Shown here: one piece after another, positions 1 to 64,000 of the stretch | How the letters are laid out: every line of letters begins with the position of its first letter | Position numbering within the stretch: position 1 is the stretch's first letter | NCBI RefSeq assembly: GCF_009725985.1 | Contig: NZ_RCNR01000003.1 | Location: forward strand, 1 to 64,000 | DNA from: Zobellia amurskyensis | GTDB lineage: Bacteria; Bacteroidota; Bacteroidia; Flavobacteriales; Flavobacteriaceae | Length of the DNA: 64,000 bases | Direction of reading: 5' to 3' | Notes under the pieces: model-generated | Told to the model about the DNA's origin: nothing | What the model saw: the letters and a program-made list of their open reading frames with translations, nothing else | Databases searched by the model: none | Translations under genes and position numbers: made by a program

Positions 1-2
1 TG

Positions 3-146
3 CTCCAAGGTAAACATATCGGAGCACTGGACATTGGCAATGGTATTTGGAGGGTGTTTTATAGAAACGTATTTTTAGGATACTTTGATGAACATGTGTT
101 TAGAAAGAAAGAACAATCAGTAAGGTTAGAAACTAACTTAGTGTAA
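3..146 (+). CDS. C-terminal end of an IS481-like transposase (partial)
   Basis: An open frame runs in from the left edge and stops with TAA at 144-146. It encodes 47 residues containing GIWRVFYRNVFLGYFDE, which resembles the conserved tail of IS481/InsO-type DDE transposases (GIW-V---LGYFD). The catalytic core lies outside the window, so I cannot tell whether the element is intact. No clear terminal inverted repeat is visible in the 80 bases after the stop. It supports the view that the left edge of the window is mobile DNA. Confidence 0.65.
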   Translation, partial: LQGKHIGALDIGNGIWRVFYRNVFLGYFDEHVFRKKEQSVRLETNLV

Positions 147-224
147 ACGCTAATCTATAACTTTTGTAAACAATGTATATTAACGAACAGTTGAAAAAAT
201 GAGGAAAATAAAGAAGAAAACAAT

Positions 225-629
225 ATGAATAAGATTATACTCACTGTCATTATCTTACTGACAACAATGGGTTCAATTGCTCAATCCTTATCCGAAAACA
301 ATCCAGAAACTATTAATCAGAACGTTGAAAAAGAGATATTGACCTATCGTCTTTTTCCAACCCAAAATATGTGGACTTTTATAAAGCTGAATACTCGAAA
401 CGGCAAGATGTGGCAAGTTCAATATTCGATGGATGTAAATAAGAGATTTGAATCAAATTTGAGTCTTATATCTTTAGTAGACATAGATTATGAAGTTGAT
501 AACAGATTTACACTTTATCCAACTCAAAACACTTGGAATTTTATTCTTCTTGACCAAATTGACGGAAGAACTTGGCAAGTACAATGGTCAATTGACTATG
601 GAAAAAGAGGAATAATGCGAATTAATTAA
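225..629 (+). CDS. Small secreted protein with two tandem YPTQN/WQVQ repeats
   Basis: This 134-residue protein starts with a Sec signal peptide (residues 1 to about 20, ending IAQS) and is otherwise soluble, so it should be periplasmic or secreted. The mature part consists of two copies of a roughly 30-residue unit, residues 41-70 and 93-124. Each carries FPTQN or YPTQN, then TWNF/MWTF, then a G-K/R-x-WQVQ core. The repeats look like paired beta hairpins around conserved Trp residues. I recognise no enzyme motif, and a binding or surface role is only a guess. It stands alone beside a transposase tail, consistent with cargo of a mobile region. Confidence 0.6.
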   Translation: MNKIILTVIILLTTMGSIAQSLSENNPETINQNVEKEILTYRLFPTQNMWTFIKLNTRNGKMWQVQYSMDVNKRFESNLSLISLVDIDYEVDNRFTLYPTQNTWNFILLDQIDGRTWQVQWSIDYGKRGIMRIN

Positions 630-752
630 TGAACTCAAAAAGTTAAGGCACAACACGTATAAGCATAATAACCGAAGATCCGACTGAAAGATAGGGTTAG
701 GTGTATTTTACAGATTGACATGTAAAAAGAAGAGTTAGAAACTGATTTCTTA

Positions 753-1199
753 CTATCGTTTTCCGTGAACCACTGGACTAAATAAATAAACCAAATTACC
801 CGTCAAGACATCATAATAGGGAGTTCTCCCCGTAGCATCTTTTCCAAGATTTTTAATAGGTAAATACTGGGATTTAATCAAAGTTTTAAGTTCTTGAATA
901 TCTCTTTTTGTTGCCGGTTTGTTTTCTGCTGAGGTAAGTATGGTTTTTGCAAGTTCTACAACTGCTACTCCGGTGGCTGCATTTCCTACTCCGGCCAGGG
1001 ACATTTTTTCGCCAGTAGTTGTCTTTGGTATTTGTAATCCCTCGTTATTGAGCTTTGTAAGTGCTTGATTTTTGTTTTTATCCCGCTGTTTGGATTGCCA
1101 GTTACGACTGCGACAAGAATTACTGCAGAATTTTTGAGCTCCTCTCCTTGTTGGTGTAAAATCACCACCACAATAGGAACAAATTTCTCTTCTTTTCAT
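753..1199 (-). CDS. Zinc-ribbon protein of unknown function next to an integrase
   Basis: The 148-residue product opens with a zinc ribbon (CSYCGG, then FCSNSCR at about residues 8-30) of the type found in small DNA- or RNA-associated proteins. A Gly/Ala-rich hydrophobic stretch follows at about residues 66-88 (SLAGVGNAATGVAVVELA), then a polar C-terminus. It is the last gene of a minus-strand series starting with the recombinase at 3287. Its start codon lies directly beside the perfect palindrome at 1200-1237, so initiation or transcription may be controlled by that dyad. Function is unknown; a helper or regulator of the mobile element is inference from position. Confidence 0.6.
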   Translation of the reverse strand: MKRREICSYCGGDFTPTRRGAQKFCSNSCRSRNWQSKQRDKNKNQALTKLNNEGLQIPKTTTGEKMSLAGVGNAATGVAVVELAKTILTSAENKPATKRDIQELKTLIKSQYLPIKNLGKDATGRTPYYDVLTGNLVYLFSPVVHGKR

Positions 1200-1237
1200 A
1201 ATTATACGTAAATTAAACGTTTAATTTACGTATAATT
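1200..1237. repeat. Perfect 38-bp loopless palindrome
   Basis: The 18-base left arm attatacgtaaattaaac (1201-1218) is followed without a spacer by its exact reverse complement (1219-1236), and the flanking a/t pair at 1200 and 1237 extends it by one. It fills the gap between the ORF ending at 1241 and the start codon of the ORF at 1199. On the minus strand no T-run follows, so it is not a terminator for that direction. On the plus strand it is followed by seven T (1237-1243 region), but no plus-strand gene precedes it. An operator for a dimeric protein, or an RNA hairpin masking the start, are the likeliest roles. Confidence 0.8.
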
Positions 1238-1240
1238 TTT

Positions 1241-1975
1241 TTATTGTTCATTAGAATTAATATTGAAAATACGCTTCAATAAGAGGACTTCAGCCTCGTT
1301 TTCCGATATTATTGGGGTCTTTTTAGCTTTCTTTATAGCAGGTGACTCGAAGTTTTGGTCTTCTATTTTTTCCACGGATTCATTTATACCATCTAAAGTT
1401 CCGGGAATAACCGTTTCTTTCGTGTGATGTGATATTGATAAGTTCGGAAATGAAGATTCTATGATGTTTATAACATTGAAATTACTCTTTGGTATATTCT
1501 CCTTTTCTGGATAAAAGTGTTTCAAAAGCGTCTTAAAATGAGTATTGAAATTATTGAATTGCAAGAGAAACAATCCTTTGGTGTTATCGTCTATAGGCAG
1601 GATTTGGATGAGATTGTCGTTCATCCATTTAGCTATATAAAGCAAACATTCCGTTTGCTCAAAATAATTCTCCAAAATATAGCTGAACTCTAATATATTG
1701 GATTCGGATTTCTTGCTTAATAATAGAAATATATTTCTTTTTAAAGAAGCACCTTTTAGTATTGCTTTATTGTTATCTCTATTAGATTTGTAGATAACAG
1801 GTCCTTTTAAATAATCTACAACTAATACTTTGTTCCGGAATTTCTGAAAATCGAGTTCCTTATAGTTGTCTATAAACTCTGATGCGACCTTATTGTTCGG
1901 TATATAGAATAATAAATCCTCCCATAGAGCTGGGATTAAGCTTTTATAGAAACTTTCTGATTCAGTTTTATTCAT
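1241..1975 (-). CDS. Unrecognised protein translationally coupled to the recombinase
   Basis: This 244-residue protein has no motif I recognise. It is rich in Asn, Lys, Ile and Leu with several aromatic helical segments in the first 170 residues, followed by a polar, acidic/Lys-rich tail. There is no signal peptide or clear membrane segment. Its ATG (1973-1975) overlaps the last codons and stop (1968-1970) of the recombinase reading frame, so the two were built to be translated together. The context suggests an accessory protein of a site-specific recombination element. Coding confidence rests on length, the start overlap and composition like its neighbours. Confidence 0.6.
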   Translation of the reverse strand: MNKTESESFYKSLIPALWEDLLFYIPNNKVASEFIDNYKELDFQKFRNKVLVVDYLKGPVIYKSNRDNNKAILKGASLKRNIFLLLSKKSESNILEFSYILENYFEQTECLLYIAKWMNDNLIQILPIDDNTKGLFLLQFNNFNTHFKTLLKHFYPEKENIPKSNFNVINIIESSFPNLSISHHTKETVIPGTLDGINESVEKIEDQNFESPAIKKAKKTPIISENEAEVLLLKRIFNINSNEQ

Positions 1976-3287
1976 CTACTGACTTTAACATAGTTGAATA
2001 ATCTGCGGGTAATTCCGCATCTATATCGCGTAAATATTTCTCCAATGCGGTCATGGAGGAGTGGCCGGTTATCAGCATTAGTTTACTCTTAGCTTCGAAA
2101 GGGGAGGAGTTCTTAATCAGGCTCCTGTATACTTTAGTAATATAAGTATGTCTAAAACTGTATAGTCCATAGTCCGGACCTAAGTTGAAATAATCCTTGA
2201 CGACTTTTTTAAACCGTTTCGTAAAATAGTCCCTTCTATTAACAAGGGCCGCCTCTCATTCTCCTCCAATTTTGTCAGGTGTAAACAATAGACCTTCTTT
2301 GTCCAATTTGTTAAGATCTGGTAAATCGCTCCATAGCAGCTCTGGTATGATTTTCGTCTTCAAAGGACTGTTTTTAGCTTTTACCTGTAGTTTTTTGTGT
2401 TTCAGGTCCAAATCCTTGACTTTTAATCTACATACTTCGATTGGACGTAAAAAGTTATAAGAAATGAACTTAATATAGAGGAGTAATATAGGATCTTCTA
2501 TCTCCAAATAATCGAATATCTTTTCTTGTAAATCCTGAGAGTACGTTTTATTTCGTTCAGGAATCGATTTTAAAGGAGGTATTTTTTTAATAAAGTTTTG
2601 TCCAATAATATCGTTATCTACCAATACTTGAATTATACTACTAAGGTCCGTTCGGAAATTATTTCTGTTTCGTGGACCTGTCCTATCCAAAACATCATTT
2701 AAAAACGTTGTTACTACCTTCTTGTCTAAATCTGTTATATTTTTTATTTCGGGGCGATTGACCTTTAACCATTTCAAGAAATTTTTGATTTTATTCTCAT
2801 AGCCCCTTTTTGTGGTTGCGCTTAAAATTTTTTCTTTAAGCTTCAGTCCAAAATCAAAAGCTTCTTCAACTGTCATTTTTGGTTCGTCTGAAACAGCTTC
2901 TGAATTTTTGTTTTCGTCCTTGGATAGATTTTGAGTAGAGGTTATTTCATTTTTGGAACGTAACTGATGGTGCAATTCGGAATTATCCGCATATGGGCTA
3001 TAACCCTTTTTTAGCAATCTTAGTAGAACCTTTCGGTAGGTAACCAATATGGACAATCTATCTTCTTTTGTGTGGTATTTGTTAGCATCTCCATAAAAGG
3101 GAGTTTGCCGTACTAGCTTTCCACTTTTCGGGTTACGGAAAGAAAAATAAACATACCAGCGTTTTTTCAAATCGCCGTTCGCCGAATATATTTTAGGGTT
3201 GGAAAAGTTTCGCTTTACAGACAAATCGTATGCACTTTCGTATTCATTCTTGTATTCAAAGGTAAGCAACTCCTTAAAATTAGGCAT
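1968..3287 (-). pseudogene. Tyrosine recombinase (integrase) interrupted by an in-frame TGA
   Basis: Read from 3287, the frame gives a core-binding (SAM-like) domain at about residues 130-240. The catalytic domain then starts with the first catalytic Arg in FLRPIEVCRLK and a Lys-bearing beta hairpin (AKNSPLKTKIIPE). After residue 343 (IGGE) the codon is TGA at 2256-2258. The same frame then stays open to TAA at 1968-1970 and encodes the rest: YSFRHTYIT (second Arg), ITGHSS, and EKYLRD with the nucleophile Tyr. I expect a Trp at this point in related integrases (GEW), so TGG to TGA is a one-base change. Without readthrough the product lacks three catalytic residues and is inactive. The gene sits 54 bp from a partial tRNA-Met, as expected for an integrase and its attachment site. 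Confidence 0.85.
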
Positions 3288-3341
3288 AAAAAAACGGTTT
3301 AGTGAAAACTAAACCGTTGTCTTTGAATACGTTAATCTTAG

Positions 3342-3389
3342 TAGCGGGGACTGGACTCGAACCAGCGACCTTCGGGTTATGAGCCCGAA
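3342..3389 (-). other. 3' half of tRNA-Met (CAT): probable attachment-site remnant
   Basis: On the minus strand this stretch gives an intact anticodon arm (TCGGG-CTCATAA-CCCGA, anticodon CAT), variable loop, T-arm with GGTTCGAGTCC, the acceptor 3' strand CCCCGCT and discriminator A. The required 5' acceptor strand AGCGGGG and a D-arm are absent upstream (to the right), so it is not a working tRNA. Tyrosine recombinases commonly use tRNA 3' halves as att cores, and the broken integrase starts 54 bp away. CCA is not encoded. Confidence 0.75.
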
Positions 3390-3922
3390 GACAAGGGTCG
3401 GGTCTATTGAAGCTTATTGCCCGAAATGTAATTTTACGGAGTGCAGGGTAATGTGCTGAACGGATATATAAGCACAAGATATTATGAGTTCGGTAAGATA
3501 TAGTTTGAGCTATTGGGCAAACCTTTAAACATAATGTGTAATTCTGAATGTTTTTATTGTTTAATTATCCAATAGTTGTTTCAAGTTTAACACATATTCC
3601 CTCTTATTTCTCTCGTTTTAAACTGTTCGGTTTGTAAGGGGAAGGTCATGAAGTTAGCGTTGCTATTTGTTGGAGTAAAAATTTAATCTATCATGTTAGT
3701 ACTTAAAAAAACTCAGTTTTAGAGAAGTATTGAAAACAACTATAACCATGGGGTAATTCTAATATATTAGAGATATTGAGAAGAAGATTAGTGAGTGTAA
3801 AGTAACGGTTGGACTCAGGTATTTTCAATTAAAACAACCACTAATGAAAATTAATGGTTGTTTTACACATCTTAAGCTTGGTTATCATTAAATAAACTCT
3901 GATGAAATTTTATACAGATAGA
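3390..3922. other. Intergenic region with an IS-end-like motif
   Basis: No gene is supported in these 533 bases. The right flank of the tRNA remnant is not tRNA sequence. At 3616-3645 there is a motif built on AAACTGTTCGGTTT followed by a G-rich run (AAGGGGAAGG). A close relative lies at 24587-24620 and a weaker one at 58981-59006. The terminator of the sugar operon lies at 3831-3864. Confidence 0.5.
3831..3864 (-). terminator. Terminator of the susCD-GH20 unit
   Basis: Arms at 3831-3845 and 3850-3864 (core AACAACCA/TGGTTGTT) pair over 15 bp with one mismatch around a GAAA loop. In minus-strand sense the stem runs into TTTT and then AATTGAAAA. It lies 59 bp past the GH20 stop codon at 3923, the right place to end that transcript. 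Confidence 0.7.
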
Positions 3923-5623
3923 TTATTCAAAAACGTGTTTGGCATAATTTAATTCCATTTTATCATATATACCTTTAAATCTATCAAGTCTTTGAAGAAA
4001 TTCTTGGTAGTCTTCAGAAGCATTCGGTGACGACCAGGCAACTTCAGAAATTGCCGTCATGCGAGGTAGCAACATGTACTCTGCATAATCAGGGGTGCTG
4101 ATATATTCGGTCCATAAGTTGGCCTGAACACCCCAAATATGTTTTTGTTCATTGCTTGAAAGTTCTTTTGGTAAAGGATCGAACATATAAACATCTTTAA
4201 CCGTATTCGGACCTCTACCACCAATGGCCAGTGGTTCGCTGGCAAAGTTTTTATCTTGGTAATAGTCAAAATAGCAAGGCTCTCTTGGTGAAATAATAAC
4301 GGGGTGGCCTTGCTTTGCCGCCTCGATTCCACCTGTAAGTCCGCGCCATGACATAACGGTAGCATTGGGTGCCAAACCTCCTTCAAGAATCTCGTCCCAA
4401 CCTATGATTCGCTTCCCTTTACTGTTAACAAACTTTTCCATATGATTAATGAAGTGACTCTGAAGACCATTTTCTCCTTCTAAATCATCATCCGCAATTT
4501 TCTTTTGGCAGTTAGGGCAACGCTTCCAGTTATCTTTTCTACACTCGTCACCGCCTATATGAATATATTCTGAAGGAAAAAGGTCTATTACTTCACTTAA
4601 AACATTCTCATAGAAGGTATACGTGCTCTCCTTTCCAGCGCACAGAACATCGGTTTTAATACCCCACGATTCTTGAACAACCTTTTTTGTGCCATTTGCC
4701 ATAAGCTCCTTTGTAGCTTCGGAAATTATGTTCTCGTTCATTGGGGTTTTCTCTTCGGGGAAACAACTCAAAAAGGGATATGAGGCTATGGCCGCACCAT
4801 TATGACCGGGCATATCTATCTCCGGTATAATTGTAATGTGTTTCTTTTTGGCATATTCGATTACCTCCTTTATTTGTTCTTGAGTATAGAATCCGCCGTG
4901 TTTTTTGTTATCACTTTCCGTTCCGGGAGTTTGGCCTATTTCCGTACCGTTTCGCCATGCACCTACCTCAGTAAGTTTAGGGTATTTTTTAATTTCAATT
5001 CTCCAACCTTGGTCTTCCGTTAGATGCCAATGAAATATATTCATTTTGTGTAAAGCTATTAAATCAATGAACTGCTTTACGAAAGCAACGTCATAAAAAT
5101 AACGGCCCGTATCCAGCATCATACCTCGATATGCAAACCGAGGCGCATCTTCGATTTTTGTAGCAGGTACAACAAACATTTCTTCTCCATCTACCGTTTG
5201 CTTGGTAATTAATTGCCTTAAAGTTTCAATACCATAGAATATTCCGGTTGAGGTTTTTCCCTTGATGGTTATTTTGTCGTATCCTACTTCAAGTACATAA
5301 CCTTCTTCTTCACTCACTTCATCAGAGATTTTAAGCTCAATAAGATGTTGACCTTCGGAATTATTCAATATATCATCAGCAGAAAGCTCCTCTACAACAC
5401 CTAATATTCCCACTAAATAATCAGCCTCATTTTCAAGCGACGCAGAACTATTGATAACAACGTTTTCGTCTAGAGCAAAAACACCTAAATTCTTGGTTAA
5501 ATTACTTGGTTTGGGAATAATACCATAAGCCTTTTCGCTAGCAGTAACATCTTTATATCTATCATAATTTTCTGCACAACTAAAGCTTAAGAGAATAATG
5601 CTTAAAAATAGAATTCTTTTCAT
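3923..5623 (-). CDS. GH20 beta-N-acetylhexosaminidase lipoprotein
   Basis: The 566-residue protein has a type II signal peptide with lipobox LSFSC (Cys at about 16), so it should be a membrane-anchored, probably surface-exposed, enzyme. An N-terminal GH20b-like domain (about 35-160) precedes the GH20 barrel, whose signature YRGMMLDTGRYF starts near residue 165. HWHLTEDQGWRIE follows, and the catalytic Asp-Glu pair lies in HIGGDECR. Family members release terminal GlcNAc or GalNAc from the non-reducing end by substrate-assisted catalysis. It is the last gene of the susC-susD-GH20 unit, 38 bp after susD, and is followed by a terminator. Which linkage it cuts cannot be read from sequence; length and motifs are normal. 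Confidence 0.93.
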   Translation of the reverse strand: MKRILFLSIILLSFSCAENYDRYKDVTASEKAYGIIPKPSNLTKNLGVFALDENVVINSSASLENEADYLVGILGVVEELSADDILNNSEGQHLIELKISDEVSEEEGYVLEVGYDKITIKGKTSTGIFYGIETLRQLITKQTVDGEEMFVVPATKIEDAPRFAYRGMMLDTGRYFYDVAFVKQFIDLIALHKMNIFHWHLTEDQGWRIEIKKYPKLTEVGAWRNGTEIGQTPGTESDNKKHGGFYTQEQIKEVIEYAKKKHITIIPEIDMPGHNGAAIASYPFLSCFPEEKTPMNENIISEATKELMANGTKKVVQESWGIKTDVLCAGKESTYTFYENVLSEVIDLFPSEYIHIGGDECRKDNWKRCPNCQKKIADDDLEGENGLQSHFINHMEKFVNSKGKRIIGWDEILEGGLAPNATVMSWRGLTGGIEAAKQGHPVIISPREPCYFDYYQDKNFASEPLAIGGRGPNTVKDVYMFDPLPKELSSNEQKHIWGVQANLWTEYISTPDYAEYMLLPRMTAISEVAWSSPNASEDYQEFLQRLDRFKGIYDKMELNYAKHVFE

Positions 5624-5660
5624 ATTTTCATTTATTTGGAAAATTTGGTTTTGGTAGAAA

Positions 5661-7421
5661 TTAATACCCGGGATTTTGGGTAAGATTAGAATTCAACAAC
5701 CTATCTTCTTCTGGAATAGGAAAAAGATATTGACGCTCCGGAAAAGTTGTAACGTTTAACGTACGGCAATACCCGGCATTCAATAAATTAGAGAAATCAG
5801 GAAGCCCATCTTCTCCTATTTCTGGTGTTTGACCCCAAAACCATAGTCCTTCATTCACCAAGTCATCCATTAACGGGCCTGTTGGCGCAACACTAACTTC
5901 TGCATCTGCAGTAACATTTAAAAGACCATAAGTGAAACCTGTAAGCGCCTTCTCTGCCAACCTCCATCTAATAAGATCCATGTATCTACGACCTTCAAAT
6001 GCAAGTTCTGCCCTTCGCTCATTTCGCACCTTGTACCGTAATTCGGTTTGGTCCGTAGTTGCAATTGCAGGATTTTCAAAACTGGAATTTGTATAAGCTC
6101 TATTTCTTACCATATTCATAGCATCTAAAACAGATTGGTCTATTTCGTTCAACTCAATTTTAGCTTCGGCATACATGAGAAGCACATCGGCATAACGAAT
6201 GACAATTAAGTCTGGATCTGTTCGGTAATCTTTCCAATCTTTAGTTACACCCTTTTTAAATAAAAGACCATTGAATGCCGCAAAAGCCCCAATAGACCTA
6301 GTGTCTTGGTTTTTAATTACAACATTGTTTTCAAAATCAATTACCTCTTTACTTTCCGGGTGTGGATTGTACTCAATATCCATAAAATTGGACCCGTCTT
6401 TAGGCTCTAGACCATCTCCATCTTCCAAAGACCCAAACGGGGCAATGGTAGCCAACAAACGCGGATCCCTGTTCTTAAATGGATTTTTCGGGTCAAAAAG
6501 AGGTGATTCGTCCACAGGTAGACCGTCTACACATTCATACGATGCCAAAAGTTCCCAAGTTGGGTTTCGCCCTGCAAAACCACCGTGATTTCTAGGTAAA
6601 AAGTCTCGGACGTTATCGTTTCTGATAACATTCAAATCTGTGTTTCTGGCAATATGAAAAATGGTTTCAACTGAATTCTTCGTGGTCGGCTCAAAAAGCT
6701 CAGCGTAGTTTGGGTACAGCTCGTATAAGCCTAAATCCATGACATTTTTGGATGCTTCCGCAGCTATTTCATAATCCCCCATGTATAATGCCAAACGAGC
6801 TTTCATTGCATAAGCTGCCCCTTTTGTTGCGTATTCTAACCCGTTATAGGACAATGGAAGGGATGCTGCCGCATTGTCATAATAGGTATATAATTTCTGT
6901 TTGATGATCTCTTTTGAAGTTCGTTCAATGTCAAAAGATTCATCTATACTTAACTCATCTTCATAGAAAGGCACATCACCAAAATGAGTAATAAGATAAG
7001 AGTAGTACGAAGCCCTCAAAAAATCGGCCTCACCCCTATATTGTTCGGCTTCTTCTGCGCTTAAAACGGTTTGGTTCTCTAATTGACTTACTACAACTAA
7101 AACCCGGGCGATAGCTTTGTAAAGATTTGACCAATCTGTATTTGACTTGGCGTATTCAGAAGAAATATTGCCAGCTTTTATGGCATTTAAAACATCTCGG
7201 CGTTGCCAATCATCGTCCATACCCTCATAAACTTCATCCAAGGGCCAGAACACTTCTCGGTAACCTTCATTTAAAGATTGTCTAAACTGGTCTTTGGTTT
7301 GATACCAAGTTGCAGAGCTCGCCGCATCTTCTTGAACCAAGTCGAGTTCAGTACAAGAGTTGAAGAGAAGACCTACAGCAAAAAATAATGTATAGCCTAT
7401 TTTATGAATATATTCTTTCAT
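5661..7421 (-). CDS. susD: SusD/RagB-family surface glycan-binding lipoprotein
   Basis: This 586-residue lipoprotein (lipobox LFNSC near residue 23) has the SusD/RagB architecture: N-terminal TPR-like helices (RGEADFLRASYYSYLITHFGDVPFY), the conserved AKARLALYMGDYEIAAE repeat, and the C-terminal block RNERRAELAFEGRRYMDLIRW followed by FPIPEEDRLLN. SusD proteins sit as lids on the SusC channel and bind oligosaccharides on the cell surface. Only 11 bp separate it from susC upstream, and GH20 follows. A HexNAc-containing ligand is inferred from the neighbouring enzymes. Confidence 0.93.
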   Translation of the reverse strand: MKEYIHKIGYTLFFAVGLLFNSCTELDLVQEDAASSATWYQTKDQFRQSLNEGYREVFWPLDEVYEGMDDDWQRRDVLNAIKAGNISSEYAKSNTDWSNLYKAIARVLVVVSQLENQTVLSAEEAEQYRGEADFLRASYYSYLITHFGDVPFYEDELSIDESFDIERTSKEIIKQKLYTYYDNAAASLPLSYNGLEYATKGAAYAMKARLALYMGDYEIAAEASKNVMDLGLYELYPNYAELFEPTTKNSVETIFHIARNTDLNVIRNDNVRDFLPRNHGGFAGRNPTWELLASYECVDGLPVDESPLFDPKNPFKNRDPRLLATIAPFGSLEDGDGLEPKDGSNFMDIEYNPHPESKEVIDFENNVVIKNQDTRSIGAFAAFNGLLFKKGVTKDWKDYRTDPDLIVIRYADVLLMYAEAKIELNEIDQSVLDAMNMVRNRAYTNSSFENPAIATTDQTELRYKVRNERRAELAFEGRRYMDLIRWRLAEKALTGFTYGLLNVTADAEVSVAPTGPLMDDLVNEGLWFWGQTPEIGEDGLPDFSNLLNAGYCRTLNVTTFPERQYLFPIPEEDRLLNSNLTQNPGY

Positions 7422-7432
7422 CTTTATATTTT

Positions 7433-10400
7433 TTAGAAATTAGCTTTTAGACCTAAAATGAACGATTTTGTGATCAAGTACCCGCTTTGTTGTTCAGGGT
7501 CGATTCCATCGGGCAAACTGTCAAAAGAGAATAGGTCGTTACCAGAGGCATAAACCCTTAAACTTGTAAACGGTGAACTCTGCATAAAGTCAGAAGGTAA
7601 GGTATAACCCAAGGTGATATTCTTTATTCTTGTATAAGCTCCGTTTTTAAGCCAAAAGTCAGAGAATCGGTAATTATTACTAGATGAACTTTCGGATAAA
7701 CGCGGATACTCAGCATTCATGTTCTGTTCAGGTGTATTGTAATTACTGTAGTAGTTGTTGTCATAGATGCTATTGACAGCTTGCCAGTTATACAAGAAAG
7801 GACGAATATAACTTTCAGATAAATAGAACTTTTGTTTGCCAACACCTTGAACTGTAACCCCAAAATCAAAATTCTTGTACTTAAGGTTTATGGTTCCTCC
7901 ATATTGATATCTTGGTAATGACCCTCCTAAATGTTGCTTATCAAGCTCATTGATAACACCATCTGGCACACCATCTGGGCCACTAATATCTTTATAACGC
8001 ACATCACCTGGCATTACTGAAGCACTGGTAACAGCAGAATTGTCTATTTCTTCTTGAGACTGGTATATACCGTCCGATACATATCCGTACCATGATCTAA
8101 ACTCTTCACCTTCTTCCGAAATGACATTGCCGGAAATAAGTCGTTTATCGTTAATATCACCTACGGTTGACTTTGAATCAAATATGTTGGCAGAGACGGA
8201 ATAATTGAAATCACCAATACTATTTTTATACGATAGGGCCATTTCCCATCCTTCGGTCTTCATACTCCCGACATTTACGGTAGGATCTTCATAACCTATT
8301 AAAGAAGGTATACTTAAACTAAGTAACATATCTTCCGTATCCTTTATATAATAATCCGCCGTTAAGGACAAAGAACTGTTGAACATGGAAAGGTCTATAC
8401 CTACGTTTTTTGAAATTGTAGTTTCCCAAGTAACATCCTCTACCGCTAAGAACCTTTGTGCGGCAGAACGAACGGCTTCCACATCATTACCATTTGCAAT
8501 TAAAGCATTGCTAAATTGAAGTACGGAAAGGTATAAGTAGTTACCTAAACGATCGTTTCCTAAAGAACCGTAGGAAGCTCTAAATTTTAAGAAAGAGATG
8601 GTTTCGCTCAACGAATTCATAAACTTTTCGTTGGACAAGACCCAGCCTGCTGAAATAGATGGGAACGATCCCCATCTATGATCTTTACCAAAACGAGACG
8701 ACCCATCTCTACGTACATTGGCCTGTAAATAGTATGTGTCTTTATAGTCATAAGCCAACCTACCAAAATAAGAGGTATATGCATTCTCAGAGATAGTTGA
8801 TCCATTATCAAAGACACCATCGATAGGCGCTTGACTTAAGTAAGGGTATTCAGCGCTTACAAATTCATTTCCTCGCACACTTAGGGTTTCATAATCCGCA
8901 GAAAATTCTTCATAACCAAGAACCCCGCTTACGGAATGGTTTCCAAACTCCTTGTCATAATTTACGAGTGCCTGTGTGGTTAATGTTTTGTCATTAGTTC
9001 TATTTTCCAAGAGGTAGTTCTGACTATCATTATGGCCCGAAATATAATTAGGAACGCCTGTTTGATTAGGGTCATCATAATCCCAATATGGAATTGCTTT
9101 ATTGAAAAACTTGTATTTATTGAAGTTAAAATTAGGAGCTACATTTACTGATAGCTTTAAGCCTTCAACAGGTTTATAATAAGCCCCTACTTTACCGTAA
9201 AACAAATAGGACTCACTGGTCTGAAATCCTCCGCTTTGCAATACCGCATAAGCGTTTTCCCCAGATTTTCCACCGGCAAGACGTCCATCTTCCCATACCG
9301 CAGGATAATTAGGACCTGAATTTAAGGCCAAGTCAGTGGGATCTACAACAGGGTTGTTATTCGTTGTCAATTTTAAGGCAAAATCAATATTCGCTCCTAT
9401 TTTATCAGAAATTTTAATATCATTATTTATACGTGCAGTGTACCTATCCCAATCACTATTGTCGTATATGGCGTCTTGGTATTCGTAACCCATGGTAAGG
9501 TTAGATTTAATACGTTCAGAACCTCCGCTAATACTTATATTATGACGGTAACCGAACGATGCATTTTTTAAAATAAAATCTTGCCAATCCGTATCTGGAT
9601 ATTGATCAGGGTTTGTCAAGTGGTTTGCATCGTAATTGGAAATATAATCATTTGACCAAGTAGGGTCTTCTACTCCTGTATTTCCATTATCGTTCCATGC
9701 TTTCTCATTATCCATTTGAAGATAACGAGAGACACTTACATTTTCTCTGGTCTCGGTAGGGGTATTAACTATAACTTCTCCACTATAAGACACCCTATAG
9801 ACACCTTCTTTTCCTCGTTTAGTGGTAATTATAATAACTCCTGCCGCTGCTCTGGATCCGTAGAGGGAAGACGAGGCACCATCTTTAAGAACCGAAATAC
9901 TTTCAATCTGATCAGGATTTACGTCGTTAATATCATCTACGGGAACATCATCTACCAATATTAAAGGAGAACTATCGCCTTGTAAGGTGGTTATACCACG
10001 TATGTTGATTGTATTACCTGCTCCGGGAGCACCACTACTACGAGTTACGCTAACCCCAGCTACCGCACCTTGCAACGCGTTAGATACATTGGTTACATTT
10101 CTTGAGGTTACATCATCACCATCTACTACGCTAATCGACCCTGTAATGTCTTTTTTTGATTGAGTACCGTACCCTACAACTACAATCTCTTCTAAACTTG
10201 AAACGTTTTCCTCAAGAACCACCTCAACTTCATCTTGACTTTTAACGACTACCTCTTTGGCAGAAAAACCTATATAGGTCACCACCAAAACAGCATCTTC
10301 ATCAGACAGGTTAAGAATAAAATTACCATCGAAATCGGTTTGCGTACCATTATCAGTTCCCTTCTCAACCACTGAAGCTCCTGGCAAAGGAAAACCTGCG

Positions 10401-10585
10401 TTATCGAGCACACTTCCGGAAACGGATAAATCTTGCAGGGAAATTTCAGCACCCACATCGGGAATGGCAAATGATTGAAATTGAAAAAATAAAAGTACTA
10501 GAAATGACCAAAATGGAGCTATTCTAATTTTCTTTTTCACTAGGCCATATGCACAGGGTGAGTTACACTTAAGTTTTTGATTCAT
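7433..10585 (-). CDS. susC: SusC/RagA-family TonB-dependent outer-membrane transporter
   Basis: The 1050-residue protein has a signal peptide preceded by a long basic N-region (hydrophobic core at about 24-40). A carboxypeptidase-regulatory-like domain (about 52-130, SVSGSVLDNAGFPLPGASV) follows, then a TonB-box/plug region beginning EEIVVVGYGTQSKKDITGSIS with the family motif SSSLYGSRAAAGVIIITTKRG, and finally a 22-strand barrel. This is the full SusC/RagA arrangement and normal length. It imports glycans across the outer membrane using TonB energy, together with SusD. Transcription should start in the 334-bp gap to its right, where a perfect 16-bp LacI-type operator lies. Confidence 0.95.
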   Translation of the reverse strand: MNQKLKCNSPCAYGLVKKKIRIAPFWSFLVLLFFQFQSFAIPDVGAEISLQDLSVSGSVLDNAGFPLPGASVVEKGTDNGTQTDFDGNFILNLSDEDAVLVVTYIGFSAKEVVVKSQDEVEVVLEENVSSLEEIVVVGYGTQSKKDITGSISVVDGDDVTSRNVTNVSNALQGAVAGVSVTRSSGAPGAGNTINIRGITTLQGDSSPLILVDDVPVDDINDVNPDQIESISVLKDGASSSLYGSRAAAGVIIITTKRGKEGVYRVSYSGEVIVNTPTETRENVSVSRYLQMDNEKAWNDNGNTGVEDPTWSNDYISNYDANHLTNPDQYPDTDWQDFILKNASFGYRHNISISGGSERIKSNLTMGYEYQDAIYDNSDWDRYTARINNDIKISDKIGANIDFALKLTTNNNPVVDPTDLALNSGPNYPAVWEDGRLAGGKSGENAYAVLQSGGFQTSESYLFYGKVGAYYKPVEGLKLSVNVAPNFNFNKYKFFNKAIPYWDYDDPNQTGVPNYISGHNDSQNYLLENRTNDKTLTTQALVNYDKEFGNHSVSGVLGYEEFSADYETLSVRGNEFVSAEYPYLSQAPIDGVFDNGSTISENAYTSYFGRLAYDYKDTYYLQANVRRDGSSRFGKDHRWGSFPSISAGWVLSNEKFMNSLSETISFLKFRASYGSLGNDRLGNYLYLSVLQFSNALIANGNDVEAVRSAAQRFLAVEDVTWETTISKNVGIDLSMFNSSLSLTADYYIKDTEDMLLSLSIPSLIGYEDPTVNVGSMKTEGWEMALSYKNSIGDFNYSVSANIFDSKSTVGDINDKRLISGNVISEEGEEFRSWYGYVSDGIYQSQEEIDNSAVTSASVMPGDVRYKDISGPDGVPDGVINELDKQHLGGSLPRYQYGGTINLKYKNFDFGVTVQGVGKQKFYLSESYIRPFLYNWQAVNSIYDNNYYSNYNTPEQNMNAEYPRLSESSSSNNYRFSDFWLKNGAYTRIKNITLGYTLPSDFMQSSPFTSLRVYASGNDLFSFDSLPDGIDPEQQSGYLITKSFILGLKANF

Positions 10586-10919
10586 AATGATATATATTAG
10601 AGTTTGAATTAGTAAGCCTACTATTTTATTCTAGAAAAAAGAAGGATAAGAACTATCTTCACAATAACTAAACGTTTGCATCGAAAGCAGCAGTAATTAG
10701 ATTACCAGTTCACTAAAATAACAAAATTTTCATAAAGCGTGCTCGAACACGCTATTTTTTTCAAAATTCAACGCAAATTATTATACTATAATTGCTTTTT
10801 CTGCCTATTCACCTTCCAAAATCGAATGTATACTTTATAATTTTCAAGAATACAAGAAGTTTGAAAACAAAAATATTATGAACGGCTACTACTTTCCTGT
10901 AACGCAAAAACTGAAGCAT
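10586..10919. other. Regulatory gap upstream of susC
   Basis: No gene is supported here. The stretch separates the GH109 stop (10920) from the susC start (10585) and is very AT-rich. Its main recognisable feature is the operator at 10737-10752. I could not find an exact minus-strand TAnnTTTG -7 box, so the promoter itself is not placed. Confidence 0.5.
10737..10752. promoter_or_regulatory. Perfect LacI-type operator upstream of susC
   Basis: GCGTGCTCGAACACGC has the central CG and 8+8 layout of LacI-family operators; with one flanking base each side the A/T pair also matches, and only the C/A inner pair departs from strict symmetry (GCGTGYTCGARCACGC). Both half-sites recur in the pair of sites at 23307-23345 beside the LacI gene. 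It lies about 150 bp upstream of the susC start. Confidence 0.8.
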
Positions 10920-12335
10920 TTAACTATAAACTGAAGTATTTCCTGCTCCCTTTAAGCCAATATCGACGGGTTCATTTGATTTCCAGTTCCCTCTTGTAAA
11001 ATCGGGTACATCTATTGCGTTAGATCTATTCGCAATAGACTGTTCGCTTAATGGCCCTATTGCACTCCACAACGCCGCATCGTATACATCTTGATCTAGT
11101 GGTAGTCCGTTTCTTAGGCAATCTATCAACCGCCAATCCATAATAAAGTCCATTCCTCCATGTCCGCCAATTTTCTTGGCGAGTTTACCAACTTTCTTTA
11201 TAAGCTCTGGTGTGTACTTCTTTTCTACACTTTTCATTTCAGCATCCTTCAACCATTGATCGTTTACTGCAATTTTTCCGGGTGTAGGCCACTTTTGAGC
11301 AAAAGCTTTCGTACCACTTATCATGTGAATACGTGAATACGGTCTAGGTGAACTAACGTCATGCTGTACCATAATACTTCTTCCCATATTGGTTTTAATG
11401 AGCGTAGTATTCATATTGCCTCTAAAAGTTCTATTTGCGTACTCTGAAAAAAATGCATCATCCTTTGCATATTGTTTCGCTCTGTTCTGCATATCAAAAT
11501 CTGCAGATGACAAAGAGTTCAGGTAATCCATTCGATCACCTCTGTTGATATTCATTATCTGACATATCGGACCCAAACCATGGGTAGGGTACAAATTCCC
11601 GTTACGAGCGGCATTCTCCTCCAGTCTCCACATGCTCTCATAGCCCTCATTTTTATCAAAATTAAGGTCTAAAAGATTGTGAATATAAGCCCCTTCACCG
11701 TGAATTATTTCGCCAAAGTAATTTTGGCGGGCCATATTTAAAGTAAGCAATTCAAAAAAGTCATAACAGCAATTTTCCAGCATCATACAATGCTTCTTGG
11801 TACGCTCAGAAGTCTCCACCAATTCCCAGGCCTCATCTATCGTTTTTGCAGCTGGCACTTCAACTGCCACATGCTTATCAGATTCCATTGCATAAACAGC
11901 CATAGGAGTATGCCAATCCCAAGGCGTGGCAATATATATTAGATCTATATCGTCACGATCCACCATTTCTTTCCAGGCATAAGCGCTACCATAATATAAA
12001 TCAGGTTCATGATCGGTTCCCTTAAGTAGCTCCTTAGATTTCATAACACTTTCCTCTCTGAGGTCGCATAAAGCTTTAATCGAAACGCCTTCAATAAGAC
12101 TCATACGTTTAACCGCTCCTGGGCCACGCATTCCCAAACCTATAAATCCAATACGTACCTCATTAAGTTTTGGGGCGCTATAACCCGACATATTAAAGGA
12201 GGCCTCTGACGTACCGAACAATTTTAAATTAGATGATTTACTTTCAATGGATGGTGCCGAAAACACGTTAGCGCCAACTAAACCCAAAGCACCTACAGAG
12301 GACATCTTCATGAATTTTCTTCTTTTATTTTCCAT
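10920..12335 (-). CDS. GH109-type NAD-dependent alpha-N-acetylgalactosaminidase
   Basis: This 471-residue protein has a twin-Arg-like leader (KRRKFMKMSSVGALGLVG), a Rossmann NAD-binding site (RIGFIGLGMRGPG, about residues 61-73) and the Gfo/Idh/MocA C-terminal domain. Motifs typical of GH109 rather than ordinary dehydrogenases include YIATPWDWHTPMA, VEVPAAKTIDEAW and MLENCCYDFFELLTLNMAR, and the GHGGMDF stretch near the C-terminus. GH109 enzymes cleave alpha-GalNAc by a transient 3-keto (NAD-dependent) mechanism and are exported with bound cofactor, which fits the Tat-like leader. It is the last gene of the nine-gene operon and would feed GalNAc to the kinase/epimerase genes upstream. Activity on other alpha-glycosides is possible. 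Confidence 0.88.
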   Translation of the reverse strand: MENKRRKFMKMSSVGALGLVGANVFSAPSIESKSSNLKLFGTSEASFNMSGYSAPKLNEVRIGFIGLGMRGPGAVKRMSLIEGVSIKALCDLREESVMKSKELLKGTDHEPDLYYGSAYAWKEMVDRDDIDLIYIATPWDWHTPMAVYAMESDKHVAVEVPAAKTIDEAWELVETSERTKKHCMMLENCCYDFFELLTLNMARQNYFGEIIHGEGAYIHNLLDLNFDKNEGYESMWRLEENAARNGNLYPTHGLGPICQIMNINRGDRMDYLNSLSSADFDMQNRAKQYAKDDAFFSEYANRTFRGNMNTTLIKTNMGRSIMVQHDVSSPRPYSRIHMISGTKAFAQKWPTPGKIAVNDQWLKDAEMKSVEKKYTPELIKKVGKLAKKIGGHGGMDFIMDWRLIDCLRNGLPLDQDVYDAALWSAIGPLSEQSIANRSNAIDVPDFTRGNWKSNEPVDIGLKGAGNTSVYS

Positions 12336-12384
12336 GAAATAAAAAGATTTTAATTATTAATAAAATATTGACCCTAGATAAACG

Positions 12385-14331
12385 CTATGTCATCTTTTCA
12401 AGATAACACCGCACCTCAAATAGTCTAGCCAAATCATCCCCGTTAGTTCTGCTTACCCGAATACGCATTGACTTGATTGCTTCCTGCCCAAAAGTATGCT
12501 TGGCCAATCTCAAGTAATTATCATTGACTTCTGCTACCACTTTCTTGTTACCGCTTGCAGTTTCTACTTCAATACTGTAATCTGCAATCGTTTCGGGTTG
12601 TGGGCCGCGTACTTGGTCATTATAGACCCAATCTTGAGGAGACATGCGTAAAAATCTGTTTAAACCGGTGTCAAAAGTGAGTTGAACGGTATTGACGGTT
12701 ACCGGTTTTTTCCAATTTAAGGAAATCCATTGCTCGCCTTGTTTCATTGAAGCTTGCCATTGGTGCACCTTCCCATCGGCAATATCACGGTTAATACCAT
12801 CTATAATGTTCGTGTCTTTACCATTTTTTGTTTGCGATGAGCTTTTCACCTTTGCAGCTCTGGCCAAATCATCCTCATCTTCATTTTGAACTCCTAAAAT
12901 ACCTTGGTCTTGTTTTAAAAGAAGTTGCTGCAGACCCTTAATCTCATCAGTACTTGCAGTCAATTTTTGCGGGGTGATTTTCTTATTTAAACAATACGCC
13001 ATTGCAGTACCTATGGCCTGCCCCAAGAGAGCACAGGTAGCCATTACCCGCGTAGATGAAAGCGCTACATGTGAAACGCTTATATTTCGTCCTGCGAAAA
13101 GCAAATTAGAAATACTATTACTATACAAAGAGCGGAACGGAATAGAGTACGGTTCTTTTAAGGGAATTGAGACATACGGCACATCTCCGGTAGTGTCCAT
13201 ACCCCCAGGTGGGTGGTCATCAAGAGGCCATCCTCCATAAGCTACTCGATCTTCAAAGAGGGTTGCGGCTTGTACATCTTGTTGCTTCATTATATATGGG
13301 CCTTCTATACGACGACTTTCCCGTTTTCCAGGAATCATGCCTACCCAAGACAATGCCCAATTCTCAGATTCAGGGTGGTTGCCAGAGTTTTTGATATAGT
13401 CCCAAACACCAAAGAGTGTAGCCAATAAGTCATGCCGGTTCTGTTGTCCATCCCTTACAATATCAATAGAACCACCAAGCTCTAACCACCAATATCCATA
13501 CTCATAAGATCCAATATTACGATGAACAAAGTCTTTTGTGGTATATTTTCTAGCCCATACCGGCGGTGTATATGGCATTGCTTTCTCATGTGGTTGCGCC
13601 ATGAACAAGAGGCTGTTTCCCATAGTTTTTTGATCGGCCACATCTACCGCCAAAGATTCATTAAAGGTAGACTTTGCTTCGCGCCCACGCATATAATTCG
13701 CCCCTGCCTTGGCCGCTATGGAACCATCACCCGTACAATCGGAAAAATAGGTTGCTGTTATCTCTGAAATTTCTTCGGTAGGGGAACACAATCCCCATAC
13801 CTTTTTAATTTTTCCATTAGATACTTCAACATCATAGAAAGATGTGTCCAATAAGAGGGTAATATTCGGTTCTGAGACAATCTTGTCATAGAGTACAAAA
13901 TCCCACATTTCATATGAACGTTGAGGATTTGTTACGGCTTCGGTAAGTACCAATTCCTCTAATATTCCGGTCTCGCGCCAAACCTGTTTCAGCTGGCTTG
14001 CGCCTGATATGTGCATACGAATCTCACTACTGGCGTTACCACCTAATCGTGAACGATCTTGCATTAAAAGAACTTTACTGCCGTTACGGGCAGCAGCTAT
14101 TGCTGCACAAATACCCGACATACCACCGCCTACAATACATACATCAACATTATATTGCACCTTCTCGTAGGCTTTTGTCTTCGTTAGAAATTCTAACGTT
14201 TTGATCTCTTCCTCACCATCAAGTGGGAAGCCTGTGTTGCTGTTGGCAAAAAGTGTAGTGATAGGACCACCCAGGGCCATTGCCCCGGAACTTACACCTA
14301 GTTTTTTTAAAAACCCTCTCCTTTTATTCAT
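12385..14331 (-). CDS. Exported FAD-dependent oxidoreductase with C-terminal beta domain
   Basis: The 648-residue product has a twin-Arg-like leader (NKRRGFLKKLGVSSGAMALGG). A classic FAD-binding fold follows (VDVCIVGGGMSGICAAIAAARNG, about residues 63-85), with GGNASSEIRMHI and a second nucleotide-contact region (FSDCTGDGSIAAKAGA, about 193-209), as in the FAD_oxidored group. The last 140 residues (from about WQASMKQGEQWISLNW) look like a discoidin-type carbohydrate-binding beta sandwich. It lies between GH109 and a possible flavin-binding protein in the same operon. An extracytoplasmic sugar oxidation or reduction linked to the redox chemistry of GH109 is a reasonable inference; the substrate is unknown. 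Confidence 0.85.
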   Translation of the reverse strand: MNKRRGFLKKLGVSSGAMALGGPITTLFANSNTGFPLDGEEEIKTLEFLTKTKAYEKVQYNVDVCIVGGGMSGICAAIAAARNGSKVLLMQDRSRLGGNASSEIRMHISGASQLKQVWRETGILEELVLTEAVTNPQRSYEMWDFVLYDKIVSEPNITLLLDTSFYDVEVSNGKIKKVWGLCSPTEEISEITATYFSDCTGDGSIAAKAGANYMRGREAKSTFNESLAVDVADQKTMGNSLLFMAQPHEKAMPYTPPVWARKYTTKDFVHRNIGSYEYGYWWLELGGSIDIVRDGQQNRHDLLATLFGVWDYIKNSGNHPESENWALSWVGMIPGKRESRRIEGPYIMKQQDVQAATLFEDRVAYGGWPLDDHPPGGMDTTGDVPYVSIPLKEPYSIPFRSLYSNSISNLLFAGRNISVSHVALSSTRVMATCALLGQAIGTAMAYCLNKKITPQKLTASTDEIKGLQQLLLKQDQGILGVQNEDEDDLARAAKVKSSSQTKNGKDTNIIDGINRDIADGKVHQWQASMKQGEQWISLNWKKPVTVNTVQLTFDTGLNRFLRMSPQDWVYNDQVRGPQPETIADYSIEVETASGNKKVVAEVNDNYLRLAKHTFGQEAIKSMRIRVSRTNGDDLARLFEVRCYLEKMT

Positions 14332-14364
14332 CGTATCTGTTTTTAAACCGTTATTATCTTCAAT

Positions 14365-15438
14365 TTAATTTTTAGTATCCTCAACTAATTTTCTTGCATA
14401 AGGGGCAAACTTAATATTGCTTTCAGAAACTTTCTTGAGATGTATTATGTCTTCCTTTGTTAAAGCTGACGTACTGCCACTTATGATTGAGCTCAACTTC
14501 TTATATTGACTTTCTTTTAAAGCCGACAGTTTATCTAAGAGTCTAGTAACACTGCCCGAAACAAGTTTTGTTGAGCTTAACCCGTTTAAAATTTCGTTTT
14601 GCATCTCAAAATTTTTTGAGTCGAGCAGACCGATCAACTGGCTTTGAATTTGGGTATCTGCCCACATATGAGGTGTCAATTTGGCTATGGCAAAAAAGGG
14701 TACATATTCTTGACCATTTTTGATAAGGGAAACCAACAGATTGGGGTATTCTTCAGCATCTTGGGCTATGTGTCGCATACCATACATTTGTAGCGCATAC
14801 CTATTTGAACGAATCATCTTTACAAACAGTTCTTCATTCTGCACATTCGTGGTATGATTCTCAATTTTACTCGCAATGGTACCATTTACAATATTCCATA
14901 ATGTATGTGTACTGTAAACTGCCCCTTGTACAACTTCGTCCTTTAACGCAGGATAGGTTGCACCCGCCATACCATCTATTACAGAAGAGTAGACCGAATT
15001 ATTTTTGTCGATTAAATCTAAGGGAGCATAATTGGCGAGCGGCGATGTTTTATCGGCCAATATTTTCTGCAACTTTATATGATCCTCAGCTGTAAACAAA
15101 TCATGTTCAAACTTTGTGAAAGGGTCTGAGGCTACCTCTTTATACTCTATAAAATTGCCAAGCAAATCCCAATAGAGGTGAAATTTCAAATCGTAACAAA
15201 CACCATCTTCACAAACCGGACTTTCAATATATGCGTAATATCTATCTGGCAAAGAATCTGTATCATAAATTAAATCTACGGTTACAGGTATGGAATCTTT
15301 TATATATGCCGTAAAAACAGGCTCACCCTTTCTTTCTTGAAAATTTTCCGGTACAGAATACGCCAAAAATTGTACAGCAATCAGTAGAAATAAACCAACT
15401 GTTGCCAAACGTCTGAATGTATCCCGTGCTATTCTCAA
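14365..15438 (-). CDS. Exported protein with FMN-binding-like segment and helical repeats
   Basis: The 357-residue protein has an N-terminal signal or anchor helix (about 10-28, LATVGLFLLIAVQFLAYS). Its middle contains PVCEDGVCYDLKFHLYWDLLGNF and then DGMAGATYPALKDEVVQGAVY near residue 155. The latter resembles the (S/D)GAT-x-(T/S) covalent FMN site of NqrC/RnfG-type domains, but the match is loose. From about residue 200 onward it looks like short alpha-helical (HEAT-like) repeats. It sits 33 bp before the FAD oxidoreductase in the same operon, so an electron-transfer partner is a sensible hypothesis. I would treat the function as unknown. Confidence 0.6.
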   Translation of the reverse strand: MRIARDTFRRLATVGLFLLIAVQFLAYSVPENFQERKGEPVFTAYIKDSIPVTVDLIYDTDSLPDRYYAYIESPVCEDGVCYDLKFHLYWDLLGNFIEYKEVASDPFTKFEHDLFTAEDHIKLQKILADKTSPLANYAPLDLIDKNNSVYSSVIDGMAGATYPALKDEVVQGAVYSTHTLWNIVNGTIASKIENHTTNVQNEELFVKMIRSNRYALQMYGMRHIAQDAEEYPNLLVSLIKNGQEYVPFFAIAKLTPHMWADTQIQSQLIGLLDSKNFEMQNEILNGLSSTKLVSGSVTRLLDKLSALKESQYKKLSSIISGSTSALTKEDIIHLKKVSESNIKFAPYARKLVEDTKN

Positions 15439-15449
15439 GATGAAAAATT

Positions 15450-16835
15450 TTAAATTAAGTCTATTATAGTTTCAATCATTAATTGCGCCAAATCTGATGC
15501 TCTTTTAATTGATGTACTTTCGGCATAAATCCGGATAATGGGTTCGGTATTCGATTTACGCATGTGCACCCACTCACCATTTTTGAAATTTATTTTTGTT
15601 CCATCGATTATATCGAGTTTTTCATTTGCATATACCTTTTGAATCTGAACAAAAACAGCATCAATATCTGAATCCGGCGGAAGCTCCATTTTTTCTTTCG
15701 CTATAAAATAGGAAGGATATGATGTCCGCAATTCTTTGCATGACATACTGGACTCTGCCAATAAGGATAAGAAAAGCGCAACCCCTACCAGCGCGTCTCG
15801 ACCGTTGTGCGCTTCAGGATAAATCACTCCACCATTACCTTCACCGCCAATAACAGCATTCACCGACTTCATTTTCTTCACTACATTAACCTCTCCGACA
15901 GCGCTTGAAAAATGCTGCCCCTTGTGCTTTAAGGTAATATTTTTTAATGCCCTTGTGGAAGATAAATTAGAAACGGTATTTCCAGCTTTCTTTCCTAAAA
16001 CATAATCTGCGCAAGCCACCAAAGTATACTCTTCACCAAACATGGTGCCGTCTTCATTCACCAATGCCAAGCGATCCACATCTGGGTCTACCACGATACC
16101 AAAATCCGCCTTTTCTTTGACTACCAAAGAAGATATTTCTGTTAAATGTTCTTCTAACGGTTCAGGATTATGCGGAAAATTTCCTGATGGATCACAATAT
16201 AATTTTACACATTCAACGCCTAGCTTTTCTAACAAAGCGGGTATAGCTATACCCCCGGCAGAGTTTACCGCATCTAAAACCACCTTATATTTTTTCCGCT
16301 TAATAGCTTCTATTGCAACTACATCAAGAGCTAATACCTGTTCTACATGCTCTTCTATGGCGTTGTGCTTGGTAGTGGTTTTACCTAAGTCACCGACCTT
16401 AACAAAATTAAAATCTTCGTTATGCGCAAGCTTAATAATTGCTTCACCGTGTTTCGCATTTAGAAATTCACCTTTGTCATCCAATAATTTCAGGGCATTC
16501 CAATGACCAGGATTATGGCTTGCCGTTACCACAATGCCTCCTTGTGCCTTCTCGGCCACTACCATCACTTCAACAGTTGGGGTAGTCGACAACCCTAAAT
16601 CGACTATATCAATACCTAGTGCCATAAGTGTATCAGCAACTAGGCCGCTAATCAAAGAACCGGATACTCGGGCATCTCGGCCTATCACAACTTGGACAAT
16701 TTCACTATTCGATTGCTTTTTTAACCACGTACCGTAAGCGGCAGCGAATTTCACTGTATCTATAGGTGTTAGGTTGTCTCCGGGAATTCCTCCAATCGTA
16801 CCCCTTATTCCCGATATAGATTTTATTAATGTCAT
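15450..16835 (-). CDS. glmM: Phosphoglucosamine mutase-type phosphohexomutase
   Basis: The 461-residue protein shows the alpha-D-phosphohexomutase signature: phosphoserine loop VVTASHNPGHWNALK (about residues 100-114), Mg-binding loop VDPDVDRLALV (about 250-260), sugar-binding GGEGNGGVIYPE (about 331) and a C-terminal phosphate loop with RKSNTEPIIRIYAES. The N-terminus (SISGIRGTIGG) matches Flavobacteriia GlmM-like proteins. In the housekeeping role it makes GlcN-1-P; in this operon it could instead convert GlcNAc-1-P made by the kinase into the 6-phosphate used by the NagB fusion. Whether another glmM exists in the genome cannot be seen here. Confidence 0.88.
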   Translation of the reverse strand: MTLIKSISGIRGTIGGIPGDNLTPIDTVKFAAAYGTWLKKQSNSEIVQVVIGRDARVSGSLISGLVADTLMALGIDIVDLGLSTTPTVEVMVVAEKAQGGIVVTASHNPGHWNALKLLDDKGEFLNAKHGEAIIKLAHNEDFNFVKVGDLGKTTTKHNAIEEHVEQVLALDVVAIEAIKRKKYKVVLDAVNSAGGIAIPALLEKLGVECVKLYCDPSGNFPHNPEPLEEHLTEISSLVVKEKADFGIVVDPDVDRLALVNEDGTMFGEEYTLVACADYVLGKKAGNTVSNLSSTRALKNITLKHKGQHFSSAVGEVNVVKKMKSVNAVIGGEGNGGVIYPEAHNGRDALVGVALFLSLLAESSMSCKELRTSYPSYFIAKEKMELPPDSDIDAVFVQIQKVYANEKLDIIDGTKINFKNGEWVHMRKSNTEPIIRIYAESTSIKRASDLAQLMIETIIDLI

Positions 16836-16848
16836 ATAAGATTAAATT

Positions 16849-18777
16849 TTAGTATTCCCAACGTACAAATGCCTCCATTGCCGCATAATGTGCCAACCCC
16901 AGCTGATCGTACAGAGTGGCGGTTTCTCTATTTCGGTCTTCTGCCCTTTGCCAGAATTCACGGCTATCAGATCCCTGAAAAACAACCCCATCTTTTTGTG
17001 ATTGATGCTTAAAAATACCCAATCGCTTTTCGATGACCTGATCAGGGCTCATAGGCACTGCCATATCAATTTCATCAATACCCCATTCTTGCCAAGCACC
17101 TCTATACAACCACAACCAACAATCTTGCATAAAGTCTTTATGCTTTATTGATTTTAGCGCCGCAAAAACAGCATCAAGACACACCTTATGGGTGCCATGT
17201 GGATCAGCAAGGTCTCCAGCGGCATAAATTTGATGTGGTTTTATTTTTTCTATCAAATCTATGGTCAAAGCAATATCATCTTCACCTAATGGATTCTTTT
17301 CAATAGCCCCGGTCTCATAGAACGGAAGGTTCATAAAGTGAATCTGAGCATCTGGCAAGCCTACAAAATGACTCGTAGCCCGAGCCTCTCCTCTTCTAAT
17401 AATACCTTTAATTTTTCTTAGTTCAGGAATGTCTATCCCACCAACTTCCTTGTTTTTTATAAACTGCCTGCTCTTGTCATAAATTTCCTTTGCACCATCA
17501 CTAGATATATTAAAAGCCTCGTTGAAATCAGTTATAAATTTTGCAAACCGAATAGCTTCATCGTCAGCAACGGCAATATTACCGGACGTCTGATATGCGA
17601 CGTGTACCTCATGGCCCTGTTCTTGCAATCGCTTGAAAGTACCTCCCATGCTAATAATATCGTCATCCGGATGTGGGCTAAATATCAAGACGCGCTTTTT
17701 AGCTGGCTCAGAACGCTCAGGTCGTTTGCTGTCATCTGCATTGGGTTTACCTCCCGGCCACCCCGTAATTGTATTTTGAAGTTTGTTGAAAATACGAATA
17801 TTGATGTCATAAGCCGGACCTTTTTCTGCCAATAAGTCGCTCATTCCGTTCTCTATATAATCCGCATCGGTAAGCATTAGAATGGGTTTTTTCAATTCTA
17901 ACGCCAACCCCAAAACAGCTTTGCTGATTAACTTGTTGGTCCATTCTACTTCCTCTACCAACCATGGCTTTTTTAAGCGGGTAAGTTGAGATGCAGCTTC
18001 TTTATCCACCACAAAATCAACAGCGTTGTGTTCTTGCAAGAAGGAAGCCGGTACCTGATTGGTAAATTCTTCTTCTACTGCCTTTCTAACGATTGCCGAT
18101 TTAGCTTCGCCCCACGCCAATAGAATGACACGTCTGGCCTCCATAATTTTGCTGACCCCAAGAGTGATAGCGGTACGTGGCGTATTTTTCAGGCCTTTAA
18201 AATCCTTACTCGCAGCAATACGTGTACTATGGTCTAAAGCAACTAAACGTGTTTTAGAGTTCTGTAATGAACCGGACTCATTAAAACCGATGTGTCCATT
18301 ACCTCCTATACCTAAAATCTGAAGGTCAATGCCTCCCATTTCTTCTATTTTTGATTCGTAGGAATTACAATATTCCGCAATCTCTTGTTTTGAAAGAGTT
18401 CCATCGGGAATGTGGACATTTTCTGCATTAATATCTACATGGTCGAATAGTTGTTCATTCATAAAACGAACATAACTATGTATAGATTCGGCCTTCATAG
18501 GGTAGTACTCGTCAAGATTGAAGGAAATCACATTCTTGAAGCTCAAGTTCTCTTCTTTGTGCAATCGTACAAGTTCTGCATACAGGCTTTTTGGAGAAGA
18601 GCCCGTTGCCAAACCTAAAACACACATTTTCTGTTGTGCCTGTTTTTCCCTAATTAAAGAAGCGACTTCTGCAGCTACTTCCTTTGATGCATCCAACGAA
18701 TTGTTAAATACATGGGTATTAATTTTCTCGAACCGTTTTTCAAGCTCTGTTGCGTTATCAATTACACTTGTCAACAT
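16849..18777 (-). CDS. nagB: Glucosamine-6-phosphate deaminase fused to PIG-L/LmbE deacetylase
   Basis: Residues 1 to about 280 are a NagB domain with FNLDEYYPM (catalytic Asp) and GIGGNGHIGFNESGSL (His/Glu catalytic loop). A linker runs to about 360, and residues 365-642 are a PIG-L/LmbE domain with the zinc motif FSPHPDDDIISMGG and AAGDLADPHGTHKVCLDA. NagB converts GlcN-6-P to fructose-6-P and ammonia. PIG-L proteins deacetylate GlcNAc groups. The fusion (642 residues) is a known Bacteroidota form. No nagA lies in the window, so the second domain may supply the GlcNAc-6-P deacetylase step; that is inference. No signal peptide, so it is cytoplasmic. It lies between glmM and the transporter. 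Confidence 0.9.
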   Translation of the reverse strand: MLTSVIDNATELEKRFEKINTHVFNNSLDASKEVAAEVASLIREKQAQQKMCVLGLATGSSPKSLYAELVRLHKEENLSFKNVISFNLDEYYPMKAESIHSYVRFMNEQLFDHVDINAENVHIPDGTLSKQEIAEYCNSYESKIEEMGGIDLQILGIGGNGHIGFNESGSLQNSKTRLVALDHSTRIAASKDFKGLKNTPRTAITLGVSKIMEARRVILLAWGEAKSAIVRKAVEEEFTNQVPASFLQEHNAVDFVVDKEAASQLTRLKKPWLVEEVEWTNKLISKAVLGLALELKKPILMLTDADYIENGMSDLLAEKGPAYDINIRIFNKLQNTITGWPGGKPNADDSKRPERSEPAKKRVLIFSPHPDDDIISMGGTFKRLQEQGHEVHVAYQTSGNIAVADDEAIRFAKFITDFNEAFNISSDGAKEIYDKSRQFIKNKEVGGIDIPELRKIKGIIRRGEARATSHFVGLPDAQIHFMNLPFYETGAIEKNPLGEDDIALTIDLIEKIKPHQIYAAGDLADPHGTHKVCLDAVFAALKSIKHKDFMQDCWLWLYRGAWQEWGIDEIDMAVPMSPDQVIEKRLGIFKHQSQKDGVVFQGSDSREFWQRAEDRNRETATLYDQLGLAHYAAMEAFVRWEY

Positions 18778-18798
18778 TATATTATATATCCTTTTTAA

Positions 18799-20133
18799 TT
18801 AATAATTTTTTCTCGACCAACTTTTAAACTTATAACCCCAAATAGCAAAAAACAAAATGATGAAGTAACAGGGAATCAAAATTATATAGCCCGATGTTGC
18901 CGCGCTTCCAACTGCTTCCGAAGCTGATACTCCTTGATTTATCAATTCCGCCTTGTTCACATCCACAATTTTCCCATAAAGAGGCGGAATGATAGCTCCC
19001 CCGGAAATACCCATGACCAACAAAGCCGCCCCGGTTTTGGTGTGTGTGCCCAAATCACTCAAAGCAAGCGGCCAAATTGCTGGCCACACCATTGCATTTG
19101 CCATTCCAAGAGCAGCTACAAGCAATATAGAAGTTAATCCCTGGGTAGAGATGATACAAATGCTCAGGACAATACCTAAAACCCCACTGCCAACCAATGC
19201 GTCTCGTTGCTTAACATATTTTGGCACCAAGAAAATTCCCAAACCATAACACGCCACCATTGTCAACAGAGTAAACGAAGCAAAATATTTTGCCTGGCTT
19301 GCAGGAAAGCCCATAGCCAAGCCATACGCTATAATACTATCTCCGGCTATTACCTCTATGCCTATATAGACGAAAAGAGTAATGACTCCCAAGAATAAAT
19401 GAGGATATTGAAATATTGAACTTTTTGTTACTGTTGTTGTTTCTTCTGGGGTGCTTTCAACCTGAAGCTCAGGAAGAGGTGCTTTCCGTATTAAAAATGC
19501 ACCTATAAACAGGCATATTGCCATAATAATATAGGGCAAAACCACACTATCTGCCATTTGATCCAACAGCAGGTTTTTTTCTTCGTCACTAACAACACTT
19601 AATCTTTGCTCTGTCGCTTCGATACCCGACAGTAAGAGTGCTCCGAAAATCAGCGACCCAAGAGCACCAGCAACTTTATTGGAAATACCCATTATAGCGA
19701 TGCGTTTAGCAGCACTTTCAATCGGCCCTAATATGGTTATATACGGATTTACCGCCGTTTGCAGCAATGTCATTCCTGCGCCTTGTATGAAGATTCCTAT
19801 CAAGAAATAGCTATAGGTACGTACCCCTGCTGCAGGTATAAAAACCAGAGCTCCCAAGCCCATGATCAAAAGGCCAAGCGACATACCTTTACAGTACCCT
19901 ATTCTCTTAAGTATATATGAGGAGGGAAGTGCCATGAGCACAAAAGATATGTACGAAGCAGATGCCACAAGATAGGATTGTTGATCACTTAACTCGTTAA
20001 TAGCCTTCATGAAAGGAATAAGCGCTCCGTTCACCCATGTAACAAAACCCAAAATAAAGAACATACCGGCAATAATAGCGATGGAGATTTTTTTAGAATC
20101 TGTTTTTTTTGTGGGCGAGGAGGTTATATTCAT
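18799..20133 (-). CDS. FucP/NagP-family sugar:proton symporter
   Basis: This 444-residue major-facilitator protein has 12 predicted membrane helices and the FucP-subfamily opening MFFILGFVTWVNGALIPFMK followed by DQQSYLVASASYISFVLMALPSSYIL. The loop IGYCKGMSLGLLIMGLGALVF is also typical, as are MANAMVWPAIWPLAL and MGISGGAIIPPLYG. Bacteroidota homologues move hexoses or N-acetylglucosamine (NagP, GluP). Placed between the epimerase and nagB, it most likely carries free GlcNAc or GalNAc across the inner membrane. Substrate choice is inferred only from neighbours. Confidence 0.88.
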   Translation of the reverse strand: MNITSSPTKKTDSKKISIAIIAGMFFILGFVTWVNGALIPFMKAINELSDQQSYLVASASYISFVLMALPSSYILKRIGYCKGMSLGLLIMGLGALVFIPAAGVRTYSYFLIGIFIQGAGMTLLQTAVNPYITILGPIESAAKRIAIMGISNKVAGALGSLIFGALLLSGIEATEQRLSVVSDEEKNLLLDQMADSVVLPYIIMAICLFIGAFLIRKAPLPELQVESTPEETTTVTKSSIFQYPHLFLGVITLFVYIGIEVIAGDSIIAYGLAMGFPASQAKYFASFTLLTMVACYGLGIFLVPKYVKQRDALVGSGVLGIVLSICIISTQGLTSILLVAALGMANAMVWPAIWPLALSDLGTHTKTGAALLVMGISGGAIIPPLYGKIVDVNKAELINQGVSASEAVGSAATSGYIILIPCYFIILFFAIWGYKFKSWSRKNY

Positions 20134-20138
20134 AGTTA

Positions 20139-21071
20139 TTATGCGTTTGTTTTCTGTACCATTTGTCCTTCATAAAAAGCAATCGTTTCTTTTAGGCCTT
20201 GTTCAATTGTAAACTTTGGCGTAAAACCTAATTGGTTGATTTTATGAGTTTTGGCCACAGAATGCTTGATATCTCCAGGCCTTTGATCTAAAAACTCAAT
20301 AGCAGATTTAGAATTGGTGATTTCAATAATATGTTGGGCGAGCTCTATGACCGAAGTGCCTTTTCCTAAGGCTACATTGTATACCCCTTCGCCTTGACCA
20401 GCTGCCAATAGGTTTGCTGACACGACATCTTTCACATAAACAAAGTCTCTAGTTTGCTTTCCATCTCCGTAAATAATCAAAGGCTTATTTTGTAATGCAT
20501 TCATAATAAAAATAGGCACCACGGCAGCGTAGGTAGACTTTGGGTTTTGACGCGGACCGAACACATTAAAATAGCGCAATGACGTGGTGGGTACCTCAAA
20601 CTCGTTTCGATACATATCAAGATAATACTCCCCGTCTAACTTTGTAATTGCATACGGAGTCAAAGGCTCTGGCACCATTGTCTCTACTTTGGGAGACAGA
20701 GGATTGTTTCCATAATTAGCTGCCGATGATGACAGTACCACTTTACAATTACCCGTTTTCTTGGCAGCCTCCAATATGTTTATGGTACCTACTGTATTTA
20801 TTGAGTTGCACTCATTTATTTTCTCTATTGACTCAGGCACACTCACTAATGCTGCCAAGTGAAAAACAGCAGAAGCCCCGTCAATTAGTTCGGTTATCTT
20901 TTGTTCATCGCGAATATCAGTATTGCTATACTGAACGTTCATTTGCGCGATATTTTTTTTAAATCCTGTGCGTAGATTGTCTACCACGACCACTTTGTGA
21001 CCCTCAGCCGTTAAATGCTCAACAATATGGCTTCCTATAAATCCCGCGCCTCCAGTTACTACATATTTCAT
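20139..21071 (-). CDS. NAD-dependent sugar-nucleotide epimerase (GalE/WbpP type)
   Basis: The 310-residue protein is an extended SDR: TGGAGFIGSHIVEHL at residues 6-20 binds NAD, with the catalytic triad in LSSSAANYG and YAITKLDGEYYLDMY (YxxxK). The NNP(L) and RYFNVFGPRQ motifs and DFVYVKDVV are those of UDP-hexose and UDP-HexNAc 4-epimerases. In this operon, converting UDP-GalNAc to UDP-GlcNAc would link GalNAc catabolism to the GlcNAc branch, as LnpD does in the bifidobacterial galacto-N-biose pathway. It is separated by 5 bases from the kinase and the transporter gene on either side. Confidence 0.88.
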   Translation of the reverse strand: MKYVVTGGAGFIGSHIVEHLTAEGHKVVVVDNLRTGFKKNIAQMNVQYSNTDIRDEQKITELIDGASAVFHLAALVSVPESIEKINECNSINTVGTINILEAAKKTGNCKVVLSSSAANYGNNPLSPKVETMVPEPLTPYAITKLDGEYYLDMYRNEFEVPTTSLRYFNVFGPRQNPKSTYAAVVPIFIMNALQNKPLIIYGDGKQTRDFVYVKDVVSANLLAAGQGEGVYNVALGKGTSVIELAQHIIEITNSKSAIEFLDQRPGDIKHSVAKTHKINQLGFTPKFTIEQGLKETIAFYEGQMVQKTNA

Positions 21072-21076
21072 GGTTC

Positions 21077-22183
21077 TTACAATTTTATGATATCGCTGCT
21101 TATTTCAAGAATTTGGTCATATTGCTCTTCAAAGCTATCAATGAGTTTTAGCTGATTTTTAGAACGATTCAGGTTATGATCGATGTAGTTTGTTTTGTAG
21201 TACACGTTGCCGTTCAGGTAATCCGTTAGAAAACGAAGCGCCATAATATAAATAATCGTTTTAGCCCCAAGCGGTAGATGTTCTTTCTCAAGTGGACTAA
21301 GAGAGAATCGAAGTTCTTCAAGAAAACCTTTGAAATACGCCTTATAATAGGGTACATTAAAACTTACCAAGCTTAAATCTTTCTCATCTTCCTCAGCGGT
21401 ATTGCAAATTGTTCGAATGGCATCGCCAAAATCGTTGTGAACAATACCAGGCATTACAGTATCGGTATCGATAACGCATAGTCCTTTATTTTTTATATCA
21501 AAAAGTGCATTGGAAATTTTTGTGTCGTTATGGGTAACACGCACTGGTATTTTTCCTTTATCCTTTAGGTTTTGTAAAGTCAACATCTCCTCCTTCAATT
21601 CGTAGATGCGTTCAATGCATGTTCTAGCTTTCTTCAAGCGCTCTTGAGAAGCTTTTTCCTTAGCGTTTTCAAATTGCACCAATCTACAGTTCATATCATG
21701 AAAATCAGGTATAACCTCAACTAGCTCCGACGCATCAAAATCGCTGGTCTGATTGATAAAATCCCCGAACAGTTTACCGCCTTCATATGCAACTTCTTTT
21801 TCTGTTACCGTATCGAATGAATTACTTTCGGGTATGTAGTAAGAGAGATTCCAATACTGACCATTAACATCCCTTAGATGGTAGCTCCCATTCACAGAAG
21901 GAACAAAAGACAATACCCTTCTATACTTTTCAGAATCGGTCATCTCCGGTAATTTACTCAATAGGTGTTTACTGATTTTGACTTTGTTTTCTACCAAGGC
22001 CGGGATATTTTTGAACACCTCTCCGTTGATACGCTGTAAAACAAAATCTCGCTTCTGTTCTGTTTCAATTAAATACGTATCATTGATATGTCCGCTTGAA
22101 AATTCTTGAATGCATCTCAGGGTAGCCTGATGATTAAATGCCCCAAAAACAGCTACTATGTTTTCTTCATTTCTCATTCCCAT
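21077..22183 (-). CDS. N-acetylhexosamine 1-kinase-like phosphotransferase (APH fold)
   Basis: The 368-residue protein has the aminoglycoside-phosphotransferase/choline-kinase fold: ATP-binding lobe with VLQRINGEVFKN, the Brenner-type catalytic loop RVTHNDTKISNALFD (about residue 218) and the metal loop VIDTDTVMPGIVHNDFGDAIR. This catalytic sequence and the length fit NahK (LnpB), which phosphorylates GlcNAc and GalNAc at C1. Its start overlaps the stop of the nucleotidyltransferase by 10 bases, so the kinase and the uridylyl-type enzyme are made together, as expected for consecutive steps. An alternative is another sugar or amino-sugar 1-kinase. Confidence 0.78.
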   Translation of the reverse strand: MGMRNEENIVAVFGAFNHQATLRCIQEFSSGHINDTYLIETEQKRDFVLQRINGEVFKNIPALVENKVKISKHLLSKLPEMTDSEKYRRVLSFVPSVNGSYHLRDVNGQYWNLSYYIPESNSFDTVTEKEVAYEGGKLFGDFINQTSDFDASELVEVIPDFHDMNCRLVQFENAKEKASQERLKKARTCIERIYELKEEMLTLQNLKDKGKIPVRVTHNDTKISNALFDIKNKGLCVIDTDTVMPGIVHNDFGDAIRTICNTAEEDEKDLSLVSFNVPYYKAYFKGFLEELRFSLSPLEKEHLPLGAKTIIYIMALRFLTDYLNGNVYYKTNYIDHNLNRSKNQLKLIDSFEEQYDQILEISSDIIKL

Positions 22184-23100
22184 AGTTTTTTGGGGTATAC
22201 TCCGTTTTCATTGAGTTTCATAATCTCATTTTGAACGATAGCCTTATCTTCCTTGTACGTTACCCCAAACCATTTTTCATTAGTAGTAAGCACGTTTACC
22301 TCGACCTTGTCAGATTTCAACATTTCATTCACTACCGTGGGAATATAGAACTCAGCCTTACTATTTTCTTTGTTATCTTCAAGAAACTCAACAAACAATT
22401 TCCACCCAAACTCAAAGCATTTTGGCGTGAAACCCCAAAAGTTCATAGATACGTAGGTATTCGGGTCTATCGGTTGCAATTCACCAGATTCATTTTCAAC
22501 AACAATACCCTTTTCCTTTTTTTCTATATGAGTACGTTCTGTAACATCTTGAAGAAAATTTTCGGAAGAAACCTTGCACTCTCCCCTAGAAACATACCCG
22601 TAATCAGAAACCGTATTCTTTAACTTGTAGGCCACCATATGAAAATTATAAGATTGGGCGTCCGTCTCTTTCAATGCTTTTGCCATAGCATCAAATGCTT
22701 CCCGCCCATAGAAGTCATCCGCATTGATAATGGCGAAGTTCTCTCTGACTACATCTTTGGTCAGTAATAGGGCGTGACCCGTACCCCATGGCTTAGTTCG
22801 TTTTTCATTCACATAAGGTCCTGGCACTTCATCTAATTCTTGAAACACATAGTCAAGCTTTATCTTTCCTTCTAATTTGGGACGAAAAGTATCTTCAAAC
22901 TCTTCGACCAAGTTTTTTCTTATCACAAATACTATTTTCTTAAACCCGGCTTGAATGGCATCATATATAGAGAAATCTATAATGGTATCTCCTTCAGGTG
23001 AAAAAGTATCTAATTGTTTTAGGCCACCATAACGACTTCCGATTCCAGCTGCAAGAATTACAAGAGATGGCCCGTCGATACTTTTTTTGATATTTGACAT
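22174..23100 (-). CDS. Sugar-1-phosphate nucleotidyltransferase
   Basis: The 308-residue protein begins with the NTP-transferase signature VILAAGIGSRYGGLKQLDTF (residues about 14-33) and contains KPWGTGHALLLTKD and INADDFYGREAF (metal-binding Asp), as in the GT-A-fold pyrophosphorylases. No acyltransferase left-handed helix follows, so it is a single-domain enzyme. As first gene of the operon, overlapping the kinase, it most likely turns HexNAc-1-P plus UTP into UDP-HexNAc for the epimerase. The nucleotide and sugar specificity cannot be read from the motifs. Its promoter must lie in the 280-bp divergent gap holding two LacI-type operators. Confidence 0.85.
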   Translation of the reverse strand: MSNIKKSIDGPSLVILAAGIGSRYGGLKQLDTFSPEGDTIIDFSIYDAIQAGFKKIVFVIRKNLVEEFEDTFRPKLEGKIKLDYVFQELDEVPGPYVNEKRTKPWGTGHALLLTKDVVRENFAIINADDFYGREAFDAMAKALKETDAQSYNFHMVAYKLKNTVSDYGYVSRGECKVSSENFLQDVTERTHIEKKEKGIVVENESGELQPIDPNTYVSMNFWGFTPKCFEFGWKLFVEFLEDNKENSKAEFYIPTVVNEMLKSDKVEVNVLTTNEKWFGVTYKEDKAIVQNEIMKLNENGVYPKKLWE

Positions 23101-23306
23101 AACTATTATTTAAACAAATTGATATCTATACTTAAAAGCCACTTTTTGGTTGGCTAACAAATTGGCTGAACAATTATTGACTAAATATATATCATTGATT
23201 TTCAATTATTTATATTTTATTTTTAAGAAAATAATGAGATGTTCAGCTCTAAATTCTGGACCAATTTATCTAAAAAAAAAATGTAAACGAAGGAAATTGA
23301 GTTAAA

Positions 23307-23345
23307 ATGTGCTCGTACACGCAAAATATGCGTTATCGAGCACAC
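23307..23345. promoter_or_regulatory. Paired LacI-type operators in the divergent promoter region
   Basis: Two 16-bp sites face each other: ATGTGCTCGTACACGC at 23307-23322 and GCGTTATCGAGCACAC at 23330-23345, which reads GTGTGCTCGATAACGC on the other strand. Both fit the core GTGCTCG-N3-ACGC also seen at 10737-10752 before susC. Their centres are 23 bp apart, about two helical turns, suitable for cooperative binding. The closest gene is the LacI-family regulator at 23381. Confidence 0.78.
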
Positions 23346-23367
23346 CTATTTTAGATAAATAGATTGC

Positions 23368-23375
23368 TATATTTG
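23368..23375 (+). promoter_or_regulatory. Bacteroidota -7 box before the LacI gene
   Basis: TATATTTG matches the TAnnTTTG -7 consensus. Its end is only five bases before the ATG at 23381, so transcription would start at or next to the start codon and the mRNA may be leaderless. No clear -33 TTG was found at the usual spacing. Confidence 0.5.
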
Positions 23376-23380
23376 TTAAA

Positions 23381-24430
23381 ATGAAGAAAAATTACACCAT
23401 TAAGGATATTGCTCGAATCGTAGGTGTCTCGAAGGGAACTGTTGACCGTGTTATTCATCAGCGGGGAAGAGTATCGCAAGAAACAGCCGAAAAGGTCAAA
23501 GCCGTAATGGCACAATTTGAATATAGGCCAAACCCTATTGCCAAAAGATTAAAGAAAAATACGATATACAATATATCTATACTTCTCCCACAAAAGAATT
23601 CTGATCCGTATTGGCTTCCGTGCTTTGCAGCAATCGAACAAGTAGAAAGGGAATATGGTCATTTTGGTATAAAGCTAAATAGATATTATTTTGATCCAGA
23701 AGTGACAGCTTCATTTCTATCTGTTGGATTAGAAGCTATCGCATCTAAACCTGTGGCTTTTTTAATGGTGCCACTTTTTTTTAGAGAAGCAGAAATTATC
23801 GCGGAGAAATGCAAAGAAACCAATATTAAAGTCGCTACATTTAATAATTATGTCAACCAAAGCAAAGTAGACTTCTTTATTGGGCAAGATTTATACCAAA
23901 GTGGCAGAGTGGCTGCTAGTCTTTTTTATATACTAATAAAAGAAAAGGCCAACTTGGCTATTCTTCATATAGATGAATCATTTCAAAATGCATCGCATAT
24001 GCAAGAAAAAGAGCGAGGATTTATTGACTACTTTGAAATAAATAAAAGTAAGGAGGTTAAAATTCATATTCATCATCTTAAAAAAGAAGATGGGTTTTCA
24101 ATTGAAGAAACCATTACAAACTTTAAAAGGAAAAATGCATATTTAGACGGAATCTTCGTAACCACCTCCAAGGCTTACTTGTTGGCAAACGGGGGGAGGG
24201 TAAGTTCAACAAAACCAATACTTGTAGGTTATGATCTTGTTGAGAAGAACATTGCTCACTTAAAGGAGGGGAATATTTCCTTTTTAATACATCAAGACCC
24301 CAAGAAGCAAGTGTATCTGAGCTTAACATCTTTAGTGGAGTATTTTCTTTTTGATAACCCTTTCAGAAAACAACTCTTGTTACCTATAGATATTATAAAT
24401 GCCGAAAACTACTCATATTATCTAGCTTAA
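23381..24430 (+). CDS. LacI-family transcriptional regulator of the amino-sugar locus
   Basis: The 349-residue protein has the LacI helix-turn-helix (YTIKDIARIVGVSKGTVDRVIHQRG, residues 4-28), the hinge VKAVMAQFEYRPNPIAKRLKK, and a periplasmic-binding-protein-like effector domain (from about residue 65) ending in a LacI-like dimer region. It is divergent from the nine-gene operon. Three matching palindromic sites, two beside it and one before susC, are likely its targets. The effector is probably a HexNAc or a phosphorylated derivative, which is inference from the genes controlled. Length is standard. Confidence 0.9.
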   Translation: MKKNYTIKDIARIVGVSKGTVDRVIHQRGRVSQETAEKVKAVMAQFEYRPNPIAKRLKKNTIYNISILLPQKNSDPYWLPCFAAIEQVEREYGHFGIKLNRYYFDPEVTASFLSVGLEAIASKPVAFLMVPLFFREAEIIAEKCKETNIKVATFNNYVNQSKVDFFIGQDLYQSGRVAASLFYILIKEKANLAILHIDESFQNASHMQEKERGFIDYFEINKSKEVKIHIHHLKKEDGFSIEETITNFKRKNAYLDGIFVTTSKAYLLANGGRVSSTKPILVGYDLVEKNIAHLKEGNISFLIHQDPKKQVYLSLTSLVEYFLFDNPFRKQLLLPIDIINAENYSYYLA

Positions 24431-25012
24431 GAAATTTGAGAGTTCATCCGATAATCAAAACATGTTTTGGAAAGAATCAGTTTTATCTTTAAATTTAATT
24501 TACAAGCTCAAATATGCTGATTTTTCATTGTTATATCGATTCATATTGTTTGATATAAGTTAAACATTTATTCGCCCGGTTTTCTCTAATTTAAAACTGT
24601 CCGGTTTAACGGGAGGAAATCGTTACCAATAGTAATTTCAAACAATTACATACTGATTGCGGGCAACTTGTTGCCAGACGATGAGAGTGGCCTATATAAG
24701 ACCACTTAGACTCCCTCTGGAACCGAAGTGGATTTTACTGATGAGACTCATTGGGGAAGCAAATGGAAAATATCTTAAATATAACATACCAAACGATTTG
24801 TACTAATTCAATAAATATGGTTTATGAAGGTGTCTATCTTACCACGTATATTCCATTCTATTTTATGGAAATTGAAGATGAGCTATAAAGTAATTTAATT
24901 ATTGCTTAAACCGAGAATTCCATAGCTAAATATTAATAATGGACGAACTGTGAGGTGAATAGGATTAAATACTTATTTTTATAGACCGGTCCGTAGGAAA
25001 AACCCATTTGAT
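24431..25012. other. Intergenic region with second IS-end-like motif
   Basis: No gene is supported in these 582 bases. The motif at 24587-24620 (TTTCTCT, then AAACTGTCCGGTTT, then a GGGAGG run) closely resembles the one at 3616-3645, in the same orientation. The two therefore flank the whole amino-sugar locus. A short frame at 24763-24888 could encode about 41 residues but shows nothing recognisable. Confidence 0.45.
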
Positions 25013-25423
25013 ATGAAGTTAAATCCTATTTATCTTATTGTTGACGATGACGAGGACGACATTGATTTTTTTCATGAGGCAATGCGAGAAGTTAATGCGA
25101 GCGCACTTTGTCATTTTGCTTATGATGGTGAAGAAGCTTTAAGTCTTTTACGTTATAAATTAAAAATGTTACCTGATTTGATATTTTTGGATCTTAATAT
25201 GCCGCGGATGGATGGAATTACTTGCCTTCGTGAATTAAAAAGGGATGAAAAGTTAAGGCATATACCTGTTATTATAAATACGACTTCCGCATATCAAAAA
25301 GAAAAGGAGGATTGTTTAATTCTTGGAGCAGCTTATTTTCTGACTAAGGCTACATCATTCCGGAATATGTGTGAAAATATTATTAAGGTGATTAATATAT
25401 TTAGTCATTCCGAAAGTTCTTAA
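25013..25423 (+). CDS. Stand-alone response-regulator receiver domain
   Basis: The 136-residue protein is a single CheY-like receiver: acidic pocket VDDDEDDIDFF (residues 10-20), phospho-acceptor Asp in FLDLNMPRMDG (about residue 59), the conserved Thr in NTTSA, and Lys in FLTKATS. No output domain follows. In Bacteroidota such short receivers usually act in multi-step phosphorelays or with orphan hybrid kinases. The nearest kinase is the PAS protein at 35.9 kb, but a link is not shown. A terminator follows at 25425. Confidence 0.9.
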   Translation: MKLNPIYLIVDDDEDDIDFFHEAMREVNASALCHFAYDGEEALSLLRYKLKMLPDLIFLDLNMPRMDGITCLRELKRDEKLRHIPVIINTTSAYQKEKEDCLILGAAYFLTKATSFRNMCENIIKVINIFSHSESS

Positions 25424-25424
25424 A

Positions 25425-25450
25425 ATTGAATGGCATCATTCAATGTTTTT
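25425..25450 (+). terminator. Terminator after the receiver gene
   Basis: ATTGAATG (25425-25432) and CATTCAAT (25437-25444) form a perfect 8-bp stem with a GCAT loop, followed by GTTTTT. It begins one base after the stop codon of the receiver gene. Confidence 0.75.
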
Positions 25451-25790
25451 AGGTCTTCACTATTAAAATAAAAGGTTTCAGGTGATTCCAGGTATTACTG
25501 ATTTTATTATGGTCGTTGACCATTTCGCAGTACGTTAGATATGTTATATAAAATTCAAGTTCAGTTACAGGTGTCTTTGCTAAGGATTTTTATAACTGGT
25601 CGAAAACCTGGAATTCGTGTATTATCGGCACGCTTTATGTAGAGGATTTTTCAGCAAATTTCACTTGTCAGTCTGGAGATAGTAAAGCAAAATATATAGT
25701 CAATCGGAGTTCGAGTGAAAGTAATAATGCATTTTCCTATATATTATTGATAGCGTACTGATAAATTGTTTAATTTTTCGGTGGAAGGTC
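25451..25790. other. Intergenic region, possible gene remnant
   Basis: No gene is supported. One plus-strand frame stays open for about 70 codons (roughly 25546-25761, containing FAKDFYNWSKTWN) but has no start codon after its upstream stop. It may be a decayed gene; I do not recognise it. Confidence 0.3.
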
Positions 25791-26948
25791 TTATTTATAA
25801 TTTGTATTCAATTTTTTTGTGTCAGTAACTTCAGTTATCAGTGAGTGGTGAATAAATCCAAATGTATTGTCAGGAAGTTGGGTATGATACCAATCAACAG
25901 TTTTTCCGAGAATGGTTATGGTATCTCCCTCTTCAAGCGCTATAAATTTTAGAGCTTGGGTGTTGGGGCCTAAACGAACATTTGCTTTTGGCACTACAAT
26001 GCGCCCTTTTGTTCGGGGCATAGTTGGTTGTGCCTTTTGTTTTCTGTTTCGACGAATAAAGGGTAAGGGGTCGATGGCTCCCTCCTTTGAATAGATTCCG
26101 AAGTGTAAATGTGGTGCTGTAGTCCTAGCGTTACCCGTATTTCCCACAAATCCCAAGGTGTCGCCAACAGCTATTTTTTCCCCGGAAAAAGTTATGATGC
26201 TGTCCAAGTGGGCATAATAATAGGAATTTTTAAAGATACTTTCGCGCAACCACACTTGTTTTCCTCCAAGGCCGCGTTCTCCGACAAAGCCTGTGCGACC
26301 TTCCACTACGGCTACAACAGGGGTCATTTTTGGTGCGAATATATCTACTCCTTCATGTGTCCGCTTTCCTCTGGAGCGGGGAGCACCCCAAAAACTTTGG
26401 ATGGCATTATCCGGAACATTCACTACCGGGAAGACGAGCGTAGGTTGGGTATATAATTCGATTTTAAAATTAGCTCTTTCAAAAAGTTCGGGCTGAATAA
26501 CGATCTTATAATTTCCTGTTTTTCTAATATTTAACTCTAACGGTAATTGTGTGTAATTTTTTTCATGGAGCAAGGGTTCGGATGGCAAACTATCCAGATT
26601 TTCGAATCGATGGATGTCGATGAAAAAGGGAACCGAATCCGAGTCCGAGGTTGTGGAAACCATTAATTTTTCGCCTTCGCTGAGGTGAATGTTAAAGCTG
26701 TAACGAGGATGTATTTCAGGAATAATTTCTCCAACTTCCACATAGGGCAGTATAACGGTTAAGCTATCTCTAAGCGCCCAATTATAGGAATTGTTCCACT
26801 GGCGATATGCGGAATCCCCTTCTTTAAATGATCGCGCGTACAATTCACGTGGGGTAGGAGGGGCAAAAGTATCTTGTATCTTTTGAATCTGTTTGCAAGA
26901 CATGAAAACCAATAAGAAAACTAGAAATAAAAATTTGGAAGCTGCCAT
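25791..26948 (-). CDS. M23 (LytM) peptidase lipoprotein with C-terminal SH3 domain
   Basis: I place the start at 26948, giving MAASKFLFLVFLLVFMSC, a clean lipoprotein signal; the frame is open 46 codons further upstream but that would bury the signal. The mature protein has an N-terminal PPC-like beta domain, then a LytM metallopeptidase domain with zinc ligands in THEGVDIF and TAPHLHFGIY (HxH), and a final bacterial SH3 domain (NVRLGPNTQALKFIALEEGD...VDWY...GFIHHSLI). Such enzymes cut peptidoglycan stem peptides or act as activators of amidases. The lipid anchor puts it in the periplasmic space or on the outer membrane. It stands alone on the minus strand. Confidence 0.87.
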   Translation of the reverse strand: MAASKFLFLVFLLVFMSCKQIQKIQDTFAPPTPRELYARSFKEGDSAYRQWNNSYNWALRDSLTVILPYVEVGEIIPEIHPRYSFNIHLSEGEKLMVSTTSDSDSVPFFIDIHRFENLDSLPSEPLLHEKNYTQLPLELNIRKTGNYKIVIQPELFERANFKIELYTQPTLVFPVVNVPDNAIQSFWGAPRSRGKRTHEGVDIFAPKMTPVVAVVEGRTGFVGERGLGGKQVWLRESIFKNSYYYAHLDSIITFSGEKIAVGDTLGFVGNTGNARTTAPHLHFGIYSKEGAIDPLPFIRRNRKQKAQPTMPRTKGRIVVPKANVRLGPNTQALKFIALEEGDTITILGKTVDWYHTQLPDNTFGFIHHSLITEVTDTKKLNTNYK

Positions 26949-27175
26949 CCAATTAAGAGAATTAAATCTTATCGCGCACCGTAGCTCAAGAGCATATTTT
27001 TCAAGCAACGGTAATGAGTTGTATAGGGCAATCACAGTGCTGTCTATAATCTTTCCGAATTTTATAATTTCCTTTATAATCTTCATATTTTAAGTGAAAA
27101 TTGCTACTATTTATTTACAAAAGCTTTATAACGTGAATAAAGTTCCTTCTTGATTTTATTTAATCAATACGACTC

Positions 27176-28177
27176 TTATTGCATATTGAAGAAAACCAAA
27201 TTCTCTACCGAATTTCCATCTGCGAAATCTTGAATATTACGAAAAGTAGTTTTCATTATATTTTGTAAAGCCGTGTCGGTTAAAAAAGCCTGATGGGCTG
27301 TTACTATGACATGGTCTAACTCAATCAATGATTCGAGCAAATGATCTTTTTCATTACTTTTAGAAAAATCTTTGTGAAAGATTCCTTTTTCATTTTCGTA
27401 TACATCCATGGCAAATCCGGAAATCTTTTTCTCACGCATAGCATTATAAATATGGCCGGTATTTACTAATTTGCCTCGGCCTGTGTTAATAAGTATGGCA
27501 GAATTTTTCATAGTCTCCAATTCCTGAAAAGAGATAAACTCTTCCGTTTCATTGTTTAAGGGTAAATTCAATGAAATGATGTCACATTTTTCAAGGATGC
27601 TTTCCTTTGTAGCGTACTTAGCCCAAGATTTATTGATTAAATTTGAATTCCTTTTGGAATCGTACAAAAGAATATGGGCTCCGAAACCATGGAATAAATT
27701 GGCCAGAACTTCCCCAATATCACCCGTGCCACAAATGCCGACCGTTTTGGATTTAATTTCCATTCCTATTTGACCTTCCAATGAAAAATTATAATTACCG
27801 ACACGTTCAAATGAGGGCTTTAATTTGCGGTATAATGCCAAAGTCAAGGCGATACAGTGTTCTGCAATGGCATTAGGCGAATATTTTGGTACATTGGCAA
27901 TATAGATATCAAATTCAGCTGCGGCCTGTATATCAATATGATCTGTTCCTGCGGAGCGCGTTGCAATTAATCCCACTCCCATTTCGACCAATTTTTTCAA
28001 TACGTCCCTATTTGCATTATCGGAAGAAAAGATGCTAACGACTTAACAATCCTTAGCCTTCTTAACGGTTGTAAGTGTTATAGGTTCATGTATGTAAATA
28101 AGGTGGTGGCTTTTCGTATTGGCCTTTTCGATAAATTCTTTTTCAAAGGGATGACAACTAAATATCGCTATTTTCAT
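27176..28177 (-). pseudogene. D-lactate / 2-hydroxyacid dehydrogenase broken by a TAA
   Basis: The frame starting at 28177 (MKIAIFSCHPFEKEFIE) is the N-terminus of a D-2-hydroxyacid dehydrogenase. At 28043-28045 a TAA interrupts it after KKAKDC. The same frame then continues with VVSIFSSDNANRDVLKKL and the rest: RSAGTDHIDI, the NAD site VGICGTGDIGEV, catalytic Arg in INTGRGKLVN, Glu in DVYENEKG and His in TAHQAFLT. A single change such as CAA to TAA would explain it. The C-terminal part alone, from an internal start at 28000, lacks the start of the substrate-binding domain, so function is doubtful unless the stop is a sequence error. Confidence 0.88.
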
Positions 28178-28583
28178 TTTTTTAGGAGTAAATAAAGGAT
28201 ATTGCTCCAAAAATGATATTCCAAATAAAATAAGGTTTAATTCAAAAGAAAAATATTTCTTACATTGAAGCCTGCCATTAAATATTTTTTGGTCGTTCGG
28301 GAGATGGCACCCAAGCCAATTATTGTCCATAGAATTTTGTCGAATATCCTATATGTCACGAAACGACCCCAAAAATAAAGATTAAGATTATTAGTAAAGC
28401 TTTTCAGTTTTTAAGTCAAAAAACTAAACAGGTCTTGCTTTTGAGCTAAGATTTCATTGAAATAGGATATTTCTTTTCCTGGTTGTTTCTCAACTTTATT
28501 TAGTAAGTAGATGGGCTCTTCTATTTAGCACAGCTAAGATAGTCTAATGCCTATTTAGATGGATAACTATTAAAACACAAGAA

Positions 28584-28787
28584 ATGAGTACAGGAGCAAA
28601 TAAAGAGCGATTAAAAGCAAGTGAAAGTGCGCCAATGCCAACGAAACAAGTAGATGACGGGTCAGTGCACAATCAAACTACCAACGTACCTAAAAATCGT
28701 TTTCCTTGGGCGACCATTATCATGATATTTGCTTTTGTTGTATTTCTAGCCATAGTGTTCTTGGTTCTGAATACAAGTTCACAATAG
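28584..28787 (+). CDS. Small tail-anchored membrane protein
   Basis: This 67-residue protein has a polar, unstructured first half and one C-terminal membrane helix (about residues 43-63, WATIIMIFAFVVFLAIVFLVL) ending NTSSQ. I do not recognise the family. It opens a plus-strand series of small membrane, lipid-anchored and stress-type proteins (28.6-30.3 kb), suggesting an envelope stress role, but nothing in the sequence fixes a function. Confidence 0.55.
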   Translation: MSTGANKERLKASESAPMPTKQVDDGSVHNQTTNVPKNRFPWATIIMIFAFVVFLAIVFLVLNTSSQ

Positions 28788-28896
28788 TCATGTACAGCAG
28801 CTTTTTAAAGATAATTTTTCTGTCGATTCGACCAATTACTTTTCTGCCGGTAGTATAATTTCATACAGAGCTATTAATTAATAAAAAGTGAAATTA

Positions 28897-29160
28897 ATGA
28901 AGAGAGTAAGTTTATATAAACGGTTATGTGCATTGGTATGTTTTGTATTTGTTATGTCCTGCGGCGAAAGTCCTGAAGATTCTGCAACAAAGAGAACTCC
29001 TATGGATGGTGTGAAAGAAACACAAATTGAGGCTATGGAAAAAGCGGAGAAATGGGCCGGAGATGAAGAGGTAGATACTACAGCAGTTGATAGTACTAGC
29101 AGTCCAAGTAATACAGAAATTGATAGTTCAGAGAAAAATTTAAAAAAATGGCAGAAATAA
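28897..29160 (+). CDS. Small lipoprotein
   Basis: I choose the ATG at 28897 over the in-frame GTG at 28888. The 87-residue product has a basic N-region and a lipoprotein signal ending in VMSCGES (lipobox V-M-S-C). The mature part is short, acidic and rich in Ser/Thr, with no domain. Its 3' end overlaps the start of the next small ORF by 13 bases, indicating co-translation. Confidence 0.6.
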   Translation: MKRVSLYKRLCALVCFVFVMSCGESPEDSATKRTPMDGVKETQIEAMEKAEKWAGDEEVDTTAVDSTSSPSNTEIDSSEKNLKKWQK

Positions 29161-29255
29161 AAATACGTAAAAAACGTCCCATCTGGCCTTGGCTGGTTTT
29201 AATACTAGTTATAGCCGCAGTACTGTATTTTATATATGCAGGTAATATGGGGTAA
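29148..29255 (+). CDS. 35-residue single-pass membrane peptide
   Basis: ATG at 29148-29150 opens a 36-codon frame to TAA at 29253-29255. The peptide has a strongly basic N-terminus (KIRKKRP) and one membrane helix (PWLVLILVIAAVLYFIYA). It overlaps the preceding lipoprotein by 13 bases in another frame, the arrangement of coupled genes. The clear positive-inside pattern argues that it is real, but no homologue is known to me. Confidence 0.55.
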   Translation: MAEIKIRKKRPIWPWLVLILVIAAVLYFIYAGNMG

Positions 29256-29316
29256 GAACAGGTAGTGAGGCGACTGCTATTATGAACCGGGCTATGTGTC
29301 CAATAAACAATGTATT

Positions 29317-30006
29317 ATGGGAATCAAGGAAAAACATTTATACTATCTCAACGAACTTTCAGAATACAAAATTGAAGATGGTTACCCGGATATTCGGGGC
29401 TGGGTCGTTAAAGATGCTAACTTGAGAAATGTAGGGAGTGTCAAAAATTTACTCGTAAACAAAAGAGTAGAGAAGGTTGTGTACTTGGATATTGAGGTAG
29501 ATGCCACAATTATTGATGCCGAACATGACCCTTATCATAATCATACAAACACGCGATTAAAAGAATTCGTCAATGAAAAAGGAGAGAACCATATTATAAT
29601 TCCTATAGGTCTAGTAGATATTAATATGGCAGAAGACTATATTTTTACAATGACCATTGACCATACTACCTTTGCCAGTACCAAACGTATTCGGGAAAAT
29701 AGCGCTATAGACCGCTCTTATGAAAATGCTATTTTAGACTCGTATAACAGGAGATTTGTACATCAACCAAAAACAAAACCTATAGAGCGTGAGATGGAAA
29801 ATGCAGAACTCTATAAACAAGAACGAAGAGAAAACTTCAAGGAGCCTATTTCTGATAATGATGCAACCATTGTGTCTTCAGAAGGTAATGAAGTTAATTG
29901 GTTTAATGCGAAGAACGAAACAATAGATGGTGAGGGCGATCTAGAAGAAGATGAGTCATTCTATGGAAGAAAAGAGTTTGACGATTCCAAATTTCGAAAA
30001 AAATAA
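29317..30006 (+). CDS. PRC-barrel domain protein
   Basis: I choose ATG 29317 rather than the in-frame GTG at 29296. The 229-residue product starts with a PRC-barrel-like domain (YLNELSEYKIEDGYPDIRGWVVKDANLRNVGSVKNLLVN, about residues 8-46, then VVYLDIEVD). The C-terminal half is charged and probably disordered. PRC-barrel proteins of this kind occur in general-stress or photosynthesis-related contexts and bind small molecules or partners; the precise role is unknown. The CsbD-like gene follows after 8 bases, so the two form a transcription unit. Confidence 0.78.
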   Translation: MGIKEKHLYYLNELSEYKIEDGYPDIRGWVVKDANLRNVGSVKNLLVNKRVEKVVYLDIEVDATIIDAEHDPYHNHTNTRLKEFVNEKGENHIIIPIGLVDINMAEDYIFTMTIDHTTFASTKRIRENSAIDRSYENAILDSYNRRFVHQPKTKPIEREMENAELYKQERRENFKEPISDNDATIVSSEGNEVNWFNAKNETIDGEGDLEEDESFYGRKEFDDSKFRKK

Positions 30007-30014
30007 ATAGAATT

Positions 30015-30263
30015 ATGGATGAAGGAAATATTAACCGAGAGAGTAATGTTAACTGGAAAGATTCTCAATCTAGTAAACATACCTATGAAAGCCTACGTGA
30101 TAAGTGGAACGACATTCAAGAGGAGTATTTAAAAGAACACCCTAACGTAGAGTTGGGGGATTTGTATTTTGAAACTGGCGGTTTCGAAAGGGTATTGGAA
30201 AAAATAAGTGAAGTAACAAATAAGAGCGTCCCAGAAATTCATTCCGAAATTGAGAATTGGTAA
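30015..30263 (+). CDS. CsbD-like general stress protein
   Basis: The 82-residue acidic protein contains NWKDSQSSKH, LRDKWNDIQEEYLKEHPNV and GGFERVLEKISEVTNKSVPEIHSEIENW. These resemble the CsbD/YjbJ pattern WxELKGKW..IKxKY then G...ELLG.IQ..TGK. CsbD proteins are small, hydrophilic and stress-induced, with no defined biochemical activity. It is placed directly after the PRC-barrel gene. The match is from pattern recall and moderate. Confidence 0.6.
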   Translation: MDEGNINRESNVNWKDSQSSKHTYESLRDKWNDIQEEYLKEHPNVELGDLYFETGGFERVLEKISEVTNKSVPEIHSEIENW

Positions 30264-30264
30264 G

Positions 30265-30861
30265 CTATAATTCTTTTCTTTTTAAAAATTCGGCGTATCC
30301 CATAGACTGATTAAGGGTTAGCTTCGTATCGCCAAGAATAGTACTTAAAAAGGTCTCATCAAAAAATACTTTTTCTTTACCAAACCACTCAAAACCAAAA
30401 GTATAACTGATTTTATTTTTAACGGTTACTTTGCTGTATTCAATTTGGCAGCCAGATTCTATATCTTCAGTGGTCTTTCTAATTTCCAACTTTCCATTTA
30501 CATTTATAACATTTACGGTTAACCTATTTTTTGCGACTTCTACCCATTCATTATTTTCAAGGTCTGATAATATGCCATATTCGGCTTGGGCGTCTTGTAA
30601 AGAAAAACTCCATTTTATCCATTTTTCAGAATAGCCAAATGCAGTATAGAGGTTGGTGCGGCCCACAGGGCATGACTCCCGTTGTTTAATTTCTATTCTA
30701 TTATCTCTTAGTTTAATATTAAAGCTTTTGCTCTTTGTATTCAAATAAAGATCACGTCTCTCTTCACTACAATCAAAATTTAAATCCCGTTGTTTAAACC
30801 ATTCTTTAATATGTTGGTTGTCATTATCAAAAAACCACCTTATTTCTTTTGTTTTATACAT
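30265..30861 (-). CDS. Unrecognised protein, possibly CYTH-like
   Basis: I place the start at 30861 (MYKTKEIRWFF); the frame is open upstream but that stretch overlaps the next small gene. The 198-residue protein has alternating charged beta-like segments: EIRWFF, then NIKLRDNRIEIKQRES, then EYGILSDLENNEWVEVAKNRLTV, then EYSKVTVKNKISYTFGFEWFG. The pattern of E-K-R residues recalls CYTH/triphosphate-tunnel proteins, but the defining ExExK is not clear. Cytoplasmic, no membrane segment. Function unknown; tail-to-tail with the CsbD-like gene (1 base apart). Confidence 0.55.
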   Translation of the reverse strand: MYKTKEIRWFFDNDNQHIKEWFKQRDLNFDCSEERRDLYLNTKSKSFNIKLRDNRIEIKQRESCPVGRTNLYTAFGYSEKWIKWSFSLQDAQAEYGILSDLENNEWVEVAKNRLTVNVINVNGKLEIRKTTEDIESGCQIEYSKVTVKNKISYTFGFEWFGKEKVFFDETFLSTILGDTKLTLNQSMGYAEFLKRKEL

Positions 30862-30919
30862 AATAAATGATTTTGCATAAACGAAAGGCTCTACTTGGAA
30901 ACCTTTCGAGCTAAATTTG

Positions 30920-31063
30920 TTAACCCTTGTTTTGCTGATTGCGAATCGTATCCTCTTCAATGTTGAATTCATTGGTTTCTTGATTAACATTTCCCGTTGG
31001 GTTAGTAGGGTTTACTTGTTCTCTTTTTCTTTTAAATTTTCGTTTATCATTTGTATTAGCCAT
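30920..31063 (-). CDS. Small basic/acidic hydrophilic protein
   Basis: An ATG at 31061-31063 opens a 47-residue frame (MANTNDKRKFKRKRE, then an Asn/Pro/Thr-rich and acidic tail). It has a basic head and acidic tail with no hydrophobic core, and looks intrinsically disordered. Small proteins of this style are common in Flavobacteriia, but I recognise no family. A longer in-frame start at 31120 is possible. Confidence 0.4.
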   Translation of the reverse strand: MANTNDKRKFKRKREQVNPTNPTGNVNQETNEFNIEEDTIRNQQNKG

Positions 31064-31276
31064 AATCTTATTTTTTTTATAATTCAGATATTTAAAATAC
31101 TCCATAAAACTAATGGGCATTGATTCATTAAAACAATATGTTGACCCAATTCACCACTATTGCTTTGTTGCTGTGAGCTATACAAGTGATATCATTAATG
31201 TTGATTTTTTTAGGAGTAAGCTTAGCTAACTTATTTATTTATTTTCAGATAAAATATTCACTTAAAACCCAATATC

Positions 31277-31834
31277 ATGAAATTAAAATATAAAAAAGTA
31301 GCGATTTTGGCGGCCGATGGCTTTGAGCAATCAGAACTTTTTGCTCCCCTAGAGGCGCTAAAAATCGAAGGCGCAACAGTAGATATTATTTCAATAAAAG
31401 AAGGCGAAATCAAAGGCTGGGACAAGACCGATTGGGGCAAAAGTATAAAAGTCGATAGAAATGTTGATTCTGCTCCCGTACACGATTATGATGCTTTGGT
31501 TTTGCCAGGAGGAGTCATGAATCCTGATACGTTACGAACCCATACAGTAGCTCTCAATTTTATAAAAGCCTTTTTTGAGAGAAGAAAACCAGTAGCGGCT
31601 ATTTGTCATGCACCATGGCTTCTTATAAATGCGGGCGTAATTGACGGAAGAAAAGTTACCTCCTACAAAAGTATAAAAGAAGATGTTATTAATGCTGGAG
31701 GCAAATGGGTGGATGAGCCTGTAGTTGTGGATAATGGATTGGTAACTAGCAGAAATCCTGATGATTTACCTGCTTTTTGCAACAAACTTATTGAGGAAAT
31801 CAAAGAAGGTAAACACGAGAAACAAAATGCTTAA
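31277..31834 (+). CDS. DJ-1/PfpI-family protein (type 1 GATase-like)
   Basis: The 185-residue protein has the class I glutamine-amidotransferase-like fold of PfpI/YhbO: AILAADGFEQSELFAPLEAL at residues 8-27 with the conserved Glu, DYDALVLPGGVMNPD, and the nucleophile elbow AAICHAPWLLINAGV with Cys near residue 112. The family includes glyoxalase/deglycase-like and stress chaperone proteins. It lies among stress-related genes just before the copper-binding four-helix protein, about 60 bp apart, consistent with a protective role. Confidence 0.88.
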   Translation: MKLKYKKVAILAADGFEQSELFAPLEALKIEGATVDIISIKEGEIKGWDKTDWGKSIKVDRNVDSAPVHDYDALVLPGGVMNPDTLRTHTVALNFIKAFFERRKPVAAICHAPWLLINAGVIDGRKVTSYKSIKEDVINAGGKWVDEPVVVDNGLVTSRNPDDLPAFCNKLIEEIKEGKHEKQNA

Positions 31835-31894
31835 TGCGTAGTAAGGAGCACATCATTTACGCGCAATTAATAAAGAACCTTAAAAATATAGAAA

Positions 31895-32212
31895 ATGATA
31901 TCTAACTATGAAAGTTGTATAAAAGCTTGTCAGCAGTGTTTGATAGATTGCCAGAATTGCCTAGTACAGATGGTAGGAACGGAAAGTATCAATGATTGTC
32001 CAAAGTGCTGTATAGAGTGTGTAGATGCCTGTTTAATATGCATTAAGTCTATGGTAGCCGATAGCCGGTTTACGAAAGATTATGCAAAAATATGTGCAGA
32101 AATCTGTGAGTGGTGTGCTGAACAATGTCAGCAACACGAACATGGGCACTGTAAGGTATGTGCAGCCTCTTGTTTGGTATGTGCCGATGAGTGTCGTAAA
32201 CTTGCTGCTTAA
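31895..32212 (+). CDS. Cys-rich four-helix-bundle copper-binding protein (Csp-like)
   Basis: The 105-residue protein has 20 Cys, nearly all spaced three or four apart along helices (C8-x3-C12-x2-C15-x3-C19-x2-C22 and so on), plus a His cluster HEHGHC near residue 81. This is the pattern of the DUF326/Csp copper-storage proteins, in which Cys line the core of a four-helix bundle and bind many Cu(I). No signal peptide is present, so it is a cytosolic (Csp3-type) form. A strong terminator follows. Confidence 0.87.
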   Translation: MISNYESCIKACQQCLIDCQNCLVQMVGTESINDCPKCCIECVDACLICIKSMVADSRFTKDYAKICAEICEWCAEQCQQHEHGHCKVCAASCLVCADECRKLAA

Positions 32213-32223
32213 CAGAATAAAAA

Positions 32224-32249
32224 CCGCCACTTCGCAGTGGCGGTTTTTT
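32224..32249. terminator. Bidirectional terminator
   Basis: CCGCCACT (32224-32231) and AGTGGCGG (32236-32243) form a perfect GC-rich 8-bp stem with a TCGC loop, followed by TTTTTT on the plus strand and preceded by AAAAA, giving a T-run on the minus strand. It ends the copper-protein transcript and may also end the converging flavodoxin-reductase-like gene at 32317. Confidence 0.9.
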
Positions 32250-32316
32250 AAAATGTGTGAATTTTATAGTTTTATGAATATTGAATCACCGAGATGAAAT
32301 ATCTAAAGTGGAAAAA

Positions 32317-32991
32317 TCAATCGTAATCCTCAATTATGATTCTATCATCTGTAGCACCTAATTTTTTAAGGTCCTCAACCACCTTATCCGTCATTTCAGG
32401 AGGTCCGCAAACATAGAAATACTGTGAGTAATCAGAAATTGTAGATCTCATAAAATTTTCATCAATATGACCGTGAGCGTATTTGGCTATGTTTTCTTCG
32501 GATAGCACATTCACGTAGTTTCGTCCCAATAAGTTTTCGAACTCATCGCGAAGAAAAATATCTTTCTCCGCTTTATTGGCGAATATCAAGGCATTTTTTA
32601 CAAGGTCGTTTTGCATTTCCAGAGACCGTAAAATAGAAATAAATGGTGTTACACCGGCACCCCCTGCTAGAAACGTTCCCTTTCCTTTGTATTGAATAGC
32701 TCCAAAAACATCTCTTAAAATAAGTTCGTCACCTTCTTTACACCTAGAAAGTTGTTCTGTCATTCCGTTATGGTCTGGGTACACTTTTATAGTGAATTCT
32801 AGGTAATCGTCTTGGGGTAGACTTGTAAAGGTAAACGGACGTGTCTCTTCTTTCCACTGTTCCGTATTGATAGACATTTCTGTTGCTTGACCAGGCTTAA
32901 ATTCATAACCTTCAGGTCTATCCGTCTTTATTTGTAAGACGTTATAATTAATGAATTTTATTGATTTGATCTTAACTATATGTTTTTTCAT
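32317..32991 (-). CDS. FNR-family FAD/NAD(P)H oxidoreductase
   Basis: The 224-residue protein is a ferredoxin-NADP reductase-type module. The FAD-binding beta barrel has the motif RPFTFTS (about residues 55-61). The NAD(P) domain has GKGTFLAGGAGVTPFISILRSL (about 107-128) and the C-terminal VCGPPEMTDKVV. No 2Fe-2S domain is fused. Such proteins pass electrons between NAD(P)H and a flavodoxin, ferredoxin or haem protein. The partner is not obvious here; genes nearby deal with stress and metals. Confidence 0.85.
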   Translation of the reverse strand: MKKHIVKIKSIKFINYNVLQIKTDRPEGYEFKPGQATEMSINTEQWKEETRPFTFTSLPQDDYLEFTIKVYPDHNGMTEQLSRCKEGDELILRDVFGAIQYKGKGTFLAGGAGVTPFISILRSLEMQNDLVKNALIFANKAEKDIFLRDEFENLLGRNYVNVLSEENIAKYAHGHIDENFMRSTISDYSQYFYVCGPPEMTDKVVEDLKKLGATDDRIIIEDYD

Positions 32992-33168
32992 TTTGCTCTA
33001 TTTTGTAAATTGATTTATTCTTGGACATAGGGGAACAGAGTTGACTTTGAATAACTCGATGAAAAGTTATTGAATGAAAAATATATAGACGATCGGTATA
33101 CCTATATTTTTTAACTCAAGAATAAAGCTTCTTTGAGAATTTAAGCGAAATAGTAAATCACAATGATT

Positions 33169-33861
33169 TTACAAGTCTATATTAAGCGAGCTGAGCAAAA
33201 ATAAACTATGAGCTGCCTGATTTGAATAATTTTCCAATCGATATTCCAAGCCATTCGTAAGGGTCAATTTTTTGTTTAATAATAATCCTAGAGATATTGA
33301 ATAACGCTGATCGTATTCAGGTTTTTGGGTTTTTGCCACGGTCAGTAAGTTTTCGATGGAAGAAATGAAGAACATTTCTCCTACATCAAGCCTTGTTCCC
33401 TGTAGGGGGAAATCTATAGTTAATCGATATCGAAATCGATGATTGATGGGAGTGCCTGAAAATTGTTGCTCTGCCCTAATACGGTGCCCTAGCCTATAAT
33501 TAATGTGGGTGGTGGTAAGATTGTACTGTTCCGTTAACCGAAACTCATCGCGCTCGTCAGAGAAAAGCGATTCGAAGCGGTACATAAGCCCAAGAGCAAT
33601 ACTTTGATTATCTAGCAACTTATAGTTTGAGAAATGCGAAACATCAATTTGTTCCACGTCAAAAACGGTCTTGTCCTCAAACCAAAGTGTTCTTTTTTCA
33701 ATGGAAAATTTATGTGAATATAAGGGCGCTACCTTATATGATATACCTATTTCTGGCTCCCAATATCCCATGAAAGTTTCTTGGCCTTGTAATATTAATG
33801 AGGAGGCCAAAAGCAAAAGAACGAAAAAAAAAGATTTAATAGAGTATGTGGTCATATCCAA
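33169..33861 (-). CDS. DUF2490-like outer-membrane beta-barrel protein
   Basis: The 230-residue protein has a signal peptide (cleaved near GQET, residue 26). The rest is amphipathic beta strands: GYWEPEIGISYKVAPLYSHKFSIEKR, HINYRLGHRIRAEQQFSG, NHRFRYRLTIDFPLQG, and a C-terminal strand ending in Leu. The R-x-E-Q-R-F and RLRYRL-type strands are those of the DUF2490 family of small barrels. It overlaps the upstream gene (33836-34438) by 26 bases, so the two are translated together. Confidence 0.72.
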   Translation of the reverse strand: MDMTTYSIKSFFFVLLLLASSLILQGQETFMGYWEPEIGISYKVAPLYSHKFSIEKRTLWFEDKTVFDVEQIDVSHFSNYKLLDNQSIALGLMYRFESLFSDERDEFRLTEQYNLTTTHINYRLGHRIRAEQQFSGTPINHRFRYRLTIDFPLQGTRLDVGEMFFISSIENLLTVAKTQKPEYDQRYSISLGLLLNKKLTLTNGLEYRLENYSNQAAHSLFLLSSLNIDL

Positions 33862-34438
33862 TAGATGCGAATTTTCGTTTGTTGATTAAGCTACCTTCAG
33901 AAGAGAATAGCAACTCAAAATTTTCAAAATCTTCTTGATCCCTGCCGGCAATAACTATTTCATAATTTTCTCCAATATTCTTATCCTTGTTAAAAGCATA
34001 TTGGAACAATGCCTCTGGAGCTTTAGTTATTTCCGTTGTATACTGGCGTTGTATTTTTATGATTCTGAAGGTGTTAAATTCTTCTTCCAAAAAGTTATTT
34101 ACCCGTTGTAAGGTGGACTCGGGTATATCTTTTTCTTCTATGTAAGTTTCTATATCCTCAAGCTGTCCTATAGAATCAAATTCCACGCTGTGATACATTT
34201 TCTCAAGTTTAAATTTTACCTCATAGCCTATTTGAGTATTATCATATTCTTTAAAGTATCGTATTCTCTTTGCCGAGCTCAGTTTATTTTCAAGTTGTAA
34301 TAATGCTACTTCTGGGAAATTTTCTTTTGAGATTATATATTCCTTTTCGTTTTTAGTTTGTGCCACAACAGACATGCAGGGAAGAACAACGGTTACGAGG
34401 AATAAATAAATGGACGGATTAGGACGGTATGAATACAT
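33836..34438 (-). CDS. Exported protein, PepSY/BLIP-like
   Basis: The 200-residue protein has a signal peptide (about residues 1-27, ending VVAQT). The mature part looks like one or two alpha-beta units: ALLQLENKLSSAKRIRYFKEYDNTQIGYEVKFKLEKMYHSVEFDSIGQLEDIETYIEE. This helix then beta-hairpin pattern recalls PepSY-like/putative beta-lactamase-inhibitor-like domains. It is likely periplasmic and co-expressed with the overlapping barrel gene. Function unknown. Confidence 0.6.
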   Translation of the reverse strand: MYSYRPNPSIYLFLVTVVLPCMSVVAQTKNEKEYIISKENFPEVALLQLENKLSSAKRIRYFKEYDNTQIGYEVKFKLEKMYHSVEFDSIGQLEDIETYIEEKDIPESTLQRVNNFLEEEFNTFRIIKIQRQYTTEITKAPEALFQYAFNKDKNIGENYEIVIAGRDQEDFENFELLFSSEGSLINKRKFASIGYDHILY

Positions 34439-34461
34439 TTTTCTGACTTTTTAGGCTGTTG

Positions 34462-34950
34462 TTATATTTTTTTATCGAGTAGACCGAATATTATATTTAC
34501 AGCAACGACCGCTGCTGTAAATAGCATTAGGTTGGTAATCATGTATAGCGCGGCAATACAACCGGCAGCGGCACTGCACCAGACCGTAGCGGCTGTTGTT
34601 AGACCGTGAATGGTATCTTCTCTTTTCAAAATTACTCCTGCACCCAAAAAACCTATGCCAGTAACAACTTGGCTTAAGACACGGGTTACATCCGTGAATT
34701 CGCTTCCTAAAAATTGTAATGATAGAATTACGTAAGCGCAAGAACCTGCCGAAACCAACATGTTGGTCTTTAATCCTGCATCTTTACCCTTGTATTCCCT
34801 TTCTATGCCTATAAAGAAACCAGCTAGAATTGCAAGTAAAATTTTGAATAGAAACTCGGAGTGAAAGGTCCAGTCAGGTTCGATTCCTATTTCTGAAAAG
34901 TCTTTTTGAACCCTCACTAACAAGTGATTAACCCTTGCTAACAAAATCAT
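34462..34950 (-). CDS. MgtC/SapB-family membrane protein
   Basis: The 162-residue protein has the MgtC N-terminal membrane domain: ILLAILAGFFIGIEREYKGKDAGLKTNMLVSAGSCAYVILS, then RVLSQVVTGIGFLGAGVILKRED and GLTTAATVWCSAAAGCIAALY, four or five helices. The soluble C-terminal domain of longer MgtC proteins is missing, as in SapB-like short members. MgtC proteins modulate Mg homeostasis and ATP synthase in stress. It lies 23 bp upstream of the PepSY/DUF2490 pair on the same strand, so the three probably form one unit. Confidence 0.87.
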   Translation of the reverse strand: MILLARVNHLLVRVQKDFSEIGIEPDWTFHSEFLFKILLAILAGFFIGIEREYKGKDAGLKTNMLVSAGSCAYVILSLQFLGSEFTDVTRVLSQVVTGIGFLGAGVILKREDTIHGLTTAATVWCSAAAGCIAALYMITNLMLFTAAVVAVNIIFGLLDKKI

Positions 34951-35078
34951 CAGATATTATATTAGTTTGTTTAAAATTGGTGTTATGAATTACAAGCCGC
35001 ATATACAGTTTGTATAATTGGATTATTGTGGTCTGCTGAATCAATAATCTTGGTCTTCAGAATAGCTAGGGAAGAAAA

Positions 35079-35113
35079 GACAAGGCCGCAAACTACTGTT
35101 ATGGGGCCTTGTC
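35079..35113 (-). terminator. Terminator of the lipoprotein gene at 35140
   Basis: GACAAGGCC (35079-35087) and GGCCTTGTC (35105-35113) form a perfect 9-bp stem with a 17-base loop. On the minus strand the stem is followed by TTTTCTT. It begins 26 bp past the stop codon of the gene starting at 35616. Confidence 0.72.
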
Positions 35114-35139
35114 ACTTTTACATTGCTATTAAAAATATA

Positions 35140-35616
35140 TTATTGGTTTTCGAATTCCCAATTTTGATACGTTTCAAACTGGTCTTCAGAAAGAATGCTT
35201 TTCATTTGCCTTGTGCGTTCACTCTCTATACTACCCAACATCTCACCATTAGGCGCATTACGTTTTTTATTTTCAAAGTTTTCCATGGCAGCTTCATAAG
35301 CGGTGATTTGGTCTTCGGTCATACCTATTTCTTCGTAAATACTACTGTTCATCATAGCACTATTGTAACTAGTATTACTAGTCCTAGTTGCTTGAACATT
35401 GTTCATAGCCCCTGTTGAGCCATTGGTCTGGGCAGCAACGCCACCGGATACATTATCTATTTCCGTTGAAGAATTCTCTATGGATGAAACTGTTGGCCTG
35501 CTCGTTTGTTGTGCGGTCATTTCATCATCCGTCTTATTCATAGTTGCCTTTTTTGTTCCGGTGCAGGCAGTTAATGCAAATGCTAAAACTGCTGCTGTTA
35601 ATATGTGTTTTTTCAT
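35140..35616 (-). CDS. Lipoprotein with Ser/Thr/Asn-rich linker and helical C-terminus
   Basis: I place the start at 35616 (MKKHILTAAVLAFALTACTG), which gives a textbook lipobox LTAC; the longer in-frame start at 35757 would hide it. The 158-residue precursor has a low-complexity Ser/Thr/Asn-rich linker, then a helical C-terminal part (EEIGMTEDQITAYEAAMENFENK and SESTRQMKSILSEDQFETYQNWE-type heptads). The helical repeats resemble the LTxxQ-like proteins that sense envelope stress, but the match is weak. Confidence 0.65.
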   Translation of the reverse strand: MKKHILTAAVLAFALTACTGTKKATMNKTDDEMTAQQTSRPTVSSIENSSTEIDNVSGGVAAQTNGSTGAMNNVQATRTSNTSYNSAMMNSSIYEEIGMTEDQITAYEAAMENFENKKRNAPNGEMLGSIESERTRQMKSILSEDQFETYQNWEFENQ

Positions 35617-35898
35617 AATTTTTACTTTTAGTTTAATTCTTATTCTTACGTATGAATGTATAGTAAAATTTATGCGCCAAAAGATGCTATCAAAAAGAAA
35701 ATTAACTCGGAACCCAAACGAAGTGCACATCATTTTAAGTGCACTTATTTTAAACACGCATTAAAGAAAAATATAAGATTTATTTTTTTATAAAACTGTA
35801 GTATTTTTCATCTAAGGCAGTAGTGTTAATTCTTTGTTTAACTAAATTAGTAGTATTTTAAACAAATATTTGTGAACTTATATTAATTAGATTTCGTC

Positions 35899-38800
35899 AT
35901 GAACAATTCAAAGTCGCAGGAAGAGTATCAGAAAATGTTCATTGAGCAGGCTTCTACTGCAATGGCTATGGTGGATAACAACATGTGTTACATTGCCGCG
36001 TCTCCATCATGGATAAGGGATTATGGCCTGGAAGGAATAGAATTAATAGGTCGTTCCCACTACGAAATATTTCCTGAAATAGGTGATGATTGGAAAGATA
36101 TGCACAATAGGTGTCTAAATGGTGCTACTGATATTTGTGAAGAAACTGCTTTTGAACGTACAGATGGTTCCATACAATGGATTTATTGGGATGTTCGCCC
36201 TTGGTTCATATCAGAAGACAAGATTGGCGGTATTTTAATGCATACCGGAGATGTTACCCGTCGAAAGGAAAAAGAGCTGGAAAAAGCTAGAATTGATGAG
36301 ATACTTGAAAAAACAAATGAAATTGCCCGGATAGGAACTTGGGAGGTAAATCTTCTTAACAATGAAGTTTATTGGAGTAAAATAGTTCGTGAAATACATG
36401 AGGAGACAGAAGATTTTATACCAAATTTAGAAAGTGGGATTAACTATTACAAAGAAGGTGAAAGTAGAGAAAAATTAAGAAAAGCAATTGAAAGTGCCAT
36501 AGCAGATGGAACCCATTTTAATCTAGAATTAGAAATTATAACTGCCAAAGGAAATGCGTGTTGGACCAGGGTAGTAGGGAGATCAGAATACTTGGACGGA
36601 AAACTAACACGGCTTTTTGGAATAATTCAAGATATAAATTACACAAAGCTTGCGGAACAACAATTAAATAAGGCCCATTCTGAATTGCAAGCTATATTCA
36701 ATTCAAAAGCCATTGCGATCATAACCACGGATAGAGATGGTATTATCAATAATTTTAATAGCGGTGCTGAGGTTTTATTAGGCTATACTGCTGCAGACAT
36801 GGTTGGGATCAATAATCCTATGCTATTTGTTGCAGAAAATGAGGTCATAGCATTTAAAAATGAATTAAAGGAATTGTATGGCGAAAGGCCATCTAGCTTT
36901 AACCATTTTCAAGATATTTCAAAATATATAGATATCTCAAAAAGAGATATGGATGATACCAGGGAATGGACATATCGCAGAAAAGATGGTTCAACATTTC
37001 CCTGTCAAACAACAGTCTCATCCATTAAGGATGTGCACGGTGAACATACAGGCTTTATTGCTGTATTGGCCGATATTTCCGAAATCAAAAATGCGGAAAG
37101 TGAACTTCTGAAAAAAAATGAACTTTTGAATTATGCCGAACGGATTTCAAAGATGGCCAATTGGCAATGGGACCCCGTTGCCGATAAAGGAAAATCTTCA
37201 AAAAATCTATATAATATTCTTGAGCTTGACGAAAAAATTACCGACCTTAAATTAGACATATATTTAGATTTTGTTCATCCAGAAGATAAAGAAATTACGG
37301 CTCAACATTTTGAGAAAGCAGTAATAGATAAAAAATGGGAAAGTTTTACGCATCGTATCATTACTACTTCGGGAAAAGTAAAAATAATTCAGCTCCTAGG
37401 AGAAGTTTTTACTAACGAAAAAGATGAGGTTATAGAAATAAGCGGTACCTGCCAAGATGTAACCGAAATTAAAATGGCGGAACGTAATTTGCAAAAAGCC
37501 CATTCTGAATTACAAGCTATATTCAACTCAGAATCTATTTTAATTATAACAACAGATCGGGAAGGTGTCATTAATCGTTTCAATCATGGTGCGGAGATAT
37601 TATTGGGGTATTCTGCGGCAGAAATGGTCGGGATAGAAAAACCTAGGAAATATATTCATGAGGATGAAATCAAAAAGTTTAGAAATGATATTGCAGTACT
37701 AAATGGTGAAGATCCAGCTACATATGATCATTATGCAAACCTTTTTAAAAGGGAGTTAAACGACACTCGTGAATGGACGTATTATAAAAAAGATGGTTCG
37801 CCAGTTTCCGTACTTTCTACGATAACCACTATTGAAAATGGAGATAATGCCAATGAAGGGTTTATAGCAATCTCCAAAGATATTACAGAAATAAAGGAAT
37901 TTGAGGATGAATTACTGAAAAAAAATCAGCTTTTAAACTTTGCAGAACAGATTTCTATGATGTCCAATTGGAAATGGGATACGGTTGTTGATAAAGTAGA
38001 ATGGTCACAAAATTTTTATAAAATTCTAGAGCTTGATGAGGCCATAACTGAACTTAAATTTGAGTCGTATTTTAGGTTTGTTCATCCAGAGGATATAGAA
38101 ATTGTTAATCAACATTTTGAGAAAGTAGAAAAGGAAAAAAAATGGGAAAGTTTTACACATCGTATTATTACCACTTCGGGTAAGGTAAAAACAATTCAGC
38201 TCCTAGGAAAAGTTTTTACTAATCAAAAAGATGAGATTGTAGAAATGATCGGTACCTGCCAAGATGTTACCGAATTTAAAATGGCAGAAAGGAAATTTAG
38301 AGGGCTCCTAGAGTCTGCTCCGGATGCTATGGTTATCGTAAATGATAAAGGGTCAATACAGCTGATTAATAAACAATCTGAAAGATTATTTGGGTATACA
38401 TTGGAAGAATTACTTGATAAACCGGTAGAAATTTTAATTCCTACACGGTTTTACCCCAAACACACTAAAGACCGAAATAGTTTTTTCAATACCCCGATAA
38501 CTAGGGTTATGGGAGATGGAAAAGATTTGTATGCACTAAAAAAAAATGGAAAAGAAATACCTATTCAAATAAGTTTAAGTCCACTTCATACAGAAGAAGG
38601 GCTATTGGTTTCCGCAGCTATACGTGACGTTACCAAACAAAAACTGGCCGAACAAAAAATTCATGAGGCAAAAGAGAGTTTAGAACTTGTAGCACAAAAA
38701 CTATCCAGTCAAAATAAGCAACTTGCAGATTTCACGCATATAACGTCTCACAATTTACGGGCTCCCGTGGCCAACCTTAATTCGTTGCTGGAAATATATA

Positions 38801-39378
38801 ATCAGTCAGAAACTGATGCGGATCGCACGGATATATTCGGAAAGTTTAAAACAGTTATTGAACACCTTACCTTAACGCTTAACACTTTGGTTGATGCACT
38901 AAAAACAAAGATTGATGATTCAACCGAAGACCTAGAAGAGATTATTTTAGGTACCGTATTGGAGCATACCAAAGAAATTTTGAGTGGAGCAATATTGAAT
39001 TCTGGCGCGATAATCAAAAGCGATTTCTCCAAGGTTTCTACTATTCGTTATAAGAGAGTTTATATGGAAAGTATTTTTCTCAATTTGGTAGGAAATGCAA
39101 TTAAATATAAATCAAAAGACCGCATACCAGAAATACGAATTACCTCAGAGCTTGAAAACGGAAATATTGTACTCAAGTTCCATGATAATGGCCTTGGTAT
39201 AGATTTAGAGCAACACGGCCATAAGCTGTTCGGATTAAATAAAGTTTTTCACAGGCACCCTGATGCAAAGGGTGTAGGTCTGTTTTTGACAAAAACTCAA
39301 ATTGAAGCTATGGGAGGTGTTATTACAGCAGATAGTACAGTGGGTGTAGGCTCAACATTCACCATAAGTTTCAACTGA
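35899..39378 (+). CDS. Multi-PAS sensor histidine kinase with internal tandem duplication
   Basis: The 1159-residue soluble kinase has seven PAS/PAC units, each ending in a D-(I/V)-T/S-E-x-K type helix (near residues 130, 252, 400, 530, 668, 793, 918). PAS3+PAS4 (about 258-530) and PAS5+PAS6 (about 533-795) are near copies, with an offset of about 275 residues. A dimerisation domain follows with the H-box FTHITSHNLRAP (His near 950). The ATPase domain has NLVGNAIKYKS (N box), HDNGLGI (G1), GVGLFL (G2) and VGVGSTFTI. No membrane helix is seen, so it is cytoplasmic. No response regulator is adjacent; the single receiver at 25.0 kb is a possible partner. Confidence 0.92.
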   Translation: MNNSKSQEEYQKMFIEQASTAMAMVDNNMCYIAASPSWIRDYGLEGIELIGRSHYEIFPEIGDDWKDMHNRCLNGATDICEETAFERTDGSIQWIYWDVRPWFISEDKIGGILMHTGDVTRRKEKELEKARIDEILEKTNEIARIGTWEVNLLNNEVYWSKIVREIHEETEDFIPNLESGINYYKEGESREKLRKAIESAIADGTHFNLELEIITAKGNACWTRVVGRSEYLDGKLTRLFGIIQDINYTKLAEQQLNKAHSELQAIFNSKAIAIITTDRDGIINNFNSGAEVLLGYTAADMVGINNPMLFVAENEVIAFKNELKELYGERPSSFNHFQDISKYIDISKRDMDDTREWTYRRKDGSTFPCQTTVSSIKDVHGEHTGFIAVLADISEIKNAESELLKKNELLNYAERISKMANWQWDPVADKGKSSKNLYNILELDEKITDLKLDIYLDFVHPEDKEITAQHFEKAVIDKKWESFTHRIITTSGKVKIIQLLGEVFTNEKDEVIEISGTCQDVTEIKMAERNLQKAHSELQAIFNSESILIITTDREGVINRFNHGAEILLGYSAAEMVGIEKPRKYIHEDEIKKFRNDIAVLNGEDPATYDHYANLFKRELNDTREWTYYKKDGSPVSVLSTITTIENGDNANEGFIAISKDITEIKEFEDELLKKNQLLNFAEQISMMSNWKWDTVVDKVEWSQNFYKILELDEAITELKFESYFRFVHPEDIEIVNQHFEKVEKEKKWESFTHRIITTSGKVKTIQLLGKVFTNQKDEIVEMIGTCQDVTEFKMAERKFRGLLESAPDAMVIVNDKGSIQLINKQSERLFGYTLEELLDKPVEILIPTRFYPKHTKDRNSFFNTPITRVMGDGKDLYALKKNGKEIPIQISLSPLHTEEGLLVSAAIRDVTKQKLAEQKIHEAKESLELVAQKLSSQNKQLADFTHITSHNLRAPVANLNSLLEIYNQSETDADRTDIFGKFKTVIEHLTLTLNTLVDALKTKIDDSTEDLEEIILGTVLEHTKEILSGAILNSGAIIKSDFSKVSTIRYKRVYMESIFLNLVGNAIKYKSKDRIPEIRITSELENGNIVLKFHDNGLGIDLEQHGHKLFGLNKVFHRHPDAKGVGLFLTKTQIEAMGGVITADSTVGVGSTFTISFN

Positions 39379-39857
39379 TTTAGTGTGTTGTTAGATTTAA
39401 ATAATTCTTAATTTAAGTCTTCACCTAACATTCTAATTAACAAATCTTTTTTCAATTTTATCTTTATCGGAATCAAAACCTCAGCAAGAAAGCTATAGCC
39501 TTTAATATCTCTTTATAAAGAGGTAGAATATTACTGCTTTGAATAACAATACTTTGTGTAGCCAAGGTAAAATTTAGAGATTAATTTTGTTTAAATCACA
39601 TGATGGTTACGGACTAATGAAACTGTATTTATTCTCAAAAAAATTTGATTAATTCCCTTTTCTAATATTCTCATAATTTATATTATTACCCTTTAATTCA
39701 AATGATAAAATTAGTTATCTAGAAAGGTTATTAAGTATTAAAAATTTAGCAAGAGTCCATCCAGAACTTTTAGATTATGACATTATCAATAAATCTGTAT
39801 TACATTTATTAGGAAATCCTTTTTTTATTTTTCAAACCAAATAAATATCAGTAGCTT
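39379..39857. other. Intergenic region before nhaA
   Basis: I see no gene, strong hairpin or repeat in these 479 AT-rich bases. The part from about 39700 could hold the nhaA promoter, but no exact TAnnTTTG box is found. Confidence 0.4.
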
Positions 39858-41177
39858 ATGATTGAAAAAATCATTCTTACCCCCTTCCAGAAATTTGTAA
39901 AAATTGAAAGTTTTAGTGGCATCCTCTTGTTTGGGGCAATGGTGATTGCAATGATTTGGGCGAATTCCCCTTTTAGTGAATCGTACCAAGCTTTATGGCA
40001 ATTCAACATCGGTATACGTACAGAAACGTTTGAGTTTACAAAACCACTTATCCTTTGGATTAATGATGGATTAATGGCTATTTTTTTCTTTTTAATTGGG
40101 TTAGAAATTAAAAGAGAACTATTAATTGGCGAATTGAATTCGTTACGAAAGGCAACGTTACCTCTGTTTGCAGCAATTGGCGGAATGGTATTTCCTTTGT
40201 GTCTATTCTTGTTATTGAATAATTCTCCTGAAACAAGCAGCGGGTGGGGAATTCCTATGGCGACCGATATAGCTTTTACCTTGGCAATTTTAAAAATTCT
40301 AGGAAACAGGGTGCCGCTTTCGCTTAAAATATTTCTAACAGCATTTGCCATTGTAGATGATTTAGGTGCGGTTCTTATAATAGCAATCTTTTATAGTACA
40401 GGGATTGATTGGTGGTTGATTCTATATGCCATGCTTCCCTTGGCGTTTTTATTTTATTTGTCATATAGAGGTATTTATCACAAGTATCTTTCATTTTTCA
40501 TAGGTGTTGTAGTCTGGTTTCTTTTTCTTGGTTCAGGAATTCACCCAACCATTGCAGGAGTACTTATGGCTTTTACCATACCCATAAGACAAAAGATAGA
40601 CATGGAAAGCTTTACGGGAAATTTACAAGATATTGCCTATCGTTTTACACAAACAAAACGAGACGGTCTGCCCATTTTGTCTAAAGAACAGTATGAACAT
40701 ATGGATGAATTGGAAGATCTGACTGAAAAATTTAATTCGCCATTGCAGCGTCTCGAACACGGATTACATGGTTGGGTGGCTTATTTTATCATGCCCATTT
40801 TTGCCATCTCTAATGCTGGAGTGATTTTTAGCGGAGATATGGCGTTAGACATGCCTTTGGTTATAAATATTGCCGTAGCCTTATTTATTGGTAAAGGAAT
40901 TGGTATTACTCTGATGTCATTTCTCAGTGTAAAGTTGAAGATAGCCGCACTACCAGAAGGTATTAATTTTATGCAAATTATTGGTGTTGCCATCTTGGCG
41001 GGTGTAGGGTTTACAATGTCTATTTTTGTGGCCAATTTAGCATTTACAGATAATTCAGTCTTTGTAGATTCCTCTAAAGTGGGAATATTAGTAGGGTCAG
41101 TAGTTTCTGGAATTATTGGATATATTATTATAAAATCGAGTGGAAATCCAAAGAAGGTTCCAATTCAAAAAAGCTAG
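39858..41177 (+). CDS. nhaA: Na+/H+ antiporter NhaA
   Basis: The 439-residue protein has the NhaA pattern: IWANSPFSESYQALW, NDGLMAIFFFLIGLEIKRELLIGEL, GWGIPMATDIAFTLAIL, the ion-binding Asp pair in FAIVDDLGAVLIIAIFY (about residues 163-164), and GVGFTMSIFVANLAF near the C-terminus. There are 11-12 predicted helices. NhaA exports Na+ or Li+ in exchange for protons, which fits a marine origin. A decayed second nhaA copy lies at 47.1-47.6 kb. No nhaR is next to it. Confidence 0.95.
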   Translation: MIEKIILTPFQKFVKIESFSGILLFGAMVIAMIWANSPFSESYQALWQFNIGIRTETFEFTKPLILWINDGLMAIFFFLIGLEIKRELLIGELNSLRKATLPLFAAIGGMVFPLCLFLLLNNSPETSSGWGIPMATDIAFTLAILKILGNRVPLSLKIFLTAFAIVDDLGAVLIIAIFYSTGIDWWLILYAMLPLAFLFYLSYRGIYHKYLSFFIGVVVWFLFLGSGIHPTIAGVLMAFTIPIRQKIDMESFTGNLQDIAYRFTQTKRDGLPILSKEQYEHMDELEDLTEKFNSPLQRLEHGLHGWVAYFIMPIFAISNAGVIFSGDMALDMPLVINIAVALFIGKGIGITLMSFLSVKLKIAALPEGINFMQIIGVAILAGVGFTMSIFVANLAFTDNSVFVDSSKVGILVGSVVSGIIGYIIIKSSGNPKKVPIQKS

Positions 41178-41350
41178 CATTCCGACTTAAAGTATACTTA
41201 GACAATCTCTACTTCTAGCATTAAAGCAGTTTAACTCAATAAGCAGAGTATAACCTATTTCATCTTAGTATCTCGTTTAGCGAGCTTCTTTGGAGTGTTT
41301 ACAATCTTTTTTGAGTTAAACCAACCCTTGTAATGATTTTAACTTTACAG

Positions 41351-42171
41351 GTGAAAAGGCCATTGATGCAACAATGGAAAGAATATGATAAGGGTATGGC
41401 AGTAAAATTGCCTCGGTAATACATTTAGCGGCGTATTATGATTTCGGTACGAAAGACAGCCCTAAATATCAAGAAATAAACGTAAAGGGTACTGAGAAAT
41501 TCTTAAGATAGCTACAAGCCTTTGAGGCGGGTCAGCTTATATTTTCCATCTCCAATCTCATTTATTAAACTACGGAACCAGGTACAAAACTTAATGAAGA
41601 TTGCCTTGTTGAAGCGAATTGGGGTTACCCTGAACCCAAAATACAGACCGAAGACCTTATCAAAGAACATAACACTAACTTTCCTTCTGTTTTTCTAGGA
41701 ATAGCAGGCGTGTATACTGATTATGGTCATTCCATTCCCATTTTGCAGTAGATAAAACGTATTTACGAAAAGCAGTTGCTAGGTCATTTTTATTCGGGTA
41801 ATATTAGCCATTGTGATGAGTTCGTTCATATAGAAGATGTGGTCAATGCTATTGAGAATACTGTTGAGAGTAGACAGGTGATTCCTGATCAGATGGCCTT
41901 CAATATTGGGGAGCCCACATCACCCACATACCAAGAATTACAAGACAGGTTCGGTAATTTAATTCATGGGAAAGATTTAGGAAAATCGTTAAGTGCAACC
42001 TGTTATAATAATGCTAGAGGTTGATTAGGCTACTGATATCAACCACTTAAAGCCCGGAGAGTTTTTGTCAAAGTACGGTCTGTCAAGTGGTTTGGTTGCT
42101 CGTACGTTGTGAGATGCTACCTGGCTAATCGATTACAGCAAAAAAATAAAGGTTTATGGTCAAATAAAGGT
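41351..42171 (+). pseudogene. Decayed NAD-dependent epimerase/dehydratase
   Basis: Fragments in shifting plus-strand frames match one protein of the extended SDR family: [12 protein letters not shown] (41410 region), [18 protein letters not shown]-type and TEPGTKLNEDCLVEANWGYPEPK, VFLGIAGVYTDYGHSIPI, IKRIYEKQLLGHFY, then VHIEDVVNAIENTVE and FNIGEPTSPTYQELQ (41776-42024). They are separated by several stops and at least one frameshift, and no intact start or Rossmann Gly motif is found. It lies between nhaA and the DUF1704 operon. The longest open piece (82 codons from 41776) is not a whole gene. Confidence 0.8.
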
Positions 42172-42231
42172 TTTACGGTTTGTTAGATTGCCATGTGCAG
42201 ATACTTGCCAATAAAATTGATTTTACTCATA

Positions 42232-44118
42232 ATGCAACACTATAAGGATTTATCGAAAGAAACTGTTGACCGTATCTTGGTAGATTTGCGGAAAGATGAA
42301 GATGAATATAACTTTAAACTTCCAAATGGAGGTTTTTTGCATATTGAAAGTGGACTGCCGTATTTGACCATTTATAGAATGGCAAATAAAGATAGCGGAA
42401 CCAGGGAGTTGCTGCTCAATGAAGCGTCTTACCTGATTATTGGAAGAGGAAATTTTAACACGTATCAGTATTTACTTTTTGAAATAGCCAATTACTTTTC
42501 AGCCCAGTATAAATCTTATTTGCTATTTGAAATTTATGCAGGAAAACCGAATAGTACATGTTTTCGGATCAAAGGGCCTGCCGACTTACTTCCAAAAACT
42601 TTAAAAGTCCTTGATAAGGGTTTAAAAGAAGTCAATACCATATCTCCGGGTGTAGCAATTGCATCTAAAATTGAAGATACCGCTGATCGACATCCTGAAG
42701 GGTCTCGTCATCTGTTAACGATTGAGGAAACCAAACAATGTGGGGCATTGTTGGTAGGACTTGAAATTCCGCCAGTTTATAGAAGTGAACGCAGAAAACT
42801 CTTTCCCGTCTTTTTCAGGAATTTTCATAGTTCGGTTACAACAGCAATGAAAAAGGCAATTTTTAGTTTTATCCGCATACAGACGGCATGTGGTATATCT
42901 AGCTATAATTTGCTAGGCCAAAGGTCGCTAAAGGAAAAAGTCTTTGAAATTGACAAAAAATTAGCTGAGATTGAACGTACATATCAATTTCTTTGGTTGG
43001 TTTCGCCCTCCAATATTTACAATATAAAGGAAACTTTTTTTGAAAGTCGGTTTAAAACTGTACTTGACTATCATTATAGATTATTGCCAATAGATCCCGA
43101 TGTCTTAAAAAGAAAGCTTTACGATTTAAAGATTGAAAAGATAGAAGACCCGGTCTTGTCGCATATTTTTCGTCAAAAGCGAGAAGAACTAGACCGGCAG
43201 ATAACAATGCTGAATGTCAGAGGCACTGCGAACTTCTTTTATAACAGTATACGACTGCATCAGGGGATTGGAAGAAAACTTCTAAGCGAGGCAGAAAATA
43301 TACTTACCCAGCTAACCGAGAAGCAGGGCGATAAAAAAAACCTGAACCTTATGGATGCCAATGAATTTGCCGCTTTGGTGAAGGATGAAATAGATTTTCT
43401 CAAGAAACAACATCCCGGCTTTTCATGTGAAGTTTATATCCGCGAAGACGTAAATATAATGATGGTCTCCAATGGAAACCTTTATTTGCCGGCGGATTAT
43501 ACGGTTGGCCCAAAGGAAGCGGAGGCTTTGATACAACATGAAATCGGTACACATGCGCTTACCTATTTTAACGGTAAGGAACAACCTTTTGAACAGTTTA
43601 GTATGGGGTTGGCAGATTATGACCCACTGCAGGAAGGGTTGGCCGTGCTTTCTGAGTATTTGGTAGGCGGTCTTACGAGAAATAGACTACGAACCCTTGC
43701 AGGTAGGGTGGTAGCGGGCCAAGCAAGATTAGACGGTCATGACTTCAGAGCAATTTTTGACCTGCTACTCACAAAGTTCAACTTTACAGAAAAAAGGTCT
43801 TTCAACATTGTTTCTAGAACCATGCAAGGCGGAGGATTCCTGAAGGACATTATTTATCTAAAAGGATTTTTAAAGCTGATAGAATACCTCAAAGGTGGTG
43901 GTTCATTGGAACCTTTACTTTCCGGTAAATTTGGTTTTCATCACATTAAAATAGTACAACAACTGACCGAACGAAATATTTTAAAACCACCCATTCTAAG
44001 ACCCAGTTATTTAAGTAATACCGAATTTGAAAATAAAATAAAGAAAATAAAAGAAGGATTACCAATTGTTGAGATGGTATGCGATGGTAACCTTGAACAA
44101 TCTTTAAAAATGAACTAA
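42232..44118 (+). CDS. DUF1704 (MATCAP-like) metallopeptidase, 'flavohemoglobin expression-modulating QEST motif' family
   Basis: I choose ATG 42232; an in-frame ATG at 42193 is possible. The 628-residue protein matches DUF1704: an N-terminal domain with LLVGLEIPPVYR and VFFRNFHSSVTTAMKKAIFSF, then the metalloprotease core QHEIGTHALTYFNGKEQPF (zinc-type HExxxH at about residue 435), DPLQEGLAVLSEYLVGGL and ARLDGHDFRAIFDLLL. The related eukaryotic MATCAP cleaves the C-terminal Tyr from tubulin, so a carboxypeptidase-type activity is the best structural guess. Its stop overlaps the ATP-grasp start by one base (TAATG), showing tight coupling. Confidence 0.85.
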   Translation: MQHYKDLSKETVDRILVDLRKDEDEYNFKLPNGGFLHIESGLPYLTIYRMANKDSGTRELLLNEASYLIIGRGNFNTYQYLLFEIANYFSAQYKSYLLFEIYAGKPNSTCFRIKGPADLLPKTLKVLDKGLKEVNTISPGVAIASKIEDTADRHPEGSRHLLTIEETKQCGALLVGLEIPPVYRSERRKLFPVFFRNFHSSVTTAMKKAIFSFIRIQTACGISSYNLLGQRSLKEKVFEIDKKLAEIERTYQFLWLVSPSNIYNIKETFFESRFKTVLDYHYRLLPIDPDVLKRKLYDLKIEKIEDPVLSHIFRQKREELDRQITMLNVRGTANFFYNSIRLHQGIGRKLLSEAENILTQLTEKQGDKKNLNLMDANEFAALVKDEIDFLKKQHPGFSCEVYIREDVNIMMVSNGNLYLPADYTVGPKEAEALIQHEIGTHALTYFNGKEQPFEQFSMGLADYDPLQEGLAVLSEYLVGGLTRNRLRTLAGRVVAGQARLDGHDFRAIFDLLLTKFNFTEKRSFNIVSRTMQGGGFLKDIIYLKGFLKLIEYLKGGGSLEPLLSGKFGFHHIKIVQQLTERNILKPPILRPSYLSNTEFENKIKKIKEGLPIVEMVCDGNLEQSLKMN

Positions 44119-45167
44119 TGAAAATAGGATTTGTATTGAATAAAGTAGCCACCGAAGCTTGTGGTACTTCTGTAGCTTTAATGACTAAAGCACATAAAAT
44201 GGGCCACGAAGTAAGTGCCATAGGTGTAGGGGATTTTAATCTGCATCATGATGGGCTTATTACAATAGACACTACGTCGGTTCCCGTGAACAAGGAGGTG
44301 AAAACCCCAGAAGAATATCTAGAACATTTACAAGGTTCAGAAGCTGAAACGAAACGGATAGAAGCCATTTCTCTGGATGTGCTGTTTATACGGAACAACC
44401 CCACCGAAGAAGGGGCGGACCGGAAATGGGCCGAACAATCAGGAATCGCTTTTGGTCGTATGATCCAGCAATTGGGCGTATTGGTGCTCAATGATGCCTA
44501 TGCGTTGACAAAAGCATTTATAGACAAGCTGTATTTTGAAGAGCTGCCAAAGCATATAAAACCTGCATCTATCATCACACGTAAAAAAGAGGACGTTTTG
44601 AATTTTTGGGAGGAAAACGGTAAGAAAATGGTGCTAAAACCTTTGGAAGGTTCCGGGGGGCAGAATGTATATCTCATAGATGAGAATCAAAAAAACCTGA
44701 ATCAGATTATAGATACGTTATCTGATGAAGGATACATTATAGCGCAAGAATATCTTCCTGATGTTAAGGATGGTGATATCCGCGTTATACTTATGAACGG
44801 GCGTGTCCTAGAGCAAGATGGGCAAAAAGCTATCATTAGAAGAGTTAGTGGCGAAGGTGAATTCCGGAGTAATTTTTCGCTTGGGGCAACGGCGAACAGT
44901 AGCGAATTGACCACGGCTATGGAACACATTATTGAAGTTACGGCACCCCGTTTAATTGCTGATGGATTCTTTTTTGTAGGGCTGGATATCGTAAAGGACA
45001 AGTTGATAGAAATAAATGTTCTGAGTCCCGGTGGGCTTGACCATTTTAGTGAAATTGACCTTCCTGATTTTACAGATACCGTGATTGAGGCCATTGAAAG
45101 AAAATTGGAGTATAAGAAAATGCATGGCAACCAGTTGTCCAACAAAGTTTTGGCAACCATGCACTAA
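44118..45167 (+). CDS. ATP-grasp ligase of the glutathione synthetase (GshB) type
   Basis: The 349-residue protein has the prokaryotic GSH-synthetase layout: N-terminal substrate domain (LFIRNNPTEEGADRKWAEQSG), the ATP-binding lobe MVLKPLEGSGGQNVYLI (about residues 172-188), IIAQEYLPDVKDGDIRVILMNG and the metal site FVGLDIVKDKLIEINVLSPGGL (about 287-308, acid and Asn). GshB joins gamma-Glu-Cys to Gly, but no gshA is nearby, and the conserved partners are a peptidase and an amidohydrolase. A related peptide or amide bond with another acceptor is therefore as likely. Coupled to DUF1704 by a one-base overlap and 9 bp from the next gene. Confidence 0.85.
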   Translation: MKIGFVLNKVATEACGTSVALMTKAHKMGHEVSAIGVGDFNLHHDGLITIDTTSVPVNKEVKTPEEYLEHLQGSEAETKRIEAISLDVLFIRNNPTEEGADRKWAEQSGIAFGRMIQQLGVLVLNDAYALTKAFIDKLYFEELPKHIKPASIITRKKEDVLNFWEENGKKMVLKPLEGSGGQNVYLIDENQKNLNQIIDTLSDEGYIIAQEYLPDVKDGDIRVILMNGRVLEQDGQKAIIRRVSGEGEFRSNFSLGATANSSELTTAMEHIIEVTAPRLIADGFFFVGLDIVKDKLIEINVLSPGGLDHFSEIDLPDFTDTVIEAIERKLEYKKMHGNQLSNKVLATMH

Positions 45168-45176
45168 AGTAAGTTT

Positions 45177-46073
45177 ATGAAAGAATTATCGAGAATTATA
45201 GGAGAATATAGCTCAGGAGTTCCGGGGCCTTTATTGTTTGTCACGGCTGGCATTCATGGTAATGAGCCCAGTGGGGTCATTGCTCTAAAAAAGGTATTTG
45301 AAGAACTACAGCGGACCCGGCCAGAGGTTAAAGGAACCTTGGTAGGGGTCTCGGGAAACAAAAAAGCTCTTGAACAAAACGTACGTTTTATTGATGAAGA
45401 TTTGAATAGAACGTGGAGTCCAGAAAATATTGAAAACAACATTAATACCTCGCATGAGCATAGCGAAATGTATGAGATTATTGAGGTGCTGAACCAATAT
45501 CGTAGTCAAGATTTTGAGAAATGCTATTTTTTAGATTGTCATACCACATCTTCCGAGAGTCTGCCGTATGTGTCCGTACAAGATGTAAATGACAATAACG
45601 AGTGGGCACATCGTTTTCCGACGTATATAATTAAAGGGTTTAGTGATTTAATTCATGGTGATATTGACCATTTTTTAAGCCGAACAGGTTTGACTGGTTT
45701 TGTTTTTGAAGCAGGCCAGCATCGACATGAGACCGCAGTTGAAAACCAGGAAGGTATCATCTGGCTAGCATTGCATGAAGCTTTAGGGGTGGATTTGACG
45801 TTATTGTCTGGTTATCCGCAATGCGTAGAGAACTTTTCAAAAAAGAACGCTCCGGACCAAAAAACATTTGAAATTACCTATCGTCATGGGTTGAAGGATT
45901 CGGACGAGTTTGAAATGGTAGCAGGATTCGAGAATTTTTCTCCAATTAAAAAAGGACAACTGCTAGCTGTTCAAAACGGACAAGAAATAAGGAGCGAGCA
46001 TAACGGTTATATTTTTATGCCCCTCTACCAATCTAAGGGAGATGATGGTTTTTTTATTGTAGAAGAGGTGTAA
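45177..46073 (+). CDS. AstE/AspA-family zinc amidohydrolase (succinylglutamate desuccinylase/aspartoacylase-like)
   Basis: The 298-residue protein has the M14-like AstE fold: zinc ligands in TAGIHGNEPSG (His and Glu, about residues 23-31), a substrate Arg/Asn pair in DEDLNRTW, a third ligand in FLDCHTTSSESLPY, and the catalytic Glu in VFEAGQH. A C-terminal beta domain (about 235-298) follows, as in aspartoacylase. Members remove acyl groups from amino acids. No arginine-degradation genes surround it, so the product of the neighbouring ATP-grasp enzyme is a plausible substrate. Last gene of the three-gene operon, ending at a terminator. Confidence 0.86.
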   Translation: MKELSRIIGEYSSGVPGPLLFVTAGIHGNEPSGVIALKKVFEELQRTRPEVKGTLVGVSGNKKALEQNVRFIDEDLNRTWSPENIENNINTSHEHSEMYEIIEVLNQYRSQDFEKCYFLDCHTTSSESLPYVSVQDVNDNNEWAHRFPTYIIKGFSDLIHGDIDHFLSRTGLTGFVFEAGQHRHETAVENQEGIIWLALHEALGVDLTLLSGYPQCVENFSKKNAPDQKTFEITYRHGLKDSDEFEMVAGFENFSPIKKGQLLAVQNGQEIRSEHNGYIFMPLYQSKGDDGFFIVEEV

Positions 46074-46102
46074 TTGCACAATAGGCTATCCACTGCATCA
46101 GA

Positions 46103-46139
46103 AACATTCTTTGGTTAAGGGTTCTTACCAAAGAATGTT
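46103..46139. terminator. Bidirectional terminator ending the DUF1704 operon
   Basis: AACATTCTTTGGT (46103-46115) and ACCAAAGAATGTT (46127-46139) pair over 13 bp, followed by TTTG-TT on the plus strand. The right arm lies inside the last codons of the converging DCC-family gene, so the element overlaps coding sequence. Confidence 0.8.
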
Positions 46140-46516
46140 TTTGTTAACTTAAAAAGAACCGGTCTGTAATGGGCAATAAACTTGTAGGAGGCGTCACTAA
46201 TTGCTTTAAATAGAGCTGATTTTTCATACCACGAAATTAAAAAGGACCAACGTGATGAATAATATAAAGTTCTATAGGCGGCATGTGCACCACTATATAT
46301 TTTGCCATTGGTTTCTATCATGCGAACGGCTTGTTTGAATGCCTGTTCTGGAATTTCGTCAATCTGCTCTTGAATATCTTGGTAGGGAATATATTGAACC
46401 TTGTCAGAGGTAATTTTCTGCCATCGCGTGACCCAATATTTGCAAAAACCACATTTTCCGTCCCAAATTAAAAGGGGCAGTTTGGGTACGTAACTAGAAT
46501 GTGTGGGCATTTGCAT
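46115..46516 (-). CDS. DCC-family (DUF393) thiol-disulfide oxidoreductase-like protein
   Basis: The 133-residue protein has the family signature LLIWDGKCGFCKYWVTRW (DGxCGFC, residues 18-26 region), followed by YIPYQDIQEQIDEIPEQAFKQAVRMIETNGKIYSGAHAAYRTLY and a basic C-terminal helix. The CxxC suggests thiol redox chemistry but no substrate is known for the family. It is convergent with the AstE gene and shares its terminator. Confidence 0.87.
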   Translation of the reverse strand: MQMPTHSSYVPKLPLLIWDGKCGFCKYWVTRWQKITSDKVQYIPYQDIQEQIDEIPEQAFKQAVRMIETNGKIYSGAHAAYRTLYYSSRWSFLISWYEKSALFKAISDASYKFIAHYRPVLFKLTKTFFGKNP

Positions 46517-46600
46517 GGGGGCTCATTTGTAAACGTTATCGTGCTTTGTTTTCGAAGATTCCTCAGAATCCACCCGTCCAATAATCTGGTGAGTAAGTGA

Positions 46601-47012
46601 AATTACTATAAAAACAACGGGAATTTATCGATTTTAAAGGAAATTGTACTATCCACAAAAGCCAAACTGCGATTAGTACATATATCGGATAAAGGAGAAA
46701 TAGCATTTAGAACCGAAGATGTATTAAAGCAGTATAAAAAACAACTGAATTCTGTAGAGCATTCTTTTCATGTTTTCTTTGAAAATGATACCGTGGAAGG
46801 TATTTCTAAGTTTCTGAATAAAAATCCTATTGGTCAGATGGCTATCCTGTACAGGGAACATGGTTTTTTTTGAGCGTTTGTTTCAACATGGGGTGAGAAA
46901 AAAGTTGATTTTCGAGAATCAAATTCCCTTATTCGTACTTAAAGAGGAATATAGTAAATTAGAATTGTTGCGGCTTTTTATCGGGCTAAAGTATAATGAA
47001 ATTTGTGATTGA
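46601..47012 (+). pseudogene. Universal stress protein (UspA family) remnant with frameshift
   Basis: From 46601 an open frame without a start encodes ILKEIVLSTKAKLRLVHIS, then GISKFLNKNPIGQMAILYREHGFF, and hits TGA in a run of eight T near 46866-46873. Skipping one T restores the frame, giving ERLFQHGVRKKLIFENQIPLFVLKE to the stop at 47012. This order matches the second half of a Bacteroidota Usp domain (D-x-A-ix--KHSFF---F---V--K--F----P-LVL). The N-terminal half and start are missing, so this is decayed rather than a single sequencing slip. Confidence 0.72.
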
Positions 47013-47106
47013 AGAAATTTCTCCTATTCTATGCCTTTACCAAATAAAATTTGAAATAATTAAAGCTGGTTTAATGGCAGCTGTAAAGGTTGTATTTAAG
47101 TAATCC

Positions 47107-47583
47107 ATGGATAAGATAGAACACCAAACACATTGGGGAAAATTCAAAGGTGTCATCACCGCCCTATTTTTGATGATTTAGCTTTAGATATAATGATGGT
47201 CTCGACAGTTGTCACTGCCTTAACTTTAGCTAAATCTGCATGGACAACAGAATTTCATGAATTATGGGAATACAGAGTAAATCTTAGCGTGAACGATGTT
47301 GACTAAAGTCTCACGCTACACCAATTTACAAATGATGGTCTAATGGTCATTTTCTTTTTTTGCCATCGGTCTGGAAATAAAAAGAGAAATTATCGATGGA
47401 GAACTGTTAAGTCTTAGAACAGCTTTGATGCCCATTATTTGCACCTTGGGCGGGTTGATTTTTCTTATTCTAGTTTATATATTAATTAATAATGACCAGG
47501 ACACCTTCGCCGGGTTGGGTATATCCATGGCAACCGATATTGTATTTGCACTGATTCTATTGAAAACATTCGCGCGGATATAA
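47107..47583 (+). pseudogene. Truncated, frameshifted second nhaA
   Basis: Pieces in different frames follow the order of NhaA: WGKFKGVITALF (47107 on), LAKSAWTTEFHELWEYRVNLSV, FTNDGLMVIFFF, an out-of-frame GLEIKREIIDGELLSLRTALMPII and finally GLGISMATDIVFALILLKTFARI, ending at TAA 47581-47583. There are stops at 47179 and 47304 and frameshifts between pieces. Nothing after the first third of NhaA is present, including the Asp-pair helix. It resembles the intact gene at 39858 but is clearly divergent, so it is an old paralogue rather than a fresh copy. Confidence 0.82.
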
Positions 47584-48160
47584 GTATTTCGCAACTTCGG
47601 TTCAAAAATTAATATATAATTTTTTCTGTATGATTTTATTTTTAAGAAATTGTATTTTTGTCCTTTCAGAGCGTAAAGTAGTTTACTAAAAGTTCATTTA
47701 TTGTATTGTCAACAAATCGGATAACAGTTTATTTTTATTAACGTAATCTATTGATTTTCAAAGTGTTAATTAAGGGTGTTTAATCCTGTCATCCCGACAC
47801 TATAGTATATCAATGCACAATATAAGCCTGTTAATTTAATTATTAACAGGCTTTTGTATTTTTTGAGATATGTTGTTTTATATGAAATCTTACAATCATT
47901 GACGCTTTTTCAGAAGTATAGAATTTACCCAAATATGCACAGCTAAAAAGTAGAAGTGAGCAAGAGTGGTTTTGGCCGTGAACTCTAACGTAATACTTCA
48001 GAGGGGATGGTAAGCAGCACTGATGCATCCGCCGATAGCAAAATCAATACGGTAGATTACTGAAAATATATTAGAGACTGCCAACCAATGAGCTAAAGCC
48101 CATATAATTCATTACGAGTATTGCATTCCTATGAATATGTTTCAGAAGCGGTTGTGAGGC
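47584..48160. other. Non-coding region with a terminator and possible small RNA
   Basis: No protein gene is supported. A TATTTTTG -7-like box lies at about 47649-47656. A perfect 12-bp stem (AAGCCTGTTAAT 47824-47835, ATTAACAGGCTT 47842-47853) followed by TTGTATTTTT acts as a plus-strand terminator. The roughly 190 bases between could be a small RNA; that is speculation. The rest, to 48160, shows nothing. Confidence 0.4.
47824..47863 (+). terminator. Rho-independent terminator without an obvious gene
   Basis: A perfect 12-bp stem with a 6-base loop (47836-47841) precedes a T-rich tail. The nearest upstream plus-strand coding sequence is the decayed nhaA, 240 bp away. Confidence 0.65.
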
Positions 48161-49387
48161 TTAAGCTTTTTTGTCTTTATACCGTAATTCTCCCAGCTCA
48201 ATACCAATGGCAGTTTTGGCAAGAATGGTAAATATAAAGGCGCCCATTGCCCAAATACCTATTGTTACACCAATTTCAACGCCGGTGGGTAGGTATTCCA
48301 CTATTTTACCGTAAGGTCCGGGAATGAAGCCGGGAACAATCAAACCAAATCCTTTTTCTATCCATATCGCTACAAATAACATGAAGCAGCAGAAATATAA
48401 TACTTTCAGGTTGTTTCTGAATTTATTGAAGGTTAGTATCACCGTGGCAAGAACGTTTAAAGGTATAGCGGTCCAAATCCATGGTAATAGCGCATTTTTG
48501 CCATGTAAACCAAAGAAGAGGTAATAGGCACTTTCACTATGATGCGTAGGGGCATAAAATTCTTTGAACAGTTCAGAGACTAGCATAATCAAGTTTATCT
48601 GAGCGGCAACGGTTACAATCATAGCTATTTTTTTGATTGTTTTATCTTCTATCTTGAATGCCGTAAAAGAACGTATAACGGCCAAAACTAAAATAATAAG
48701 TGCGGGTCCCGCTGCAAATGCCGATGCCAAGAAACGAGGCCCTAACAATGCATTGTTCCAAAAAGGGCGTGCTTGCAGGCCTTGGTATAAAAAGGCGGTT
48801 ACCAAGTGAATACCAACGGCCCAAAACACCGATATAATAGCGCCCGGTACATAGACACTTTTCTTTGCTTCTTTATTCTGATAGTGTTTAAAGAGGATAT
48901 AAAATGGAATACTGATATTAATGAAAAGGTATCCGTTTAATACAATAACGTCCCATGTTAACATGGAGTTCGGGAAGTTAAAAACCCCTATTCCGGGAAT
49001 CATATGCCACAACACGGATGGTCCGCCCATATCGGCAACTACAAAGGCTAAACACATTATTAAGGCCGCTACGGCCAGTCCTTCGCCGATTAATACGGCC
49101 TGTTTAAAATCGATATCTTTTAAAACGTAGGTAGGCATTACCAACATTACGGCAGCGGCGGCAACACCTACTAAAAAAGTAAAGTTAGAAATGTACAGTC
49201 CCCAGCTAACACGGTCGGACATTCCCGTAGCGCTCAAGCCTTCTTCTAATTGAATGGAATAACAATACATGCCGATTAGCATCACAAGGATAAGAAATCC
49301 CATCCAAAGATGATACTTTTTAGACCCCTTGGTTATGGTATCCAAACTATCGACCACCAAACTTCTAAATACTTTAAATGCTCCCAT
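48161..49387 (-). CDS. nrfD: NrfD/PsrC-family membrane quinol-oxidising subunit
   Basis: The 408-residue protein has about ten membrane helices and the NrfD/PsrC character: MSDRVSWGLYISNFTFLVGVAAAAVMLVMPTYVL, DMGGPSVLWHMIPGIGVFNFPNSMLTWDVIVLNGYLFIN, and RPFWNNALLGPRFLASAFAAGPALIIL. These subunits take electrons from menaquinol and pass them to a partner FeS protein. It is the last gene of the minus-strand nap operon, 81 bp after the FeS subunit, and no napC or napH is present, so it is probably the quinol entry point for nitrate reduction. Confidence 0.88.
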   Translation of the reverse strand: MGAFKVFRSLVVDSLDTITKGSKKYHLWMGFLILVMLIGMYCYSIQLEEGLSATGMSDRVSWGLYISNFTFLVGVAAAAVMLVMPTYVLKDIDFKQAVLIGEGLAVAALIMCLAFVVADMGGPSVLWHMIPGIGVFNFPNSMLTWDVIVLNGYLFINISIPFYILFKHYQNKEAKKSVYVPGAIISVFWAVGIHLVTAFLYQGLQARPFWNNALLGPRFLASAFAAGPALIILVLAVIRSFTAFKIEDKTIKKIAMIVTVAAQINLIMLVSELFKEFYAPTHHSESAYYLFFGLHGKNALLPWIWTAIPLNVLATVILTFNKFRNNLKVLYFCCFMLFVAIWIEKGFGLIVPGFIPGPYGKIVEYLPTGVEIGVTIGIWAMGAFIFTILAKTAIGIELGELRYKDKKA

Positions 49388-49468
49388 TGTATATTATTTT
49401 AAATCTGCTGGCTAAGAATTTTTGTTATTCTTAGCGTTACGATTTATATGCTTTCCTTTATGACGTTC

Positions 49469-50596
49469 TTAGTCCATGAAGTACCAGAACTTAGGTTCTG
49501 TGCCCAAATCTTCTTTTAGCCTAAATACTTTCTTGTTTTCTAGTACCCATCTTATGGTGCTATTGGGATCTAATAGATTACCGAAAATTCTAGCTCCGGT
49601 AGGACATGCTTCTACACAGGCCGGGTTTTTTCCTTTACGCGTACGTTGCACACAGAAAGTACATTTTTCCATGACGCCTTTTTTACGCATTCTGTTCCCT
49701 AAGTAATGTTGATTTTTGTTTACTTCGTTTTCTGGAACTTCGGGTTTGCTCCAGTTAAAGCGTCTTCCATCGTAAGGGCAGGCGGCCATACAGTAACGGC
49801 AACCAACGCACCAATCGTAATCTATGACCACAAGTCCGTCTTCCTCTTTCCATGTTGCCTGCACGGGGCAGACTTCCACACAGGGAGGGTTATCGCAATG
49901 AAAGCATTGTGTTCCCATATAGAAATGACCTTCCGCGGGCACCTCGTGGTAATAATTGTCATCAGCTTTGTCGAATTTAAAACCTTCCCCATCTTTCATC
50001 TCGTGTATGCGGATGTACTGCATTTCGGAATTTCGGTCTTGGTTGTTTTCCTCAACACAAGCGCTAACACAGTTCATATATCCTTGACATTTGGATATAT
50101 TAAAAGCGTAGCCAAAGAGAACATCTTCTGCCGCATTTTCTGCGGTCATGTTTATTTTCTTGTCCGTTCTTAATTCGTAAGAACGCATAAGTCTATTTAT
50201 AGTGCCCTGTTTCTCTTCATCGGTCATGAGTTTATAGTTTCCTTTAAACTGTTCTTCCCAACCTATCTGAGCCTTTTCTTTGGTATCACTTCCGGTGGTT
50301 ACACTACATGAAGTAGTTACTGCGCCAGCACCAATTAAAAGGCTAGCCGTTAGTTTTTTAAAGGCACTTCTTCTATCCATTTTTACATCAAAGACCTGCT
50401 CAAAACCATCTCGATGTCTTTCCTCGCCAATAGATGCATTAATGGCAGCCTCGTAAAATTCATCGGCGCTTAGTTCTTCTTCTTTAGGACTGCTATTACA
50501 GCTTCCCTCGGATTTACCGCAACCACAAGAACCCGAAGATTCTTTTTTATTGTTTAGACCTAGGTCTAGAGAAAACCATTTTTTATTATCGCTCAT
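49469..50596 (-). CDS. nrfC: NrfC-like periplasmic 4x[4Fe-4S] ferredoxin with delayed Tat signal
   Basis: The 375-residue protein has four Cys clusters: CQGYMNCVSACVEENN, CFHCDNPPCVEVCPV, CVGCRYCMAACPYDGRRFNW and CTFCVQRTRKGKNPACVEACPTGAR, as in NrfC/DmsB/PsrB electron-transfer subunits. The twin-Arg motif DRRSAFKKLTASLLIGAG sits about 75 residues in, after a charged N-region containing a Cys-rich patch (SCGCGKSEGSC). Long N-regions before Tat motifs are known in some Bacteroidota oxidoreductase subunits. It probably joins NrfD (after it) to the cytochromes (before it). Confidence 0.88.
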   Translation of the reverse strand: MSDNKKWFSLDLGLNNKKESSGSCGCGKSEGSCNSSPKEEELSADEFYEAAINASIGEERHRDGFEQVFDVKMDRRSAFKKLTASLLIGAGAVTTSCSVTTGSDTKEKAQIGWEEQFKGNYKLMTDEEKQGTINRLMRSYELRTDKKINMTAENAAEDVLFGYAFNISKCQGYMNCVSACVEENNQDRNSEMQYIRIHEMKDGEGFKFDKADDNYYHEVPAEGHFYMGTQCFHCDNPPCVEVCPVQATWKEEDGLVVIDYDWCVGCRYCMAACPYDGRRFNWSKPEVPENEVNKNQHYLGNRMRKKGVMEKCTFCVQRTRKGKNPACVEACPTGARIFGNLLDPNSTIRWVLENKKVFRLKEDLGTEPKFWYFMD

Positions 50597-50606
50597 ACCT
50601 TTATTT

Positions 50607-51236
50607 TTAATGACCTAAACCCTCGTTACGTTCTATAGCCGTTTTTGTGTTGAATTGTACGGGCCATCTTTTTTCAAAACTGGGACTGTGTGGATTATGA
50701 CAATTCACACAGGTGTTGGATGCTCTCGGAGGAGCCCATCCTGCTACTTTTTTACCGTGAGCACCGCCTTTCCAATCTTCAAATTGACTCGAATGGCATT
50801 GTGCACATAGTTTGTAGCTTAAATTGAAATCTATATTTTTTCCTGTCAATGTATTTAGCTGGTTCATCTCCTCTCCGTTATGGCAGGTGGCACAGTTCAT
50901 GGCATCGCTATTGGCATGATTTAGTTTAATGTTCCAGTGTGCTTTTGGTGCATCTTTACCCATCATTTGCGAGACAGGTTTGCTATGGCACTCTATACAG
51001 GCAAATGATTTTATTTGTCCTTTTCGTTCTGGAATCAAGAATGTATGTTCACCTTCCGTAATTTCAATTAACTCTGTATCTGCTAATAATTCTTCGGAGG
51101 TTAGTATGCCATGATATGGTTTACTTTCGCCTTCTATCTTATCGGAAATTGAATGGTATTTCCCTTCCTCTTTACAAGAGAATAAGAAAATTCCTAGAAG
51201 TAATACTACGGAATATATTAGCGTTCTATTTTTCAT
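50607..51236 (-). CDS. Tetrahaem cytochrome c lipoprotein
   Basis: The 209-residue protein has a lipoprotein signal (IFLFSCKEEG) and four CxxCH haem motifs: CIECH, CATCH, CAQCH and CVNCH, with extra His nearby for axial ligation (NPHSP, HWNIKLNHAN). It starts 11 bases inside the end of the NapB-like gene, so the two are coupled. It is best seen as the electron bridge between the NrfC-like FeS protein and the NapB-like cytochrome, replacing membrane NapC. It is not a NapC/NrfH homologue as no N-terminal anchor helix is present. Confidence 0.88.
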   Translation of the reverse strand: MKNRTLIYSVVLLLGIFLFSCKEEGKYHSISDKIEGESKPYHGILTSEELLADTELIEITEGEHTFLIPERKGQIKSFACIECHSKPVSQMMGKDAPKAHWNIKLNHANSDAMNCATCHNGEEMNQLNTLTGKNIDFNLSYKLCAQCHSSQFEDWKGGAHGKKVAGWAPPRASNTCVNCHNPHSPSFEKRWPVQFNTKTAIERNEGLGH

Positions 51237-51948
51237 TTAGTTTATCGAATTGTCTTAGAAATGTACTCGCATCAACGGTTGGTTGTTCACTATGTTTTGG
51301 CAAATGGCATTGTCTGCAGTTTATGCGGTCCGGATGCGAAACTCTAATTTCTTTAGGGGCACTTGGTCCTCCGTGACAAGAAATACAACTTTCTCTCATT
51401 TGTAATTGATGCGGTATCATTGGTGGCCCTCCTACCAATGCATTATTTGCACCGAGTCCCACTTTTGGTGGTTCCGGTTCTATAAATCCATTTTCTTTAA
51501 AGTTGCTAGTGGTGTTTTGGGTAACGTGACATTGACGACAGTTTACCATTTCTGGATGTGGCGTAACAGGGGCATAGGCATTGAATTTTTCTACAAAACC
51601 ACCATTCTGGTGACATTGTATACACGTGTTGCCTCCAAAGCTGCGCTCTTTTGCTACAGGGTGTGGAATACTTGGTGGTGCTCCCGGATAGGCCCTATTA
51701 TCATAATACGTATCTAGTGTACGTTGGTGGTTTTCATCTACGGGCATATTGAGATAATCCAAACCTGCACCTGCATCATCAAATCGTCTGAAAGCACCAC
51801 TTTCCGAAGGAATAAAGTTTCCGGTAGGCGTTTCAATAACAGGCGTATAGGCTTCTTCCAAACCCTGTTCATAGCTGTAGTTCCATACCACGATAAACGC
51901 TATAAAGATGACCACAAAAAACGATATGATTCCAAGTCTTTTTTTCAT
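51226..51948 (-). CDS. napB: NapB-like tetrahaem cytochrome with duplicated dihaem module
   Basis: The 240-residue protein is anchored by an N-terminal helix (about 5-24) and keeps the NapB hallmark RAYPGAPPSIPH. It has four CxxCH: CIQCH, CRQCH, CISCH and CRQCH. They fall in two modules of the same layout, PP-S/M-IPH then CxxCH then HP--(V/I)NCRQCH (about 95-146 and 170-216). Ordinary NapB is dihaem, so this looks like an internal duplication. It lies 3 bases after napA. It should receive electrons from the downstream cytochrome and pass them to NapA. Confidence 0.85.
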   Translation of the reverse strand: MKKRLGIISFFVVIFIAFIVVWNYSYEQGLEEAYTPVIETPTGNFIPSESGAFRRFDDAGAGLDYLNMPVDENHQRTLDTYYDNRAYPGAPPSIPHPVAKERSFGGNTCIQCHQNGGFVEKFNAYAPVTPHPEMVNCRQCHVTQNTTSNFKENGFIEPEPPKVGLGANNALVGGPPMIPHQLQMRESCISCHGGPSAPKEIRVSHPDRINCRQCHLPKHSEQPTVDASTFLRQFDKLNEK

Positions 51949-51951
51949 AGT

Positions 51952-54279
51952 CTAGGCTCTTTCAACTTTTACTGCACATTTTTTGTAATCCGGTTCTTTG
52001 GAAATAGGGCAGAAGGAGTCTAGGGTTACATCGTTAATGAGCATGTTCTCATCAAAGAAGGGAACGAATACTTGCCCTTTTGTAGGTAAACCTCTTTCGT
52101 TGATGGATGCCGGTAGTGTACAAGAACCCCGGCGTGAGGTTATTTTAATGTTTTTTCCGTTTCTAATCCCTAAAGACTTTGCATCGTCTGGATGAAATTC
52201 CACATAGGCATTTGGCATTGCTTGATGTAGTACCGGAATTCTACGCGTCATAGAACCTGTATGCCAATGTTCTACAACACGACCTGTGTTGAGCCAAAAT
52301 GGATATTCTTGGTCTGGTTTCTCTGGGGCGTCTTCAAAAGGACGTTGCCATATAACCGCTTTGCCATCTGGTTTTCCATAGAAATGAAAATCTTCTCCAT
52401 TGGAACAAGCAGGGTCATATTTGGCATTATAACGCCATTGGGTGGACTTGCCATTTACATAAGGCCAGATAGCTCCGGACTCTTTCTTTAAGACTTCAAG
52501 TGGTGCCATGCCGTGTTTTGCACCTTCGTGAAATTGTCTGTATTCGTTGTATATTTCTTCTACGTGATTTTCTTTGCTGTAAGGGAAAAGGTCTTCGAAT
52601 CCCATTCGCCTTGCTACTTCAATAAACATCCAAGTATCTGGTGTTGCCTCTCCAGGGGATTCAACCATTTTCTGCCAATACTGTGTTCTCCGCTCAGAAT
52701 TACCATAGAGTCCACCTTTTTCAATATGCCAAGAAGCAGGGAGAATAACATCGGCTACATCTGTAGTAGGTGTAGGGAAGACGTCCGAAACCACAACGAA
52801 ACAAGATTTCTTTTCCATTGCTGGGCGGTAACGACTGGTCTTAGGCAATGAAACTAAAGGATTGGTAGCTTGTACCCATATAAAATTGATATCTCCGCGA
52901 TCTACTGCCCGGAACATTTCAGTGGCATGATAGGTAGGCTTGGATGGAATACGCTCTACAGGAACCTTCCAGATTTTAGCGGCCATTTCTCTATCTTTCT
53001 CATTCGTTACCACGCCGTGTGGTAATTTGTGAGTAAAGGTTCCCACTTCACGAGCGGTACCACAAGCAGAAGGCTGGCCCGTTAATGAAAAAGGACCGTT
53101 ACCTGGCTGCGATATTTTACCGGTAAGTAAATGAATATTATAAACAAGGTTGTTTATCCATGTTCCTCTGGTGTGTTGGTTCATTCCCATACACCAATAA
53201 GACACTACTTTTTTATTGGGATCTCCGTAAATTGCCGCTAGGTACTTTATGTCCTTTACAGAAACCTTGGAATACTTAGACACTTTTTCTGGACTGTAAT
53301 CCTTTAGGAATTCTTTATACGCCTCAAAATCTATTTTCTCTGGCTTATCCGTAAACTGAAAATTGTCTTCTAGACCATAGCCAATATTGGTAAGGCCTTT
53401 ACTAAAGCTACAATGCTTTTCAACAAAAGATTTATTGACCCATCCGTTTTGGATAATTTCATAACAAATAGCATTTGCTAGTGCTAAGTCGGTTTGGGGT
53501 TCAAATAAGATTGATTTATCGGAAGCCGTACTTGAACGTGTAGTTCGCGTAGCAAAATCAATAATTTTAGCACCACGCTTTGCTTTCTGTTCTAGCATTC
53601 TTGAGAATAGGACCGGGTGCATTTCTGCCATGTTGTTTCCCCAGGTAACAAAATAATCAGCGTGATCAATATCTTCATAACAACCCATGGGTTCATCAGC
53701 TCCAAAAGAAGTTAAGAATCCTGTTACTGCACTCGCCATACAAAGGCGTGCATTACAATCTAGGTTATTGGTCCCTATAGCCCCTTTCATGAATTTAGAA
53801 GCAATATAGCCTTCCGGTATTGTAGATTGTCCTGAAGTATACATGGCTACAGAGTCCTTACCGTTCTGGGCAATACTTTCTTTCATTTTAGAAGCAACAA
53901 GATCTAAAGCTTCACTTAATGGAGTTTCTACATATTTACCATTTTTCTTTACTAAGGCGGTTTTAAGTCTATCCTTAGATTGAATACACATGATTTGGTG
54001 GTATCCTTTTACACATAACAACCCTTTATTTACGGACGAATTAGGGTCGCCCTTTACAGCTACGGCCTTTCCGTTTTCAGTCCCTACGAGAATTCCACAA
54101 CCTACGCCACAGAATCTACACGGACCTTTTTTCCAATCCAGATTGGCGTTATCAGGAATTCCTTTCTCTTGCTCACTGGCAAATACAATACCGGGAAACA
54201 TTGATGCGGCCGCAGTAATCGCAGATAACATGGCCATTTTCTTTATAAAATTCCTTCTGTTAGTTAGAGAATCGTACAT
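51952..54279 (-). CDS. napA: Periplasmic nitrate reductase catalytic subunit NapA
   Basis: The 775-residue protein has a Tat signal (TNRRNFIKKMAMLSAITAAASM), the [4Fe-4S] site CRFCGVGCGILV...GLLCVKG, and the molybdenum Cys in NARLCMASAVTGFLTSFG (Cys near residue 180). The MGD-binding domains follow, with MGMNQHTRGTWINN, ATNPLVSLPKTSRY, and the C-terminal WLNTGRVVEHWHTGSMTRR block typical of NapA. It reduces nitrate to nitrite in the periplasm. NapD lies just upstream and the cytochromes downstream. Assignment to NapA over NasA-type enzymes is supported by the Tat signal and napD. Confidence 0.93.
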   Translation of the reverse strand: MYDSLTNRRNFIKKMAMLSAITAAASMFPGIVFASEQEKGIPDNANLDWKKGPCRFCGVGCGILVGTENGKAVAVKGDPNSSVNKGLLCVKGYHQIMCIQSKDRLKTALVKKNGKYVETPLSEALDLVASKMKESIAQNGKDSVAMYTSGQSTIPEGYIASKFMKGAIGTNNLDCNARLCMASAVTGFLTSFGADEPMGCYEDIDHADYFVTWGNNMAEMHPVLFSRMLEQKAKRGAKIIDFATRTTRSSTASDKSILFEPQTDLALANAICYEIIQNGWVNKSFVEKHCSFSKGLTNIGYGLEDNFQFTDKPEKIDFEAYKEFLKDYSPEKVSKYSKVSVKDIKYLAAIYGDPNKKVVSYWCMGMNQHTRGTWINNLVYNIHLLTGKISQPGNGPFSLTGQPSACGTAREVGTFTHKLPHGVVTNEKDREMAAKIWKVPVERIPSKPTYHATEMFRAVDRGDINFIWVQATNPLVSLPKTSRYRPAMEKKSCFVVVSDVFPTPTTDVADVILPASWHIEKGGLYGNSERRTQYWQKMVESPGEATPDTWMFIEVARRMGFEDLFPYSKENHVEEIYNEYRQFHEGAKHGMAPLEVLKKESGAIWPYVNGKSTQWRYNAKYDPACSNGEDFHFYGKPDGKAVIWQRPFEDAPEKPDQEYPFWLNTGRVVEHWHTGSMTRRIPVLHQAMPNAYVEFHPDDAKSLGIRNGKNIKITSRRGSCTLPASINERGLPTKGQVFVPFFDENMLINDVTLDSFCPISKEPDYKKCAVKVERA

Positions 54280-54290
54280 AGCTATATAAA

Positions 54291-54524
54291 TTATTGAGAG
54301 GTGTTAAAACCAGAAACTAAGGCCAGTAATTTTAGACTGCTTAGGGCTTCAATTTTTTCTTTTAGAATTTCATCTTCTTTTTCGGTATGGGTATCGGTAA
54401 CCAATACCAAAATGTTTTGGTTCTCGGCAGGAATAACTTCGCATTGACCAAGACTTACCAATGCGGTCATCAATTCTTCTTTTTTTCCTGCGATAGGGTG
54501 AGCTAGGTAGCTTTTGATAGGCAT
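54291..54524 (-). CDS. napD: NapD-type Tat-signal chaperone
   Basis: The 77-residue protein begins MPIKSYLAHPIAGKKEELMTALVSLGQCEVIPAENQNILVLVTD and has the ferredoxin-like beta-alpha-beta fold expected of NapD, which binds the twin-Arg leader of NapA before export. It is the first gene of the nap operon, 11 bp before napA. Identity is weak by motif but strong by size and place. Confidence 0.8.
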   Translation of the reverse strand: MPIKSYLAHPIAGKKEELMTALVSLGQCEVIPAENQNILVLVTDTHTEKEDEILKEKIEALSSLKLLALVSGFNTSQ

Positions 54525-54841
54525 TCTGGGTCGGTTATATTTGTTTGAAAACCAGTAGTTTTCATTAACAGTTATTTAACTATTTAACAAAAATAGGTCA
54601 GTATTGTTCTTAAAAAGATGATAAATGTCATAGACTGAATAATAAAGCAATCGCTATATTTGAATGGAAATAACGATTGCTCGTTATTTATTCTCTCGTC
54701 ATACATAGGATTGTTTTGCGAAGGAATTTGAATTGTAAATATTACTTTGATTTTAAGGTTTTTGTTGTTACTGATGTGCTTGTATAAGTTTGTTGGTATC
54801 TAAAATCATTTCATCTATTAAAATAAGAAGGCACGAGAAAA
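54525..54841. promoter_or_regulatory. Divergent nap/moe promoter region with central FNR-type site
   Basis: A minus-strand -7 box (TATTTTTG on that strand, 54588-54595) faces napD, and a plus-strand -7 box (TATATTTG, 54655-54662) faces moeA. Midway lies ATGATAAATGTCAT (54618-54631), with TGA-N6-TCA half-site geometry like FNR/CRP-family sites. Its centre is about 42-44 bp from each predicted start. A 9-bp hairpin (AAATAACGA 54668-54676 / TCGTTATTT 54681-54689) begins near the moeA transcript start, leaving a leader of about 170 bases with no coding content. Confidence 0.6.
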
Positions 54842-56023
54842 ATGGTAGATACTACTACAGCGTTGGATTTGGTTTTGCGGCATGGCTCGCTCAATACCGA
54901 ATTTTTTGAGGTAGACCTGAAAGATGCTTTAGACTATGTTGTAGCCAAAGATGTTACTTCAAAAATAGATATGCCACCATTCAGGCAATCGGCTATGGAT
55001 GGTTATGCACTGCATTTGTACGATGATTTTACATATACAGTGGTAGGGGAATTACAGGCCGGTGATAACAATGATCCCATTTTACGTAAAGGCGAAGCTG
55101 TCCGCATCTTTACGGGAGCACCTGTTCCCACTTCTGCAAATACGGTAGTCATGCAAGAAAGAGTAACCGTAGATGGTAATAAGATTATCATAGAAGAACC
55201 CCCGAAGGTGAATACGAACATCAGACCCAAAGCGGAACAAATAAAAGTAGGAGGTATTGCCATAAACAAAGGAACTACGATCAAAGGGGTTCATATCGGA
55301 TTTTTAGCGAGTTTGGGGGTTACTAAGATTATAGTTTCTAAAAAACCATCGGTGGCCATTGTCGTTACTGGAAACGAATTAGTGGCTCCGGGCATGCATT
55401 TATCCTATGGTGAGATATACGAATCTAATGGCGCGATGCTAACGGCTGTGCTAAACGAACTAGGTTACAAAAACACTTCTGTGGTCACTATTAAGGACGA
55501 TTATGATACAACTAAAAATGTATTAAAAGATACTTTAGGAAAATACGATGTTGTTATTGTTACAGGCGGTGTATCCGTAGGGGATTATGATTTTGTTGGA
55601 AAAGCATTTAACGCCATTGGCGTACAAGAGATTTTTTATAAGGTGAAACAAAAACCAGGAAAACCGTTGTTTTTCGGTAAAAAAGAAGGAGCATCAGTAT
55701 TTGGGCTTCCTGGAAACCCAGCGGCTGCGCTTAGTTGTTTTTATATCTACGTGTATCCTCTTTTAAAGAAGTATGAAGGAGCCGAGCATATGAGCCTTCC
55801 GGCTATTTTTTTGCCTTTGTTATCTGCTTACACGACAAAAGGAACTCAGGCACAATTTTTAAAGGCAAGAATAGAAGGTGCCGGAGTGCGCATTTTAGGA
55901 GGACAGAGTTCTGCTATGGTACGGGCTTTTGGAGATGCCAACGCACTGGTTTGCTTACCTGAGAATTCTACGGAACTTAATAAAGGTCAGAAAGTAAAAA
56001 CACTACTATTACCTACCAAATAA
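54842..56023 (+). CDS. moeA: Molybdopterin molybdenumtransferase MoeA
   Basis: The 393-residue protein follows MoeA in order: ALDYVVAKDVTSKIDMPPFRQSAMDGYAL (residues about 28-56), VRIFTGAPVPTSANTVVMQE (about 86-105), the catalytic MoCF-biosynthesis domain with VVTGNELV, YESNGAMLTAVLNELG, DVVIVTGGVSVGDYDFV and KPGKPLFFGKK, GLPGNPAAALSCFYIYV, and a C-terminal beta domain. It inserts molybdenum into adenylylated molybdopterin, needed for NapA. It begins the three-gene moe/mod/moa operon divergent from nap. Confidence 0.95.
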   Translation: MVDTTTALDLVLRHGSLNTEFFEVDLKDALDYVVAKDVTSKIDMPPFRQSAMDGYALHLYDDFTYTVVGELQAGDNNDPILRKGEAVRIFTGAPVPTSANTVVMQERVTVDGNKIIIEEPPKVNTNIRPKAEQIKVGGIAINKGTTIKGVHIGFLASLGVTKIIVSKKPSVAIVVTGNELVAPGMHLSYGEIYESNGAMLTAVLNELGYKNTSVVTIKDDYDTTKNVLKDTLGKYDVVIVTGGVSVGDYDFVGKAFNAIGVQEIFYKVKQKPGKPLFFGKKEGASVFGLPGNPAAALSCFYIYVYPLLKKYEGAEHMSLPAIFLPLLSAYTTKGTQAQFLKARIEGAGVRILGGQSSAMVRAFGDANALVCLPENSTELNKGQKVKTLLLPTK

Positions 56024-56032
56024 CAGTTTGTT

Positions 56033-56374
56033 ATGAACGATTACAAGATAAAAAGTAGGATTTGGATTGAAGTAGGGGATAATGTTTTGCTTGGCGAGGG
56101 TAGAGTGCGTTTACTAAAAGAAATTGAGGCACAAGGCTCATTGTCAAAAGCGGCAAAATCTATAGGTATGTCTTATAAAAAAGCATGGACGCTAATAGAT
56201 GCCGTTAATAAATCAGCAAAAGAAGCTGTGGTAACTACATCTGTTGGTGGGCAAAAAGGAGGTGGGACGGTTATTACACCCTATGGTAAAAACCTAATAG
56301 CAGCTTTTGAACAAATCAACAAAAAGTGTTGGGAATTTCTTGACGAAGAGTTTGAGACCCTAAACGGAATTTAA
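56033..56374 (+). CDS. ModE N-terminal-type winged-helix regulator without molybdate domain
   Basis: The 113-residue protein is the DNA-binding part of ModE/LysR-like molybdate regulators: RIWIEVGDNVLLGEGRVRLLKEIEAQGSLSKAAKSIGMSYKKAWTLIDAVNK (about residues 9-60) then GGQKGGGTVITPYGKNLIAAF. The C-terminal MOP (TOBE) molybdate-binding domains are absent, so it cannot sense molybdate like E. coli ModE. It lies 9 bp after moeA and may regulate this or the facing nap operon. Confidence 0.87.
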   Translation: MNDYKIKSRIWIEVGDNVLLGEGRVRLLKEIEAQGSLSKAAKSIGMSYKKAWTLIDAVNKSAKEAVVTTSVGGQKGGGTVITPYGKNLIAAFEQINKKCWEFLDEEFETLNGI

Positions 56375-56468
56375 GAAAAACGAATCAGGATTACTTCTTT
56401 AGCAGAGGACCTATAGAATTAATAAAAGTAACATCATAAATTTATAGTAAAGAAAATAGCATTAAAAA

Positions 56469-56909
56469 ATGAGCACTACTTATAAAAACGTATTTAAACA
56501 AGGCGCTATTTCTTCGACATTTATAGCGGAATCTATTGCCAAACATCAATCTAAAACCAATATTGGTGCGCATAATATTTTTCTAGGCCAAGTACGGGAA
56601 GATGTTGTAGACGATAAAAAAGTTGCTGCAATCGAGTATACCGCATATGAAGACATGGCGAATAAAAAATTTCATGATATAAGAGAAGCTACTTTTGAAA
56701 AGTTCAATCTTACCTGCATGCATATCTACCATAGTTTGGGAAAGGTAAAATCTGGAGAGATATGCCTATTCGTTTTTGTGTCATCTCCCAGGCGAAAAGA
56801 AGTCTTTAAAGCGTTGGAATATGTGGTAGAGGCCATTAAGGCGGATGTGCCTGTTTTTGGAAAGGAAATATTTGAGGATGAATCTTCTCAATGGAAAGTA
56901 AACAGCTAG
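56469..56909 (+). CDS. moaE: Molybdopterin synthase large subunit MoaE
   Basis: The 146-residue protein fits MoaE: GAHNIFLGQVREDVVDDKKVAAIEYTAYEDMANKKFHDI, CMHIYHSLGKVKSGEICLFVFVSSPRRKEVFKALEYVVEAIKADVPVFGKEIFED with the catalytic Lys in FGKE (about residue 136). MoaE with thiocarboxylated MoaD converts cyclic pyranopterin phosphate to molybdopterin. MoaD, MoaA and MoaC are not in the window. The stop is followed by a strongly structured stretch at 56972-57032. Confidence 0.92.
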   Translation: MSTTYKNVFKQGAISSTFIAESIAKHQSKTNIGAHNIFLGQVREDVVDDKKVAAIEYTAYEDMANKKFHDIREATFEKFNLTCMHIYHSLGKVKSGEICLFVFVSSPRRKEVFKALEYVVEAIKADVPVFGKEIFEDESSQWKVNS

Positions 56910-56971
56910 CCGTATGGTAGCTGGCACTCGGTATTCTCCAAAATTCCCTATTGTGATGCTCTGGACGACAG

Positions 56972-57032
56972 TAAGAGAGTTTGTTGAATAGAGAGTCTCT
57001 ATAATAAGGTTTTCGGGTGGCGAACTCTCTTA
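56972..57032. repeat. Nested inverted repeats after moaE
   Basis: TAAGAGAGTT (56972-56981) pairs with AACTCTCTTA (57023-57032), and inside the loop ATAGAGA / TCTCTAT (56988-57002) forms a second palindrome around one G. The outer stem is 10 bp with a 41-base loop. There is no T-run after it on the plus strand, so it is not a simple terminator; a structured RNA or operator is possible. Confidence 0.5.
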
Positions 57033-57095
57033 GTATGAAAGGACATTGCTTTGATCATAGGGAAATTGGCTCTATATGTTGAGGTAGTTGTATTC

Positions 57096-58388
57096 TTAGT
57101 TTGATGCTTTACCCAAATTTGTTTTAAAAAGATTTGGATTGATCGTTAGTTGAATCCATCCCCAGTTGTTTGTATTATCACTTGGTCTGCCACCTTTTAT
57201 AAGAGTCATACTATATGAAGCAAACATGTGGGAATAGCCTACATTTAGCTTTACATTCTTCATTAAGGCTTGTGTATATACCAAATCTAATTCCGTTCCT
57301 AAATAAGCATCAGCGTCTCCGGTAAGCTCTGCATTGGCGCTAAAATAATGTCCTTTTAGCAATAGGTTCGATTTTTCGCCCGTGGTAAAGACAATTTTTC
57401 CGTACACATTATTAAGTCCGACATTGTTAGCATGGTTGCCTACATAAAAATAATCCATGAATCCATTAAACTTGTGATTGGTCCCATAAAGAGGGAAGAA
57501 AGATTTGTTCTTGGTGTCGCCGTCTTGATTGGTTCCGCTTAAAAGTTCAACACCTAATCCGTAGAGAAATTTATTAGATGTATAAGTAGCCTCTAAAGCC
57601 AATTGATATGCTGCTAAATCTGTCGTTGCGTTTGCTTTCCCAAATTGATAATAAGCACTACCGGCAAAATGTACTTTTTGTACTGGGAACTTGAAGTAAG
57701 CACCTGTAGTCTGTCTATAGGAAACGCCGTCTGCAATATCACTGGCATCACCGGTAAAATCTTGAAACCCCGTATTTAGAAAAAGAAAGCTCACGGAACT
57801 TTTCTCCCAAGATTGTTTTAGGTATGCATACTGCATGGATTTATAAGTGAAAAAACCTTGAATATTGTATGCCGTTCCTTCGTTACTTGCCGCTTCTTGG
57901 CTAAAGGCCCCACCTAAGTCAATCATAAAATCATCCTTCTTGTAGCTTATGATGGCAGCATCATGAAAACGTCCTTGCATGGCCCAGTCCAAACCGCCAA
58001 AAATACGTTGGTCGTCATAGGATATTACTTGTCTACCTAGCTTGGCGGACCAATTTTCATTGAATTGCAATTGTGCCCAAGCTTGAAATAAAGAGAAAGA
58101 ATCGTTTCCGTCTATCGCTAAAATTTGTCGGGTGTCTCCCCAAGTGCTCACATCCTGTACCGCAATGAACAGTTTTAGTTTTTCTGCGGAATAACCAATA
58201 TTAAGACGGGTACGTTGGTTTACGAACGCTGCGGGATCGGCATCAGTTGGAAAAAGGTTATTATATCCGTGGCGATATTCAAATCGCGCGCGTACATCCG
58301 CATCAACTTCAAGTATTTGCGCTGCTATTGGAGTAAAATTGAAAATAAATAAAAATAGAATACCTATCTGAAGTCTTCGTATGGTCAT
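57096..58388 (-). CDS. Alginate_export-type outer-membrane porin
   Basis: The 430-residue protein has a signal peptide (cleaved near AAQ, residue 23). The rest is beta-strand-rich: LEVDADVRARFEYRHGYNNLFP, NQRTRLNIGYSAEKLKLFIAVQDVSTWGDTRQI, NENWSAKLGRQVISYDDQRIFGGLDWAMQGRFHDAAIISYKK, ending in a strand with YSHMFASYSMT. The QDVR-W and RQ-l-YDDQR-fG--DW patterns are those of the Alginate_export (AlgE-like) porin family. Because it lies convergent to the moe operon in a nitrate-reduction region, it may pass small anions, but that is a guess. Confidence 0.8.
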   Translation of the reverse strand: MTIRRLQIGILFLFIFNFTPIAAQILEVDADVRARFEYRHGYNNLFPTDADPAAFVNQRTRLNIGYSAEKLKLFIAVQDVSTWGDTRQILAIDGNDSFSLFQAWAQLQFNENWSAKLGRQVISYDDQRIFGGLDWAMQGRFHDAAIISYKKDDFMIDLGGAFSQEAASNEGTAYNIQGFFTYKSMQYAYLKQSWEKSSVSFLFLNTGFQDFTGDASDIADGVSYRQTTGAYFKFPVQKVHFAGSAYYQFGKANATTDLAAYQLALEATYTSNKFLYGLGVELLSGTNQDGDTKNKSFFPLYGTNHKFNGFMDYFYVGNHANNVGLNNVYGKIVFTTGEKSNLLLKGHYFSANAELTGDADAYLGTELDLVYTQALMKNVKLNVGYSHMFASYSMTLIKGGRPSDNTNNWGWIQLTINPNLFKTNLGKASN

Positions 58389-58472
58389 AATAGCAGTTTG
58401 TTACATATGGCAACAAAGGTTCGCTATTTCAATTTCAATAAATATGATATTTGTCACTTAAGTGAGTCGGTT

Positions 58473-58922
58473 CTAAACACCCGGATTCCAACCAATGGCA
58501 ATTGCCACTTGCTTTTTCTCCTTTATAATAGAACGTATCATATAAGGTCTGTTGACATCTACGTTTTGAATATTTTCGGCAATAGGTTTGCCATCTATTA
58601 AAACATTCCCTTCAAAATTTTTCAGGGGTTGATGACCTAATCCATATCTATTATCTTCTACTAATAATAACATCAGCATTTTATCTGGATTAGCAGTGGA
58701 GCAATATATACCAATGTCATCCCATAGATACACATTGTTGTTTGTGTTTTTAATGGGTTCTATGCGAGAAGCCTCTCCCAATATGTTTTTTAGTACCGTG
58801 TAATTGGTAGGAAAGGTAATACTGGTATTATTCAGAAAAATTTCAGTGGCTGTGCACTCTACTGTAATAGAAGTGTTCTTTTTTTTTCTCTTACTCGGAT
58901 CTCTAAAGTCAAAAATACCCAT
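58473..58922 (-). CDS. Unrecognised soluble protein
   Basis: I prefer the start at 58922 (MGIFDFRDPSKRKKK); a start 9 bases upstream is in frame. The 149-residue protein has a basic head, then beta-rich segments (SITVECTATEIFLNNTSITFP, NNVYLWDDIGIYCSTANPDKMLMLLLVED) and GNVLIDGKPIAENIQNVD. No signal peptide, so cytoplasmic. A family is not recognised beyond an impression of a small immunity-like or regulatory domain, so I assign no function. Confidence 0.55.
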   Translation of the reverse strand: MGIFDFRDPSKRKKKNTSITVECTATEIFLNNTSITFPTNYTVLKNILGEASRIEPIKNTNNNVYLWDDIGIYCSTANPDKMLMLLLVEDNRYGLGHQPLKNFEGNVLIDGKPIAENIQNVDVNRPYMIRSIIKEKKQVAIAIGWNPGV

Positions 58923-58980
58923 ACAATGCAAGTTATTTCTTTTTTAAGGATAATCGGATTATTTAAGATTATTCTATTTT

Positions 58981-59006
58981 TTAAGCAGGTCGGTTTTAAG
59001 GGGAGC
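58981..59006. repeat. Third, weaker copy of the IS-end-like motif
   Basis: AGCAGGTCGGTTTTAAGGGG shares CGGTTT and the AAGGGG-A run, with a similar layout, with the motifs at 3616-3645 and 24587-24620. It is less similar than they are to each other. It lies between the unknown ORF and the amino-sugar operon starting at 59050. Confidence 0.35.
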
Positions 59007-59049
59007 TTACAGAATAAATAACGACTATGAGCTAGAACGTGTCTATTAA

Positions 59050-60057
59050 TTAAAGATTAATAGCTTGCCCCTTCTCAGAAGAAATATATGCTGCATTTAC
59101 AATATCTAATACTACTTGTCCTTCTAATATTCCCGGTTTAGGAGTAGTGCGAGTTTTAATGCAATTTATAAAATGTTCCATTTGTCGAGTATATATAACT
59201 TGATCACAGTGATCTTCCCGTTCTGGCAAATCAGGTGTAATTTTTTCAGAAAACTCTACTCCCTTTTTTAACTTTAACAAGGTAGGGAATAGACTTGCAT
59301 AGCCTTTTGTGCCAAATACTCCTGTACTTGCTTCTGGTCCATCCATATGCGGATGCCACCAACCACTTTCAATAATGCTTTCGGTTCCATTATCCCAAGT
59401 AATTAGGATAATGCCGGTATCATCTACATTGTAATTACCGAATTGTGTGGAAATTCGAGCGTAAACCTTAGTGGGTTTAGGGTCTCCCAGTAGATATCTT
59501 GCTGTATCTATGGCATGAACGCCCATGTCTGCGAGTGCACCCCCACCGGCTAAATCTTTATTAGTAAACCATCCTTCCGGTCCCCAGTTTTCATGGATAC
59601 CGTAACCCTTAGTCTTAAAAATCTTACCGAGTGTTCCGGCATCAATAGCTTCTTTGATATAATTAGTGTCAGTATCAAAACGCCACATATGACCCACCAT
59701 CACCAATTGATTGTTTGCTTTGGCTGCGGCATCAATTTGAAAACCTTCTTTAGGATTCATTCCCATAGGTTTTTCAAGAAAAACATCCTTTCCACTTTTT
59801 AAAAATGAAATAGCATAAGGTGCATGAAATTGATTTGGGGTACTTATGATAACACCATCAATTTCGTTATTGTCCGTAACCTTTGAAATATCTGTATAGA
59901 ATTCCTTGATGCTGTACTTAATGGCAAATTTTTTAGCACTTTCAATGTGTTTGGAAATTACACAAACTATTTCCACATTAGAAATAGTTTGCAAACCTCG
60001 TGCATGATAGTCTGCAATGTACCCAACTCCGATAAGTGCTATTTTAATGGTATTCAT
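59050..60057 (-). CDS. Gfo/Idh/MocA-family sugar dehydrogenase
   Basis: The 335-residue protein has a Rossmann NAD site (IALIGVGYIADYHARGL, residues 6-22), DGVIISTPNQFHAPYAISFLKSGKDVFLEKPMGMNPKEG with the conserved EKP Lys, and the C-terminal GGGALADMGVHAIDTARYLLG with the conserved His. No leader is present, so it is cytosolic, unlike the GH109 protein at 10.9 kb. It is the third gene of the GH2/DegT/Gfo operon. A sugar ring oxidoreductase, possibly making a keto sugar for the aminotransferase, is inferred. Confidence 0.88.
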   Translation of the reverse strand: MNTIKIALIGVGYIADYHARGLQTISNVEIVCVISKHIESAKKFAIKYSIKEFYTDISKVTDNNEIDGVIISTPNQFHAPYAISFLKSGKDVFLEKPMGMNPKEGFQIDAAAKANNQLVMVGHMWRFDTDTNYIKEAIDAGTLGKIFKTKGYGIHENWGPEGWFTNKDLAGGGALADMGVHAIDTARYLLGDPKPTKVYARISTQFGNYNVDDTGIILITWDNGTESIIESGWWHPHMDGPEASTGVFGTKGYASLFPTLLKLKKGVEFSEKITPDLPEREDHCDQVIYTRQMEHFINCIKTRTTPKPGILEGQVVLDIVNAAYISSEKGQAINL

Positions 60058-60081
60058 AAAATATATGTGTTAAAATGAACT

Positions 60082-61365
60082 TTAAAAAAGGGCTTGAGCG
60101 TTATCATATATTTTTTGAATGGCCTGAGCAATCAAGTTCATGTCTGCTTCCGTTCCCATTAGTACTTTGTGATGTATGCATACCGATTGCTCTTCAAAAA
60201 TGCGGGTGCAAACTGGAAGAGAAAATCGCTTTGGATCAATGGCTTTCCAATATGCATCATTTAATTTGTGTCTGGAAGGTTTTGTATGTGGTACATAGAG
60301 AGAACAATTGTTTAATGGCTCGTAACTAGCATCTACTACGACCCCCAATTCAGCTTCTAAGGCACTTCTGAATTTTTTTATGGGCAAACCTTTAAATTCA
60401 TTTTCACAGTATTTGAAAGCGAAATTGAAATATGCTTTTTTAGTTTCTCTTTTGTCTCGTGTAATGGGGGATATTCCCGGTATTTTTGAAAGCAAAGCGT
60501 TCAAATAATCTCCATTTGCATCTCGAATAGCATTTTGTGCAGGAAGTCGCTTTAGACCTTCGACTAAGATAGCGGCCTGAAATTCTGTTATTCTGAGATT
60601 TCCGGACTGAATGAAATTTCCATCATCATCCCCGTAATCTCCTGCACCTTTATCTACTTCGTCTAAAGTATCTGCTTCAGGTCTCCTTCCGCAGTTTCTT
60701 AGTGCATCTAGTTTATCGGCTAAATCAGAATTATTAGTGGTGACAGATCCACCTTCTCCAGCAGTCAAATGTTTGGATAATTGATAACTGAAACTACCAA
60801 TATCTCCGATACTACCGGCTTTTTTCCCATTCCACTCGCCACCGTGCTTATGGGCACAATCTTCAATAACATAAAGGTTATGTTTTTTTGCAATGTCCAT
60901 TATAGCATCCATATCAGCAAAAGCACCATATAAGTGTACAGGAATTATAGCTTTTGTTTTGGGAGTAATAGCCTTTTCAATTTCTTTAGGGTCAATACAC
61001 CAGTTATCTTCACTAACATCTGCCAAAATGGGTGTGGCATTTACATCAATTACTGTTGCCGCAGTTGCCTGCCATGTCAAGCCAGGTATAATAACTTCAT
61101 CACCAATACCTATGCCTAAGGCTTCAAGGGCAATTTGTAAGGTAATCGTTCCGTTTACGGTGCAAATAGCATGTTTTACGCCAGTAAACTCAGCAAAAAG
61201 ACGATTAAATTCTATTTCTTTTGGACCATTATAGGACCAAACTCCACTATGCAGAACTTCAATAAGAGCAGCTTCTTCTTCTTTCCCCCAAACCGGCCAT
61301 TTAGGCCATGGTTGAGCAGTTATGTCCCTGCTGGGACTTCCTCCATTAATTGCTAATTTCTCCAT
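60082..61365 (-). CDS. DegT/DnrJ/EryC1/StrS-family sugar aminotransferase
   Basis: The 427-residue PLP enzyme has VIIPGLTWQATAATVIDVNATPILADVSEDNWCIDPKEIEKAI, VIEDCAHKHGGEWNGKKAGSIGDIGSFSYQLSKHLTAGEGGSVTTNN with the Schiff-base Lys in QLSKHLT (about residue 198), and RITEFQAAIL. These are DegT-family fold-I features, where the enzyme adds or removes an amino group on a keto sugar using Glu/Gln. Its start overlaps the GH2 stop by 20 bases, so the genes are coupled. With the dehydrogenase it resembles the NtdA/NtdC pair of kanosamine synthesis; direction here is unknown. Confidence 0.88.
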   Translation of the reverse strand: MEKLAINGGSPSRDITAQPWPKWPVWGKEEEAALIEVLHSGVWSYNGPKEIEFNRLFAEFTGVKHAICTVNGTITLQIALEALGIGIGDEVIIPGLTWQATAATVIDVNATPILADVSEDNWCIDPKEIEKAITPKTKAIIPVHLYGAFADMDAIMDIAKKHNLYVIEDCAHKHGGEWNGKKAGSIGDIGSFSYQLSKHLTAGEGGSVTTNNSDLADKLDALRNCGRRPEADTLDEVDKGAGDYGDDDGNFIQSGNLRITEFQAAILVEGLKRLPAQNAIRDANGDYLNALLSKIPGISPITRDKRETKKAYFNFAFKYCENEFKGLPIKKFRSALEAELGVVVDASYEPLNNCSLYVPHTKPSRHKLNDAYWKAIDPKRFSLPVCTRIFEEQSVCIHHKVLMGTEADMNLIAQAIQKIYDNAQALF

Positions 61366-63943
61366 AGCTTATGTTATTTGAATTCCAAGCTTCTATTTTT
61401 AGCACGGCAGCAGCTCTGTGCTTAAATGTTGCTTGTAACGTTCTTTGTTCTCCCGGTAGTAAACTAATAAAATTATCTTCCCAAAAAATGGGTAAAATGG
61501 GTTCTCTAGAATTTTTGTCTTCTAATTTTAGGTTGACTAAGAAGGCAATTTTACTACCGGTATTCGTCAAAGTAACTGTTACTTGTTGTTGGTCTTGTGT
61601 TTTATCAAAATTGTAGTCCGCGGCAATATTGACTTTATTAAGGGTATTGAGCAATGAAAAATCCGCATACACCTTACTCGGCGTATGAAAGGCAAACTCA
61701 CCTAAATCGGCTTCATAGTCTAATGTCTCTTCTTTAGTCGATAACCAATAAAAATTGGTATCGATTTCTCTATTCGCATCGTTGATTAGACGCAGGTCAA
61801 TAAAATAGGTAGAGGACAAGTTATCCAAGTTTTCAATTTCATATAAAGGATGAAAGGTATCCTCTGAAATGGAAAAGTCTATGGTTTTGTCTACATGTAA
61901 TTTTGAGTCTATATCATAAATGCGGACTCGCGCGCGTAAATTTTCAACAGTATATGAATAATCGTTTATCGCATAAATTTTATGGTCTCCATAATTGTAT
62001 ACAAGATGTAACGGAGAACAAGCCTTTTGGGTGGCATAAAAGGCCCCTGTGGGCATAAGGTAATAATCATAGAGCTGCCAATACATTTTTGGCCAAGCTG
62101 CGTTCAACATCCATTGTATAATACCTGTAGATCTATTTTTATGAACTTGAAAGGCCTCAAACATAGGACGCATTAATTCATAATTCATGGCTTGTGCCTT
62201 TTTATCAAAATCTTGAAGATTTGCCGGAGCTCCATATCGTTCATTAATGGCAGCAGTAAAACGGCTCAGGTCTGCGAACTCATAGCGGCCACAATGATAA
62301 TTCCAAACATCACTTATGGGCCATAGTCGGTCTTCAGGAATAAATTTCTTTAAACTTTCTAATTGGGGTACCTGAGCACCCGGACCCGTTTCGGTATTGA
62401 AACCATAGGCTCCGCCAAAATTAGTATCGGTAAACCAGTACACCGGGGCGGTATAGGCGTAGGGTCCTAACATCTTTACACCAGATGAGCCACTGATTTC
62501 GCTAATAACATCTTCACTTCCAATTACGTGTTGGTCACTACCAACACCTCCCGTTGAATTCAAATAGGGGCGGGTAGGGTCATATTTAGCGAAGCTGTCA
62601 ATATACTTTTGTTCCAATTCGGTAATGGGTACTTTGTCACTGGCCACGGTCCAGACAAATATACTAGGATGGTTACGCAACCAGATTACTTGATCCTCCC
62701 AAGCCTGTGCTACATGATCTATATCTTCTGGTTTGTAAACCCCTCCAAATCGTTCATTTACGGGAACGCCCATATGAATTTCATGTTCCCAATGGCAACT
62801 CCATCCAACCATGAGTAAAATACCGTACTCGTCACAAAGGTCATACAGTTTGTGGTCTTTACCCCAAAAGCCTTCCAAACGAATAGTATTCAGATTCATT
62901 TGTTTGACGTACTTTACTTGTGCTTCAATATTCTCGTGAGTATCCATTAACAAGAGGTCATCGGTCCAACCAGCACCTTTAATTAAGACCTTTTTACCGT
63001 TGATTTTATATCCACGGTGAATATCATCTAACCAATAGTCTTCCACTTCCCGAATACCAAATTTAATTTCAGTAGCATCGGATATTTTATCATTTACAAT
63101 AAATTGAACTTCTAAATTATAGAGATCTGGATTGCCCAAATGGATAGGCCACCAAAGCCTAGGGTTGTCTAGGTTCAATTGAGGATATGCTGCTGGGTTA
63201 TATTCAATGAACATTGAGGCGTTAGCAGCTATAGTCACTTTTTGCTCGAACCGTATATTTTCAATTTGACCAATTAGAATTCCGGAAATCGATAAGTTAG
63301 TAGCGTTTTGTAGCTCTGCTGAAACCGTTAATGCAGCATGATTAAGATTATTTAAATCCACCTTTGATTGAACAAACGGATTCTTAATTTTTACACCTTC
63401 ATGTAAATGAAGTGTTACAGGTCTAAATATACCCATATTACCATCTGGAGGGGAAGGATTCCAATCTACGAAACCAGTACTGAAATCTCCTGGTTTGGGC
63501 GGAATGATTTCTATAGCTAAGATGTTCTTACCTGAAGTAATAGCATTGCTAATATCAAACGAAGTTATGCGGTATGCTCCATTTATAGCGTTGCTGTCTG
63601 CAATTTGTTTCCCATTCAACCAGACATTGGCTTTGTAATTTATACCATCAAAATTTAAACTTGCATTAAGTTCAGCATGCTCTTCACTAATTTGAAAAGA
63701 AGTCGTATACCACCAAGGAACTGTGAATTGTTCGGTTGGAATATCTTTTAAATTTTTTCCGTAATAAGGATCTTTATATATGTTGTTCTCTACCAAAGTA
63801 CCCAAAACAGTAGAGGGAATTTGAGTAGGTATCCAATTTTCGGTTAGGGAGGACTTTAATGAAAGCTGATCACCTGTTTTTGGAACATATTTAGACGATT
63901 GAATTTTCCAATCTTTCTTTAACTCTATTTTTAGACAATTCAT
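61346..63943 (-). CDS. GH2 exo-beta-glucosaminidase/mannosidase-like hydrolase, no signal peptide
   Basis: The 865-residue protein has the GH2 layout: sugar-binding domain (WWYTTSFQI, then FDGINYKANVWLNGKQIADS), the subfamily motif DWNPSPPDGNMGIFRPV, an immunoglobulin-like domain and the TIM barrel with INTIRLEGFWGKD. The likely acid/base lies at WTVASDKVP (about residue 435) and the nucleophile Glu in FNTETGPGAQVP (about 518), as in CsxA-type exo-beta-glucosaminidases and endo-beta-mannosidase relatives. No signal peptide is present (MNCLKIELKKDWK), so it should act on imported oligosaccharide in the cytoplasm. First gene of its operon; upstream sequence is cut off at the window edge. Confidence 0.85.
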   Translation of the reverse strand: MNCLKIELKKDWKIQSSKYVPKTGDQLSLKSSLTENWIPTQIPSTVLGTLVENNIYKDPYYGKNLKDIPTEQFTVPWWYTTSFQISEEHAELNASLNFDGINYKANVWLNGKQIADSNAINGAYRITSFDISNAITSGKNILAIEIIPPKPGDFSTGFVDWNPSPPDGNMGIFRPVTLHLHEGVKIKNPFVQSKVDLNNLNHAALTVSAELQNATNLSISGILIGQIENIRFEQKVTIAANASMFIEYNPAAYPQLNLDNPRLWWPIHLGNPDLYNLEVQFIVNDKISDATEIKFGIREVEDYWLDDIHRGYKINGKKVLIKGAGWTDDLLLMDTHENIEAQVKYVKQMNLNTIRLEGFWGKDHKLYDLCDEYGILLMVGWSCHWEHEIHMGVPVNERFGGVYKPEDIDHVAQAWEDQVIWLRNHPSIFVWTVASDKVPITELEQKYIDSFAKYDPTRPYLNSTGGVGSDQHVIGSEDVISEISGSSGVKMLGPYAYTAPVYWFTDTNFGGAYGFNTETGPGAQVPQLESLKKFIPEDRLWPISDVWNYHCGRYEFADLSRFTAAINERYGAPANLQDFDKKAQAMNYELMRPMFEAFQVHKNRSTGIIQWMLNAAWPKMYWQLYDYYLMPTGAFYATQKACSPLHLVYNYGDHKIYAINDYSYTVENLRARVRIYDIDSKLHVDKTIDFSISEDTFHPLYEIENLDNLSSTYFIDLRLINDANREIDTNFYWLSTKEETLDYEADLGEFAFHTPSKVYADFSLLNTLNKVNIAADYNFDKTQDQQQVTVTLTNTGSKIAFLVNLKLEDKNSREPILPIFWEDNFISLLPGEQRTLQATFKHRAAAVLKIEAWNSNNISYGEISN

Positions 63944-64000
63944 CTACGTACTGCTTATTTTTCGTTTGTCTTCTTAAATTTTTTTATGGTCCTTCTGGAT

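Follow-up and report, generated by a model that had tools for sequence, protein, structure and literature searches.

Three adjacent genes in the window, the whole stretch of 64,000 nucleotides that was analyzed, form a real unit whose grouping goes far beyond chance and which is one branch of a wider kind of locus that unites a DUF1704 peptidase, a PRK12458 ligase and a deacylase. The best explanation of the trio, for which the case is about evenly balanced, is that it constitutes a make-and-remove module for a small acidic, probably N-acylated peptide, resembling either the RimK/RimB pair or the N-acetylaspartylglutamate cycle. The features of the locus are as follows:

42232..44118, + strand: gene 1, DUF1704/MATCAP metallopeptidase, 628 aa
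42232..42906, + strand: predicted degenerate N-formylglutamate amidohydrolase (FGase)-like N-terminal domain of gene 1, about residues 1-225, from hhalign and structure
43537..43554, + strand: HEIGTH zinc/catalytic motif of the peptidase (H436, E437, H441)
44118..45167, + strand: gene 2, PRK12458 GshB/RimK-type ATP-grasp ligase, 349 aa
45177..46073, + strand: gene 3, AstE/aspartoacylase-type zinc hydrolase, 298 aa
46099..46143 (about), + strand: 3' hairpin, a terminator candidate from fold energy

Genes 1 and 2 overlap by one base (TAATG) and a spacing of 9 bp separates gene 2 from gene 3. An alternative longer start for gene 1 is present at 42193; the closest homologues align from 42232. With all three families matched in the searches described below, the tight coupling of a HExxxH metallopeptidase, an ATP-grasp ligase with likeness to glutathione synthetase and an AstE-like zinc hydrolase that an earlier note had read from the letters alone is upheld. 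The single terminator which the same note placed after the trio is borne out in part: the segment 46074-46155 folds at -24.6 kcal/mol (z = -4.24), beating all 200 shuffles, but the hairpin was absent from the output of a simple terminator scan. The hairpin extends into the 3' end of a convergent gene (46115-46516) and probably is a terminator common to this gene and the trio. A match to an Rfam microRNA at the hairpin scored 29 bits against a gathering score of 90 and was taken as chance.

The distribution of the genes was assessed in 397 Flavobacteriaceae genomes. The ligase is present in 177 of these, each of which also possesses DUF1704, and 207 genomes have neither gene. DUF1704 only was found in 13 genomes, corresponding to 13 of the 190 with DUF1704. 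The Fisher P value for this co-occurrence ignores shared ancestry. An AstE-like orthologue occurs in 34 of the 397 genomes, always with both partners, and the order DUF1704-ligase-AstE on one strand is preserved at all 34 loci in 24 genera. Orthologues were delimited at E < 1e-90 because a gap separates them from paralogues of ~400 residues that start at 9e-68. In 25 genomes that were hand-picked, mostly with weak Pfam scores, the figure of 22 of 25 is not a rate because of that choice, and the 397-genome figures are unbiased. Thus, the co-occurrence search proposed in the earlier note disclosed a strong association that spans the genera of a single family, extends to other phyla and is not rare outside this genome. 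The fourth partner that the note had envisaged did not emerge: the flanks of the 34 window-type loci share no gene family common to more than 5 of the 24 genera, and a Glu/Asp-type symporter accompanies only a sister type of the locus. The set is dispensable, as the same-genus genomes G182 and G574 are devoid of all three genes. A lone DUF1704 copy is found in L016 and L198, and L197 carries a fused copy with no neighboring ligase.

The product of gene 1 is a long-form DUF1704/MATCAP ("QEGLA") protein in which the HEIGTH...QEG motif is kept. Residues 267-601 match Pfam PF08014 MATCAP with an E value of 2.1e-77 and 261 bits against a gathering score of 27; the score with NCBIfam TIGR02421 QEGLA (286.9 bits) is below the cut-off of 338.65. 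Residues H436, E437, H441 and E468 do not vary among the 27 long-form proteins that were aligned, the window protein included. The AF2 model (pLDDT 89.9) superimposes on MATCAP structure 7z6s over 291 residues with a Z score of 24.7, an rmsd of 3.0 and 19% identity. The peptidase tree incorporated 31 of the 34 window-type proteins, the other three having been missed by the motif filter. A DUF1704 match also was noted in one Pseudomonas phage record.

The first ~225 residues of the peptidase, which the earlier note passed over, are predicted to form a degenerate FGase-like domain that lacks FGase motifs. Comparison of this region with an FGase profile by hhalign gave a probability of 95.9 and an E value of 5e-9 over 200 columns. 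The top structural match of the domain alone was NFGAH structure 2q7s (Z 12.6, rmsd 2.9, 169 aligned residues), with which M14 carboxypeptidases tied (Z 12.0, within 1), and Foldseek by itself placed other zinc hydrolases and phosphorylases first. No PF05013 match was returned by a Pfam search of gene 1. The link to FGase rests on hhalign and the structural match since the FGase profile recovered no credible relative among PDB sequences (best E 0.69). Live FGases contain HxG, EE and DxNR in 13 of 13 proteins and DxH in 12 of 13. In the N-terminal domains, DLNR was found in 0 of 26, a histidine at the DxH position was found in one of 26, and the HxG stretch falls opposite a gap in the hhalign comparison.

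Gene 2 passes NCBIfam PRK12458 (NF009110) with 411.1 bits against a cut-off of 408. It also matches the Pfam RimK family PF08443 (61.7 bits against 21), as does an FGase-type relative, and scores 81.6 bits with the RimK family TIGR00768, under the cut-off of 143.4. Residues K174, R222, R250, N252, D290, E298 and N300 are invariant in all 32 aligned ligases. Gene 3 matches PF24827 AstE_AspA_cat with 64.1 bits (cut-off 25) and its profile aligns with the succinylglutamate desuccinylase 1yw6 (E 7.5e-12). The HxxE...H metal-site motif of the AstE_AspA domain is present (H27, E30, H122) and, along with N77, R78 and E178, these residues are conserved without exception in all 22 orthologues of the alignment. 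The scores with the NCBIfam equivalogs are 55.8 against 305.65 bits for AstE and 58 against 180 for aspartoacylase. A role in arginine catabolism was rejected because gene 3 is so far below the AstE equivalog cut-off. In the assembly of L183, the AstE gene is either disrupted or shortened, and in another genome an AstE paralogue adjoins a protein that matches GCS2 weakly.

The third enzyme is FGase in most relatives of the locus and the AstE type is a lineage-specific replacement, a relation that was missed previously. In the sister type, ligase-FGase-DUF1704 follow in this order at 71 of 80 loci, which were the best of 573 relatives for the sister-type query and are mostly from Flavobacteriaceae; both ligase and FGase are missing from the stretch at eight of the 80 DUF1704 loci. 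Sets with FGase, DUF1704 and ligase occur also in Alpha- and Gammaproteobacteria, including the order FGase-DUF1704-ligase on two rhizobial plasmids and a ligase that adjoins an FGase-DUF1704 fusion in Photobacterium. A Glu/Asp-type symporter, whose top NCBIfam match in the one protein tested was GltP, below the cut-off, is found at 75 of 87 sister-type loci, on the same strand in 74, and, among the 67 loci with both symporter and ligase, lies ≤60 bp from the latter in 38. This neighbor is a feature of the sister type and not of the window type. Both the FGase and the AstE family take their names from N-acyl Glu/Asp compounds, and the proteins here share a DxNR motif (13 of 13 FGase and 22 of 22 AstE proteins) and a D-x/C-H motif. 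The two were rejected as alignable orthologues as the profile comparison spanned 40 columns with a probability of 1.4. There is no PF05013 (FGase) match in the genome of the window. This genome harbors a RimB-RimK fusion and a RimK/AstE-like pair outside the trio.

In the proposed module, the ligase would extend an acidic amino acid or short peptide, probably N-acylated, by coupling a further amino acid, likeliest Glu or Asp, to its carboxylate. The C-terminal residue would be taken off by the MATCAP-type enzyme, and the AstE-type enzyme, or FGase in relatives, would strip the N-acyl group or split a like amide on Asp/Glu. The N-acetylaspartylglutamate cycle consists of a RimK-like (RIMKL) ligase, glutamate carboxypeptidase II and aspartoacylase. 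The trio is alike in comprising one predicted ligase, one predicted C-terminal peptidase and one aspartoacylase-type deacylase, although its peptidase is of another family than glutamate carboxypeptidase II. Iyer and colleagues reportedly surveyed amidoligases in 2009. The earlier suggestion of a set that makes and removes a peptide fits in its core, non-glutathione idea, and the results accommodate both a protein tail and a small peptide as the substrate.

The main rival to a small-peptide module, possible but distinctly less probable, is modification of a protein tail in the style of RimK and RimB on ribosomal protein S6: the ligase would add Glu or other residues at the C-terminal end of one particular protein, the MATCAP-type peptidase would remove them, and the AstE-type enzyme would trim or recycle the pieces. 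Protein tails are the targets of those MATCAP relatives whose structures are solved, and the eukaryotic relatives are tail-processing carboxypeptidases and deglutamylases (PMC10499314). RimB removes RimK-added Glu from RpsF according to two reports (PMC12239564, PMC11957791), and the FRSN loop of the window ligase is common to RimK structures, E. coli GshB having TRGN instead. However, the same reports describe synthesis of free poly-glutamate by RimK, so that likeness to RimK fails to separate a tail from a small peptide. Moreover, a candidate target gene was not found as a conserved neighbor at the 34 loci, the FGase/AstE partner comes from families whose names refer to small N-acyl amino acids, and the symporter near the sister type is of the Glu/Asp type. 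The trio resembles RimK/RimB in pairing an ATP-grasp ligase of the same superfamily with a peptidase and in a link to environmental adaptation. It differs in that the ligase is a PRK12458 protein that misses the RimK family cut-off, the eraser is a MATCAP-type zinc peptidase whereas RimB is a retropepsin, and a third zinc hydrolase is present at 34 of 34 window-type loci. The partners of the ligase in the trio are PF08014 and PF24827 proteins, with no RimB-type retropepsin. TTL/TTLL enzymes are the ligase side of tubulin tyrosination and glutamylation, which MATCAP/TMCP and CCP counter. The trio shares the MATCAP fold and motif and the ligase/eraser logic with these enzymes, but there is no tubulin here and the ligase is GshB/RimK-like.

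Expression of relatives in one Photobacterium suggests a connection with osmotic conditions or salinity. In PMC10308900, adjacent locus tags for GshB and QEGLA were elevated 38.4-fold and 27.5-fold, respectively, in 1% compared to 3% NaCl, and RimK was elevated 52.2-fold, a co-induction at low salt that counts for the small-peptide module and for the protein-tail alternative alike. The data come from one strain, one condition and a lineage other than that of the window. As ligase and peptidase both rise, the data fit making and breaking alike. This transcriptome paper treats such a gene as glutathione synthetase GshB and links it to a colonisation defect. In the portion available of a phylogenomic study of salinity (PMC10219603), terms for RimK and N-acetylaspartylglutamate are confined to the reference list. 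A bolder and rather improbable extension of tail modification is that bacterial proteins bear a reversible "tail code" at the C-terminus, which the GshB/RimK-like ligase would write and the MATCAP-type peptidase would erase, with a zinc deacylase of FGase or AstE type for recycling; the eukaryotic enzymes of tubulin detyrosination and deglutamylation would have descended from the eraser of an older bacterial set of this sort, tied to salt stress.

A thiol or gamma-glutamyl peptide pathway, in which a truly glutathione-synthetase-like ligase would use a gamma-Glu-Cys-like precursor supplied by a first enzyme that escaped recognition, is unlikely. Glutathione synthetase is the best family name for the ligase, which aligns with E. 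coli GshB along its length (E 3.3e-31), and a rhodanese/mercaptopyruvate-sulfurtransferase-like gene is present at 14 of 80 sister-type loci. However, gene 2 fails both equivalog cut-offs for glutathione synthase (PRK05246, 194.3 against 272; TIGR01380, 176.7 against 299), although a type-A relative in L018 clears that of PRK05246 with 293.5, and the ligase occurs without DUF1704 in none of the 397 genomes. The lack of a nearby gshA in the earlier note holds genome-wide for the two families searched: there are no PF04107 (GCS2) and no PF04262 (E. coli-type) matches at E ≤ 0.001 in an assembly with an estimated completeness of 99.96%, PF08886 being outside the search. As neither gshA family was found and the bacillithiol gene BshC is present, gene 2 is unlikely to make glutathione here despite its family name. 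Thus, an ordinary glutathione synthetase working with a gshA elsewhere was rejected, and the non-textbook role advocated for the ligase stands within the scope of PF04107 and PF04262. Equally doubtful is a scavenging set, in which the hydrolases would degrade acylated peptides that the cell imports or recycles, and the ligase would build some unrelated peptide of cell-wall, antibiotic or storage type from what they release: retention of the peptidase without the ligase in some lineages and the symporter near the sister type favor it, but the ligase always accompanies the peptidase in the Flavobacteriaceae sample, and any other gene family beside the window type is limited to at most 5 of the 24 genera.

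Overall, genes annotated as "glutathione synthetase" and "flavohemoglobin expression-modulating QEGLA motif protein" co-occur in Bacteroidota and Proteobacteria and, in one well-sampled family, the ligase is the partner of a MATCAP-type peptidase and a deacylase instead. If an acidic peptide or tail indeed is written and erased, the trio would provide a testable bacterial counterpart of the tubulin-tail carboxypeptidases and would point to a metabolite or protein modification not yet known that may respond to salinity.

The trio comprises three genes on one strand, identified by Pfam as follows.

42232-44118, same strand as genes 2 and 3: gene 1, MATCAP/DUF1704 peptidase (PF08014, 2.1e-77)
44118-45167, same strand as genes 1 and 3: gene 2, ligase (PF02955, 2.2e-47, and PF02951, 3.3e-7, the prokaryotic glutathione synthetase domains; RimK PF08443, 8.9e-17)
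45177-46073, same strand as genes 1 and 2: gene 3, AstE-like hydrolase (AstE_AspA_cat PF24827, 1.6e-17)

Genes 1 and 2 overlap by one base (TAATG), 9 bp separate genes 2 and 3, and a strong hairpin is located 3′ of gene 3 where the trio meets a convergent DCC1-like gene. Gene 2 belongs to PRK12458 (NCBIfam), barely exceeding the family cut-off, and gene 3 reached no NCBIfam family above its cut-off.

DUF1704, the ligase (E <= 1e-60) and the AstE ortholog (E < 1e-90) were searched in one identically drawn sample of 397 Flavobacteriaceae genomes, and were present in 190, 177 and 34 genomes, respectively. DUF1704 and the ligase occurred together in 177 genomes, DUF1704 alone in 13 and neither in 207, with no case of the ligase without DUF1704 (Fisher P 3.5e-98 for the association, in a test that ignores shared ancestry). 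Both genes were present in all 34 genomes with the AstE ortholog. The neighborhoods of all 34 (the window and L026, 20 loci, and 12 further loci) displayed the order DUF1704, ligase, AstE on a constant strand. The conserved co-occurrence and order that the earlier note proposed as a check were borne out across 24 genera, and the trio is a unit. The fourth partner also raised there was not found in the flanks of the 34 loci, as the next commonest family was common to just 5/24 genera whereas the trio families recurred in 24/24. Two genomes congeneric with that of the window contain none of the three genes, and so the unit can be absent. In L200 and L201, loci of one genus, two tandem ligase genes lie between DUF1704 and AstE, which suggests a second donor or acceptor. 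An NhaA Na+/H+ antiporter gene was observed a few kb from the trio in 5/34 loci (3/24 genera), a proximity that may be due to chance.

Window 39858-41177: NhaA, upstream of the trio
L167:11185-12519, L168:11546-12883, L170:77-1420 and L171:2126-3451: NhaA, downstream of the trio, 38-45% identical to the window protein

For the wider kind, 198 genomes were sampled, DUF1704 occurred in 12, and 11 further Bacteroidota loci were read from these. A PRK12458-like ligase was near DUF1704 in 10 of the 11, L016 being the exception. The third member was an FGase-like gene or domain in nine of these ten loci, assigned as PF05013 by Pfam in two that were tested and by alignment in the remainder; the tenth was of the window type. 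Two layouts recur among the FGase loci. Type A consists of ligase, FGase and short DUF1704 (~390 aa), with all three in order in 71/80 named loci, the best of 573 relatives; eight of the remainder have DUF1704 without ligase or FGase and one is cut by a contig end. A sodium:dicarboxylate/GltP-like symporter accompanies type A in 75/87 loci (74 with the same orientation) and is <=60 bp from the ligase in 38 of the 67 loci in which both occur. In L071, L074, L083, L089, L091, L092, L093 and L106, DUF1704 and the symporter are kept and both ligase and FGase are gone from the locus. A mercaptopyruvate-sulfurtransferase-like rhodanese gene separates ligase and FGase in L020 (L020:12316-13137) and in 14 of the 80 named loci, the best of the 573 relatives. 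Type B consists of FGase, long DUF1704 (~610 aa) and ligase, and is found on an Aminobacter plasmid; tblastn located it on Sinorhizobium meliloti 1021 pSymB as well. L020 and L021 are mixed (type-A ligase, FGase, long DUF1704, second ligase), Photobacterium sp. DA100 has a ligase followed by an FGase-DUF1704 fusion, a Vibrio plasmid carries such a fusion without an adjoining ligase, and a Pseudoalteromonas plasmid has DUF1704 alone. An unannotated Pseudomonas phage Y1 record (OQ572403.1, 63521-64540) gave a DUF1704 match of 26% identity.

Long-form DUF1704 proteins possess an N-terminal extension of ~225 residues. When 26 of these extensions were combined into a profile, it aligned with that of FGase along 200 columns (probability 95.9, E 5e-9). 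Among FGases, the HxG, EE and DxNR motifs were present in 13/13 and DxH in 12/13; in the N-terminal domains, the HxG stretch is a gap, DLNR occurs in 0/26 and His at the DxH position in 1/26. AlphaFold2 models were confident (pLDDT 89.9 for whole gene 1, 88.2 for the N-terminal domain alone). In a second-look structural alignment the latter matched N-formylglutamate amidohydrolase 2q7s best (Z 12.6 over 169 aligned residues, rmsd 2.9), and M14 carboxypeptidases were practically level with it (Z 12.0); in Foldseek, 2q7s was not within the first 50 matches, which were weaker and comprised mixed zinc hydrolases and phosphorylases. The remainder of gene 1 aligned with human MATCAP (Z 24.7, rmsd 3.0, 291 aligned, 19% identity). 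With the FGase match and the absent motifs, gene 1 therefore resembles an ancient fusion of FGase and peptidase in which the FGase portion has lost its metal site and is presumably catalytically dead. The window is type B minus FGase plus a downstream AstE-like gene, and no PF05013 match was found in its genome. A tree built from 46 DUF1704 proteins placed the AstE-type sequences in one clade (31/31, support 0.867) nested within the long form (38/38, support 1.0), and so a single swap would suffice to explain the window layout.

Most economically, the enzymes of the trio probably act in opposite directions on the same kind of amide bond. The ligase would attach a residue to an acidic carboxylate, C-terminal residues would be removed by the MATCAP-type enzyme, and the FGase/AstE-type enzyme would handle an N-acyl acidic amino acid. 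The occurrence of DUF1704 without ligase in some lineages opposes a strict three-enzyme cycle. The tails of tubulin are substrates of MATCAP/TMCP enzymes, which the title of PMC10499314 calls deglutamylating; action of the trio on a protein tail is the less favored alternative. However, the FGase and AstE families both take their names from N-acylated Glu or Asp and a GltP-like symporter is close to type A, and a small peptide therefore is favored as the target. The swap between these two families likewise favors deacylation or a closely similar step.

An ordinary glutathione synthetase that works with a distant gshA is rejected for gene 2, in agreement with the earlier note, as neither of the two gshA families searched (GCS2, E. 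coli-type) was found in the genome, which does contain the bacillithiol-pathway gene BshC, the ligase is below both NCBIfam glutathione-synthase equivalog cut-offs and it was never without DUF1704 in the 397 genomes. The type-A ligase of L018 passes one such cut-off (293.5 vs 272). The loop that is TRGN in E. coli GshB is FRSN in the window ligase, matching RimK structures. R250 and N252 are invariant (32/32 aligned) and the Phe is restricted to the window type (22/32); the likeness to RimK is suggestive only. In Photobacterium damselae in 1% vs 3% NaCl, A0J47_RS17020 'GshB' is elevated 38.4-fold, the next tag, RS17025 (QEGLA), 27.5-fold and RimK 52.2-fold (PMC10308900). By its adjoining QEGLA gene and locus L196, RS17020 would be of the PRK12458 type. 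Two consecutive Vibrio vulnificus tags, VV2_1203 and VV2_1204, belong to a COG3930 gene and a 'glutathione synthetase' (PMC3091676). As the neighbors by locus tag are QEGLA/COG3930 genes, the roles of both published proteins as glutathione makers are doubtful.

Related pairs were noted in the window's own genome (G000) and in two others.

L187:7295-9215 (G000:C6): RimK-like ligase, then AstE/DoeB-like hydrolase
L188:4912-6306 (G000:C8): RimB-RimK fusion protein
L190:5638-8758 and L191:3600-6664, two other genomes: AstE paralog (~400 aa) directly adjoining a CBS protein in L190 and a similar protein in L191

The L190 neighbor contains CBS and weakly matches GCS2, and its L191 counterpart is 50% identical; AstE paralogs of ~400 aa occur in many genomes that lack the AstE of the trio. 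From these examples, the pairing of an amide ligase with a peptidase or AstE-type hydrolase recurs. PMC11957791 and PMC12239564 describe addition of glutamates to RpsF by RimK and their removal by RimB, RimB-RimK hybrids, and free poly-glutamate as a further RimK product. Neither the trio nor its FGase sister was described in the titles or abstract openings listed for the searched, largely open-access literature. An amidoligase survey may have foreseen part of this arrangement. As a ligase plus eraser already is known from RimK/RimB, the trio is a variant of that known idea.
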